From positions 1 through 38,980 of the IMG/VR virus record IMGVR_UViG_3300032265_001425: a DNA stretch of 38,980 nucleotides. One strand, written 5' to 3'. Of this stretch, positions 1-38,980 are shown piece after piece. Origin of the DNA: a virus. Position numbers and translations under genes: made by a program. Positions within the stretch are counted from its first letter, which is position 1. Every line of letters starts with the position of its first letter. Under the pieces are notes generated by a model, which searched no databases, was not told where the DNA came from, and saw only the letters and a list, made by a program, of their open reading frames with translations.

Positions 1-13
1 ACACCATATAAAG

Positions 14-100
14 AGGAAGAGAAGGGAATCGAACCCCCAACACGCTCTTAACGTGCTACTTGTTTTCAAGACAAGCTCCTCGTCCATTCGGACCTCTTCC
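14..100 (-). tRNA. tRNA-Ser(UGA)
   Basis: Acceptor GGAAGAG pairs with CTCTTCC. Anticodon loop CTTGAAA gives UGA. A long variable arm (AGCACG/CGTGTT) marks it as class II, as expected for serine. No CCA is encoded. The discriminator base reads U rather than the usual G. It is the leftmost member of the array, which may continue beyond the window edge. Confidence 0.9.
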
Positions 101-106
101 TTATAG

Positions 107-178
107 TTGTCCTCGAAGGGTTCGAACCTCCACGCTCCGAGTCAAAGTCGGATGCCCTGCCAATTAGGCGAGAGGACA
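107..178 (-). tRNA. tRNA-Gln(UUG)
   Basis: Acceptor TGTCCTC/GAGGACA, anticodon stem TCCGA/TCGGA with loop CTTTGAC (UUG), T loop TTCGAAC. Standard class I cloverleaf without encoded CCA; only 6 nt separate it from the preceding tRNA. Confidence 0.92.
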
Positions 179-187
179 ATATTACTG

Positions 188-260
188 TAGCGATAACAAG
201 ACTCGAACTTGTAATTAGACCTTATGAGAGTCCTGTGATAGCCAGTTTCACCATATCGCT
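188..260 (-). tRNA. tRNA with CAU anticodon (Met or Ile2)
   Basis: Acceptor AGCGATA/TATCGCT with discriminator A, D stem GTGA/TCAC, anticodon loop CTCATAA, T arm ACAAG-TTCGAGT-CTTGT. The CAU anticodon may read AUG, or AUA if C34 becomes lysidine. It lacks the three G-C pairs of an initiator anticodon stem, so it is not an initiator. Confidence 0.9.
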
Positions 261-267
261 ATTTAAG

Positions 268-342
268 CCGAGAGTGGGAGATTCGAACTCCAACCTTTAC
301 CGTGACAGGGTAACATGCTAAAACCGTTACACTACACCCTCG
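268..342 (-). tRNA. tRNA-Asp(GUC)
   Basis: Acceptor CGAGGGT/ACTCTCG, anticodon stem TTACC/GGTAA with loop CTGTCAC (GUC), discriminator G as expected for aspartate, T loop TTCGAAT. Full class I cloverleaf. Confidence 0.92.
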
Positions 343-349
343 TTTATTG

Positions 350-426
350 TGGTACAAGTGAGAATCGAACTCACGTAAATGTCCCAGGGCTTCAACCTAG
401 CGCTAAACCATCTCAGCTACTGTACC
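350..426 (-). tRNA. tRNA-Phe(GAA)
   Basis: Acceptor GGTACAG/TTGTACC, anticodon stem CTAGG/CCTGG with loop TTGAAGC (GAA), T arm GTGAG-TTCGATT-CTCAC, discriminator A. Confidence 0.92.
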
Positions 427-436
427 ATATTTTAAG

Positions 437-510
437 TGCACCTTTTCAGACTCGAACTGAAAACCTCTTCGTTATGAGCGAATTGCTCTAACCAATTGAG
501 CTAAAGGTGC
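437..510 (-). tRNA. tRNA with CAU anticodon (Met or Ile2)
   Basis: Acceptor GCACCTT/AAGGTGC, D arm GCTCAATTGGTTAGAGC, anticodon loop CTCATAA (CAU), T loop TTCGAGT, discriminator A. Second of three CAU tRNAs here. One mismatch closes the anticodon stem. Confidence 0.9.
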
Positions 511-517
511 AATTCAG

Positions 518-589
518 TGGACCGTAACGAACTCGAATCGTTATTTTCTGCGTGCAAGGTAGATGTAATAGCCTTTATACCAACAGCCC
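518..589 (-). tRNA. tRNA-Ala(UGC)
   Basis: Acceptor GGGCTGT/ACGGTCC contains a G-U pair at the third position, the alanine identity element. Anticodon loop CTTGCAC gives UGC. T arm AACGA-TTCGAGT-TCGTT. The anticodon stem has one A-C mismatch. Confidence 0.9.
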
Positions 590-598
590 AAATTTAAG

Positions 599-674
599 TA
601 GTTCCTATCTGATTCGAACAGATGATCTTCTCGGTGTAAACGAGACGCTTTAAAACCAACTAAGCGAAGGAACC
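599..674 (-). tRNA. tRNA-Val(UAC)
   Basis: Acceptor GGTTCCT/AGGAACT with a G-U first pair, anticodon stem TCTCG/CGAGA with loop TTTACAC (UAC), T arm ATCTG-TTCGAAT-CAGAT, discriminator A. Confidence 0.9.
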
Positions 675-680
675 ATACAG

Positions 681-755
681 TCTATGTGAGTGGATTCGAA
701 CCACCGATCTCTTGACCCCAAATCAAGTGGGTATAGCCAACTGCCCGACACATAG
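681..755 (-). tRNA. tRNA-Pro(UGG)
   Basis: Acceptor CTATGTG/CACATAG, anticodon stem CTTGA/TCAAG with loop TTTGGGG (UGG), T arm GGTGG-TTCGAAT-CCACT, discriminator A as usual for proline. Confidence 0.92.
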
Positions 756-763
756 ATATTAAG

Positions 764-839
764 TAGTGATAATGAGACTCGAACTCATAGCCTTTCGCGT
801 ATCAGGCGAATGCTCTTAAACCAATTGAGCTATATCACT
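764..839 (-). tRNA. tRNA-Ile(GAU)
   Basis: Acceptor AGTGATA/TATCACT, anticodon stem TTCGC/GCGAA with loop CTGATAC (GAU), T arm ATGAG-TTCGAGT-CTCAT, discriminator A. Confidence 0.92.
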
Positions 840-850
840 GTTTTAAACTA

Positions 851-875
851 TCCAACACTTGTACTTTATGTTGGA
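851..875. other. Hairpin between tRNA-Ile and tRNA-Thr, possible tRNA remnant
   Basis: The 96-nt gap between two tRNA genes has no open frame. It holds a perfect 7-bp inverted repeat, TCCAACA/TGTTGGA, around an 11-nt loop. A second small palindrome (CGTTT-CTT-AAACG, near 888-900) lies on the tRNA-Thr side. No TTCRA T loop is present, so this is not a functional tRNA. An eroded tRNA or a processing signal is possible. Confidence 0.4.
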
Positions 876-935
876 AGAAAACTATTACGTTTCTTAAACG
901 CTGTCAACCATCTCTGAGTTTTCTTTTCGTTTTAG

Positions 936-1007
936 AGCCTCTTACCGGAATCGAACCGATTTATCCTGATTACAAGTCAGGCGCATCACCTTTTATGCTT
1001 AGGAGGC
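936..1007 (-). tRNA. tRNA-Thr(UGU)
   Basis: Acceptor GCCTCCT/AAGAGGC with one mismatch, anticodon stem CCTGA/TCAGG with loop CTTGTAA (UGU), T loop TTCGATT. The discriminator reads U. Confidence 0.9.
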
Positions 1008-1015
1008 ATTTATTG

Positions 1016-1086
1016 CACGGGTGGAGAGATTCGAACTCCCATCAAAGGTTTTGGAGACCCGTATGCTACCATTGCACCACACTCGT
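1016..1086 (-). tRNA. tRNA-Trp(CCA)
   Basis: Acceptor ACGAGTG/CACCCGT with one A-C mismatch, discriminator G as expected for tryptophan. Anticodon loop CTCCAAA gives CCA. T arm GGGAG-TTCGAAT-CTCTC. Confidence 0.9.
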
Positions 1087-1101
1087 GTATTTTAATTTCT
1101 G

Positions 1102-1178
1102 TGCGCCTGGAAGGATTCGAACCTTCGACTCCCTGGTTAAAAGCCAGGTACTCTAAATAACCGCTGAGTTACAAGCGC
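1102..1178 (-). tRNA. tRNA-Lys(UUU)
   Basis: Acceptor GCGCTTG/CAGGCGC, anticodon stem CCTGG/CCAGG with loop CTTTTAA (UUU), T arm GAAGG-TTCGAAT-CCTTC, discriminator A. Confidence 0.92.
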
Positions 1179-1187
1179 GTAACAATG

Positions 1188-1269
1188 TGCCAGCACTAGG
1201 ACTCGAACCTAGGAACCCGTTAAGGAGGTGATTTACAGTCACCCGCAATTGCCGCTATGCGATACTGGC
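1188..1269 (-). tRNA. tRNA-Tyr(GUA)
   Basis: Acceptor GCCAGTA/TGCTGGC, anticodon stem GGTGA/TCACC with loop CTGTAAA (GUA), and the long variable arm typical of bacterial tyrosine tRNA. T loop TTCGAGT, discriminator A. Confidence 0.92.
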
Positions 1270-1279
1270 TTCTATTTTG

Positions 1280-1351
1280 AGGGATGGGAGAATTTCGAAA
1301 TCTCGACCCGTTGGTTAACAACCAACCGCTCTGCCTCTGAGCTACCAACCC
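1280..1351 (-). tRNA. tRNA-Asn(GUU)
   Basis: Acceptor GGGTTGG/CCATCCC, anticodon stem GTTGG/CCAAC with loop TTGTTAA (GUU), T arm GAGAT-TTCGAAA-TTCTC. The discriminator reads U, unlike the usual G. Confidence 0.88.
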
Positions 1352-1357
1352 TTATAG

Positions 1358-1430
1358 AGCAGGAGATGAGAATCGAACTCACATCTTCGACTTGGAAGGA
1401 CGACATAATTTACCATTATACGACTCCTGC
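1358..1430 (-). tRNA. tRNA-Gly(UCC)
   Basis: Acceptor GCAGGAG/CTCCTGC, anticodon loop CTTCCAA (UCC), T arm ATGAG-type with loop TTCGATT. It is first in its transcription unit, 36 nt downstream of the promoter element at 1466-1499. Confidence 0.9.
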
Positions 1431-1465
1431 TTTTTAATCCCAATATTTCAAATAACTTTCTTCTA

Positions 1466-1499
1466 TAAAGATAATAAACTTTTTTAAAAAAGCTAAGCT
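1466..1499 (-). promoter_or_regulatory. Promoter for the tRNA array (variant of the phage promoter family)
   Basis: On the minus strand AGCTTAGCT (canonical AGTTTGGCT) is followed after exactly 20 nt by TATCTTTA. Spacing and -7 box match the other nine elements; the -33 box is degenerate (CTTA for TTTG). It would drive tRNA-Gly and the tRNAs to its left. Confidence 0.7.
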
Positions 1500-1516
1500 T
1501 TTATATAGAAAAAGAA

Positions 1517-1545
1517 AAGCCTTGAATTTATTTTATCCAAGGCTT
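1517..1545 (-). terminator. Rho-independent terminator after the 38-codon gene
   Basis: Perfect 8-bp stem AAGCCTTG/CAAGGCTT with a 13-nt loop. On the minus strand it is followed by a T-rich tail (TTCTTTTT). It lies just upstream of the tRNA-array promoter, so it separates two transcription units. Confidence 0.75.
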
Positions 1546-1580
1546 AAAATTATATTTATTATATTATTTATATTAATACA

Positions 1581-1697
1581 TTACCTTGGACGTTGTTTTT
1601 TATAATTACCCCATGTAAACGGTGATTGAACCCCGTCCGCTATAATCATACTACAGCTAATGCGATAATTACTAATATGTCTAAGATTTGTTTTCAT
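1581..1697 (-). CDS. Small orphan protein, 38 aa
   Basis: An ATG-started frame of 38 codons begins MKTNLRHISNYRISCSMIIA and ends in a basic tail (NYKKQRPR). A TGA in frame immediately before the ATG fixes the start. Codon use is A/T-ending like the neighbours, and a terminator on the same strand follows 36 nt after the stop, which supports a real transcript. It sits between tRNA-Leu and the rest of the tRNA array. I recognise no family. It could still be non-coding filler between tRNA genes. Confidence 0.45.
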   Translation of the reverse strand: MKTNLRHISNYRISCSMIIADGVQSPFTWGNYKKQRPR

Positions 1698-1755
1698 TCA
1701 ATAATACGTATGTAAAAATTTTTATTCCTTATATTTTTTTTAAAACTTGTTTTTG

Positions 1756-1843
1756 TGCTTCTGGTGAGACTCGAACTCACACGGACCTTTCGGTCCAAGG
1801 GATTTTAAGTCCCTCGCGTACTGCCTAATTTCGCCACAGAAGC
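1756..1843 (-). tRNA. tRNA-Leu(UAA)
   Basis: Acceptor GCTTCTG/CAGAAGC, anticodon stem AGGGA/TCCCT with loop CTTAAAA (UAA), long variable arm GGACC-GAAA-GGTCC, T arm GTGAG-TTCGAGT-CTCAC, discriminator A. Class II, as expected for leucine. Confidence 0.93.
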
Positions 1844-1857
1844 GTTTTACTATTATA

Positions 1858-1980
1858 AATAACTTTATCAGGAATCTCGGATTAGTATTTCTACTACGCT
1901 TCACACATCATTAGAGAGTTGAGTATTTCTACTTATCCTTAATGTGTACCCTTGTGTCACTGCTCTCCCAGCTAGTTATT
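1858..1980 (-). ncRNA. Candidate structured RNA inside the tRNA array
   Basis: This 123-nt segment has no open frame but strong internal complementarity on the minus strand. A 7-bp stem AATAACT/AGTTATT closes it, like a tRNA acceptor stem. Two hairpins carry GAAA tetraloops (AGTA-GAAA-TACT and TAGTA-GAAA-TACTA). ACACAT can pair with ATGTGT, and GAGAG with CTCTC; the order of these strands would make a pseudoknot. The 5' part (AGCTGGGAGAGCAG) resembles a tRNA D arm, but there is no TTCRA T loop and no anticodon arm. It matches no RNA family I can name. Confidence 0.5.
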
Positions 1981-2006
1981 CTACACTTTTTATAATAGTA
2001 TTTTAG

Positions 2007-2096
2007 AAGCGGATACTGGATTCGAACCAGTGGTTTCCTTTTGGGAAACTCGAGCTTATGAGACTCGCGAGATAGGCCTGACTTCTCTAATCCGCT
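2007..2096 (-). tRNA. Class II tRNA with CAU anticodon, identity uncertain
   Basis: Acceptor AGCGGAT/ATCCGCT, D arm GAGA...TCTC, anticodon stem CGAGT/GCTCG with loop CTCATAA (CAU), then a long variable arm (GTTTCC-CAAAA-GGAAAC) and T arm ACTGG-TTCGAAT-CCAGT. Long variable arms belong to Leu, Ser and Tyr tRNAs, none of which has CAU. All arms are intact, so it is probably functional. Charging could be Met, Ile (after lysidine), Leu or Ser. Confidence 0.82.
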
Positions 2097-2103
2097 ATAT
2101 ATC

Positions 2104-2433
2104 TTAGAAAATTTTATGTAACTGAATATTTAATCTACGTTTAAAACATTCCCATTTTATATTCATAACATTGTATCTTCTTATTACCTTTAATTCACGT
2201 TTAAGTTTTGGATATTGCTTAAACAATTGAAATAATAAATTTTTATCTTCATTTAAAATAGAATTAAATTCAAATTTACCATTTATTAAACTAGCTAATT
2301 CTTTATTAATTCCTAATACAGGATCTTTTACACTTATATAAATATGGTTAAGATCGAGATCTTTCCTAATTATTAAAGACTTGTTATTTTTTAATAACGT
2401 TGATGAAATCAAATTGTTTTCTTTTGCTATCAT
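2104..2433 (-). CDS. Hypothetical protein, 109 aa
   Basis: I take the ATG at 2433 as start because it follows the A-rich AAAATAAAAGTT pattern that precedes several start codons in this genome. The frame is open 11 codons further to a GTG at 2466, which would overlap the hairpin at 2463-2499. The product begins MIAKENNLISSTLLKNNKSL, has no membrane segment and ends in a basic region (KRELKVIRRYNVMNIKWECFK). I recognise no domain. The gene ends 8 nt before the class II CAU tRNA. Confidence 0.6.
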   Translation of the reverse strand: MIAKENNLISSTLLKNNKSLIIRKDLDLNHIYISVKDPVLGINKELASLINGKFEFNSILNEDKNLLFQLFKQYPKLKRELKVIRRYNVMNIKWECFKRRLNIQLHKIF

Positions 2434-2462
2434 AACTTTTATTTTATATTTGACTATATCAA

Positions 2463-2499
2463 ACACAGTGGCGAGCTCCTATACTCAACTCCACTGTGT
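2463..2499. repeat. Inverted repeat, 9-bp stem
   Basis: ACACAGTGG pairs perfectly with CCACTGTGT around a 19-nt loop that itself contains GAGCTC. It lies between the stop of the lipoprotein gene and the start of the next gene. No T-run follows, so a classical terminator is unlikely. A leader structure, an RNA processing site or an operator would fit. Confidence 0.55.
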
Positions 2500-2513
2500 G
2501 ATGATAGTTAGGA

Positions 2514-3116
2514 TCAGTTAAAAAATGTTTTATATTGTAAATAAAATCTTTTACGTATAATATCATTATCCAATGACTTTAATAACCCAGTATATCTACT
2601 TCCTACTTCAGAATATCTTTGTTCTATTTTTGGAAGATAGTATTTTTCTAATCGTTTATAATCCTTAATACAATCTTGATATGTTTTATAATAAGCATGT
2701 CCATTTTTCTCTCCTAATGCTTCTTTTTGACCAACATATTTAATTCCTAGTAAATTTTTATTTTCAACACAAATTTTAGATTTGTATCTTTCAAATGTAT
2801 TAGGGTTTGTACTTTCAGCTTGCATTTGTAAAAATGCAACTCCTGGCATTGTTATTTGCTGCTTTATTAATTCAGCTAATAATGTTGAATCATTTAATTT
2901 AAATTCAATACTATCTTTTATTCTAAAATTAGAAACACATCTATAATTCTTATTTCCAACACTAATTGTTGAACATGATATTGTTAAAAATAATAATATT
3001 GAAATTGCAATATAATTTATTTTTCTTGTTTTAGGTTTAACTCCTATTAAAAAACATTCAATACACCAATGTGTTTTGTATTCTTTTGAATACATTGTTT
3101 TACTATGATTACACAT
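2514..3116 (-). CDS. Putative lipoprotein peptidoglycan hydrolase (glucosaminidase-like), 200 aa
   Basis: Residues about 80-155 resemble the N-acetylglucosaminidase fold of the GH73/Bax type: AFLQMQAESTNP with a candidate catalytic Glu, the NLLGIKY block, then AYYKTYQDCIKDYKRL. This would cut the glycan backbone of peptidoglycan at lysis or entry. The N-terminus is odd: a Cys/His cluster (MCNHSK, HWCIEC) precedes a hydrophobic segment near residues 34-48 that ends in a lipobox-like LTISCS. The start is fixed by AAATAAAGGTT before the ATG and by the promoter at 3138-3171. Family assignment is by motif only. The short upstream Cys cluster might mean that translation really starts nearer the hydrophobic segment. 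Confidence 0.55.
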   Translation of the reverse strand: MCNHSKTMYSKEYKTHWCIECFLIGVKPKTRKINYIAISILLFLTISCSTISVGNKNYRCVSNFRIKDSIEFKLNDSTLLAELIKQQITMPGVAFLQMQAESTNPNTFERYKSKICVENKNLLGIKYVGQKEALGEKNGHAYYKTYQDCIKDYKRLEKYYLPKIEQRYSEVGSRYTGLLKSLDNDIIRKRFYLQYKTFFN

Positions 3117-3137
3117 AACCTTTATTTTTTATTGCTA

Positions 3138-3171
3138 TAAAGATAATATAAAAAATCTGAAAAGCCAAACT
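3138..3171 (-). promoter_or_regulatory. Phage promoter, TTTG-N20-TATCTTTA
   Basis: Minus-strand AGTTTGGCTTTTC, then TATCTTTATA with exactly 20 nt between TTTG and TATCTTTA. The ATG of the lipoprotein gene lies 22 nt downstream. Confidence 0.85.
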
Positions 3172-3174
3172 TTT

Positions 3175-4083
3175 TTAAAAGTCTTTTTTATATTTTAAAA
3201 CTGCTAAATCTTTAGCTTTAGCTTCTATTTCAGTGTCAAATTCTAAACCAAACGTTTCAATTTTTTCATAAATATAATCTGCATGTGCTGTATGTTTACA
3301 TTTAGCGTCCTCTAAAGATCTTCTAGATGACATATGAGTTATAGGTTTAGTTTTCCACGTAGAAACCGCTAATTTTAACGCTTCCTCCATTGTTTGACCA
3401 CTTGGGCCGTAATTAAAATGATGTTGATCAAATACAATAGGAATACCGATTCCTGTGTGAATTAAATCATACAACATTTTTACAGAATACTGTGCTGGTT
3501 TATCATCATTTTCTATAGTCAAACGTTTTCTACATGACTCAGAAAGCAATTTATAATTAGCACAGAACTTTTTAGCTACCTCTTCTTTAGTAGGAGCAGA
3601 TGTACATAAATGTATATTAATTGGATAATAAGTTGATTGTTCTAATCCCATTAAATCTAATAATTCAGCATGTTTATTTAATTCATCAATTGTTTTATTA
3701 ACAACTGCTTGATTTTCACTAGCTAAAACATTAAATGGTCCAGGATGATGTGAAACTCTAAGATTATTTTGTTTTACTTTATCACCAATAAAACCTAATA
3801 TTGTTTTAATTCTATCAAAATCAGGTAAATCTTTAAACTCATAATTACTCATCCATGGTAAAGATTCAGAACTAAAACGATATAAATCAATACCTTTTTC
3901 AATATTGTAATCTAATATTTTTAGAGTATCATTAAGATTCATTATTGACAATTCAGAAACATATTTAAGTCCTCTAGCGGTAAATGTTTTTTTAATCATA
4001 CCTCTATTTACTTGTAAATGATCTTCTTTTTTCTTACCAATATTACATCCTAATGGAATACAACAATACCCAATTCTATTCAT
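3175..4083 (-). CDS. uvsE: UV damage endonuclease UvsE/UvdE, 302 aa
   Basis: A TIM-barrel endonuclease of the UVDE family that nicks DNA 5' to UV photoproducts. Visible family blocks: IGYCCIPLGC at the N-terminus, LNDTLKILDYNIEKGIDLYR followed by FSSESLPW, RVSHHPGPFNVLAS, NIHLC, the metal-ligand block LTIENDD and VFDQHHF. Length is normal for the family. The frame is open 21 codons upstream to 4146, but that extension (FLFIFIAIKNKK) translates the promoter at 4116-4149, so I place the start at the ATG at 4083. Together with the ligase it suggests a phage-encoded repair route. Confidence 0.9.
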   Translation of the reverse strand: MNRIGYCCIPLGCNIGKKKEDHLQVNRGMIKKTFTARGLKYVSELSIMNLNDTLKILDYNIEKGIDLYRFSSESLPWMSNYEFKDLPDFDRIKTILGFIGDKVKQNNLRVSHHPGPFNVLASENQAVVNKTIDELNKHAELLDLMGLEQSTYYPINIHLCTSAPTKEEVAKKFCANYKLLSESCRKRLTIENDDKPAQYSVKMLYDLIHTGIGIPIVFDQHHFNYGPSGQTMEEALKLAVSTWKTKPITHMSSRRSLEDAKCKHTAHADYIYEKIETFGLEFDTEIEAKAKDLAVLKYKKDF

Positions 4084-4115
4084 ATTACGTATGCATTTTT
4101 TATTTTTTATTGCTA

Positions 4116-4149
4116 TAAAGATAAAAAGGAAAATCTGAAGAGCCAAACT
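4116..4149 (-). promoter_or_regulatory. Phage promoter for uvsE, TTTG-N20-TATCTTTA
   Basis: AGTTTGGCT and TATCTTTA on the minus strand, 20 nt apart, in the gap between the receiver-domain gene and uvsE. The leader to the uvsE ATG is about 33 nt. Confidence 0.85.
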
Positions 4150-4153
4150 TTCT

Positions 4154-4591
4154 TTAAACCGTATGTGGTACTATCCATCGAACACAATCCTGAGATAATC
4201 TATTAATGTGTTTATAATTGTTAATATATCCTTCAATGTTAGCACTACCAACTGCATTAGCAGAATGTACTCTAACTGGTACCACAGGTTTACCATCCAT
4301 CCACTGTTCAACTAACCACTTCGCGCAATCCATTCCTGTTTTTTCAGTTATATTGTTATAGTCTAACTTATAGTTATGATATACATTAGTGTGCCATTCT
4401 TTCATTGCAGAGTCTCCTAAATCGTGATCTAAAGAAATTAATTCAATATTTTCTAATCCAATTTCATTAACTTTATTTACGAATTCATCATAACTTCTAA
4501 CTATCACCCAACTATCAATATTAAAATCTGGGTTTTCTGATATTGAGTTAATTGGTGTTCTTACGTCATCTAAGTAAATATATTTTTTCAT
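4154..4591 (-). CDS. Cyclic-phosphate-processing receiver domain protein (cREC family), 145 aa
   Basis: A stand-alone receiver-like Rossmann domain. It shows YLDDVRTP (residues 6-13), SLDHDLGD (53-60) and VHSANAVGSANI (108-119). These match the family called cyclic-phosphate processing receiver, proposed from comparative genomics to act on 2',3'-cyclic phosphate RNA ends or related nucleotides; that role is from memory and is not shown by this sequence. The acidic DD pair and the DHD block are intact. There is no output domain, so it is not an ordinary response regulator. It is 5 nt from the following gene, in the unit that includes the SET-domain gene. Confidence 0.7.
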   Translation of the reverse strand: MKKYIYLDDVRTPINSISENPDFNIDSWVIVRSYDEFVNKVNEIGLENIELISLDHDLGDSAMKEWHTNVYHNYKLDYNNITEKTGMDCAKWLVEQWMDGKPVVPVRVHSANAVGSANIEGYINNYKHINRLSQDCVRWIVPHTV

Positions 4592-4596
4592 TTTAT

Positions 4597-5208
4597 TTAA
4601 GGTATATAAAGATTTGTTGGATTATTGACATGGGTTTCAATAGTCGGAAATTGCTCTTTAAACTTTTGTCTATTAAAAGATTTAGTAATCAAATGCATTC
4701 CAGTTTTGGATGGAACTTGAGCTATTATTTTCTTTTCACCAAAAGGTTCAATTGTGTCTAAAAAATTCATAATACTACCTTGCATTGGCAAATCATGTTC
4801 ATCTAAATCAATAATCCAATGTTTATCTGAGCCTTTGTTTTCACCACATACTGAATTGTATATTTTAGATACATCAAAATTATTGCATCTAATATCACGA
4901 GCTAATCTTTCTAAACAATCCAAAGCTACATCTCTGTTATTTCTAGGATTGAGATTGATACCTGCTCTTGCTTTAAACATTTCACATAATCCTATAATTT
5001 CAGAAGTATATCTGTTTAATTGTTCAATTGAATAAATGTAGTATGCTTTAATAAGTCGATTGTTGTTGTTAGAACCTAGATATCTGATTCTATCACCTCC
5101 ATCTTTATCAAAGTCTTTTTTACGTTGAATGACTTGTAGAAAATAAAAATGATTTTCATCTTTAAAAGTCAATAACGGTTTTATTATTTCGAAGTTGTTT
5201 AATATCAT
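4597..5208 (-). CDS. Putative primase/polymerase-like (AEP-type) protein, 203 aa
   Basis: The central part carries HWIIDLDEHD (about residue 130) followed some 30 residues later by VPSKTGMHLITKSFN. This D.D ... S..G.H spacing is reminiscent of archaeo-eukaryotic primase/PrimPol catalytic cores. The N-terminus (HFYFLQVIQRKKD) lacks other family marks, and the protein is shorter than most PrimPols. It overlaps the SET-domain gene by 4 nt (ATGA), so the two are translationally coupled. The assignment is tentative; an orphan phage protein is the alternative. Confidence 0.4.
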   Translation of the reverse strand: MILNNFEIIKPLLTFKDENHFYFLQVIQRKKDFDKDGGDRIRYLGSNNNNRLIKAYYIYSIEQLNRYTSEIIGLCEMFKARAGINLNPRNNRDVALDCLERLARDIRCNNFDVSKIYNSVCGENKGSDKHWIIDLDEHDLPMQGSIMNFLDTIEPFGEKKIIAQVPSKTGMHLITKSFNRQKFKEQFPTIETHVNNPTNLYIP

Positions 5209-5576
5209 TTATTTAAATTTTTCCAATATTCATCACCATAAGCACAAAATATTTCTTCTCCATTATGTATATCTCTTTCAGCTACTAAATAAACAATAGC
5301 ATTTTCATCTTGTTCTATATAAGAATTATTCTTATATATTTTATGATTTAAAGCATCATTAGCGAATTTAGCATATGAAAATTGCAATTCACAATCTAAT
5401 GTAATTGTGTCATTTATTTCAATAAGATATTTAGAATTTTCAAATATATCAACAAAATCGTTATTAATGTAGTATCCTTTGAAAATATCAATTATTTCAC
5501 CTTTTTTGATAAAATCAAAAGTAAATAATCCTATTCCTGCGTCATTAATATTTGAATCTGTTATATATAATTTCAT
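5205..5576 (-). CDS. SET-domain protein (putative protein lysine methyltransferase), 123 aa
   Basis: A minimal SET domain. The N-terminal block GIGLFTFDFIKKGEII (residues 14-29) matches the SET opening, FANDALN (71-77) stands where NHS is usual, and GEEIFCAYGDEYW (106-118) is the C-terminal ELxxDY-type motif with the catalytic Tyr. There are no pre-SET or post-SET zinc sites. Such enzymes transfer a methyl group from SAM to lysine; the target here is unknown and could be host or phage protein. It overlaps the following gene by 4 nt. Confidence 0.75.
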   Translation of the reverse strand: MKLYITDSNINDAGIGLFTFDFIKKGEIIDIFKGYYINNDFVDIFENSKYLIEINDTITLDCELQFSYAKFANDALNHKIYKNNSYIEQDENAIVYLVAERDIHNGEEIFCAYGDEYWKNLNK

Positions 5577-5599
5577 GATTTTATTTATAATAATTTAAT

Positions 5600-6178
5600 C
5601 TAATCCCACCAGCCCTCGATATGTCGCTCTATTAAAGAAAATAATAATTTACGAGCTTGATTATGTTTAAACATACCAATATTCATAGCAATGTGATGTT
5701 TAGTATCATTTTTAAACACAACATCCTTACCTGTTAAAATTCTTTTGTAAGTAGCTTTGTGCTTTGCAAAATAATCATCAAAGTTTTCTGATAGTTCGGT
5801 TGATTTTAGTGTTTTAAAACCTTTTGATGCTCCATATTCACCAGGTTCCAAATCAACAAATTCAAACTTTGTTTCATGGTAATCACCATATTCCATCCTA
5901 TAATATTCATCTTGAACTTTCTCAATCAATCTAACACAAAGCATCATGCGTTCTGAATCTTTTTTGGCATTGGTGTGAAAATCTCTATCACCAATATACT
6001 TTGCAGTGTTTTTCAATTTAAACTTCAATACATCAAAGATGTAACCGTCATCATAGTCTCTGTCTTTCCAGACGATAGGTAACCATTTAAAGATATTTTT
6101 TATACCTTTAACAAGATCTTTAGGATAGAATTGACCTTCAAATTTAAACCAAAGTCTTATTTTTTTAAATTTATTCAT
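5600..6178 (-). CDS. Conserved phage protein of unknown function, 192 aa
   Basis: The product is rich in aromatic and charged residues: WFKFEGQFYPKDLVKGIKN near the start, YDDGYIFDVLKFKLKNTAKY, and a C-terminal KHHIAMNIGMFKHNQARKLL. I recall similar proteins in many large phages without an assigned role. No catalytic motif, membrane segment or signal peptide is visible. The gene lies between the SET-domain gene and DNA ligase, in the same direction, with about 20-nt gaps. Confidence 0.65.
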   Translation of the reverse strand: MNKFKKIRLWFKFEGQFYPKDLVKGIKNIFKWLPIVWKDRDYDDGYIFDVLKFKLKNTAKYIGDRDFHTNAKKDSERMMLCVRLIEKVQDEYYRMEYGDYHETKFEFVDLEPGEYGASKGFKTLKSTELSENFDDYFAKHKATYKRILTGKDVVFKNDTKHHIAMNIGMFKHNQARKLLFSLIERHIEGWWD

Positions 6179-6201
6179 AATTTCTATTACTTTTTTAAAG
6201 T

Positions 6202-7293
6202 TTATTCATAATCTCTAATTTCTATAACTTTAGGAAATCTTAATGAACCATCTTCAGTCATTTCAAAATATTTAACAGTTGCTTCTTTTCCTATTAATTC
6301 ATCACGTTTATTCCATAACTCTGTTAAATATTCCCAGCTTCCATTTACTGCCGCATCAAACTCAACTCCGTTTTTTGTTTTGAATTTTAATTTACCTATT
6401 TTTGAACTTAAATTACCTTTTCCTTCTTCATAACCAATTATAGTAAATTCTTCATCTTTAAAATCTTTATGTTTTAAAAGATACTTTGAACGTTTATTTT
6501 CATAAACAGTATCAAGTCTTAACATTTGACCTTCATATCCACTTTTAATGTAATTTTTATACATTTCATCTACTTCATCTATTTTAGAAAGAACATGAGT
6601 TACTACTTTGACACAACATTCTGAAAGTTGTAAATTATGAATAGCTTCTATTCGTTTTGTAAAAGTATCTTCATAACTAGGAATATCATATATGTAATAT
6701 TTTATATATTTTAAACTAGTCATTAAATCTGGAAGTGTAGGTTTTGTTTTACGTACACACGAAATAATAGTATTAAAATCAGCTATATCTTTTTCAGCAT
6801 ATAATTCTCCATCTAAAATTAAATCAGAATTTTCTTCAAATAATGGTTTTAATGATTCAAAAATATGAGGAGCAGAAACAATTTGTTTACCATTTCTAGA
6901 CCACATACCATCACTTTTAATAATACATCTTACACCATCATACTTTGGTTGAGATGATAGTGGAAATTTAATTTTATCTTTATAATCATTCCAATCATGG
7001 GCTAACATAGGTTTAAAAAATACAGGTGTATCAATATCATTAATATTTTCAAATGAACCCATCTCAATACGTTTACGATGTAAAGCAGTTGCTTCTGCAA
7101 GTGCTTGTTCATTAACATTAGTTTCATTTTTCTTACCTAAATTTTTACCTTGACATTCAGTCCAAGAAGACACTACTTTTTCTCCATCTGTAAATCCCGA
7201 AATTGTTCTATATTTATTACTTTCAACTTCTATAGTCCATTCAGAAATTTTATTCGTTACTGATCTTTTGTATAATGTTGTTAATTTTTTCAT
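6202..7293 (-). CDS. ATP-dependent DNA ligase, 363 aa
   Basis: Seals nicks in duplex DNA through a lysine-AMP intermediate. The nucleotidyltransferase core shows motif I SQPKYDGVR with catalytic Lys117, motif III-like LILDGELYAE, motif IV EGQMLRLD and motif V LLKHKDFKDEEF. It ends with an OB-fold region (GKEATVKYFEMTEDGSLRFP). The first 75 residues (WTIEVESNKY..., SSWTECQGKNLGKKNET) resemble the WGR-like N-terminal module of phage ligases. The start is certain: the ATG is 4 nt from the -7 box of the promoter at 7298-7330, which predicts a leaderless mRNA. Confidence 0.93.
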   Translation of the reverse strand: MKKLTTLYKRSVTNKISEWTIEVESNKYRTISGFTDGEKVVSSWTECQGKNLGKKNETNVNEQALAEATALHRKRIEMGSFENINDIDTPVFFKPMLAHDWNDYKDKIKFPLSSQPKYDGVRCIIKSDGMWSRNGKQIVSAPHIFESLKPLFEENSDLILDGELYAEKDIADFNTIISCVRKTKPTLPDLMTSLKYIKYYIYDIPSYEDTFTKRIEAIHNLQLSECCVKVVTHVLSKIDEVDEMYKNYIKSGYEGQMLRLDTVYENKRSKYLLKHKDFKDEEFTIIGYEEGKGNLSSKIGKLKFKTKNGVEFDAAVNGSWEYLTELWNKRDELIGKEATVKYFEMTEDGSLRFPKVIEIRDYE

Positions 7294-7297
7294 GTTA

Positions 7298-7330
7298 TAA
7301 AAATAATAAAGAATTTTTGAAAAGCCAAAT
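7298..7330 (-). promoter_or_regulatory. Phage promoter for DNA ligase (leaderless)
   Basis: ATTTGGCTTTTC and TATTTTTA on the minus strand, spacer 20 nt. The ligase ATG begins 5 nt after the last base of the -7 box, about where transcription should start. Confidence 0.85.
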
Positions 7331-7331
7331 T

Positions 7332-7724
7332 TTAATTAGATAAATCTTTAAAAGACAAAGAATGAGGAATAGGTTTTTTATTTTTTACTGCTACAAATGT
7401 AAACATTGCTGTACAAAGTTTTTCAATATTTCCATGCATATCTTCTCGTGTTACTTTAACTTGTATTAATATTGATGATTTACCTAATGATTTTAATACT
7501 GATTTAATTACTATTAAATCACCAATGTGGCCAGGACATATAAAATCTACTTTATCCATTGATGCTGTTACTGCTCCATCTGCATCAGTACTATAGAGTA
7601 ATTTTCTAGCTAATGTCGCTGCTGCAATGTCCATTTTGGCTAAAAGCACTCCACCAAATAATGTTCCTGCAAAATTAATATGTTCAGGAAATACTGTAAA
7701 ATCTGTTGTGTATTCTGTTATCAT
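7332..7724 (-). CDS. Hotdog-fold acyl-CoA thioesterase, 130 aa
   Basis: Matches the YciA/cytosolic acyl-CoA thioesterase branch of the hotdog fold. The hallmark runs from residue 13 to 32: PEHINFAGTLFGGVLLAKMD, with Asn17 and Asp32 at the usual active-site positions. VDFICPGHIGDL and KVTREDMHG follow, as in the family. Expected activity is hydrolysis of an acyl-CoA thioester in the cytoplasm. This is an unusual metabolic gene for a phage. It overlaps the stop of the upstream 87-aa gene by 1 nt and ends just before the ligase promoter. Confidence 0.85.
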   Translation of the reverse strand: MITEYTTDFTVFPEHINFAGTLFGGVLLAKMDIAAATLARKLLYSTDADGAVTASMDKVDFICPGHIGDLIVIKSVLKSLGKSSILIQVKVTREDMHGNIEKLCTAMFTFVAVKNKKPIPHSLSFKDLSN

Positions 7725-7987
7725 TAAAATTGAAATAAAAAGTTATTGTTTTTATCAAATACTCGAGTAATAGTAATTCCACCTTCATACATAAAGTATT
7801 CTAATACAGTTGAATACATTTGATTAATAGCTTGTAAATTCCAAGGCATTGTAGGTGGTCCTTGTATAAATGTATCAAATGTTTCAGTTGCTTCTAATCT
7901 TAGAAGATATTCATTTACTAATATTTTTACTTCATCTAATGAAGGATTAGTTTTTAAAATTATATTTTTGATTTCGATATCTGACAT
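7724..7987 (-). CDS. Hypothetical protein, 87 aa
   Basis: A small acidic protein (MSDIEIKNIILKTNPSLDEV...) with predicted helices and a C-terminal strand (GGITITRVFDKNNNFLFQF). No domain recognised. Its stop overlaps the thioesterase start by one base, so the two are co-translated. A terminator (8004-8024) lies just upstream, so the promoter of this pair is not obvious and readthrough may feed it. Confidence 0.6.
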   Translation of the reverse strand: MSDIEIKNIILKTNPSLDEVKILVNEYLLRLEATETFDTFIQGPPTMPWNLQAINQMYSTVLEYFMYEGGITITRVFDKNNNFLFQF

Positions 7988-8003
7988 AACCTTGATTTAA
8001 AAA

Positions 8004-8024
8004 GGTCCTAACTAAGTTAGGACC
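8004..8024 (-). terminator. Terminator hairpin, 9-bp stem with 3-nt loop
   Basis: GGTCCTAAC/GTTAGGACC with loop TAA (plus strand), followed on the minus strand by TTTTTAAATC. It ends the transcript of the 71-aa DNA-binding gene. Confidence 0.85.
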
Positions 8025-8042
8025 ATTAAGTGTTTTATTTAA

Positions 8043-8258
8043 TTACAAAAAGATAGCAACGTCTTTATTTTTTGTTCTACTTTTAGATAAATTAAATAAT
8101 TCTTTAGCCATGTCTTTTTTAATTGTTCTACGACCAGCTAGAACATTTAAAATGTGTGAACGTGAATATGTTGTACTTGCGTATAACACGTTTGCATCTC
8201 CTTTTCTTTTTCTTGCTGTATAGAAAGCTAACACAGCTGTTGGATTTAATTTTGTCAT
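8043..8258 (-). CDS. Small helix-turn-helix-like protein, 71 aa
   Basis: Residues about 26-58 (YASTTYSRSHILNVLAGRRT, then IKKDMAKELFNLS) look like a compact HTH: a basic turn, the ILNVLAGRRTI pattern seen in XRE-type repressors, and a following helix. The N-terminal AVLAFYTARKRKGD is helical and basic. It is likely a DNA-binding regulator. The gene is a single-gene unit, with its own promoter (8280-8313) upstream and a strong terminator (8004-8024) downstream, which fits a regulator. Its binding target is not visible. Confidence 0.55.
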   Translation of the reverse strand: MTKLNPTAVLAFYTARKRKGDANVLYASTTYSRSHILNVLAGRRTIKKDMAKELFNLSKSRTKNKDVAIFL

Positions 8259-8279
8259 TATTTTAATAATTTAATAACA

Positions 8280-8313
8280 TAAAGATAATAAGGAAAATCT
8301 GAAAAGCCAAACT
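8280..8313 (-). promoter_or_regulatory. Phage promoter, TTTG-N20-TATCTTTA
   Basis: AGTTTGGCTTTTC then TATCTTTA with a 20-nt spacer, 22 nt upstream of the 71-aa gene. Confidence 0.85.
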
Positions 8314-8314
8314 T

Positions 8315-8533
8315 TTATTTTTTCTTTTTCTTAGCTAACTTTTTTTCTAATTTAGCTTGCTTAATGGGATCTACCCATTTAGATGTGTATGTTATTTCAA
8401 CTTTTATAGGACCGTGTGTAGTTTTAATTGAATCGTAATACCATATTTCTTTAGTTCCATCATTATTTTCATAATGACGTGTAAATTTATTTTGTTTTTC
8501 TTGTATTACTTCTTTTGGTCTTCCTCTTGACAT
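8315..8533 (-). CDS. Small basic protein with AT-hook-like start, 72 aa
   Basis: The product starts MSRGRPKE, an AT-hook-like GRP core, and ends in a lysine run (KLEKKLAKKKKK). The middle (EIWYYDSIKTTHGPIKVEIT) predicts beta strands. Nucleic-acid binding is likely, but no family is recognised. The start lies inside the end of the upstream 115-aa gene (47-nt overlap in another frame). The stop adjoins the promoter at 8280-8313. Confidence 0.6.
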   Translation of the reverse strand: MSRGRPKEVIQEKQNKFTRHYENNDGTKEIWYYDSIKTTHGPIKVEITYTSKWVDPIKQAKLEKKLAKKKKK

Positions 8534-8834
8534 CTATTTCAGTTTGTAGTTTTTTAATTGTATTGAGTATTGTACTACATTCTTCATATAGTTCATTTTT
8601 TTCAAATGCTGGTAGGTATTTTTCTAATTCTTCTTTAAATAATTCTCTTTTTAAAGTTATATCATAAATTGCTTCAGTTTCTTTTACTAAAACACTCAAT
8701 ACATGAATATTTTTTTTAGTTGTTTCTAAATTTTTTAAAATAGTTTTTACTATAGGTTCTGCTACTTTAAAATCACAGTTATCTACTAATTGTTGTAATT
8801 CATCGATTGTTTCGACCTCTATTTCTTTTACCAT
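8487..8834 (-). CDS. Hypothetical coiled-coil-like protein, 115 aa
   Basis: Mostly helical and charged. It ends KLQTEIDVKRKTKRSNTRKTK, a basic tail suited to nucleic acid. The block LEKYLPAFEKNELYEECSTI resembles LDNLIKYYEEKEEYEVCVSI in the 120-aa protein at 10178-10540, so the two may be distant paralogues. The ATG directly follows the stop of the upstream 52-aa gene. Function unknown. Confidence 0.6.
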   Translation of the reverse strand: MVKEIEVETIDELQQLVDNCDFKVAEPIVKTILKNLETTKKNIHVLSVLVKETEAIYDITLKRELFKEELEKYLPAFEKNELYEECSTILNTIKKLQTEIDVKRKTKRSNTRKTK

Positions 8835-8993
8835 TTAGAATAATTTAAATATATCTTTATTAATTATTTTATTTTTTAATTTAGAATTTTTTTCATCAGT
8901 ATCTAACATTTTAGATGCTAATTTTTCTAAATGGTCACTTTTAGTTTTTTTATAATCACTTAAAATTTTTTTATGTTTATTTATTTTTTCCAT
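8835..8993 (-). CDS. Small lysine-rich protein, 52 aa
   Basis: Starts MEKINKHKKILSDYKKTKSD and ends NKDIFKLF. Its ATG overlaps the stop of the HNH-like gene as TAATG, and its own stop TAA is followed at once by the ATG of the 115-aa gene. This seamless packing supports translation. The protein is helical and very basic. Function unknown. Confidence 0.6.
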   Translation of the reverse strand: MEKINKHKKILSDYKKTKSDHLEKLASKMLDTDEKNSKLKNKIINKDIFKLF

Positions 8994-9646
8994 TACCATT
9001 TTGAAATAAATTCTTCACCACTGTTACTTTTATCTTCTTCCCATAATCCAATTTCCTTAAGACGTTGTATATTATAATCATCTAATTCAAATTGAACCAT
9101 TTCTTGATTTACATTATTTACTGAAGTGTGACCTTCAATTTGTAATAAATCTTTCTCGTTATAAATATTACCTACACTTATAAAGTAACAGTTATAACAA
9201 AGCAATTCTACATTTCCATTTAGATAATTTTTTTTATTGTTATCTTTAAAATGCATTAGTAATGGAATTTTATAATCTATAATTCTATGTTCATTATATC
9301 CACATAATGCACATTGTTCTGGTAAGATATGTTCTTGAATTAATTTATCTTTAATTTGTTGAGGTGTAAAATGAGCATAGTTTATTCTACCTTCAATAAT
9401 ATCTAGTACTGCTGGTATTTTACGTTTTCTTGAACCTTTTTTACTCCATTTAGGTATTCCTTTACCTTGTCTATTTAAATGTTTATTAAATAAACTAACA
9501 TTATCTGTTTCATCTTTATATAATTGAGCATATCTTTTATATAAGGGATAACTTACAGCAAGATAGCGTGCTGCTGCTCGATTTGAGCCCGTAGCACGCA
9601 TTGCTCTTAATATATCTTCTTTAGATAAGAATTTTTTAGATGGCAT
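8993..9646 (-). CDS. HNH-like protein with N-terminal HTH, 217 aa
   Basis: Residues about 110-155 show a zinc-binding pair of Cys motifs, CALCGYNEH and LLCYNCYF, bracketing LLMHFKDNNKKNYLNGNVEL, in the layout of HNH nucleases; the N of NGNVELLC is typical. The central His is in LMHF. The N-terminus (RATGSNRAAARYLAVSYPLY) looks like a helix-turn-helix. HNH proteins in phages are often homing or packaging nucleases. This one is not inside another gene and sits in a tightly packed operon. Some catalytic positions differ from the consensus, so activity is uncertain. Confidence 0.6.
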   Translation of the reverse strand: MPSKKFLSKEDILRAMRATGSNRAAARYLAVSYPLYKRYAQLYKDETDNVSLFNKHLNRQGKGIPKWSKKGSRKRKIPAVLDIIEGRINYAHFTPQQIKDKLIQEHILPEQCALCGYNEHRIIDYKIPLLMHFKDNNKKNYLNGNVELLCYNCYFISVGNIYNEKDLLQIEGHTSVNNVNQEMVQFELDDYNIQRLKEIGLWEEDKSNSGEEFISKW

Positions 9647-10058
9647 CGTTATTTATATCAAATTCTAAATTATCTGAAGAATTTAATAATTCAAATAAAT
9701 CTACAGCATTTTTTATAATGAATTCGTCTCCTGATTTATTAATTAATTTATTAATAGTTCCATCTTCGTTTTTTCTACTATATATGTACCAAAATATTAC
9801 AGCTGATTTTTCTATACCAAAAATAAGTCTAATTAAATTTTCTATAATAGAATAAAGAGGCATATCATAAAGATTTAAATCAATACCGAATTTATCATAA
9901 AGTTCATTTTGATTATCCCATGTTTCTTCCCATGTTGTAACTAATTTTATAAATAACTGCTTTGCTGCTAATATTTGATCTATTGTTTGAGATTTTATTT
10001 CTGTTTCAACTTTTAAAATCTCATTAAATAACTTATGTAGTTCGGGTTGATTTCTCAT
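9636..10058 (-). CDS. Conserved phage protein of unknown function, 140 aa
   Basis: Helical protein with a conserved-looking block NLYDMPLYSIIENLIRLIFG followed by VIFWYIYSRKNEDGTINKL. I recall similar small proteins in large phages without known role. It overlaps the 57-aa gene upstream by 26 nt and the HNH-like gene downstream by 11 nt. No signal peptide; the hydrophobic stretch is too short to call a membrane segment. Confidence 0.6.
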   Translation of the reverse strand: MRNQPELHKLFNEILKVETEIKSQTIDQILAAKQLFIKLVTTWEETWDNQNELYDKFGIDLNLYDMPLYSIIENLIRLIFGIEKSAVIFWYIYSRKNEDGTINKLINKSGDEFIIKNAVDLFELLNSSDNLEFDINNDAI

Positions 10059-10206
10059 TTACATTAAAAATTTTTAAAAACTCAATTAATGGTAGCTTTT
10101 TTATTTCAGCAAAATACAGTTCTGCCTCTTCTTTATTATTAAATTCTCCACTATTTATAACTTCATGTGTTATATCATTATTTATTGATAGATTGAATTT
10201 TTTCAT
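10033..10206 (-). CDS. Small hypothetical protein, 57 aa
   Basis: MKKFNLSINNDITHEVINSG begins a frame of 57 codons that fills the otherwise empty gap between the 120-aa and 140-aa genes. It overlaps the upstream gene by 29 nt and the downstream one by 26 nt. A-rich sequence (GAAAAAAT) precedes the ATG. The block EEAELYFAEIKKL predicts a helix. Function unknown. Confidence 0.5.
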   Translation of the reverse strand: MKKFNLSINNDITHEVINSGEFNNKEEAELYFAEIKKLPLIEFLKIFNVNEKSTRTT

Positions 10207-10540
10207 ATTTTTTCTTTAATTTATTAATAGAAACACATACTTCATATTCTTCTTTTTCTTCATAATATTTAATTAAATTATCTAACATATCTTTAAAATC
10301 TTTCTGTTTAATAGTAACTGTACAGTCTAAATTAATTATATTAACAATTTCAGCAGTTTCTTTTTTAGATTTTATTGCGTCTGTTAAAGATGCTAATGTT
10401 TCTTTCATTACTATTTTTATAAATTCTTCAGATTTAGATAAATTTAATAAATCTTCTTTATTATTAAATAATAATTCTATATTATGAGGTTCTCTTTTTT
10501 TAAGAGTTTTACGTGTTTTACTTAGAATTGATTTCTTCAT
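10178..10540 (-). CDS. Hypothetical helical protein, 120 aa
   Basis: A basic N-terminus (KTRKTLKKREPH) precedes charged helices. LDNLIKYYEEKEEYEVCVSI resembles a block in the 115-aa protein at 8487-8834. The start overlaps the upstream membrane-protein gene by 23 nt. No domain recognised. Confidence 0.55.
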   Translation of the reverse strand: MKKSILSKTRKTLKKREPHNIELLFNNKEDLLNLSKSEEFIKIVMKETLASLTDAIKSKKETAEIVNIINLDCTVTIKQKDFKDMLDNLIKYYEEKEEYEVCVSINKLKKKYEKIQSINK

Positions 10541-10814
10541 TTTGTATAGCGTTTATATTGTTAGATGTTTCACCTTTATTACCCCAAATTTTAACGCCTA
10601 AAAGTGCAGCTCCAATACCAATAACAACTACTGCTTGATTAATAATATCTATTGTTTTATCACCCCACATTTTATCTCCTACTCCTAATAGAAATGCAAT
10701 TCCTCCAATAAAAATGATATATGAACCAGCTGTAGATGTAGCTGACGTTTTTCCGTTATCGTTACTTGTCATTTCTCCAAATGAGAATTTTGTAATATTA
10801 CCTATTTGTACCAT
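10518..10814 (-). CDS. Small membrane protein with two TM segments (holin-like), 98 aa
   Basis: Two hydrophobic segments are visible, YIIFIGGIAFLLGVG (about 32-46) and QAVVVIGIGAALLGVKIW (about 60-77), joined by a short charged loop, with a polar C-terminal tail (NKGETSNNINAIQNEEINSK). Size and topology fit a phage holin, but nothing in the sequence proves this and no endolysin is adjacent. It is first behind the promoter at 10861-10893. Its start codon is locked in a strong hairpin (10810-10839), which suggests translational control. Confidence 0.6.
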   Translation of the reverse strand: MVQIGNITKFSFGEMTSNDNGKTSATSTAGSYIIFIGGIAFLLGVGDKMWGDKTIDIINQAVVVIGIGAALLGVKIWGNKGETSNNINAIQNEEINSK

Positions 10815-10839
10815 ATTATTGTTTGGTAATAAATATGGT
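10810..10839 (-). promoter_or_regulatory. Leader hairpin covering a start codon
   Basis: On the minus strand ACCATATTTATT pairs with AATAATATGGT (11 bp, one bulged base) around a 7-nt loop ACCAAAC. The ATG of the 98-aa membrane protein lies in the 3' arm, so the fold should hide the start codon. A trans-acting factor, melting, or ribosome movement could open it. Confidence 0.6.
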
Positions 10840-10860
10840 AATTTTATTTTTTATCTCTTA

Positions 10861-10893
10861 TAAAGATAATAAAAAATTTTTGAAAAGCCAAAT
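10861..10893 (-). promoter_or_regulatory. Phage promoter, TTTG-N20-TATCTTTA
   Basis: ATTTGGCTTTTC and TATCTTTATA with a 20-nt spacer. It drives the 98-aa membrane protein through a leader of about 42 nt that forms the hairpin at 10810-10839. Confidence 0.85.
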
Positions 10894-10907
10894 TTTTTAA
10901 AGAAATT

Positions 10908-11669
10908 TTAAATTAATATATCATTATTAATATTTCTTCCCATATAATTCCCCCATTTATATCTAAAATATTCATGACCTTTTTGTTCAGCTTGTTGTCT
11001 TTTTTCTCCATTAACTGAAACTGAAGCAAAATGATAAAAATGACTATTATATGTTCTTAACATTTTTAATCCTGATAATTTACATTTAAGAAAAAAATCA
11101 CAGTCAGCAACCATTCCTTGTTCATAATTTTCGTCCCAACCACCAACTTTAAGATAATCTATTTTAGACATAAAAATTGGAAGTGTTGAACCGGTTTCAT
11201 CAGGAAAAAGTCCTCGTAGTGGTTCTTCATATTTCCAGTAATTTTCTAAATTAAATGTTTTAGGATCACGTCCACAATCTCTAATATGAAATTGTTTAAA
11301 TATACTTGGTGTAGGTTCAATTTGATTTGGTGATATAACTGAATTAGAAATATAATCTTTTAATAATTCTATATCCCAATCTAATGGAAATACATTATCA
11401 TCATTTACTATTAAAATCTTATCATACTTTGCATTATATACACCTAAATTAGTTGCGCGGCATAATCCAACATTTTGTTCTAAATTTAAAATTTCAATAG
11501 ATTCCGCGTATTTTTCGAGTATTTCTTTATTAAGGTTATAAAAGCCATCTACAACAACTATAATTTGATTTTTATTTTGTTGTCCTTCAATTGCTGATTT
11601 AAGACATAGATCTAATGTATCAGGACTTTTATAAGTAGGTATAATAACGCTTACAGATGTTTTTTCCAT
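10908..11669 (-). CDS. Family 2 glycosyltransferase, 253 aa
   Basis: GT-A fold. VSVIIPTYKSPDTLDLCLKS at the start is the nucleotide-sugar binding strand and first helix of GT2 enzymes. IIVVVDGFYN replaces the usual VDD. KILIVNDDNVFPLDWD near residues 86-101 is the DxD-type metal motif, and GGWDENYEQGMVADCDFFLK is the acceptor-side block with an ED-like acid. It transfers a sugar from a nucleotide donor; donor and acceptor are unknown. It is the last gene of the sugar island and overlaps the upstream gene by 19 nt. Confidence 0.88.
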   Translation of the reverse strand: MEKTSVSVIIPTYKSPDTLDLCLKSAIEGQQNKNQIIVVVDGFYNLNKEILEKYAESIEILNLEQNVGLCRATNLGVYNAKYDKILIVNDDNVFPLDWDIELLKDYISNSVISPNQIEPTPSIFKQFHIRDCGRDPKTFNLENYWKYEEPLRGLFPDETGSTLPIFMSKIDYLKVGGWDENYEQGMVADCDFFLKCKLSGLKMLRTYNSHFYHFASVSVNGEKRQQAEQKGHEYFRYKWGNYMGRNINNDILI

Positions 11670-12373
11670 TCTTCAACTAAATTTTCTTGTTTTACTTTAT
11701 ATAATGGAGCTAACCACATTGTTTCTCCATGAGTACTGAATGTATTTAAAGGACATAATAATGCTTTTCCATTATCTCTTAATTCAAGAAACATTGGGAA
11801 ATCATTTGGGTGAGTTCCATTTGTGTGTTTTCTTAAGATATACTCATCTTCCTTTAATGTTTTTACTTTAGCAGCAAATGTCATAGTTGTACTGTTAAAC
11901 ATTCCAAATAATTCAGTTTCACCTCTAAATATTTTAGTTGGATAGCCTCCATCTTGATCTACTTCTGGATTTCCACCTTGAAATGGAGCTATAAATTTAT
12001 CAGGATGTAGATATAAAGTTACATATGGTGCTCCTAATTTAAATCCTTCTTCTAATATTTGAGGAGAATTAGGTAAGTGAAGATAATCATTTTCTACAAA
12101 ATAAACTATTTCATCATCTTCCCATTTTAGAGCCATATCTAAGGCTAAATTAAATGTTCCTGCTCCATGACCTATAGATACAGTTGTTATTTTATTAGGA
12201 TGACAATACTTAGTAATCATTTGTAATGTTTCTTTACTACAATTATCTGCTATTATTTCAAGATTTTGATTACCAAATACATTAACAAAATTTTTTAAAC
12301 AATTTTCATTGTTTATATAGTCTGGTTTTACTTTAGAGTAACCAGCGTCTGAGATTCTATAAATTATTTTCAT
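11651..12373 (-). CDS. Glycosyltransferase-like protein (GT-A type), 240 aa
   Basis: MKIIYRISDAGYSKVKPDY opens the protein. FNLALDMALKW and VYFVENDYLHLPNSP (about residues 89-103) read like the GT-A region around the DxD motif, here ENDY. LELRDNGKALLCPLNTFSTH follows near the C-terminus. I recall related phage proteins annotated only as glycosyltransferase family. Its start shares 4 nt with the stop of the upstream methyltransferase, so it is co-translated within the island. The acceptor is unknown. Confidence 0.65.
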   Translation of the reverse strand: MKIIYRISDAGYSKVKPDYINNENCLKNFVNVFGNQNLEIIADNCSKETLQMITKYCHPNKITTVSIGHGAGTFNLALDMALKWEDDEIVYFVENDYLHLPNSPQILEEGFKLGAPYVTLYLHPDKFIAPFQGGNPEVDQDGGYPTKIFRGETELFGMFNSTTMTFAAKVKTLKEDEYILRKHTNGTHPNDFPMFLELRDNGKALLCPLNTFSTHGETMWLAPLYKVKQENLVEEWKKHL

Positions 12374-12924
12374 TTAGTTCTTTCTATAATTAATAATCCA
12401 TTATTATTTAAAAATTTTTCTTTTATTTTCCACTCAGTATTATTTTCTAAAAATTCATTAATAGCATAATTTATACCTTTATGTCCTTCAGTTTCTCCTC
12501 TTTCTCCCCAAGAAACAATGTCATGAAATCCAATATATTTTTTAACTTTATGAGAATGTAATTTTAATTCATCTCTTACTTGTTCATACACATGCCATGT
12601 ATCTAAAAATAAAAAATCAGTTTCTTCAATTTCAATTTTTAAAACATCAGCTTTAATAAATTCAAAATTTAAACCATATGATTCTGCTGTTTCATAGACA
12701 TTATTAATATTACCTCCCCAATTTGATGGATCTTCTAAATCATAACTTATTAATTTTTTAGGAGCTGCGGCTAAAAATGCCCATGTTGAATATATTCCTC
12801 TAACACCCATTTCTGTTATATGTTCACATTCTTGTCCATATTTTATTAATGTGGGGATATGTTCATTTATATCAGATGGGTTTTGATATAACTGATTTAC
12901 TAATTGTTCTAAATTATATATCAT
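12370..12924 (-). CDS. Class I SAM-dependent methyltransferase-like protein, 184 aa
   Basis: A Rossmann-type methyltransferase resembling the Methyltransf_24/cephalosporin-hydroxylase group. HITEMGVRGIYSTWAFL (about 35-51) is the SAM-binding motif I region. KLISYDLEDPSNW carries the acidic residue at the end of strand 2. FLFLDTWHVYEQVRDELKLH and KKYIGFHDIVSWGE follow, with the FLDxxH and HD residues typical of this group. It overlaps the next gene by 4 nt. Likely substrate is a sugar or sugar derivative, inferred from the neighbours. Confidence 0.75.
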   Translation of the reverse strand: MIYNLEQLVNQLYQNPSDINEHIPTLIKYGQECEHITEMGVRGIYSTWAFLAAAPKKLISYDLEDPSNWGGNINNVYETAESYGLNFEFIKADVLKIEIEETDFLFLDTWHVYEQVRDELKLHSHKVKKYIGFHDIVSWGERGETEGHKGINYAINEFLENNTEWKIKEKFLNNNGLLIIERTK

Positions 12925-12928
12925 ATTT

Positions 12929-13624
12929 TTAATTTTTGATTTTTATTGTTAACCCCCATATTATATTAGGAGTATATGAATTACAATATTGTTTATAGTA
13001 TTCAGAAGTATTTATTTCATTTGATGTTTCATACCATTCTAAAAAATTATGAGATAAATAAAAATTTTCATTATCTACTTTAAAGCCATTTTCATTAATT
13101 TTATTTTTAATTAGATTTTGTCTTTGTAAATCATAATATCTTAAAAATGGATAACCAGTATCTTGATAATTCATATAGGGACCTACAGGAAGTGTAATTA
13201 TTAATTTTGATTCTTTATTCTTTAGTAATCGACATGCTTTTAAAATTCCTTGAATATCATGATTCCATAAAATTAAATCCTCTAAATCACTATCTATATC
13301 ATATGCTTTACCTTCCCAAAATAATCCAAAATGTTCAAATACAGATATTGAAATAATATAATCATATTTCATTGATTCATCAAATTTAATGAAATCAATA
13401 GGAATGTGTTTCCAATTAGTGTTTTTTCTTAACCAAGAGTCAGGTAAAGATTCTAATATATCCGTTGTAGTGACATTTTTACATCCTTTTTCTAAAATAC
13501 TTTCACTTATACCCTCTGTTCCTCCTTTACATTCCCCTATAATCAGAATATCTTTATCTTTATCAGATATTTGGTTTAAAAAATAAGGTACTTCTACTAA
13601 TTTAGTTCCTTTTAAATCTATCAT
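12929..13624 (-). CDS. Class I SAM-dependent methyltransferase, 231 aa
   Basis: I use the ATG at 13624, which overlaps the upstream stop as ATGA; the frame extends 13 codons further upstream, but inside the neighbour. KDILIIGECKGGTEGISESI is a modified motif I, NVTTTDILES the strand-2 acid, and YDYIISISVFEHFG the motif IV/V region (SVFEH as in many methyltransferases). LLKNKESKLIITLPVGPY completes the fold. Substrate unknown; a glycan intermediate is inferred from the surrounding glycosyltransferases. Confidence 0.75.
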   Translation of the reverse strand: MIDLKGTKLVEVPYFLNQISDKDKDILIIGECKGGTEGISESILEKGCKNVTTTDILESLPDSWLRKNTNWKHIPIDFIKFDESMKYDYIISISVFEHFGLFWEGKAYDIDSDLEDLILWNHDIQGILKACRLLKNKESKLIITLPVGPYMNYQDTGYPFLRYYDLQRQNLIKNKINENGFKVDNENFYLSHNFLEWYETSNEINTSEYYKQYCNSYTPNIIWGLTIKIKN

Positions 13625-14421
13625 ATTTCTATTATTTGTTGTTCTGGGTATTGTAAATGGCAAATATTTCCTATCATTATATTTTTATGACTAGGATCAT
13701 GTATTTGGTAATTTTTAATTATTTCTAATAATATACTAAATTTTTCTTGAGAAATCAAATTAAATTTTAATAGATTATTTCTTTCAATAGTTTCTTTTAA
13801 TAAAAATTCACAACTTTTAAACCCATATTCCCAGGATTTTCCATTATAATCAGGTATATTTTGGGTTTTATTATATATTTCATCTATATGATTTTTATCA
13901 TTTAAATAATCTGTTTTAAAAACATTTATAAAATAAAAATTTGTTTGAGGATAAAAATATTCATTAGTTAAATATACTTTACTAGTAGTAACTTCATAAG
14001 GAGGAAAGAAAGCTCCATATCCTACACTAGTTGTATAATAAAAATCAGCTTCTTCTATTTCTTTATCAAGTATATTTTCTTGTAATATAATATCACTTGC
14101 TGATTTACATAGCCATTCTTCTTCTTTTAATTTACAATAATCAAATACTAAATCATCTAAATCAGCTGTTCCAAAATTATGTCCCCTGTTTATTTTAGAA
14201 TCTAAGAACACACAATCAGAAAAATACTTAATCCATAATTTTTTATTATTTTCAATTAAAAATAAATCAGAATAATTAGTTGCTACTACTATTTTTTTAA
14301 ATTCTTTTAAAACTGGTAAATTATAGAGAATATATTGTTCTAATATATTTAAATCATCTTGTGATGAAATATAACCTATAGTACCGTAAACTGATTTATT
14401 AATAAGCTGTTTTAAATTCAT
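13621..14421 (-). CDS. Putative glycosyltransferase-like protein, 266 aa
   Basis: The N-terminus (VYGTIGYISSQDDLNILEQY, then FKKIVVATNYSD) looks like the start of a GT-A domain, and EEEWLCKSASDIILQENIL could hold the metal-binding SD.I motif. RGHNFGTADLDDLVFDYC is a second conserved-looking block. No classical DxD is visible, so the call depends partly on context: it lies between two methyltransferases of the same operon and overlaps both. It may instead be an orphan sugar-processing protein. Confidence 0.5.
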   Translation of the reverse strand: MNLKQLINKSVYGTIGYISSQDDLNILEQYILYNLPVLKEFKKIVVATNYSDLFLIENNKKLWIKYFSDCVFLDSKINRGHNFGTADLDDLVFDYCKLKEEEWLCKSASDIILQENILDKEIEEADFYYTTSVGYGAFFPPYEVTTSKVYLTNEYFYPQTNFYFINVFKTDYLNDKNHIDEIYNKTQNIPDYNGKSWEYGFKSCEFLLKETIERNNLLKFNLISQEKFSILLEIIKNYQIHDPSHKNIMIGNICHLQYPEQQIIEI

Positions 14422-15049
14422 CCCAAGTAATTAAATTTAATAATTGTTTTCTATTTTTATCAAAATAATCCCAATTCCAAATATTACTTTGTAAAGTACA
14501 TTCTTTTTTTCCTACTTTAATTACGCCAACTCCAAAATCAGTATCTATAACACTACATTCCATATTTGGATAATGTACTTTAAAGTCAACAAATGCTTTC
14601 CAAGTATCACCATTCCATGCTATTGTTTCTCTTGGTATTAATTGAGCTTCATAACTAACTGGATTGCAGTCATGTAATACAATAAATCCACTTTTTACAA
14701 TATGATTAAGTGAATTTTTAATATCTTTTTCTACTTGATCAGCATGATGTAACCCATCAATGAATATGATATCATATTTAATTTCATCATGTCCTTTAAT
14801 AAGTTCAAAGAAATCATCCGATGTCATTGGATAATTTACTTCTGGTGGTGTATATCCTTCTACTCCTGGGTCTACTCCATCTTTATGTATGGCTTTTATT
14901 TCTCTAATATTTTCTCCTTTAAATACACCTATTTCAAGATAATTAATTAATTTATATTTTTCAATTAAATAATTAATTATATCATATCGTTTAATAGGAC
15001 TATTTAAGTTACGGATAACTTCAAATTCTTGTAAATTGTTTTTATACAT
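14399..15049 (-). CDS. SAM-dependent methyltransferase (Methyltransf_24 type), 216 aa
   Basis: INYLEIGVFKGENIREIKAI (about residues 34-53) is motif I. YDIIFIDGLHHADQVEKDIK (about 92-111) is the FIDGxH block that defines this methyltransferase group, and KSGFIVLHDCNPVSYEAQ follows. The fold is complete. Similar proteins occur in sugar and surface-polysaccharide clusters. It overlaps the upstream gene by 8 nt and the downstream gene by 23 nt. Confidence 0.82.
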   Translation of the reverse strand: MYKNNLQEFEVIRNLNSPIKRYDIINYLIEKYKLINYLEIGVFKGENIREIKAIHKDGVDPGVEGYTPPEVNYPMTSDDFFELIKGHDEIKYDIIFIDGLHHADQVEKDIKNSLNHIVKSGFIVLHDCNPVSYEAQLIPRETIAWNGDTWKAFVDFKVHYPNMECSVIDTDFGVGVIKVGKKECTLQSNIWNWDYFDKNRKQLLNLITWDEFKTAY

Positions 15050-15905
15050 AATTCAAAACGTGATTTGCTAACTGTTTAGTTGTTAATTTATTTTTAGTAT
15101 ATTCAAATAACTTATTTAGTATAATAAAATATTTTTGTTCTTCAAAGTTTTTTGCTAATTCTCTTGCTTCTAATAAAAGTTCTTTAGGTAAATTAGTTAA
15201 TATTTGTTTAGGACAATTTTCTAAATCTATAAAATATGGGATACAATTATTAGCTAATATTTCATAATGTCTCATGCAATCCCATCCTGCTTTTTTCATA
15301 GTCACACCAAAATATGATTTATTATAATCATTATAGTAATCTTGTTCTATATCAAATTTATATCCACCTTGTCCTGGAATTATAGAACCATATTCTTGTA
15401 TTTTATTTAATTTATTTAAAGTTATTTTACATTCAGGTATTGCAAAATGAATAGGAATACATTTATTTAATGTTAATTCTCTTTTAAAATATGGGTGAAC
15501 TGTACTTAAATTATGAATATCAACTGAATCACTTCCATCAATTAAAAATATTTTATTTGAAGGATATATTTTAGATACTATATCATAATAATCTAAACAT
15601 CTATTAACTGCTCCATAAATAATTAAATCAAAATATTTATCTTTAATTTTTTCTTCTATATTAGATCTATCAATATTGTTATTGTTGATAAGATAAGTAG
15701 ATGTAAATCCTTTACCCCATAAATGATGAATTGGAATTTTATTTTGATTTTCTTTATATAAATGTATTATAGGAGTACTATCTACTACTTCAATATTTTC
15801 TAATTCTGTTAAACCATGAAATAAAAGATCATTTAAATAATCATTTATAAACCCTCCACTAGCTTTAGCTATGTCAATATAATTAGTTATATATAATATT
15901 TTCAT
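15042..15905 (-). CDS. Putative GT-B glycosyltransferase, 287 aa
   Basis: It starts MKILYITNYIDIAKASGGFI, a Rossmann-type glycan-enzyme opening. The C-terminal half carries SYFGVTMKKAGWDCMRHYEI and LANNCIPYFIDLENCPKQIL. This resembles the donor-binding domain of GT-B/exostosin-like enzymes, where a conserved segment near RHYEILANN contacts the nucleotide sugar. It is shorter than standard two-domain GT-B enzymes. It overlaps both neighbours by 4-8 nt. Donor and acceptor unknown. Confidence 0.65.
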   Translation of the reverse strand: MKILYITNYIDIAKASGGFINDYLNDLLFHGLTELENIEVVDSTPIIHLYKENQNKIPIHHLWGKGFTSTYLINNNNIDRSNIEEKIKDKYFDLIIYGAVNRCLDYYDIVSKIYPSNKIFLIDGSDSVDIHNLSTVHPYFKRELTLNKCIPIHFAIPECKITLNKLNKIQEYGSIIPGQGGYKFDIEQDYYNDYNKSYFGVTMKKAGWDCMRHYEILANNCIPYFIDLENCPKQILTNLPKELLLEARELAKNFEEQKYFIILNKLFEYTKNKLTTKQLANHVLNYV

Positions 15906-16822
15906 ATTAAAAATACTTGGTTAAATTGTTTTATTACTTTTTCTGGAGTATATTCTTGGTAACAGTTCCATTCTTTTTCTTTTATATCTGATTTTTGAAT
16001 ATTAATTAGTATGTTATATAATGAATTATAATCATGGTAATATATTCCTTTATCTCTTAATATTTCTATATGATTACGTTCAGGTGAATTACTATATGTA
16101 ATTACAGGTTTATTTTTAGTTGAAAATTCAGCTATTGCTAAACCAAATGTTTCTCCTCTTTCACGAGCATGAATCATAATATCACATGTATTTATAAAAG
16201 CTACTTTTTGTTCTTGATCTGTTGTTCCTTCAATAAAAAATACATTCTCTAAATTACAAAATGGTTCTTGATTCATAAATAAAAATACTATATCATTTCG
16301 TTTATTAATTACATCTATTACAGCCTGTCGTGCAAATGGTATTTCAAAATTATTTCCTCCATAATATCCTATTACTAATTTATTTTTTATATTAAATGTA
16401 TTTTTATAATCTATATTACATTCAGGAATATTAACCATATGAGGAACAAATGGTAAATTTTTACCACAAGTATTAGCTAACCATTGTGAAATATAAGCAT
16501 AAATATCTCCATGTGGATCATAAGAAGGAAATACGGCATGTATTAAATTTTTAGATTCAGGATGAAGTACTCCATCATTATAACCATATTTTAAAACATG
16601 AAAATAATCTCCCTTTATTCGATAAACATCATTGATATTATCAACTATATGAGTTGTAAATCTATTTTTAAATTTATTTAAACTTTTTAATTCAGCTGTT
16701 TTAAGAGAAACTATTATTGATTTATTACATAATATTTTTTCATTATAATCAGCATAATCATAAGCTGCTATACTAGTACCTCTTTCATTTAAATTAGGAT
16801 CAAAAAATAAAACTGTTTTCAT
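15902..16822 (-). CDS. Family 4-like (GT-B) glycosyltransferase, 306 aa
   Basis: MKTVLFFDPNLNERGTSIAA begins an N-terminal acceptor domain with the Gly-Thr turn usual in GT4. LVIGYYGGNNFEIPFARQAV starts the donor domain. CDIMIHARERGETFGLAIAE (about residues 214-233) is the E-x7-E signature that binds the nucleotide sugar, and NKPVITYSNSPERNHIEIL follows. Length is slightly short for GT4. It overlaps the FkbM-type methyltransferase upstream by 4 nt. Confidence 0.82.
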   Translation of the reverse strand: MKTVLFFDPNLNERGTSIAAYDYADYNEKILCNKSIIVSLKTAELKSLNKFKNRFTTHIVDNINDVYRIKGDYFHVLKYGYNDGVLHPESKNLIHAVFPSYDPHGDIYAYISQWLANTCGKNLPFVPHMVNIPECNIDYKNTFNIKNKLVIGYYGGNNFEIPFARQAVIDVINKRNDIVFLFMNQEPFCNLENVFFIEGTTDQEQKVAFINTCDIMIHARERGETFGLAIAEFSTKNKPVITYSNSPERNHIEILRDKGIYYHDYNSLYNILINIQKSDIKEKEWNCYQEYTPEKVIKQFNQVFLI

Positions 16823-17418
16823 TTTTTTATAAATAAAATATCTTGTTGATGAACTGTAGGGTGATTATTTTCATCTAATATTTCTGTTTTTTTAAAACCA
16901 AAATTATCCATAAATTTTATTACTTCATTATACAACGGAGAATTTTCATTATATTGAGTTAATGATACTTCTAACAATATTCCTTGAGCTTTGCTACATA
17001 ATTGTGCTCCACCTAATATGATATCTAATTCTGATCCTTGTGTATCTATTTTTATAAGATCAAATTCTGATTCAGATTCAAATAAATCATCTAATTTAAT
17101 TCCTTTTTTATTTAAAATTTCTAAATTAGAATCAGAATAGTGTTCTGTTAATTCTTTATATATAGAATTTCCAGTATTAACTGGATTATTTTTAATAGAA
17201 TAAAATTTATAATCTGAATTATCTTTTGCTAATAATCCAATATAATATTGATTTGTTATTTGTTTAAGATACGATTCACATTCTTTTGAAGCTTCAACTG
17301 AAAATATATAACTATTTGGAAAATAATTTTTACATAACATATGAAATTGACCAACATTAGCTCCAATATCTAATATTCTATATGGATAGAAATAATTAGT
17401 TATTTTAGATAGATTCAT
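16819..17418 (-). CDS. FkbM-family methyltransferase, 199 aa
   Basis: YRILDIGANVGQFHMLCKNY (motif I), SYIFSVEASKECESYLKQI with the strand-2 Glu, and EFDLIKIDTQGSELDIILGG (the FkbM KxDxxGxE hallmark) are all present, followed by GILLEVSLTQYNENSPLY. Such enzymes O-methylate sugars or related hydroxyls using SAM. Length is usual for the domain. The gene overlaps the upstream glycosyltransferase by 14 nt, within the operon driven by the promoter at 18033-18065. Confidence 0.9.
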   Translation of the reverse strand: MNLSKITNYFYPYRILDIGANVGQFHMLCKNYFPNSYIFSVEASKECESYLKQITNQYYIGLLAKDNSDYKFYSIKNNPVNTGNSIYKELTEHYSDSNLEILNKKGIKLDDLFESESEFDLIKIDTQGSELDIILGGAQLCSKAQGILLEVSLTQYNENSPLYNEVIKFMDNFGFKKTEILDENNHPTVHQQDILFIKK

Positions 17419-18028
17419 ACAATTTATTTTGTTTTTCTTGTTTTTCTATTGTTTTTGGATGATATAAAGCCCATAATTCATCCATAGGTAAATGTGAATA
17501 ATTTTTAGTACCTTGAATTCGTTCATGTACTTTTCCTCCCCACTGTATATCAGATTTATTTTTATAGATACGCGATTGGTAATCAGGAAAATTAACCCAT
17601 CCTTTACCATCTACAACCCAACCCCATTGGGTAATATGAGCTTCAGTTATACCTTCAACTGTATTTACTCTTGGGACTATAAACATTTCAACTTGAGGAT
17701 TTTGTTCTAAAAGTAAATGTAAATGTTCAATTAAATATTCATTAGGAATTTCATCTGCGTCTATATTAAATAGATAATCTCCTGTACAAAATGAATTTAA
17801 AAGATTTTTCCATTTAGCAAAATGACCTTCGAATTCGGCTTTATACCATTTAAATTCACTATTTATAGAGTGTGCTCTAAGATATTCTTCTACTTCTCTA
17901 CTACCATTTTTACCATCAAATAAAATAATAATTTCATCTTCAGGTCTTTTTAGTTTTAAAAGTATTGAAACTAATCGTTGTATTTCTACTAATTCAGTAC
18001 AAACTGTAATTGCATAACTTATTTTCAT
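17405..18028 (-). CDS. Family 2-like glycosyltransferase, 207 aa
   Basis: ISYAITVCTELVEIQRLVSI is the GT-A opening, IIILFDGKNGSREVEEYL the donor strand, and GDYLFNIDADEIPNEYLI (about residues 86-103) the DADE metal motif seen in WaaE/KdtX-like GT2 enzymes. WGGKVHERI and LYHPKT near the end fit that group. It is first in the island operon: the ATG is 5 nt from the -7 box of its promoter, predicting a leaderless transcript. Confidence 0.85.
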   Translation of the reverse strand: MKISYAITVCTELVEIQRLVSILLKLKRPEDEIIILFDGKNGSREVEEYLRAHSINSEFKWYKAEFEGHFAKWKNLLNSFCTGDYLFNIDADEIPNEYLIEHLHLLLEQNPQVEMFIVPRVNTVEGITEAHITQWGWVVDGKGWVNFPDYQSRIYKNKSDIQWGGKVHERIQGTKNYSHLPMDELWALYHPKTIEKQEKQNKLYESI

Positions 18029-18032
18029 ATTA

Positions 18033-18065
18033 TAAAAATAATAAAGAATTTTTAAAAAGCCAAAT
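18033..18065 (-). promoter_or_regulatory. Phage promoter for the sugar-modification operon (leaderless)
   Basis: ATTTGGCTTTTT and TATTTTTA on the minus strand with a 20-nt spacer. The ATG of the first glycosyltransferase lies where transcription should begin. Ten overlapping genes down to 10908 follow without another promoter or terminator. Confidence 0.85.
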
Positions 18066-18066
18066 T

Positions 18067-18525
18067 TTATTCTGGAAGAAGTTCAGTATAACTTAACGCA
18101 TCCATAAATCCTTCTTTTCCAAATTTTTTCATACTAGTCATGTCCATACGATATGAATAATATTCATTTTTCTTTCCAGGTATTGGATATTTAATTTTTT
18201 CTTCTTCTTTAATAGATACAGCTTTTACTCCTACCCAATCCCAATTATTAATATTAGTACCTTGAATAAAAACCATTCCTTTATCAGGAACATTTATTAC
18301 ACTAGGCATCCATATTTTTCCATCTTTATCTGTATATGCTAAATCTTTATACAATTCAGGTAAAATTGAAATTTGTGCTTCATAAAATTCTTCACCTTCT
18401 TTCATAAGTGAATTACTCTGATATCCACATCCAAAACAAAAATAAGTTTTTACTTGTGGAGTTACTTCTTGTACATATGCGGCGTCACCACCGCATTTAT
18501 CACATGTTATTAAATTATCTGTCAT
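18067..18525 (-). CDS. Zinc-ribbon phage protein, 152 aa
   Basis: An N-terminal zinc ribbon uses two Cys pairs, CDKCGGD and CFGCGYQ (residues about 8-11 and 30-33). The rest is a beta-rich domain (KIWMPSVINVPDKGMVFIQG, then NNWDWVGVKAV) that I recall from other large phages without a known role. It lies between two groups of sugar genes, 6 nt after the 434-aa glycosyltransferase. A nucleic-acid or protein adaptor role is possible. Confidence 0.6.
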   Translation of the reverse strand: MTDNLITCDKCGGDAAYVQEVTPQVKTYFCFGCGYQSNSLMKEGEEFYEAQISILPELYKDLAYTDKDGKIWMPSVINVPDKGMVFIQGTNINNWDWVGVKAVSIKEEEKIKYPIPGKKNEYYSYRMDMTSMKKFGKEGFMDALSYTELLPE

Positions 18526-18531
18526 TTTTTA

Positions 18532-19836
18532 TTAATTTTGAGGTATAAGTTTACCTAATTTTGGTAATTCTATTTTACGGAGTTGAGGTAATTTTAATTC
18601 TACTGCTTTTGGAAATTCAGGAATATATTGTGTAAATAATGAATCTATTTTTTCTTTCATTTTGTCAAGACTAAATTCAGTTTTACTTTTATATGATTGA
18701 CGTTTAGCTCCATCTATATATTTTGGATAATTTTCAAATACATCTTTTAAATAATGCCCTACTTGACCTGTATCTACACTAAACCATTTACTTTCTTTTG
18801 GTAAAAATTGATTTTTAGTACTTGGATGTACTGGTGTTAATTGACCATCTAATAATAAACAAAATTCTTTAGATAAGAAATCAGTATGACCACTCCAATT
18901 ACTTGCAATTATTGGTTTTTTAACTAAACTAAATTCAAGTAATGGCCTACCAAAACCTTCACCTTTAGTTAAATTAACCATTGCTTTTACTTTTGAATGG
19001 TTATATAATTCATTTATTTCTGAATCTGTAAATTCACCATGTAATAAATAAACATTAGGTAAATCTACAGAGTTTACTGATTCTCTAATACGTCTAATTT
19101 TAAGTAAAATATTTTCTCTATCAAGATATGATGATCCTGCTCCTGATGTTTTTAGAATTAAAGCTGGTTTTTTAGATTTATTTTTAAATGTTTCATAAAA
19201 TGCTTTTACTAATAAACTAACATTTTTACGATCTTCTCCAAAATCTCCATCCATCCAATGACCTACAAATAAATAACAAAAATCTTCTTTAATATTTGAT
19301 AAATCAAATTCACTTTTTTCTTTAGGAAAATAAGTTTCTAATGAAGCACCTTCAAACATTACTTCAATTGGTTTTTGTACTTTTACAATACCTTCAACAA
19401 CTCCTTGTTGATTACGTTTTTCAAATACGCTATTTTCAAATACTGTTTTAGAATGATTAGAAGATACTAATGTTAAATCCATACGATTTATACCCTCAAT
19501 CCATTCAGGAACTGCTATATCGCTTTCAATACCAGCTGTTATTAAACAATTCCATTTACCCATAACTTGAACTTCATTAGGTACTGTTATCCAAATCATT
19601 ATTTCAGGTTGACTTGGTAATTGTGGAGTAGTTAACATGTATTCTTTTAAATACTCCCATTCTTTATTTTCAGAACAAAAACCTAGTGGTGTATCACCCC
19701 ATCTACAAGGTATGATTTTAATGTTCCATTCATCTTTTTTAAGATCAATAATTGCTTTAACTTTATCTCGAGCATTTGCTCCATATCCGCTGTATGTATC
19801 TACAGGAGCATAAATTACACATGTTGTTTTATTCAT
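18532..19836 (-). CDS. Family 4 glycosyltransferase, 434 aa
   Basis: TCVIYAPVDTYSGYGANARD opens the acceptor domain with the Gly-rich loop. NRMDLTLVSSNHSKTVFENS is the interdomain part. KVKAMVNLTKGEGFGRPLLE (about residues 281-300) is the EGFGxPxxE donor-binding signature, and KKPIIASNWSGHTDFL follows. This is a full two-domain GT-B enzyme. Its neighbour at 19849-21291 is of the same family and only 12 nt away, so the two may act in sequence. Donor and acceptor are unknown. Confidence 0.88.
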   Translation of the reverse strand: MNKTTCVIYAPVDTYSGYGANARDKVKAIIDLKKDEWNIKIIPCRWGDTPLGFCSENKEWEYLKEYMLTTPQLPSQPEIMIWITVPNEVQVMGKWNCLITAGIESDIAVPEWIEGINRMDLTLVSSNHSKTVFENSVFEKRNQQGVVEGIVKVQKPIEVMFEGASLETYFPKEKSEFDLSNIKEDFCYLFVGHWMDGDFGEDRKNVSLLVKAFYETFKNKSKKPALILKTSGAGSSYLDRENILLKIRRIRESVNSVDLPNVYLLHGEFTDSEINELYNHSKVKAMVNLTKGEGFGRPLLEFSLVKKPIIASNWSGHTDFLSKEFCLLLDGQLTPVHPSTKNQFLPKESKWFSVDTGQVGHYLKDVFENYPKYIDGAKRQSYKSKTEFSLDKMKEKIDSLFTQYIPEFPKAVELKLPQLRKIELPKLGKLIPQN

Positions 19837-19848
19837 ATAACTTTAATT

Positions 19849-21291
19849 TTAATATATCAATTTATGTTTTAATACTTTAGGTCCAAATTCATTAGCGTTG
19901 ATTAATTCAAATTTTTCTCTTGGTTTCCAAGTTTCAAATAATATATCAACATATTTTATAATTCTATTAGACATTTTTTCAGATGTAAACCCAGCTTCAT
20001 CTCCAATTGCCCATTCTCTACCTTTTAATCCTCTTGCTTTACGTTCATCTCTAGATAAAGAATATACTTCTTTAATTTGTTCAACTGCATCTTCTGCTGT
20101 ACATCTATCATCCCAAATATAAGGTGTTGGAACTGAACCTTGAATTGATCTGTTTGATGGATAAACTGGAAATGCCCACTCACCATGTTTTTTAACAGTT
20201 CCATTATGATTAGATGGAAATTCAGATGTAAAATCAATCCATTTTTTCTTTATATTAAAACGCATTTGATCTTGCATTCCACCTGTTACGTTAGCAATTA
20301 TTGGATTTCCAACTAACATAGCTTCAGTTATACTTAACCCCCACCCTTCATTTGATGTTAATAAGATTTGAGCATCTGTTGAATTATACATTAAATTTAA
20401 TGTATTTGGATCTAATCTATCTGTTGAAAATAAAACATTATTTGGATAATGTTCAAATAAATATTCTTTTACTGTTATTAAATCAGTACCATGTTCACTT
20501 ACTAATTCAGTATGTAATAATATAGCGCATTTTTCCGCTTTTTCTTTAGGTAAAGAATCTAAAAATAATTTAAAAGCTAATAACGTATCAGGTATTTGTT
20601 TTCTTCTAATATTTCTTGAATTAAAAAATAAAACAAAATCATACTCTTTACCTTTAAATAATTGTTTTTTATAATTTACTAAATCTTGATATTTTGGATG
20701 ATCTTTATCAATTGGGAAAAATATATTTTCATTTAAACCATGTGGTACATATTCTATAATTTTATTTTTAGCTTTATCACCTAAAACAATTTTATTAATA
20801 TTTACTGTTTGTTTTGAAATGCCCAATAAAGCATCACATGATTCATAATATGCTTGATTATACTGAGGAGCTGGATAGTCATCCCATATATTCAAATATA
20901 TAATTGGTATTTTCTTTCTAATTTCGTTTTCGATACTAAAAAGCCAAGTAAAATATCTTGGATCTGTAATTAAAAATACAGCATCAGGTTTTTCTAGATC
21001 TATTAAATTTCTAATTAGCATAGAATCTCCATAACCATCTACTGGATATAATATCACTGATGAATCTTCTATTTCTGCATTTTTATTAGTGTCTGCTGAT
21101 AAATCTAATCTTTTACCTTTTTCAGGATGTGTTATACTACCCGCAACATTTACCCAATTAAAGTGATGTGCTGTGTTAATAACCATTTCTCTTGCTACAG
21201 TTGCTACTCCAGATGTTACTCTTATATCGTCAGATATCAAAAGTATTTTCTTACGTTGTTCTTTAGGAACAAGTTTAAATTTTTTATTCAT
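19849..21291 (-). CDS. Family 4 glycosyltransferase, 480 aa
   Basis: KKILLISDDIRVTSGVATVA has the GT4 N-terminal loop (SGVATV). YESCDALLGISKQTVNINKI marks the domain junction, FVLFFNSRNIRRKQIPDTLL starts the donor domain, and LLTSNEGWGLSITEAMLVGN (about residues 314-333) is the EGWGLxxxE signature. The length of 480 aa is normal to long for the family. The start is preceded by AAAATAAAAGTTATA. It is the first large gene of its group; its promoter is not obvious and it may depend on transcripts from the replication genes. Confidence 0.88.
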   Translation of the reverse strand: MNKKFKLVPKEQRKKILLISDDIRVTSGVATVAREMVINTAHHFNWVNVAGSITHPEKGKRLDLSADTNKNAEIEDSSVILYPVDGYGDSMLIRNLIDLEKPDAVFLITDPRYFTWLFSIENEIRKKIPIIYLNIWDDYPAPQYNQAYYESCDALLGISKQTVNINKIVLGDKAKNKIIEYVPHGLNENIFFPIDKDHPKYQDLVNYKKQLFKGKEYDFVLFFNSRNIRRKQIPDTLLAFKLFLDSLPKEKAEKCAILLHTELVSEHGTDLITVKEYLFEHYPNNVLFSTDRLDPNTLNLMYNSTDAQILLTSNEGWGLSITEAMLVGNPIIANVTGGMQDQMRFNIKKKWIDFTSEFPSNHNGTVKKHGEWAFPVYPSNRSIQGSVPTPYIWDDRCTAEDAVEQIKEVYSLSRDERKARGLKGREWAIGDEAGFTSEKMSNRIIKYVDILFETWKPREKFELINANEFGPKVLKHKLIY

Positions 21292-21314
21292 TATAACTTT
21301 TATTTTTTGTTTTT

Positions 21315-21494
21315 TTATTTTATTTCTACAGCGTGAATTTTTTTTCTAAATTCTTCATCAGTATTGTATAGATACATTGCTCTTTCTACTAATTTTTGTA
21401 TTGGAAATTTTCGTTTAACCGAATTTACTCTAAATTCCTCAAAAATATTTGGTGTAACCTTTACACTTGTTAAAATTTTATCTTTATCTTCCAT
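21315..21494 (-). CDS. Small ribbon-helix-helix-like protein, 59 aa
   Basis: An unbroken 59-codon frame fills the gap between the nuclease gene and the 480-aa glycosyltransferase. TSVKVTPNIFEEFRVNSVKR gives a beta strand and first helix, and FPIQKLVERAMYLYNTDEEF the second helix, the layout of Arc/MetJ-type ribbon-helix-helix domains. It is probably a DNA-binding regulator or partition-type protein. The start ATG follows an A/T-rich stretch, and the stop is 24 nt from the next gene. Confidence 0.6.
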   Translation of the reverse strand: MEDKDKILTSVKVTPNIFEEFRVNSVKRKFPIQKLVERAMYLYNTDEEFRKKIHAVEIK

Positions 21495-21527
21495 AATATC
21501 TTTTATATATAAATATATAAAAAAACA

Positions 21528-22472
21528 TTAAGATACATTTTTATCACAAAGTGTTTCATTATCTTTAAAAGGACAAAACATACAATTAGATTTACTTGGT
21601 TTTTTCTCAAAAACTTGATTTTTATAAGAAGAATCTAACTCAAAAACACTAGTAATAAATTTATTTAAAGCATCTACTGTTTTCTTTGCTTTTATTTTTC
21701 CACTTGGAGGCGAAAATGTTTGTATTCTTGATTGTGGATAATCACTTTTTTCCCAAAGTTTTCGTTTTAAAATAATAAATTCAATTTCTATACTATCAAT
21801 AGGTATATTAAATATTTGAGATAAAAATATTTTATACAATATCAATTGAAACTGTTTATCTTCACTTTTTTTAGCTTCATCATTCCAACCACGTGTTGAT
21901 GTTTTAAAATCAATAATTTTAAAAGTATTTGTAGGTTCATGATACAACACTAAATCTAAAAACCCATTATAAACAACATTTTTATATTGATTATTAGGAG
22001 TTATTACTACTGGTATTTCACATCCAACTAAATGCCATCCTTTTTTACTAAAATGTTCACTTCGTTTTTTCTTAAAATAATCAATAATATTTATTCCATC
22101 TTCATAAAATTCATTTAATTCTTTTGGTGAACTAAAATGTATTTTAGCATTTTTTTCATATTGTTTTTTATATTCACCTGTAAATTTTTCATGAAAATAA
22201 TCTTCTAAATTTATTCTATCAGCTTCAGCTCCACTCTGTTCATAAAGTACTGTTATATAATGTTGTAAAGTTTCATGAATTGCAGTTCCAAAAATTAAAT
22301 TTACACTATTAACAGGTTCTTTAAGACCTTCTTTATATTGTAAATTCCATTTATGAGGACAACTTAAATACATAGACATTTGACTATATGAAATAGACTT
22401 TTGAAATGAATAATCTATTTCTTGTGCTTTATGTTGTTGTATTTCCTTTATTATTTTAGGAGTGCTTTTCAT
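21528..22472 (-). CDS. PD-(D/E)XK nuclease with Fe-S type cysteines (RecB/Cas4-like), 314 aa
   Basis: ISYSQMSMYLSCPHKWNLQY (from residue 27) is the PDDEXK_1 opening with Cys38. FGTAIHETLQHYI carries the motif I His. VYNGFLDLVLYHEPTNTFKI and IDFKTSTRGW give the catalytic D...DxK core, and DKQFQLILYKIF the QxxxY-type motif. Cys297, Cys300 and Cys309 at the end (CMFCPF and CDK) complete a four-cysteine iron-sulfur cluster as in AddB and Cas4. It probably processes DNA ends in replication or recombination, alongside the clamp-loader genes. No cas genes or CRISPR array are nearby. Confidence 0.85.
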   Translation of the reverse strand: MKSTPKIIKEIQQHKAQEIDYSFQKSISYSQMSMYLSCPHKWNLQYKEGLKEPVNSVNLIFGTAIHETLQHYITVLYEQSGAEADRINLEDYFHEKFTGEYKKQYEKNAKIHFSSPKELNEFYEDGINIIDYFKKKRSEHFSKKGWHLVGCEIPVVITPNNQYKNVVYNGFLDLVLYHEPTNTFKIIDFKTSTRGWNDEAKKSEDKQFQLILYKIFLSQIFNIPIDSIEIEFIILKRKLWEKSDYPQSRIQTFSPPSGKIKAKKTVDALNKFITSVFELDSSYKNQVFEKKPSKSNCMFCPFKDNETLCDKNVS

Positions 22473-22761
22473 ACCACCACTTTTTAAGATTAGTCAATTC
22501 AGTATTTTCTTCTACAGTTCTATTAATTCCTTCAATTAAAAGTAATTCTGTTAATCTATTTAATTTAGATACTTCTTCTTTAAATTTTTCTAAATATAAA
22601 AGAGCATCATGATGTTCTTCAATTGAATGTTGACACCATTCTTCTACTGTTAAATCGGTTCTATCTAAGTCAGTATTGTATTTTTTCTTGCCAAATTTTG
22701 CGCGACTAATAAATCTATCGATTACTGCCTGTACTATTGAATCAGGTTTAAAATCTCCCAT
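22456..22761 (-). CDS. Putative all-alpha NTP pyrophosphatase-like (MazG-like) protein, 101 aa
   Basis: VIDRFISRAKFGKKKYNTDL followed by WCQHSIEEHHDALLYLEKF resembles the small phage group with a KYG-type helix and an EExxDAxxY metal helix, related to the all-alpha NTP pyrophosphatases. If active it would hydrolyse a nucleoside triphosphate to monophosphate. Motifs are fewer than in the clear MazG-like protein at 29978-30451. It overlaps the nuclease gene by 17 nt and the clamp-loader small subunit by 1 nt. Confidence 0.5.
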   Translation of the reverse strand: MGDFKPDSIVQAVIDRFISRAKFGKKKYNTDLDRTDLTVEEWCQHSIEEHHDALLYLEKFKEEVSKLNRLTELLLIEGINRTVEENTELTNLKKWWYEKHS

Positions 22762-23204
22762 TATTCTAATGTTTTTGTTAATTTTTTAACTTGTTTATCA
22801 TCTACTCCCATCATGTTTAAAATATCTATTACACCTTTTTTCTTTAAAAGAGAAATATATTCTTCAGCTTCACCTAATGAACATGAAAAATAATTAGAAA
22901 TATTTTTTACTACTTCTTCTGGATATTTTTCTGTTTTAACTTTCTTAATGTATTTAAAAAATTTTGTTTTTTTAGGAAGCATATTATAATAAATTTTATA
23001 TACTTTTTCTTTATCTGAGATTTTTTGTACTGTATTTACTACTTCAACATATTCCTTTTCCATAGAAATAAAACGATGAATTAAATATGGTTCAATACAT
23101 TTTTTCTCTTCATCATTCAAATCATTCCAAGATTTAGTTTTTAATGTTAAGTAATTTAAAATGTCAAAAATAGTTGGTTTATTTTGAGGCATCTTCTTTG
23201 TCAT
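22761..23204 (-). CDS. Clamp loader small subunit (T4 gp62-like), 147 aa
   Basis: The N-terminal half (TIFDILNYLT..., IEPYLIHRFISMEKEYVEVV) resembles T4 gp62-type clamp-loader subunits, where a PF-NR-LS motif precedes the helical bundle; YKIYYNMLPKKTKFFKYIKK is the matching basic helix. In T4 this subunit joins gp44 to load the gp45 clamp. Here the gene lies two places downstream of the gp44-like ATPase, which supports the call. Sequence similarity is weak, as is normal for this family. Confidence 0.65.
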   Translation of the reverse strand: MTKKMPQNKPTIFDILNYLTLKTKSWNDLNDEEKKCIEPYLIHRFISMEKEYVEVVNTVQKISDKEKVYKIYYNMLPKKTKFFKYIKKVKTEKYPEEVVKNISNYFSCSLGEAEEYISLLKKKGVIDILNMMGVDDKQVKKLTKTLE

Positions 23205-23442
23205 ACATTTCTTGATATTCGTCTCTTAATTCTTTAGGAAGCATACTTACTAAAACTTTACCTGTTTTTTGATCTACAAAAACTGGAATAGGCATTATAG
23301 CATCTTCAGTTGTTCCAGCTACAAATTTTGATATTTTTCTTAAAATCATTCCTTCTATAAAAACATGATTTCCTTCTGGTGATGTAATTGCTTGTGTGTT
23401 TTTTAAGTCAATATTAACGTTTAATTTTTGTTGATTATTCAT
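23179..23442 (-). CDS. Conserved small phage protein, 87 aa
   Basis: A beta-rich protein (LNVNIDLKNTQAITSPEGNH, then VFIEGMILRKISKF) with a C-terminal helix rich in D and E. It is embedded between the two clamp-loader genes, overlapping the gp62-like gene by 26 nt and the ATPase gene by 4 nt, so a replication-linked role is plausible. I recognise no domain. Confidence 0.6.
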   Translation of the reverse strand: MNNQQKLNVNIDLKNTQAITSPEGNHVFIEGMILRKISKFVAGTTEDAIMPIPVFVDQKTGKVLVSMLPKELRDEYQEMYDKEDASK

Positions 23443-24371
23443 ATTATTTGTTTTTTATTTAGTGTATTTAAAATTTGTGAAGTTAAAGCCATAAAACAAA
23501 TTTCTTTATCTAAAACAGATACAGATTCAAATTGATATTGTTCTAAATAAAGTATTATTTCTGCTTCATGTCCTTTAGAATATTCTTCTATTCTATCATA
23601 TAATGATTTATATAATTCTTCAAATGTTTTTATTTCAGAATTAGCTATAATTTCTCTAATTATTTTCCAACTTTTAGTAGTTGGATTTTTTAATTCATTT
23701 ACTATATCATTTATATAATGATTTTTATTAGTAATATTATTTTCTTCAATTACTAATTGATTATTAATAGTAAATTTTTGACAATTATTTAATATTGCTC
23801 TTTGATCTGGGTAATATGCATTAACTACATTAGCAATATCTTGCATAGTGTACTTAACTTGCTCTTTAATAAGAATATTTTGTACCGCTTTAGCAATTTG
23901 TATTTTACTAGGTGCTTTTAAATCATATTGTTGTAATCTGCTTTTTAATGCTGGAATTAATCGTTCAACATAATTACCTGTTAATATAAATCTAGTTTTT
24001 AAACTGTACGTTTCAATCATGTTTAAAAGTAACACTTGTGAAGCTTGTAAAATATGTGTTGCTTCATCTAATATTACTATTTTTAAAGGCTTAAATGATG
24101 CTGCTGATGCGAATGAACCTACTTTATTTCTAATAGTTTCCATATCTCTATCATCTGTAGCATTTACATATAAAAAATCACAATTTATATTATTTACTAA
24201 TATTTTTGCTAAAGTAGTTTTACCAGCTCCTGGTGTACCAGGTAGCAATAAATGAGGAATATCTTGTTTATCAATATATTCCTGCATTTTATTTTTAATA
24301 TCTTCATTACAGATATAATCCTCTAATGTTTTAGGTCTGTATTTCTCTGTCCAGATTGTGTGTTCACTCAT
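23439..24371 (-). CDS. Clamp loader ATPase (T4 gp44/RFC-like), 310 aa
   Basis: AAA+ ATPase that opens and loads the sliding clamp. WTEKYRPKTLEDYICNEDIK is the RFC box near the start. Walker A is PGTPGAGKTT (44-53), Walker B is KIVILDEATH (97-106), sensor 1 is FILTGNY and the arginine finger lies in LKSRLQQYDL (142-151). I place the start at the ATG at 24371, preceded by AAAATAAAAGTT; an open frame 18 codons longer would translate the terminator/promoter region at 24386-24425. Only one large-subunit type is present, as in T4. Confidence 0.92.
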   Translation of the reverse strand: MSEHTIWTEKYRPKTLEDYICNEDIKNKMQEYIDKQDIPHLLLPGTPGAGKTTLAKILVNNINCDFLYVNATDDRDMETIRNKVGSFASAASFKPLKIVILDEATHILQASQVLLLNMIETYSLKTRFILTGNYVERLIPALKSRLQQYDLKAPSKIQIAKAVQNILIKEQVKYTMQDIANVVNAYYPDQRAILNNCQKFTINNQLVIEENNITNKNHYINDIVNELKNPTTKSWKIIREIIANSEIKTFEELYKSLYDRIEEYSKGHEAEIILYLEQYQFESVSVLDKEICFMALTSQILNTLNKKQII

Positions 24372-24385
24372 AACTTTTATTTTTA

Positions 24386-24419
24386 TAAATTTAATAAAGA
24401 AAAAGTGGAGAGCCAAGCT
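24386..24419 (-). promoter_or_regulatory. Variant promoter overlapping the groEL terminator
   Basis: Minus strand AGCTTGGCT (canonical AGTTTGGCT) and TAAATTTA are 20 nt apart, the same spacing as the other family members. The -33 box lies inside the terminator stem at 24405-24425. The clamp-loader ATG follows 15 nt after the -7 box. Confidence 0.6.
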
Positions 24420-24425
24420 CTCCAC
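24405..24425 (-). terminator. Terminator after groEL, 9-bp stem with 3-nt loop
   Basis: GTGGAGAGC/GCTCTCCAC with loop caa (plus strand), followed on the minus strand by TTTTTCTTT. Same 9+3+9 geometry as the terminator at 8004-8024. It ends the groES-groEL transcript. Confidence 0.88.
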
Positions 24426-24433
24426 ATTATTTT

Positions 24434-26068
24434 TTACATCATCATCATTGATGGATCAAATTGATTTTCTTTTTTATTTTTATCAATAGCATCTATAATT
24501 ACTGTTTCAGTTAATAAAACAGTTCCTGCTACTGATGCTGCGTTTTGAATAGCATTACGTGTTACTTTAGTTGGATCTAAAATACCTGCTTCTTTCATAT
24601 CAACAAATTTTTCATTTTTCAAATCATACCCATTCCATAATTTCTTTTCATTTTTAAGTTTATTATTAATGTTTTGGATATATTCAAAATCATGACCTGC
24701 ATTTGTTAAAATTTTATTAAATGGAGCTGATAATGCTTTATAAACTATCATTTTACCAATTTCAAAACTATCAATAGTTCCTTTATTAGTAATAGCTTCT
24801 CTAGCATATAATAAAGCCACCCCACCACCAGGTACAATACCTTCTTCAATACTTGATTTAGCGGCGTTTAAAGCATCGTCAACACGATCTTTAGTTTCTT
24901 TCATTTCAATTTCAGAATTTCCACCTACGTGAATAATAGCTACTCCACCTGAGAATTTAGCTAAACGTTCTTGTAATTTTTCTGTTTCAAATGGTGTGTT
25001 TGATTTTTCAATTTGTGCTTCTAATTCTTCAATACGTTTTTTAATATCTTCTTCTTTACCTTTTCCATCAACAATAGTAGTTTGTTCTTTACTTACCGTA
25101 ACTACTCTAGCTTGTCCAAACCAATCCCAACTAAATTTATCAAGTTTCATTCCTTTATCTTTAGAAAAAACTTTACCACCAGTTGTGATAGCAATATCTT
25201 CAAGAACTAATTTACGTCTTTCACCAAAATCAGGTGCTTTAACAGCGCATACTTTTAAAATACCTCTTCCTTTATTTACAATAAGAGTTGCTAAAGCTTC
25301 GTTATCAATATCTTCTGCAATTATGAGTAATGATTTATTTTGAACTGAAACTGCTTCTAAAATAGGTAATAAATCTTTAGCTTGATTAAATGTAGCGTCT
25401 GCTATTAAAATTGCTGGATCTTCTAAAGTACATGTCATTGTATTATTATTAGTAACAAAATAATGTGATTTATAACCCTTATTAAATTGCATACCTTCTA
25501 CAGTTTCTAATTTAGTTTCTCCAGATTTAGATTCTTCTATATGAACTACACCATCTCTACCTACTTTACTTATTGCTGTAGCAACTAATTTACCTACTTC
25601 AGGATCGTTATTTGCAGATATAGTTGCAATTTGTTCAATTTGTTCTTCAGATGCAATTTCTTCTGAAATTTTTTCATATAAATTAGCTACAACTTCTTTA
25701 ACTGCTGAATCAATACCTTTTTTCATTTCAACAGCATTTACACCTTTATCAAGATATTGTATTCCACTATTAATTATAGCTTGAGCTAACAATGTCGATG
25801 TTGTTGTACCATCTCCAGCGTTATTAGCTGTTTTAATAGCTGCTTGTTTAATCATTTGGATTCCTAAATCTTCAATAGGATCTTCTACATTTGTAATTTG
25901 TTTTGCAACTGATACTCCATCTTTTGTTGAACGAACTTCTTCATTTTCAAAATAAATAACATTTCGACCATTAGGTCCTAATGTTGATGTTACAGCATCT
26001 GCTAACTTGTTAATTCCGTTTGATAATTTTTTTCTGGCTTCTAGCCCTAATTCAATTTTTTTGTTCAT
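24434..26068 (-). CDS. groEL: GroEL chaperonin (HSP60), 544 aa
   Basis: Full-length group I chaperonin. Equatorial ATP-binding residues lie in TSTLGPNGRNVIY and NNAGDGTTTSTLLAQAI (Asp near residue 87). The apical domain includes GMQFNKGYKSHYFVTNNNTM and AIIHVGGNSEIEMKETKDRV. EEGIVPGGGVALLYAR is the C-terminal equatorial block, and the tail ends DPSMMMM like bacterial GGM tails but without glycines. It forms a folding cage with GroES. It lies 5 nt after groES and is followed by a strong terminator. Complete groES-groEL pairs are rare in phages; the pair probably folds abundant virion proteins. Confidence 0.97.
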   Translation of the reverse strand: MNKKIELGLEARKKLSNGINKLADAVTSTLGPNGRNVIYFENEEVRSTKDGVSVAKQITNVEDPIEDLGIQMIKQAAIKTANNAGDGTTTSTLLAQAIINSGIQYLDKGVNAVEMKKGIDSAVKEVVANLYEKISEEIASEEQIEQIATISANNDPEVGKLVATAISKVGRDGVVHIEESKSGETKLETVEGMQFNKGYKSHYFVTNNNTMTCTLEDPAILIADATFNQAKDLLPILEAVSVQNKSLLIIAEDIDNEALATLIVNKGRGILKVCAVKAPDFGERRKLVLEDIAITTGGKVFSKDKGMKLDKFSWDWFGQARVVTVSKEQTTIVDGKGKEEDIKKRIEELEAQIEKSNTPFETEKLQERLAKFSGGVAIIHVGGNSEIEMKETKDRVDDALNAAKSSIEEGIVPGGGVALLYAREAITNKGTIDSFEIGKMIVYKALSAPFNKILTNAGHDFEYIQNINNKLKNEKKLWNGYDLKNEKFVDMKEAGILDPTKVTRNAIQNAASVAGTVLLTETVIIDAIDKNKKENQFDPSMMMM

Positions 26069-26073
26069 AAATT

Positions 26074-26379
26074 TTATTTGTTTGTTTCTTCAATAATAGC
26101 ACATACTAAATTTTCAGCACATGTGTAATATTCTTCATTTTCGAAGTATATTTTGGTAGGCCCTTGTGGTGGTAATATCACAATATCATCTTGTTTTACA
26201 GTTGTAGGAATAAATGTTCCAGTTACACTATAATGTCCTGGTCCTACAGTTATTACTTTACATACTAATGATTTTTCTTTTCCTAAATCTGGAACTATAA
26301 TATTTCCATATTTTTGTTCCTCTTCTTCTAAGGGCTTTACTACGATAGCATTAAATAATGCTTTGATTGTTTTTGACAT
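26074..26379 (-). CDS. groES: GroES co-chaperonin, 101 aa
   Basis: Beta-barrel lid of the GroEL cage. ALFNAIVVKPLEEEEQKYGN is the N-terminal strand leading into the mobile loop, here GNIIVPDLGKEKSLV. KVITVGPGHYSVTG and DDIVILPPQGPTKIYFENEE match the GroES core. Length is normal. The mobile loop has IIVPD in place of the usual GGIVLP-type sequence, which still gives a hydrophobic tripeptide for GroEL contact. It lies directly before groEL. Confidence 0.93.
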   Translation of the reverse strand: MSKTIKALFNAIVVKPLEEEEQKYGNIIVPDLGKEKSLVCKVITVGPGHYSVTGTFIPTTVKQDDIVILPPQGPTKIYFENEEYYTCAENLVCAIIEETNK

Positions 26380-26413
26380 AAACTTTTATTTTTAAAACTT
26401 TTGATTATAAATA

Positions 26414-27127
26414 TTACACTTCTGATTTTCTTACAATAAAATAAACAGAACTCATATCTTCTGACGTAAATTCTATTTTCATTAATCCTTCTTTATTAAT
26501 AAACATTTTACCTTTTAAATCTTTATTTGCATTTAAAATATCTTTTATATAGTCAATATTAAATGGTAAATTGATTTTAATAGATTGGTTAGTAATAATT
26601 GAGTAAGTTATTTTATTTGAATGTTCAATATCATCTCCTATAATGAATTCAAGAGTAGGTTCATTATCTACAGACATTCCGTTTTGAATTATTACATGGT
26701 CTGTATCTGATACTGCGCCTTTAGCTTTAATTAAAGCATGGATATGTTCATCAGTTAAATCTAACTCAATATCATATTTACCAGGTTCATCTATATTTGC
26801 TACTTTAGGAACTAATAAAGTATCTGCTAAAGCATATGTTATTGAATATTGACTGTCAGATATATTTAATTTATGACCTTTAATTTCTAAAATTAATTCT
26901 CCTACAGTTGTACTTAATAATTTATTAAGTTGTGAAGTGTTATAAATTGCAATTGAGTTATCAGATAATTTAAAATTATTATATTCTATTTTACCTATCA
27001 TGTCTTTTACAGGTGAAATAAAATTTATTTTTAGTTTGTTATCTTTAATTTCCCATTTAACAGTTTCAATTAAACCATTTAAATAGTATTTTGAAATTAT
27101 GCTTTGTATAATTTGTTTATTTATCAT
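26414..27127 (-). CDS. DNA polymerase sliding clamp (T4 gp45-like), 237 aa
   Basis: A clamp of the gp45/PCNA type. Length (237 aa) is close to T4 gp45 (228). IAIYNTSQLNKLLSTTVGEL and ILEIKGHKLNISDSQYSITY are the first-domain strands. DIELDLTDEHIHALIKAKGA is the linker region, and IKINLPFNIDYIKDILNANK followed by GLMKIEFTSEDMSSVYFIV is the last-domain block seen in phage clamps. It tethers the polymerase to DNA. Position between the polymerase and the clamp loader supports the call. Primary-sequence similarity is low, as usual in this family. Confidence 0.82.
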   Translation of the reverse strand: MINKQIIQSIISKYYLNGLIETVKWEIKDNKLKINFISPVKDMIGKIEYNNFKLSDNSIAIYNTSQLNKLLSTTVGELILEIKGHKLNISDSQYSITYALADTLLVPKVANIDEPGKYDIELDLTDEHIHALIKAKGAVSDTDHVIIQNGMSVDNEPTLEFIIGDDIEHSNKITYSIITNQSIKINLPFNIDYIKDILNANKDLKGKMFINKEGLMKIEFTSEDMSSVYFIVRKSEV

Positions 27128-27134
27128 ATTATTA

Positions 27135-27323
27135 TTAATAAAGATATTCCATTAATTTTTCATGAATTAAATCATTATTTTCATTTAAAATTTCTAATTG
27201 ATCTACTGTTAATGCTTTACCTTCATACTCAGCATATGAAATAAATACATCACAGTAATCTGGGTAGTCATTATGTTCAATATCTTCAAACTTAACATTA
27301 GTAATTTTAGTAAATTCTATCAT
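27135..27323 (-). CDS. Small acidic phage protein, 62 aa
   Basis: MIEFTKITNVKFEDIEHNDY, then PDYCDVFISYAEYEGKALT. It is an acidic small protein of a type I recall between phage replication genes, function unknown. It is the first gene behind the promoter at 27340-27372 and 7 nt upstream of the clamp gene. Confidence 0.65.
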   Translation of the reverse strand: MIEFTKITNVKFEDIEHNDYPDYCDVFISYAEYEGKALTVDQLEILNENNDLIHEKLMEYLY

Positions 27324-27339
27324 ATTATTTTAATTTTTA

Positions 27340-27372
27340 TAAAGATAATAAAAATTTTTTGAAAAGCCAAAT
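27340..27372 (-). promoter_or_regulatory. Phage promoter for the clamp-groES-groEL unit
   Basis: ATTTGGCTTTTC and TATCTTTA with a 20-nt spacer, directly after the polymerase stop codon. The unit it starts runs through the clamp, groES and groEL to the terminator at 24405-24425. Confidence 0.85.
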
Positions 27373-29976
27373 TTAAAATTTAAAAAATTTAGAAATATTA
27401 GGATTAAGATTAACAAATTCCCAACCTAAATCTTTGTAAAGTTCTTTTAATTTATTTAATAAAATTGATTCAAAAATAGCTTCTCTATCAATGTATTTAT
27501 TGATAAAATTATTTATCTCATCAGGCATATCAGCATTTGGAAAACCAATTACAGAAATTTTAAAAGGATTTTCAATTAAATTAGCTATAAATATTTTATC
27601 ACCTTCAATTACGCTTTCATATTTTTTATCTAATTTTTTAAATTTAAGTAAATCATTATAATGTATAGCAGCTCTACTATTTTCTTTAGTGTTTATATTT
27701 AATTCACTAAATATTTCACCTACAGACGCTTTACGTTTAATACATTTATCTATAAATGATACCCCTGTTGGTTTACCTAATACTTTAGGATCTATAGTTT
27801 TAATTGATTTATAAAAATCAATAATACTTTGATCTAATTTATCTTTAGATTTACCAAATAAAATATTTTTAATAAACTGTTCTCCAAATTTCTTAAATAA
27901 AGGATTCATATTAGATTTCATTACTTCTAATCCTTTTAAATCTAAGGCATCTTTATGATCTGCAGGAATAGGAACACCTTCTTTATTTGTAACCCACATT
28001 CCATATCTTCGTTTTCCTGTAGCTAAAATTGAAGATGCAATTACTTCTTGTTTTAATTGAAAATATTTGTTTTCTGAAATGTTAAATAAATTTTTAACTA
28101 AATCTTTTAGATTATCATTTGCTTTATATTGTATATCAGCTGCTATTTCTAATATTTTCTTATTTTTTTCTTCAGCGTCTAATATTTCACCGTATTTATT
28201 TTTTATTAAGTCTTTTAACTCAATATATAAACTGTCTGTATCTGAAATAATAACAAATGATTTTTTAGATGGTATTTCTTTATTTAATGTGCTATTTACA
28301 AACTTAATTGTATTTCTAGTTAAAGTTTGTCCAGTATTAGTAATAGCAGCACTACAAATCATACATCCATCAGTATATCTCCAAATATTTTTAGCATATG
28401 TACCATATAAAGCGTTTTGTAAGATTTTAAATGCTAATTGAAATGCATCATATAATTTAAAATTATCCCAATCTTGTTTTTTACCTGCTTGTTTTTTAAG
28501 TTCTCTATAATGTTCACGTTTTTCAAACCATCCTTCTAATACGGTAGCAGCAACACTTCTAACATCAGTCTTAAATATAGCTCCAGATGCAGATATTGTG
28601 TATTTATTTTCTTCAATAATTTCAATAACGTTTTTTAATTTTGCTTTTGTAGATTTTAAAGTATAATCAATTTTATTTAAACGTTCTATAATTATTTCTT
28701 CTTCAGGATCTCTTTCTTTTAATTTTTCTAAAGAATGATTTTGTTCATAATTTGGTTTATCAAACACTTTAATTCTACCTACTAATGTTTCAACACCTAA
28801 ATTAAGTGATTTAATAATACTTGGATATAATGATGTAAAATCTAAATCTATTACGTCAAAATATAAACCAGGAATTGGTTCTAATAAATAACCTCCAGCA
28901 TACGTTTCTTCTTTACCTTTAAGACCTGGATTATGAGTTGTAGGTTTATTAGGTGAAACTATATTTTTACGTTTTAAATATTTTAAAATAGCTCCTTCAC
29001 CTAAAACTGTATTATAGTATATTTGATCATATGGTGTATTACAAATGTGACTAATTAGAATAGTTAACTCAATAAATTTAAGTTTTTCTTCTAATTTTTC
29101 TAAAATTTCAACATCTCGTAGGTTATAATCAATAAATAAATTTTTATCTTTTTGAAATAATTGATTTAAATTACCTTCATATTCTATTTTACCTAATTTA
29201 ACATATTTTTCTCCAATAGCACCTAATTTATAACTAGGTTCTTCCTTCATAATGTATTTTTTATGAAGTAACATATAATCTAAGTGATTAATTCCTGCTA
29301 ATCTAACAGATAATACTTTAGGATTCCAATCTTGAACTTGAACAACTCCTAATGGTGATAAACGTTTAGCTTGATCTTTACCTACTACAGAAGACATTCT
29401 AAAATATAAATAAGGAATATCAAAAAATTCACTATTATATCCAACTACAATAGTAGGATCTAATTCTTCAAATTTATCTAAAAATTTAGAAATTAATTCT
29501 TTTTCAGATATACATGGAATTATATGTTTACCATCTTCATTTATTTCTTTTATTTCTTTAGATTTATCAACAATAAAACATATTTTAGTTTTAGTAGTTG
29601 AGTCAATTAAAGCTATAGATGTAATTGGCATTGAAGCTGCTTTAATAAAATCAATTGTTAAAGCACCACCAATTTCAATTTCAATATCTAAATAAACAGT
29701 ATTATGCCATTTAGGTACTGTATCTTCTTCTTTATAATAAAGTTCTCTTAATGTATATAATTCAGGATTAATATCTCTTTCTAAAATATCATCACTTTCA
29801 GAATATTTTAAACAAGGAACAGCCCATCCTCCAGTTAATACAGGATAAGCTCCTTCTTGTTGATCATATACTCGACGATAGTAAGTAGGCTGGTGTGGAA
29901 TTTCAAACCAGCCTTTATTATCGTCCCTTAAATGAATTGTTTTATTTTTATAATTATAAAATATGCTTTGATACAT
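27373..29976 (-). CDS. Family B DNA polymerase (T4 gp43-like), 867 aa
   Basis: Replicative polymerase with proofreading. Exonuclease motif I is VYLDIEIEIG (Asp97, Glu99), motif II VGYNSEFFDIPYL, and motif III YNLRDVEILEKLE. Polymerase motif A is DLDFTSLYPSI (about residue 378), motif B KILQNALYGTYAKN (about 523), and motif C ISDTDSLYIE (about 578). Length is near that of T4 gp43 (898). All catalytic aspartates are intact. The stop is directly followed by the promoter of the clamp unit. With the clamp and clamp loader it gives a T4-type replisome core; helicase and primase are outside the window. Confidence 0.96.
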   Translation of the reverse strand: MYQSIFYNYKNKTIHLRDDNKGWFEIPHQPTYYRRVYDQQEGAYPVLTGGWAVPCLKYSESDDILERDINPELYTLRELYYKEEDTVPKWHNTVYLDIEIEIGGALTIDFIKAASMPITSIALIDSTTKTKICFIVDKSKEIKEINEDGKHIIPCISEKELISKFLDKFEELDPTIVVGYNSEFFDIPYLYFRMSSVVGKDQAKRLSPLGVVQVQDWNPKVLSVRLAGINHLDYMLLHKKYIMKEEPSYKLGAIGEKYVKLGKIEYEGNLNQLFQKDKNLFIDYNLRDVEILEKLEEKLKFIELTILISHICNTPYDQIYYNTVLGEGAILKYLKRKNIVSPNKPTTHNPGLKGKEETYAGGYLLEPIPGLYFDVIDLDFTSLYPSIIKSLNLGVETLVGRIKVFDKPNYEQNHSLEKLKERDPEEEIIIERLNKIDYTLKSTKAKLKNVIEIIEENKYTISASGAIFKTDVRSVAATVLEGWFEKREHYRELKKQAGKKQDWDNFKLYDAFQLAFKILQNALYGTYAKNIWRYTDGCMICSAAITNTGQTLTRNTIKFVNSTLNKEIPSKKSFVIISDTDSLYIELKDLIKNKYGEILDAEEKNKKILEIAADIQYKANDNLKDLVKNLFNISENKYFQLKQEVIASSILATGKRRYGMWVTNKEGVPIPADHKDALDLKGLEVMKSNMNPLFKKFGEQFIKNILFGKSKDKLDQSIIDFYKSIKTIDPKVLGKPTGVSFIDKCIKRKASVGEIFSELNINTKENSRAAIHYNDLLKFKKLDKKYESVIEGDKIFIANLIENPFKISVIGFPNADMPDEINNFINKYIDREAIFESILLNKLKELYKDLGWEFVNLNPNISKFFKF

Positions 29977-29977
29977 A

Positions 29978-30451
29978 TTATTCGAAAAATTGTTTTAAAT
30001 TAGGTTTAAAATATGTTATTGATTTTTGAACTTTTTTATCTGCTGTTCTATAAACAATCCAATTTTCTCCTACTTTTTCATAATGACATGGAAAACCTAA
30101 TGTTTTTTCTCTTTCTTCAACTGTTTGTTTAGCAATTTCTTCTGTTGTACAAACTTTAGACATATTTGAAGCTTGAATTTCATTATATATATCTGTAAAT
30201 TTATCTTTCATTCCATGTAACATAATTCCATTACAAAGAACATACATTATATCTCCTAAAGCATCTGCTACACCTGTAATGTCTTGTTTTTCACATGCTT
30301 CTTTATATTCGTTTAATTCTTCTAAAATAAAGTTATAAACAAATTCCCACTGCCATTGTTCTTCAGGAATATTTGGAGTATACACATTTGGTTTACCCAT
30401 TGTTTCGTTAAATATCTCAACTTCTGAGATAAAAGGTATATATTTTGTCAT
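29978..30451 (-). CDS. MazG-like/phosphoribosyl-ATP pyrophosphohydrolase-like NTPase, 157 aa
   Basis: All-alpha NTP pyrophosphatase. NFILEELNEYKEACEKQDIT carries EExxE, and VADALGDIMYVLCNGIMLHG carries the D(A)xxD partner, together the Mg-binding helices. EIQASNMSKV is the conserved C-terminal helix. A short beta extension (NWIVYRTADKKVQKSI) follows. It would hydrolyse a nucleoside triphosphate to the monophosphate plus pyrophosphate, for pool control or for lowering alarmones. It lies 1 nt from the polymerase start and 1 nt from folE. Confidence 0.85.
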   Translation of the reverse strand: MTKYIPFISEVEIFNETMGKPNVYTPNIPEEQWQWEFVYNFILEELNEYKEACEKQDITGVADALGDIMYVLCNGIMLHGMKDKFTDIYNEIQASNMSKVCTTEEIAKQTVEEREKTLGFPCHYEKVGENWIVYRTADKKVQKSITYFKPNLKQFFE

Positions 30452-30452
30452 A

Positions 30453-31109
30453 TTAAAATTTTTCTCCGTTTATTTGAATTGCGTGTAAAAATTCTTCTCT
30501 AATTAAATTATTAGATTCCATAAATACACCTGAAAATTTATTTGTAGTCATTGTAGATGTAGGGTGTTTAATTCCTCTATTTGAACAACACATATGTTTA
30601 GAAGCAATACTTACAGCTACAGAATCACATTCTAATTTTTCACTTAAAAATTTATGAATTTGTTGAGTCAATGATTCTTGCATTTGTGGACGTCTTGCAA
30701 ACCAATCTACAATACGATTTAATTTAGATAAACCTACTACATTATCTTTAGGTACATAAGCTACAGAAGCATATCCTATAAAAGGTAAATTATGATGTGC
30801 ACATAATGAAACTACAGGTATTCCTGTTTGAATAACAACACCATCATATTTTTCTTCATTAGGAAAAATAGTAACTTCAGGAGCGTCTGAGACAGATCCT
30901 ATAATTAAATCTTTTAACCATGCTTTTGCAACTCTTTTAGGAGTATCAACTGTTTGAGGATCTGATTTGTAATCGAACCCTAATGCGTTTAAAAATTCCC
31001 CATAATGTTTAGACGCTTCTTCAATCATTTTTTCAATTTCTTTAGGTGATCGAGATAAATTTTCGTTTGCTTTTTTTATTGATTCCATATTTTTTTGTTT
31101 AATGAACAT
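30453..31109 (-). CDS. folE: GTP cyclohydrolase I (FolE), 218 aa
   Basis: Converts GTP to dihydroneopterin triphosphate, the entry to both folate and 7-deazaguanine synthesis. Zinc ligands are Cys103 and His106 in SLCAHHNLPFIG and a Cys in HMCCSNRGI (174/175). GLSKLNRIVDWFARRPQMQE is the family signature and TVDTPKRVAKAWL the N-terminal block. All are intact. The ATG at 31109 overlaps queD by 11 nt; an ATG at 31088 without overlap is an alternative start. Confidence 0.95.
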   Translation of the reverse strand: MFIKQKNMESIKKANENLSRSPKEIEKMIEEASKHYGEFLNALGFDYKSDPQTVDTPKRVAKAWLKDLIIGSVSDAPEVTIFPNEEKYDGVVIQTGIPVVSLCAHHNLPFIGYASVAYVPKDNVVGLSKLNRIVDWFARRPQMQESLTQQIHKFLSEKLECDSVAVSIASKHMCCSNRGIKHPTSTMTTNKFSGVFMESNNLIREEFLHAIQINGEKF

Positions 31110-31683
31110 ATCCTATTTCTCTTTTATCTATTACTTTTCTATCATCATATTCAATGATTCCTTTATTATTAGCACATTGTGCTACTATTTCATAGTTAGT
31201 TTCCATCCAATTTTTAGCTTCTAAATCTGAAATTGATTCTTTTAAGCATATTGTAGAACAATTTGGTGTTTCGTAAATTGTTACTTTATGTATTCTTAAA
31301 TTTCTATATGATTGAAATAACACAACCATTGCTAAAAATACTTCTTTAGCAATATTTTCTACTGAAGGATTACAATAATTATCTTTACCATTTAAAGACA
31401 TTAACCATAATTTACTATTATATTCTTTTGTAGTTTCAATAAGTTTTGTATCTTGGGGATTTAAAAGCATGCCATGATCTAAAATATCATCTATCCATTG
31501 ACATCCTATTCTTTTAATTTCTTTAAAATCAATAGCATAACCAATTTCTTCCATTTCATTAAATTCAAATTCTAATTCATAAAGATAAGTATGCCCATGA
31601 ATGTTAAAACACTTCATACGTTCATTCATAACTCTATGACCTGAATCAAATGTTCCTTTTCTTGTAATATATTGTTTTTTCAT
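31099..31683 (-). CDS. queD: 6-pyruvoyl-tetrahydropterin synthase/QueD-like enzyme, 194 aa
   Basis: The product of FolE is turned into 6-carboxy-tetrahydropterin in the queuosine/archaeosine route. Zinc ligands are His16 in FDSGHR and His29/His31 in NIHGHTY; Cys25 is the catalytic cysteine, and ILDHGMLL gives the Asp-His pair. NPSVENIAKEVF and KVTIYETPN end the active site. It is longer than a typical QueD (about 120-150 aa), with extra residues after ETPN. QueC, QueE and a DNA transglycosylase are not in this window. Confidence 0.9.
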   Translation of the reverse strand: MKKQYITRKGTFDSGHRVMNERMKCFNIHGHTYLYELEFEFNEMEEIGYAIDFKEIKRIGCQWIDDILDHGMLLNPQDTKLIETTKEYNSKLWLMSLNGKDNYCNPSVENIAKEVFLAMVVLFQSYRNLRIHKVTIYETPNCSTICLKESISDLEAKNWMETNYEIVAQCANNKGIIEYDDRKVIDKREIGYVH

Positions 31684-31685
31684 AA

Positions 31686-31934
31686 TTAATTATTATACCA
31701 CTCCATAACTTGCTGAAGTGATTTAGTTCCTGTAAATCGTTTAATTTCTTGACCATTTTCAGCTAAAACTACCGTAGGTATACTAGATACTTTAGCATGT
31801 CTAGCTCTGTCAGTTTCATAATCAATGTTGATTTTTTCAACATTAACCCCTTGTCTAGCAACTTGATCCATAGTAGGACCAAATTGTTGGCATGGTTGAC
31901 ACCATGGTGCTGTAAAATAAAATAGTGTTTTCAT
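31686..31934 (-). CDS. Thioredoxin, 82 aa
   Basis: Short thioredoxin with active site APWCQPCQQF (Cys12, Cys15) and the cis-proline block SSIPTVVLAENG, ending in the helix SLQQVMEWY. It reduces disulfides and may serve a phage ribonucleotide reductase elsewhere. It is shorter than host thioredoxins (about 105 aa) because the N-terminal strand and helix are missing, as in many phage glutaredoxin/thioredoxin proteins. It starts right after the stop of the open -1 frame at 31935. Confidence 0.9.
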   Translation of the reverse strand: MKTLFYFTAPWCQPCQQFGPTMDQVARQGVNVEKINIDYETDRARHAKVSSIPTVVLAENGQEIKRFTGTKSLQQVMEWYNN

Positions 31935-32122
31935 TTAGTTTGAGATTTGTAATTCTGCAGTATTAGTATATGTTGCATGTTTTTGTAAATCACTATTACC
32001 AGTAGTAGTGAATAAATTTGTATTTGTAAGAGTAACATTATTACCAAATGATTCGTTTATTAATAAATTTCTATTCATAGAAGTACCATCTGAACTAGCG
32101 TTAATAATATTACTATTTAAAA
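31935..32122 (-). other. Open -1 frame downstream of a slippery site, possible frameshift extension
   Basis: About 61 codons are open in the -1 frame directly after CCCTTTT (32126-32120) at the end of the 70-aa gene. The translation is Thr/Asn-rich (SFGNNVTLTNTNLFTTTGNS) and ends ELQISN, with its stop just before the thioredoxin ATG. Codon choice looks like the neighbours. It could be a C-terminal extension made by -1 frameshifting, a separate small gene from an internal ATG (about 47 aa, MNRNLLINES), or the result of an indel. Confidence 0.45.
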
Positions 32123-32329
32123 AGGGCGAATTGCAATTTCAATTTGTTCTAATTCATTTTTATAATCAGACGGAATCTCCATTGATGCAGCCATTAATGC
32201 TGAATTTTGGTCATTTGCTAAAATTGTTTTAGGTTCTAAGATAACTTTAGATTTTTTACCTTCATCTTTTACTTGTTTTTCTGTTGGATGCCATAAAATA
32301 GCATATTGGAAAAGTTTTGCTTTGTTCAT
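32117..32329 (-). CDS. Conserved small phage protein, 70 aa, with slippery 3' end
   Basis: MNKAKLFQYAILWHPTEKQ, then KSKVILEPKTILANDQNSAL and EIAIRPF at the end. I recall small phage proteins of this pattern with VRPF-like ends, function unknown. The last codons CGC CCT TTT before the stop contain the heptamer C-CCT-TTT, the X-XXY-YYZ slip site for -1 frameshifting, followed at once by TAA. The normal end at RPF suggests that the 70-aa form is at least the main product. Confidence 0.65.
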   Translation of the reverse strand: MNKAKLFQYAILWHPTEKQVKDEGKKSKVILEPKTILANDQNSALMAASMEIPSDYKNELEQIEIAIRPF

Positions 32330-32348
32330 ATATTTGTTTTTAAATTAT

Positions 32349-32687
32349 TTACTTCCAAAATAGTTGGATCAATACTACTAATATTGATAGTATTAAACAT
32401 ATTGTTGTTTTTATTGTTAGTGATTCTTTAAATATAAAAGAAGACATAAATGTAAATATAACTATACCAGTCATAAATCCTATTAATCTACTAGGCCATA
32501 GTTGATTATTAAAATAACTAACTAAATATTTTGTAGATAAAATATACAAAATAGAAATAGGTATCCCTAATAAAGATACTATTATCATGTTATTTTTCAT
32601 CCATAAAAATTTAAACTGTCCTTGTAATTGTAAGAATGTTAATATTTGTGCAAATATTGTATATAATAACCCTTTTATAAATTCCAT
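32349..32687 (-). CDS. Small membrane protein with about four TM segments (SMR-like topology), 112 aa
   Basis: Hydrophobic segments lie near residues 5-20, 33-50, 64-84 and 91-110 (IKTTICLILSILVVLIQLFW at the end). Size and layout resemble small multidrug-resistance or EamA-half transporters, but the SMR active-site Glu in helix 1 is not evident, so the function is open. The ATG is 5 nt from the -7 box of its promoter (32692-32725), predicting a leaderless mRNA, as for the ligase gene. Confidence 0.6.
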   Translation of the reverse strand: MEFIKGLLYTIFAQILTFLQLQGQFKFLWMKNNMIIVSLLGIPISILYILSTKYLVSYFNNQLWPSRLIGFMTGIVIFTFMSSFIFKESLTIKTTICLILSILVVLIQLFWK

Positions 32688-32691
32688 ATTA

Positions 32692-32725
32692 TAAATATAA
32701 TAAAGAAAATTTGAAAAGCCAAACT
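32692..32725 (-). promoter_or_regulatory. Phage promoter (leaderless)
   Basis: AGTTTGGCTTTTC and TATATTTA with a 20-nt spacer. The ATG of the 112-aa membrane protein lies where transcription should begin. Confidence 0.85.
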
Positions 32726-32739
32726 TTCTAAAATATTTT

Positions 32740-32775
32740 TTAATTTGATAAAGGTGCTTTAATTGTTGGGTGTAT
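32740..32775 (-). repeat. thyA 3'-end copy R3 (relic)
   Basis: Reads I-HPTIKAPLSN-stop, 12 codons including the stop, matching the thyA end at 33753-33788. It is out of frame with the 127-aa gene, whose stop at 32759 lies inside it. Over CACCCA to CAAA it is nearly identical to copy R2. Confidence 0.85.
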
Positions 32776-33142
32776 CTAATCGGGTTATATCATCCGGGTA
32801 TTTTTTTCTGGTATTATATACCCGTTGGATAAATGGAATATTTTTCCAATCTTTAACTCCGTTAGGTGTTTCAGCATCATAATATAAATTTTTATACTTT
32901 ATCCACACATGCCCAAATGGTGATTCTTTTGTACCCCAATCAGTTCTCCATAATTCAGCACCTGGATACTCTTCTCTAAATTTTTCAGCAAATATATCAC
33001 AGAATCCAGTATTACATACTTCAGGTGTAAACTCTACCCAATCCGGTTCGTATAAATCTTGCTCATCACCCGTGCGTTTTAGTATACGATTCACATCGGC
33101 AGCCGTAATGTCTTCTCTTAATAAATCTATTAGTTTAATCAT
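32759..33142 (-). CDS. Putative papain-like (Cys-His-Asp) protein, 127 aa
   Basis: TGFCDIFAEKFREEYPGAEL places a Cys at the start of a helix, PFGHVWIKYKNLYYDAETPN gives a His then an Asp after a strand, and WKNIPFIQRVY follows. Cys-helix / His-strand / Asp is the papain or NlpC-type order, so a thiol hydrolase or transferase is possible; the fold is inferred, not shown. The gene lies between two thyA-end copies and its own stop falls inside copy R3, so it looks like an inserted cargo gene. Confidence 0.5.
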   Translation of the reverse strand: MIKLIDLLREDITAADVNRILKRTGDEQDLYEPDWVEFTPEVCNTGFCDIFAEKFREEYPGAELWRTDWGTKESPFGHVWIKYKNLYYDAETPNGVKDWKNIPFIQRVYNTRKKYPDDITRLDTPNN

Positions 33143-33157
33143 ATTAATAAATATGAA

Positions 33158-33193
33158 TCAGTTTGGTAAAGGTGCTTTAATTGCTGGGTGTGA
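33158..33193 (-). repeat. thyA 3'-end copy R2 (relic)
   Basis: Reads SHPAIKAPLPN-stop in 12 codons, directly after and in frame with the TAA of the 178-aa gene. It matches the real thyA end (SHSSIKAPLSN-stop) and the classic ThyA terminus HP.IKAP, so it is a relic of a thyA 3' end. Confidence 0.88.
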
Positions 33194-33730
33194 TTACCTT
33201 CCAAAAGGCCAACCAGCAAATTCCTCAGAATCCATTACAGATTCAATTAATGAAATACAGTAATCTTCATTAAGAGAAGTAAATACTATTTTACTTATAT
33301 CATATCCTTCAGGATGTTTTTTAGCATAAAATAATATAGCGCCTGTTTTAGGTAATGTATAATCATGGTTGTCTCTTAAAGGTTTAATGTACTTATCATA
33401 CACTTGTTGAGTAGACATTTCTACAAATAACTTTTCTATACCATCAGTATCAGAATCAATTTTCTTTAATTCATTTTCCGAATTAGTATAAATTTTATCT
33501 TCTACATTTTCAATAGTATAAGGGGCTGTCTTTTCGATAGTAATAATTATTTTAGTACCATCAGTATAAATGGGAATTTTTATCAATTCTTCTGTTGGAT
33601 GATACATTTTAGGAAATTGTTTAATTTCATATTCCTGTTTAGTTTCTACATTACCACCAATGGTTTCCCATAGTTGTAATGATTCTTGAATCTTTGTTGC
33701 GATTCTTTCTACTTGTTTGAATTTTTTCAT
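33194..33730 (-). CDS. Hypothetical protein downstream of thyA, 178 aa
   Basis: MKKFKQVERIATKIQESLQL starts a helical region; YHPTEELIKIPIYTDGTKII begins a beta-rich domain; it ends EEFAGWPFGR. No domain recognised. Its stop codon is directly followed, in frame, by thyA-end copy R2, so the gene and the copy look like one inserted unit. It starts 22 nt after the thyA stop. Confidence 0.6.
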   Translation of the reverse strand: MKKFKQVERIATKIQESLQLWETIGGNVETKQEYEIKQFPKMYHPTEELIKIPIYTDGTKIIITIEKTAPYTIENVEDKIYTNSENELKKIDSDTDGIEKLFVEMSTQQVYDKYIKPLRDNHDYTLPKTGAILFYAKKHPEGYDISKIVFTSLNEDYCISLIESVMDSEEFAGWPFGR

Positions 33731-33752
33731 AACTTATATATTTTATTTGGTT

Positions 33753-33788
33753 TTAATTTGATAATGGTGCTTTAATACTTGAGTGTGA
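33753..33788 (-). repeat. thyA 3' end, copy R1 (functional)
   Basis: The last 12 codons of thyA, SHSSIKAPLSN-stop. Same reading as R2 and R3, with more differences than those two have from each other. Confidence 0.85.
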
Positions 33789-34967
33789 TTGGTAATTACT
33801 TAATTGTATATCTTCTTCTATTAAACATCTGCAGAAATCATCGTTTTTAAATGAATTGAATACTGCAACAGCATCTATTGGTCCTACACCACATTCACCG
33901 CCTTCATATTGCCAAAATTCTGTATTAATATTTAGCTTAGGTAATGGGTAAGGTATTCTTGCAATTTGTTCTTTTGCTTGTTCAACATGGTTTGCATACA
34001 GGTGTACGTCTCCAAGATTTCCAATAAGCTCATCTGGAACCATATTAACTGTAGCTGCGATTATTTCTAATAGTAATCCATAAGATGCAATGTTGAATGG
34101 TAAACCTAAAAATGTATCTACTGAACGTTGATTCCACATTAAAGAGATTGCTCGTTTAGGTACATTATATTCATCACATACTGCATGCATTACATCATCA
34201 GCATCAACTGTTTGGTAGTTTTCTTCTTTAATACTATCGTAAAGTCTAGTACTCCCATTAGATTTTAAAGCTGTTCTTTCTCTAGCGCTCAATTCTCTTG
34301 TATAAACTTGAAATCCATAATGACAAGGTGGAAGTACCATTTGATCTAATTCACCTACATTCCAAGCATTAACCATTAAACGTCTTGAGTCTGGGTTGGT
34401 TTTAAGGTCATTGATTAGGGTTGCGATTTGGTCTACTTCACTTTCTTTATAAAACATTCCGTGTCGGGCATTTCTATTTCTTTCATCTAAATTATCTGAA
34501 TTAAAAAACGCTTCTTTATCAATACCATTCCAACTTCTCCATTGTGCACCATAAATTGGACCTAATTCACCCCACTTCTTAGCAAACTCATCATCTGTTT
34601 TGATTTTGTTGATGAATTCTTCTTGTGTGAATCCATAGTGGGGATGAGTTTCCATTACTGTATTTAACTCAATTTCACGTTTAGTTATCTTTTGATAGTT
34701 AGAAAAACAATCACCATCCCAGATATGACATCCATTATCAACCAAATACTTAATATTGGTATCACCTCGTAAGAACCAAATAAGTTCAGTTACAATTGAT
34801 TTCCAAGCCATCTTCTTTGTAGTCAACAATGGAAACCCATCACTCATTTTGTGACGTATTTGTCTACCGAATACTGATAGCACTTCTCCATTTCTAGTTT
34901 GTTTCTTTACTCCATTATCAAGGATATCTTGAAGTAGGTTTTGATAATCTAAGTCTAGTTTATTCAT
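33753..34967 (-). CDS. thyA: Thymidylate synthase ThyA, 404 aa with insertions
   Basis: Makes dTMP from dUMP with methylene-tetrahydrofolate. Active-site LPPCHYGFQVY has Cys215. RSVDTFLGLPFNIASYG binds dUMP, and the RRLMVNAWN block and the N-terminal FGRQIRHKMSDGFPLLTTKK are intact. At 404 aa it is much longer than E. coli ThyA (264). Extra segments lie near residues 87-135 and 228-265; the first contains FINKIKTDDEFAKKWG, which recurs in the 146-aa protein at 35732-36172. The C-terminus IKAPLSN is duplicated downstream (R2, R3). Confidence 0.95.
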   Translation of the reverse strand: MNKLDLDYQNLLQDILDNGVKKQTRNGEVLSVFGRQIRHKMSDGFPLLTTKKMAWKSIVTELIWFLRGDTNIKYLVDNGCHIWDGDCFSNYQKITKREIELNTVMETHPHYGFTQEEFINKIKTDDEFAKKWGELGPIYGAQWRSWNGIDKEAFFNSDNLDERNRNARHGMFYKESEVDQIATLINDLKTNPDSRRLMVNAWNVGELDQMVLPPCHYGFQVYTRELSARERTALKSNGSTRLYDSIKEENYQTVDADDVMHAVCDEYNVPKRAISLMWNQRSVDTFLGLPFNIASYGLLLEIIAATVNMVPDELIGNLGDVHLYANHVEQAKEQIARIPYPLPKLNINTEFWQYEGGECGVGPIDAVAVFNSFKNDDFCRCLIEEDIQLSNYQSHSSIKAPLSN

Positions 34968-35202
34968 TTTTTAGTTTTAAATTGTAAAGTTCATATAAAA
35001 ATCCGTTTTTTTCAACAAACATTTTTAATGATAATGAAATTTCATTGGGGTTATGTTTAGACGGAGGTGTTCCGTTTATATTTGCATAATTTACAGTAAA
35101 TCCATTATAAACAACATCACCAACTTTTAATTCATTTCCACCACCATAATATCTACATTTAAAATTGTTTAAATGTTTTTCTGTTATGTTAAACGTTTTC
35201 AT
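34960..35202 (-). CDS. Hypothetical protein, 80 aa
   Basis: MKTFNITEKHLNNFKCRYYG is followed by a probable beta domain (LKVGDVVYNGFTVNYANING). No family recognised. It overlaps the thyA start by 8 nt and shares one base with the upstream 89-aa gene, so all three are co-translated. Confidence 0.6.
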   Translation of the reverse strand: MKTFNITEKHLNNFKCRYYGGGNELKVGDVVYNGFTVNYANINGTPPSKHNPNEISLSLKMFVEKNGFLYELYNLKLKNE

Positions 35203-35471
35203 TATTTAAATTTTATTCCTAATTTTTCGTAATAATCATTGCATCTCCATAATCTAACCACTTCAAGTTGTACTTCTATTAACGATAAACCAAGCAAAAA
35301 ATTTCCTAATTTACCATAGTCTGGGTTATGTCCTAGACATGATTTAATATTATCTGATGTTGATTTGAAATGATTAAATAACTCTTCTTTACTTAAACCA
35401 GAGTACATTTTACTCATATTTAGTTCAACGTAATCAAGTTTATTTTCTTTATTTATTCCTGGTATTTTCAT
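35202..35471 (-). CDS. Hypothetical protein, 89 aa
   Basis: A helical protein (LNMSKMYSGLSKEELFNHFK, LLGLSLIEVQLEVVRLWRC). No domain recognised. It overlaps the next gene by 1 nt and lies 24 nt from the 79-aa gene. Confidence 0.55.
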   Translation of the reverse strand: MKIPGINKENKLDYVELNMSKMYSGLSKEELFNHFKSTSDNIKSCLGHNPDYGKLGNFLLGLSLIEVQLEVVRLWRCNDYYEKLGIKFK

Positions 35472-35495
35472 TTTAAATCTATTGTTGGTATTTCT

Positions 35496-35735
35496 TTATT
35501 CATAACTTTCATCAAAATTGTTTTGGTTTATTAGTAATTGATTATAAACATTCAATATTGTTAATTCTATTTGAAAGGCTGGTGTATGTTCACTTTTATA
35601 TCTATCCCAATTGATATCAAATTTAAAAAAAGTAATACCATCTGACCACTCTCTTGGCATTGCAAATAATTGCAACTCCCAATAAATTCTCTTTGTTTTG
35701 GATAATGTTCCAAATAGTACGTATCCTATGTTCAT
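35496..35735 (-). CDS. Hypothetical protein, 79 aa
   Basis: Begins MNIGYVLFGTLSKTKRIYWE and contains many aromatic residues (FFKFDINWDRYKSEHTPAF). No membrane segment is clear. Overlaps the 146-aa gene by 4 nt. Function unknown. Confidence 0.55.
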   Translation of the reverse strand: MNIGYVLFGTLSKTKRIYWELQLFAMPREWSDGITFFKFDINWDRYKSEHTPAFQIELTILNVYNQLLINQNNFDESYE

Positions 35736-36172
35736 ATTGCTTTATTTGTTTGGTTTAAATTCCACACTCTTTTCATTCTTTCGTAATCATCATCCGATAT
35801 AACCCCTTTCAAACCTATCCAACTACCAACACAAGTTACATGAGTTATCTCTCCCCAATCATCAACAACCCAATAATAATCATCACCACCATCAATCACA
35901 TCCATTAATAAAACAACCCTATATTGTTCAATTACTAGTGTGTTTTTAAATGGTTCGAGCATTGTTTTAAACCATTCTAAGGTATTTTGAACTATACCCC
36001 ATCTTTCCGCAAAATCAGAGTCCGTGTTTATTTTTTCAATAAATCTTTCTTTTGAAAATTTGTCAATTATAGTTTTTTTTGGGTCTGACATATCCCAGCT
36101 ATAATCGTTTGGGTTTTCTAAATTTAATGTGTTTAAATAACGGGTGTATGATATGTCTATATCTATTTTCAT
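35732..36172 (-). CDS. Hypothetical protein sharing a motif with the ThyA insert, 146 aa
   Basis: Residues 39-59 include FIEKINTDSDFAERWG, 12 of 21 positions identical to residues 113-133 of ThyA, within its extra segment. The rest is acidic and aromatic (VVLLMDVIDGGDDYYWVVDD, then WGEITHVTCVGSWIGLKGV). No other domain recognised. It is 1 nt from the upstream 153-aa gene. Confidence 0.6.
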   Translation of the reverse strand: MKIDIDISYTRYLNTLNLENPNDYSWDMSDPKKTIIDKFSKERFIEKINTDSDFAERWGIVQNTLEWFKTMLEPFKNTLVIEQYRVVLLMDVIDGGDDYYWVVDDWGEITHVTCVGSWIGLKGVISDDDYERMKRVWNLNQTNKAI

Positions 36173-36173
36173 T

Positions 36174-36635
36174 TTATATTATGTTTTTTAATCCTTCAAT
36201 AACTTCCTTATTAAATTCTAAGGCAAAATCTCTTTCTATCATATTAATAAGTGCTTGTTCAGCATCTAATCCATTTTCGTTTGTCGCTAATTTAATACAT
36301 TCATCATCAGTCTTATTGTGCCAAAATGATAAGTGTCTTAATAAATCAATTTTAACATTCAAGGTATTTGATTTTTCTTTAAACAATTGAATTTCATTCC
36401 AAGTTGGTTTCATATCTTGAGGGAAGGATGGGTAGTGATATTCACTATTTTTAGAGTCTCTTAATGTTATTTCACCATTGATAAACTCATTAAATCCTTC
36501 CAAAGTTAAATCTGCTATAGATTGTTTATGTTGGTCATAAATTGTAAATCTATATTCAGACATAGAGTCCAAATAATATTTAGAGGCTTTTAAAATAGCA
36601 CCTTCCGAATTAAGTAAAGTTAAAGTATTTTTCAT
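36174..36635 (-). CDS. Hypothetical protein, 153 aa
   Basis: MKNTLTLLNSEGAILKASKY opens a mixed alpha/beta protein with a helical C-terminus (AEQALINMIERDFALEFNKE). No domain recognised. It follows the tmRNA gene by 20 nt and is probably expressed from the smpB-ssrA transcript, with no promoter element of the family between them. Confidence 0.55.
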   Translation of the reverse strand: MKNTLTLLNSEGAILKASKYYLDSMSEYRFTIYDQHKQSIADLTLEGFNEFINGEITLRDSKNSEYHYPSFPQDMKPTWNEIQLFKEKSNTLNVKIDLLRHLSFWHNKTDDECIKLATNENGLDAEQALINMIERDFALEFNKEVIEGLKNII

Positions 36636-36655
36636 AATTCATAACTAATTTTTAG

Positions 36656-37058
36656 TGGAGCTGGAGGGAATCGAACCCTCGTGTAAACAACTAATCCAAT
36701 AAATTCATTCACAGGTTTAGTTAATTTTTCTAAATTAACAAAATATTTGGTTTGATATATGTGAGAAACCTACCAACAAATAACTTGGTCTTGGAATTAT
36801 TTTACTGGAGCTCCAACCTGCGACTCCTTAAGACACTTCTGTTCCTAGGTTACATGTGTTCCGACCCGACAAAGATTAGGCAGCTACTGCCATTTCTTCA
36901 TTGCTTACGAGAGCCATTACGTCCTCGAAAGTCATTGTAGACAATTCTACAACATTATTTGCATTTAATTGCTACTTAGGATATTAAAGTGCTTCCAAAG
37001 CTAGCACTACCTGTATCACTTATTAAACTACATTATTTATCAAATCCAATGCAGCCCC
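36656..37058 (-). ncRNA. ssrA: Transfer-messenger RNA (tmRNA)
   Basis: Rescues stalled ribosomes with SmpB. The ends form the tRNA-like domain: 5' GGGGCTG pairs with 3' CAGCTCC, discriminator A, T arm GAGGG-TTCGATT-CCCTC. No CCA is encoded. The length of about 403 nt is typical. The mRNA-like part has a frame ending ...NEEMAVAA-TAA (stop at 36876-36878), similar to ALAA-type degradation tags; the last ten codons VSNEEMAVAA align with ANDENYALAA. A 7-bp hairpin (36935-36952) precedes the tag region. The resume codon cannot be fixed by eye. The 5' end lies 1 nt after the smpB stop, so 5' processing by RNase P is needed. Confidence 0.93.
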
Positions 37059-37490
37059 TTATTTTTGTTTTAATTCTCTTTGTGTTTCTAATTTAATATC
37101 TTTTTCACGAATTGAATTCTTTTTATCATAAAGTTTTTTACCTCGTGCAACACCTAATTTTACTTTAAATTTATTATTTAGTATAAATATTTCTAATGGT
37201 ATTATAGTATTACCTTTAATTTTTATTTGTTCTTCAATTATTTTAATTTCTTTTTTCTTTAAAAGCAACTTTCGTTCACGAAGTTCTTCATGATTATTAA
37301 TTGAAGCATTTTTAAATTTAGAAATAAACATATTTTTAATAAATATTTCATTATCTACTATATGAGCATAGCTATCTTTAATATTAGCTTCACCTGCTCG
37401 AAGTGATTTAACTTCTGAACCTAGAAGACTAATACCTGCTGTATATTCTTTTAGTATAAAATATTCAAAATATGCTTTTCTATTAATCAT
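37059..37490 (-). CDS. smpB: SsrA-binding protein SmpB, 143 aa
   Basis: RNA-binding OB-fold partner of tmRNA. NRKAYFEYFILKEYTAGISL starts the domain, LLGSEVKSLRAGEANIKDSY is the signature, RERKLLLKKKEI and NTIIPLEIFI follow, and VARGKKLYDKKNSIREKDIK is the C-terminal tail that enters the ribosomal mRNA channel. All family blocks are present and length is normal. It overlaps the upstream gene by 8 nt and its stop directly abuts ssrA. Confidence 0.95.
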   Translation of the reverse strand: MINRKAYFEYFILKEYTAGISLLGSEVKSLRAGEANIKDSYAHIVDNEIFIKNMFISKFKNASINNHEELRERKLLLKKKEIKIIEEQIKIKGNTIIPLEIFILNNKFKVKLGVARGKKLYDKKNSIREKDIKLETQRELKQK

Positions 37491-37707
37491 TAGAATATAA
37501 TTCTTCTGTTGTTAGCAAATATAAAACTTCTTTTAAATGTTTAAAATTAGTACACTTACAAACTAATTCAGGTTCTCCAAAACCATCGTTAATAGTATAC
37601 AAATCTTGTGTTTTGATATTAAATTCAAAATCCCAATTTCCTCCATAATATGAAGTATTATCATCTGAAAAGAAACTGATACTGTTAAGTTGATCTTTAG
37701 TTATCAT
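37483..37707 (-). CDS. Hypothetical protein, 74 aa
   Basis: Small acidic protein, MITKDQLNSISFFSDDNTSY then NWDFEFNIKTQDLYTINDGF. No domain recognised. It overlaps smpB by 8 nt and the upstream membrane-protein gene by 4 nt. Confidence 0.6.
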   Translation of the reverse strand: MITKDQLNSISFFSDDNTSYYGGNWDFEFNIKTQDLYTINDGFGEPELVCKCTNFKHLKEVLYLLTTEELYSND

Positions 37708-37916
37708 TTATCTTTAAATTTATAAATCCACACTGTATCTACTTTTTGGTTATTAGCTTTTAATTCCCAAGTTATCTCAGGTTTAGTTTGTGTTTTAATT
37801 GTGTTTTCTTTTACTTGATTTTTAATAAAATATCCTAAACTTAACATAGCTAATGCGAATAGTATTACTATTAATACTATTGCTGCTTTAAATATATCTG
37901 CTAATGCGTTTCCCAT
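37704..37916 (-). CDS. Small single-span membrane protein, 70 aa
   Basis: One hydrophobic helix near residues 8-30 (FKAAIVLIVILFALAMLSLG) with a polar C-terminal domain (KPEITWELKANNQKVDTVW). Topology would fit a spanin-like or accessory membrane protein; there is no lipobox. Overlaps the next gene by 4 nt. Confidence 0.6.
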   Translation of the reverse strand: MGNALADIFKAAIVLIVILFALAMLSLGYFIKNQVKENTIKTQTKPEITWELKANNQKVDTVWIYKFKDK

Positions 37917-37926
37917 AGTTTATTTT

Positions 37927-38463
37927 TTATAATGCAGCAAATCTAATCATACAACCTCTAAATCCTTCCGGTCGATATTCCTCAGGATTTGTTAAAACTT
38001 TTTCTAACATGTCACGAATCATTTGTTTATCATCTTCAAGAGTTCTTTCAGGTGACCAAGTTAATGTAATACTTTGTGTAGGCGTAAGAGTTACTGGATC
38101 GTAAATGATAGGAGCAAATACACAACCATCTTTTACTGGTTGATACACTTCCATTGGGTCATACATTTTTGGAGTAAAGTTTAAAGTATAAATATATCCT
38201 ACTTTATGTTTGTAAGCTGGATTGTCTGAATCTGATATTCTTAAAGACTTTGCAACTATTGGTTTTTGTTTATCTTCAGTTAATCCAGCAGGTAGTTCCA
38301 TCCATATAATTTTATCAAACTCAAAATGCTTGATTAACTCTGCTTCTACTTGATCACGCTGTTCTTCAGTTAGTTGAGTAATTCCTTCAGTGTTATTACA
38401 CCCATAACTCTTACCTGTGTTTCCACAAATAGATAATAATTTTTCTGTTAAATTTGATTTCAT
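37927..38463 (-). CDS. Hypothetical phage protein, 178 aa
   Basis: MKSNLTEKLLSICGNTGKSY starts a protein with LTEEQRDQVEAELIKHFEFD and LTPTQSITLTWSPERTLEDD. No domain recognised. It lies 10 nt from the small membrane-protein gene and 3 nt from the upstream gene. Confidence 0.6.
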   Translation of the reverse strand: MKSNLTEKLLSICGNTGKSYGCNNTEGITQLTEEQRDQVEAELIKHFEFDKIIWMELPAGLTEDKQKPIVAKSLRISDSDNPAYKHKVGYIYTLNFTPKMYDPMEVYQPVKDGCVFAPIIYDPVTLTPTQSITLTWSPERTLEDDKQMIRDMLEKVLTNPEEYRPEGFRGCMIRFAAL

Positions 38464-38466
38464 GAT

Positions 38467-38826
38467 TTATTTTTTTATAATGTTAATTTTAACATCTCCA
38501 TTAATGATTTGATCTTGCACCTTAGATGCTTCTTTAAAGTTTTTACAATCTGTTACATCCACATTGATTGTTAATCCTAGCTCTTTTAATTGTTCAGCTG
38601 TTAATGGTTTAATAGGTTCAGGTTCTACAACTTTAGAAAATGTTCTTTTAATAGGTTCTTTTTTAAAAGTATATCCTGTAATGTCAACATATTTAAGCAA
38701 TTCCTTGTCACCGTCAATTATTATGCCAGGTATTTCTCCTCCAATTTTAATCATTGCTATTTTGTATCCCATCTTATGAGATAACCACTTAATTAATTTT
38801 ATCATTTTAATATAGATTTTAATCAT
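38467..38826 (-). CDS. Hypothetical protein, 119 aa
   Basis: A basic N-terminus (KLIKWLSHKMGYK) precedes a proline/glutamate linker (VVEPEPIKPLTAEQLKELGL) and a C-terminal alpha/beta part. The start at 38826 overlaps a TGA as ATGA; an ATG seven codons later (38805) is an alternative. Function unknown. Confidence 0.5.
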   Translation of the reverse strand: MIKIYIKMIKLIKWLSHKMGYKIAMIKIGGEIPGIIIDGDKELLKYVDITGYTFKKEPIKRTFSKVVEPEPIKPLTAEQLKELGLTINVDVTDCKNFKEASKVQDQIINGDVKINIIKK

Positions 38827-38898
38827 TTAATTTCAGGATGTATTTTATTTTTATGTAAAAGCCTTGTAAAGTATTCCACAACTTATACGTTTAATGTT

Positions 38899-38980
38899 TT
38901 ATTCATAACTTTCTATTTTTTGTTCTTTATATGTTATTGTGATTAGTTTGGTTGGTATGTTATGCTGGCCTAACCACTCT
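38899..38980 (-). CDS. C-terminal end of a gene running off the right edge
   Basis: A minus-strand frame open to the window edge reads ...WLGQHNIPTKLITITYKEQK and ends IESYE-stop. Only about 26 codons are inside the window, so no function can be given. The stretch 38827-38898 between it and the next gene holds nothing I recognise beyond a GTG-started 18-codon frame. Confidence 0.35.
   Translation of the reverse strand, partial: EWLGQHNIPTKLITITYKEQKIESYE

Follow-up and report, generated by a model that had tools for sequence, protein, structure and literature searches.

A phage genome fragment in which a gene for SmpB runs up to a gene for tmRNA without an intervening base raises the question of whether both genes are intact, from which lineage they derive and what the pair would do for the phage; SmpB and tmRNA are the two halves of the bacterial system for rescue of stalled ribosomes. 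The window (the whole 38,980-base stretch analysed here) is a phage fragment related to large Flavobacterium-type phages, and carries 18 tRNAs, GroES/GroEL and thymidylate synthase genes and, judged by eye from translations, family B polymerase, clamp loader and FolE/QueD-like genes. IMG/VR contains 71 relatives of its polymerase, with 64-71% identity, on contigs of up to 175 kb. We infer a member of the Bacteroidota as host because Flavobacterium phage immuto gave a short thymidylate synthase match and has several genes in common with the record, although immuto is annotated with a family A rather than a family B polymerase. The GroES-GroEL pair (24434-26379) has the same gene order in immuto, and numerous glycosyltransferase- and methyltransferase-like ORFs, recognised by eye from translations, form a block at 10908-21291. 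On the minus strand the gene order is a 70-aa ORF (37704-37916), a 74-aa ORF (37483-37707), smpB, ssrA and a 153-aa ORF (36174-36635) beginning approximately 20 bases past the tmRNA, with no Pfam or PHROG match for either the 74-aa or the 153-aa ORF. A prophage edge at an ssrA attachment site was considered and found to be unsupported, the tmRNA being whole and its neighbours lytic-type replication genes; no integrase was noticed by eye among the subset of window ORFs searched. The smpB genes in Staphylococcus, Listeria, Escherichia and Klebsiella phage records represent, on our reading, prophage edges at such a site.

The initial annotation had proposed a complete SmpB and a complete tmRNA, and both were borne out. 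The smpB gene (37059-37490, minus strand) encodes a full-length protein of 143 aa with a basic C-terminal tail (GKKLYDKKNSIREKDIKLETQRELKQK). It matches PF01668 end to end with 170.5 bits (curated cut-off 27; profile 4-143/143), residues 3-143 align to the Aquifex-type SmpB 1p6v with the C-terminal tail included (E 2.5e-34), and all 20 invariant family columns of alignment A1 are kept. The ssrA gene encodes a one-piece tmRNA of approximately 404 nt when mature, located on the minus strand at 36653-37058 by cmscan and 36655-37058 by ARAGORN. The cmscan hit to RF00023 (37058-36653) scored 79.4 bits (E 2.2e-29) over the whole model (1-374), above the gathering threshold of 47, and ARAGORN called the tmRNA independently with the tag ANNVVELSTMTFEDVMALVSNEEMAVAA. 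The acceptor stem is formed by GGGGCUG (37052-37058), adjoining the smpB stop codon, and CAGCUCC (36657-36663), with 7/7 pairs and the G3-U70 alanine identity signal present. A discriminator A at 36656 is followed by CUA; absence of an encoded CCA, which must therefore be added, is usual among relatives with placed stems. The acceptor ends also pair in relatives, with a G-U at pair 3 in all 46 placed stems (the window and 45 more) and differing outer letters; stem placing required 7/7 pairing, so that the informative part is the covariation and the constant G-U. In an alignment of seven close relatives of the same tag family, compensatory changes were present at 28/56 predicted pairs, located in H2, the tag hairpin, the PK-region stems and the T arm. 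The tag frame is open from an alanine resume codon (GCA) to GCC UAA, giving the small hydrophobic C-terminus AVAA. The central PK2-PK4 region fits RF00023 poorly, in a low-confidence alignment with many unpaired positions, and the PK1-PK4 layout is predicted only. A chance tmRNA-like fold was ruled out by the RF00023 score, the ARAGORN call, the acceptor stems and the covariation.

Two variant forms were observed among other phage tmRNAs. At 16 loci (including L219, L233, L236, L246, L253, L268, L290 and L411) a T-arm loop GGCAGTA replaces TTCGANN, and the stems enclosing this loop covary (CGATG/CATCG, CGTTG/CAACG, CCGGG/CCCGG); inspected by eye, the L411 molecule (record G078) retains G3-U70 and has the tag GKTNEVASREDLVAALQNNMLKVEELAVV. 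ARAGORN called permuted, two-piece tmRNAs with tags of 13-17 aa at L413, L414, L419 and L420, these being crAss-like phages cr125_1, cr272_1 and cr50_1 together with Chryseobacterium phage MA9V-3.

The pair as first delimited extends from the discriminator base (36656) to the first base of the smpB start codon (37490), and it was claimed that the tmRNA begins at the base next to the smpB stop. The junction sequence confirms this, ...ACAAAAATAA being followed immediately by GGGGCTGCA..., with G1 of the tmRNA directly after the UAA (37061-37059). At its other end, the smpB start overlaps the upstream 74-aa ORF by 8 bp (37483-37490). A consensus scan for the Bacteroidetes-type promoter TAnnTTTG with an upstream TTTG detected none between smpB and ssrA. 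Co-transcription of the two genes is likely because they are on the same strand and abut, and smpB overlaps the ORF before it; the earlier proposal of a single transcript is consistent with this layout, and exact 5' processing would be needed. The abutting smpB-then-ssrA layout was present in 0/16 other phage records with both genes and is thus not essential to function. A pattern search of viral contigs for a stop codon abutting a tmRNA (TARGGGGNTG...) produced nine matches, three of them called tmRNAs and none with SmpB.

The tag reading frame (36876-36962, minus strand; positions 97-183 of the ARAGORN gene) encodes 28 aa followed by UAA, and homologous tags are found in phages. It is one of a family of phage tags, 22-28 aa in length, that have in common the conserved core TFEDAMSFV, which in the window reads TFEDVMALV (36906-36932, minus strand). 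A viral scan for the segment CTAARCCTGTGAATGA recovered at least 120 stretches, of which about 95 are tmRNA-like; being drawn by motif, this sample is biased towards the lineage of the window's tmRNA. Among the matches listed, many tags are long and fall into subfamilies, namely (a) ANVELSTMTFEDAMSFVGVDLAVAA and kin, the window included, (b) GKTNVWDAINxFGAPVxxVEYAVAA, (c) GKTINSEDMMSIPTSIT...ELALAA and (d) GENPFFALAGLGSVESVEVALAA, whilst others are short (ANNNNHFEYALAA). The viral record G077 also carries a homologous long tag of subfamily (a). Across nine distinct sequences of this subfamily, the nine core codons differ 48, 8 and 121 times at positions 1, 2 and 3, respectively, counted pairwise with kinship ignored; at the codon level, 104 differences are synonymous and 56 non-synonymous. 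The core is located in a hairpin, so that RNA structure accounts for some of its conservation, and only the third-position excess separates the two; the codons change mostly at third positions, a coding signature that places the core peptide itself under selection beyond the hairpin in the same place. All 29 ARAGORN-readable Bacteroidota tags are of 9-10 aa, and the commonest tag length in the tmRNA database is 10 aa (PMC11915505). The AATGA form of the segment was absent from 148 Bacteroidota genomes, in which a looser pattern gave 12 scattered matches, none of them AATGA. A tblastn search of the phage collection with the 28-aa tag gave no match, the peptide probably being too short, and no published account of long conserved phage tags was found among open-access papers. 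At the C-terminus, AVAA is similar to the usual degron, and Clp-type proteases should still read it. A second, low-scoring tmRNA in one Bacteroidota genome (G213) was considered as a phage copy and rejected, as it has the host tag GENNYALAA and looks degenerate.

In Bacteroidota, the presumed host group, a tmRNA over the cut-off was detected in 114/118 genomes and SmpB in all 41 genomes searched for it. The smpB gene adjoined ssrA in 0/40 genomes with both genes, and by our own reading of coordinates in these 40 the nearest pair on one contig is approximately 70 kb apart. A 106-row tree places the window SmpB in an all-viral clade of 20 rows (SH-aLRT 88), its nearest neighbours being L116-L118 with identity of up to 61%; SmpB is short (143 columns) and the deep forks are therefore weak. 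Recent capture of SmpB from a host is unlikely because the protein sits in a phage-only branch, and capture of a linked block was rejected, the genes being unlinked in the 40 Bacteroidota genomes and SmpB grouping with phages. Other members of the same clade have related tmRNAs at a distance from smpB: homologous molecules 63 kb away in G060 (tag ANVELSTWTIEDALAFVDGEFALAA) and 5 kb away in G077 (tag AKVELSTWTVEDALAFVDGEYAVAA), whilst in G069 and G072 segments resembling a tmRNA 3' end are located at contig ends, 6-7 kb from smpB.

It had been supposed that phages with a tmRNA are few and those with both partners fewer. Neither statement holds well: one study counts tmRNA in 402/18,146 phage genomes (PMC9004378), which is not very rare, and the second is out of date, with tmRNAs and SmpB on record in huge phages (PMC7162821) and both genes present in 16 other phage records here. 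SmpB-bearing viral records with a tmRNA are G004, G007, G060, G082, G087, G092, G097, G098, G099 and G101, the tmRNAs of G082 and G097 scoring just under the Rfam cut-off; motif searching added G069, G072, G077 and G078, and the published huge phages Lak-B5 and LR756504 were confirmed to have both genes. The separation is 457 bp in G099 and 480 bp in G097, in convergent orientation, 863 bp in G087, where the tmRNA is upstream, 1.5 kb in G101, 5-7 kb in G077, G069 and G072, and 26-300 kb in the remaining records. Same-strand adjacency, for which a survey of phage genomes had been suggested, is consequently not conserved (0/16). No SmpB was found in the tmRNA-motif stretches among the at least 120 matches listed, flanks of at least 600 bp on both sides being available for 66/96 tmRNA-like stretches among those matches. 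Linkage of smpB and ssrA is thus unusual in phages, whilst their co-occurrence is recurrent. Among 50 records with a related DNA polymerase, many of them fragments, SmpB was found in none and tmRNA in one (G020), from which it follows that this phage group can do without the module.

Further features were observed near these genes in other records. Three SmpB-carrying phage records have GOLLD RNAs within approximately 1 kb of the tmRNA or of its 3' segment (L201, 127-534; L204, 103-510; L405, 323-746). By eye, smpB in the phage record L003 (1541-6412) has RNase R-like and sigma-factor-like ORFs close by on the same strand, the RNase R-like ORF being another trans-translation partner carried by a phage. 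At L004 and L005 (3519-5432) a 26-28-residue SmpB N-terminal fragment and an opposite-strand mobile-nuclease-like ORF precede a full smpB, an arrangement suggestive of an insertion at smpB that duplicated part of the gene.

The reading we consider very probable is that the pair would serve as a trans-translation module run by the phage, rescuing ribosomes and marking their products with a phage-specific tag. From the sequence we infer its expression, processing, rescue activity and a role for the core as follows. The operon would be transcribed through smpB into ssrA, RNase P would cut exactly after the smpB stop codon, and the tmRNA 3' end would be trimmed and CCA added. Host AlaRS would charge the tmRNA via G3-U70, and phage SmpB (or host SmpB) would bring it to ribosomes that have stalled at broken mRNAs, whether of the phage or of the host. 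Such a ribosome would then switch to the tag frame and end at UAA, the nascent chain gaining the 28-residue tag, in which the internal TFEDAMSFV-family core may act as a second, phage-specific signal beside the degron-like AVAA end; most probably, the core would bind a protease adaptor or another phage or host protein. Such a module still depends on the host for AlaRS, EF-Tu, RNase P, CCA-adding enzyme, protease and ribosomes, so the description of it in the initial annotation as self-contained is not upheld.

Other explanations were weighed against this one. Phage tmRNA and SmpB might instead compete with the host system as a decoy and block host quality control, as has been proposed for the tmRNA-like domain of mycobacteriophage DS6A, which encodes little beyond a tRNA-like domain, a similar molecule inhibiting tmRNA (PMC4131195); the window tag also differs from sampled bacterial tags. 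The whole molecule is kept, however, with resume codon, open tag frame, stop and selected tag, as is SmpB, and because a decoy needs none of these we regard this as highly improbable. Slightly less probable still is that smpB-ssrA was taken from a host chromosome as a passenger with no present role. Hardly any of the relatives that share the polymerase have the genes, yet the two are never adjacent in the 40 Bacteroidota genomes, SmpB groups with phages and away from sampled Bacteroidota, the tag is of phage type and both genes are intact, so that this reading is mostly refuted already. A further proposal would add to the phage-run module rather than replace it, and takes the abutting layout as a regulatory device holding SmpB down: maturation by RNase P would leave an smpB mRNA ending at UAA, which 3' nibbling would convert to a non-stop message, with SmpB itself being tagged. 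The zero-base junction fits such autoregulation, as does the Carsonella smpB coding sequence running into ssrA, which is expected to give a non-stop smpB mRNA (PMC4131195). Since no other phage record with both genes has this junction there is no evident long-term selection for it, and compactness alone explains the layout; we consider autoregulation unlikely.

Extended to the phage lineage, the phage-run module suggests, tentatively, that these phages run their own trans-translation with a rewritten 22-33-aa proteolysis tag bearing a selected internal motif (TFEDAMSFV, or VWDAINxFG or SEDMMSI in other subfamilies). Stalled products might thereby meet a phage-chosen fate, through an adaptor, protease or other partner, in addition to following the standard route of the host, and the junction seen here may also tune SmpB. 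Because the phage tag is conserved, long and distinct from the short ones of sampled bacteria, the question of why phages carry tmRNA becomes testable; the tag could be placed on reporters to fish out its binding partner, and the jointly encoded genes offer a compact two-part system for reconstitution.

Phage tmRNA and SmpB have already been reported together (PMC7162821) and tmRNA in hundreds of phage genomes (PMC9004378), and the pair therefore belongs to a known kind, what is distinctive being its layout and its long, selected tag. The huge phages (Al-Shayeb et al. 2020, PMC7162821) and Lak phages likewise encode both partners, although in Lak-B5 and LR756504 the genes are approximately 260-300 kb apart, whereas in the window, a 39-kb fragment with relatives among phages of approximately 160 kb, no base separates them. 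Bacterial smpB-ssrA pairs of the E. coli and Bacillota type have the same order and strand, with gaps from approximately 20 bp in bacterial-type contigs such as L164, L165 and L170; the window differs in its zero gap, its phage-lineage SmpB and its 28-aa tag (approximately 10 aa in bacteria). OM43 phage Melnitz, a T4-like phage, and pelagiphages also bear a complete ssrA, but the Melnitz tmRNA is two-piece and accompanied by a glutamine riboswitch, with no phage smpB reported alongside in the available text (PMC9004378), whereas that of the window is one-piece and found with smpB. A spacer is likewise missing in Carsonella, in which the smpB frame continues into an ssrA that is decaying, with SmpB truncated (PMC4131195), whilst in the window both genes are intact.
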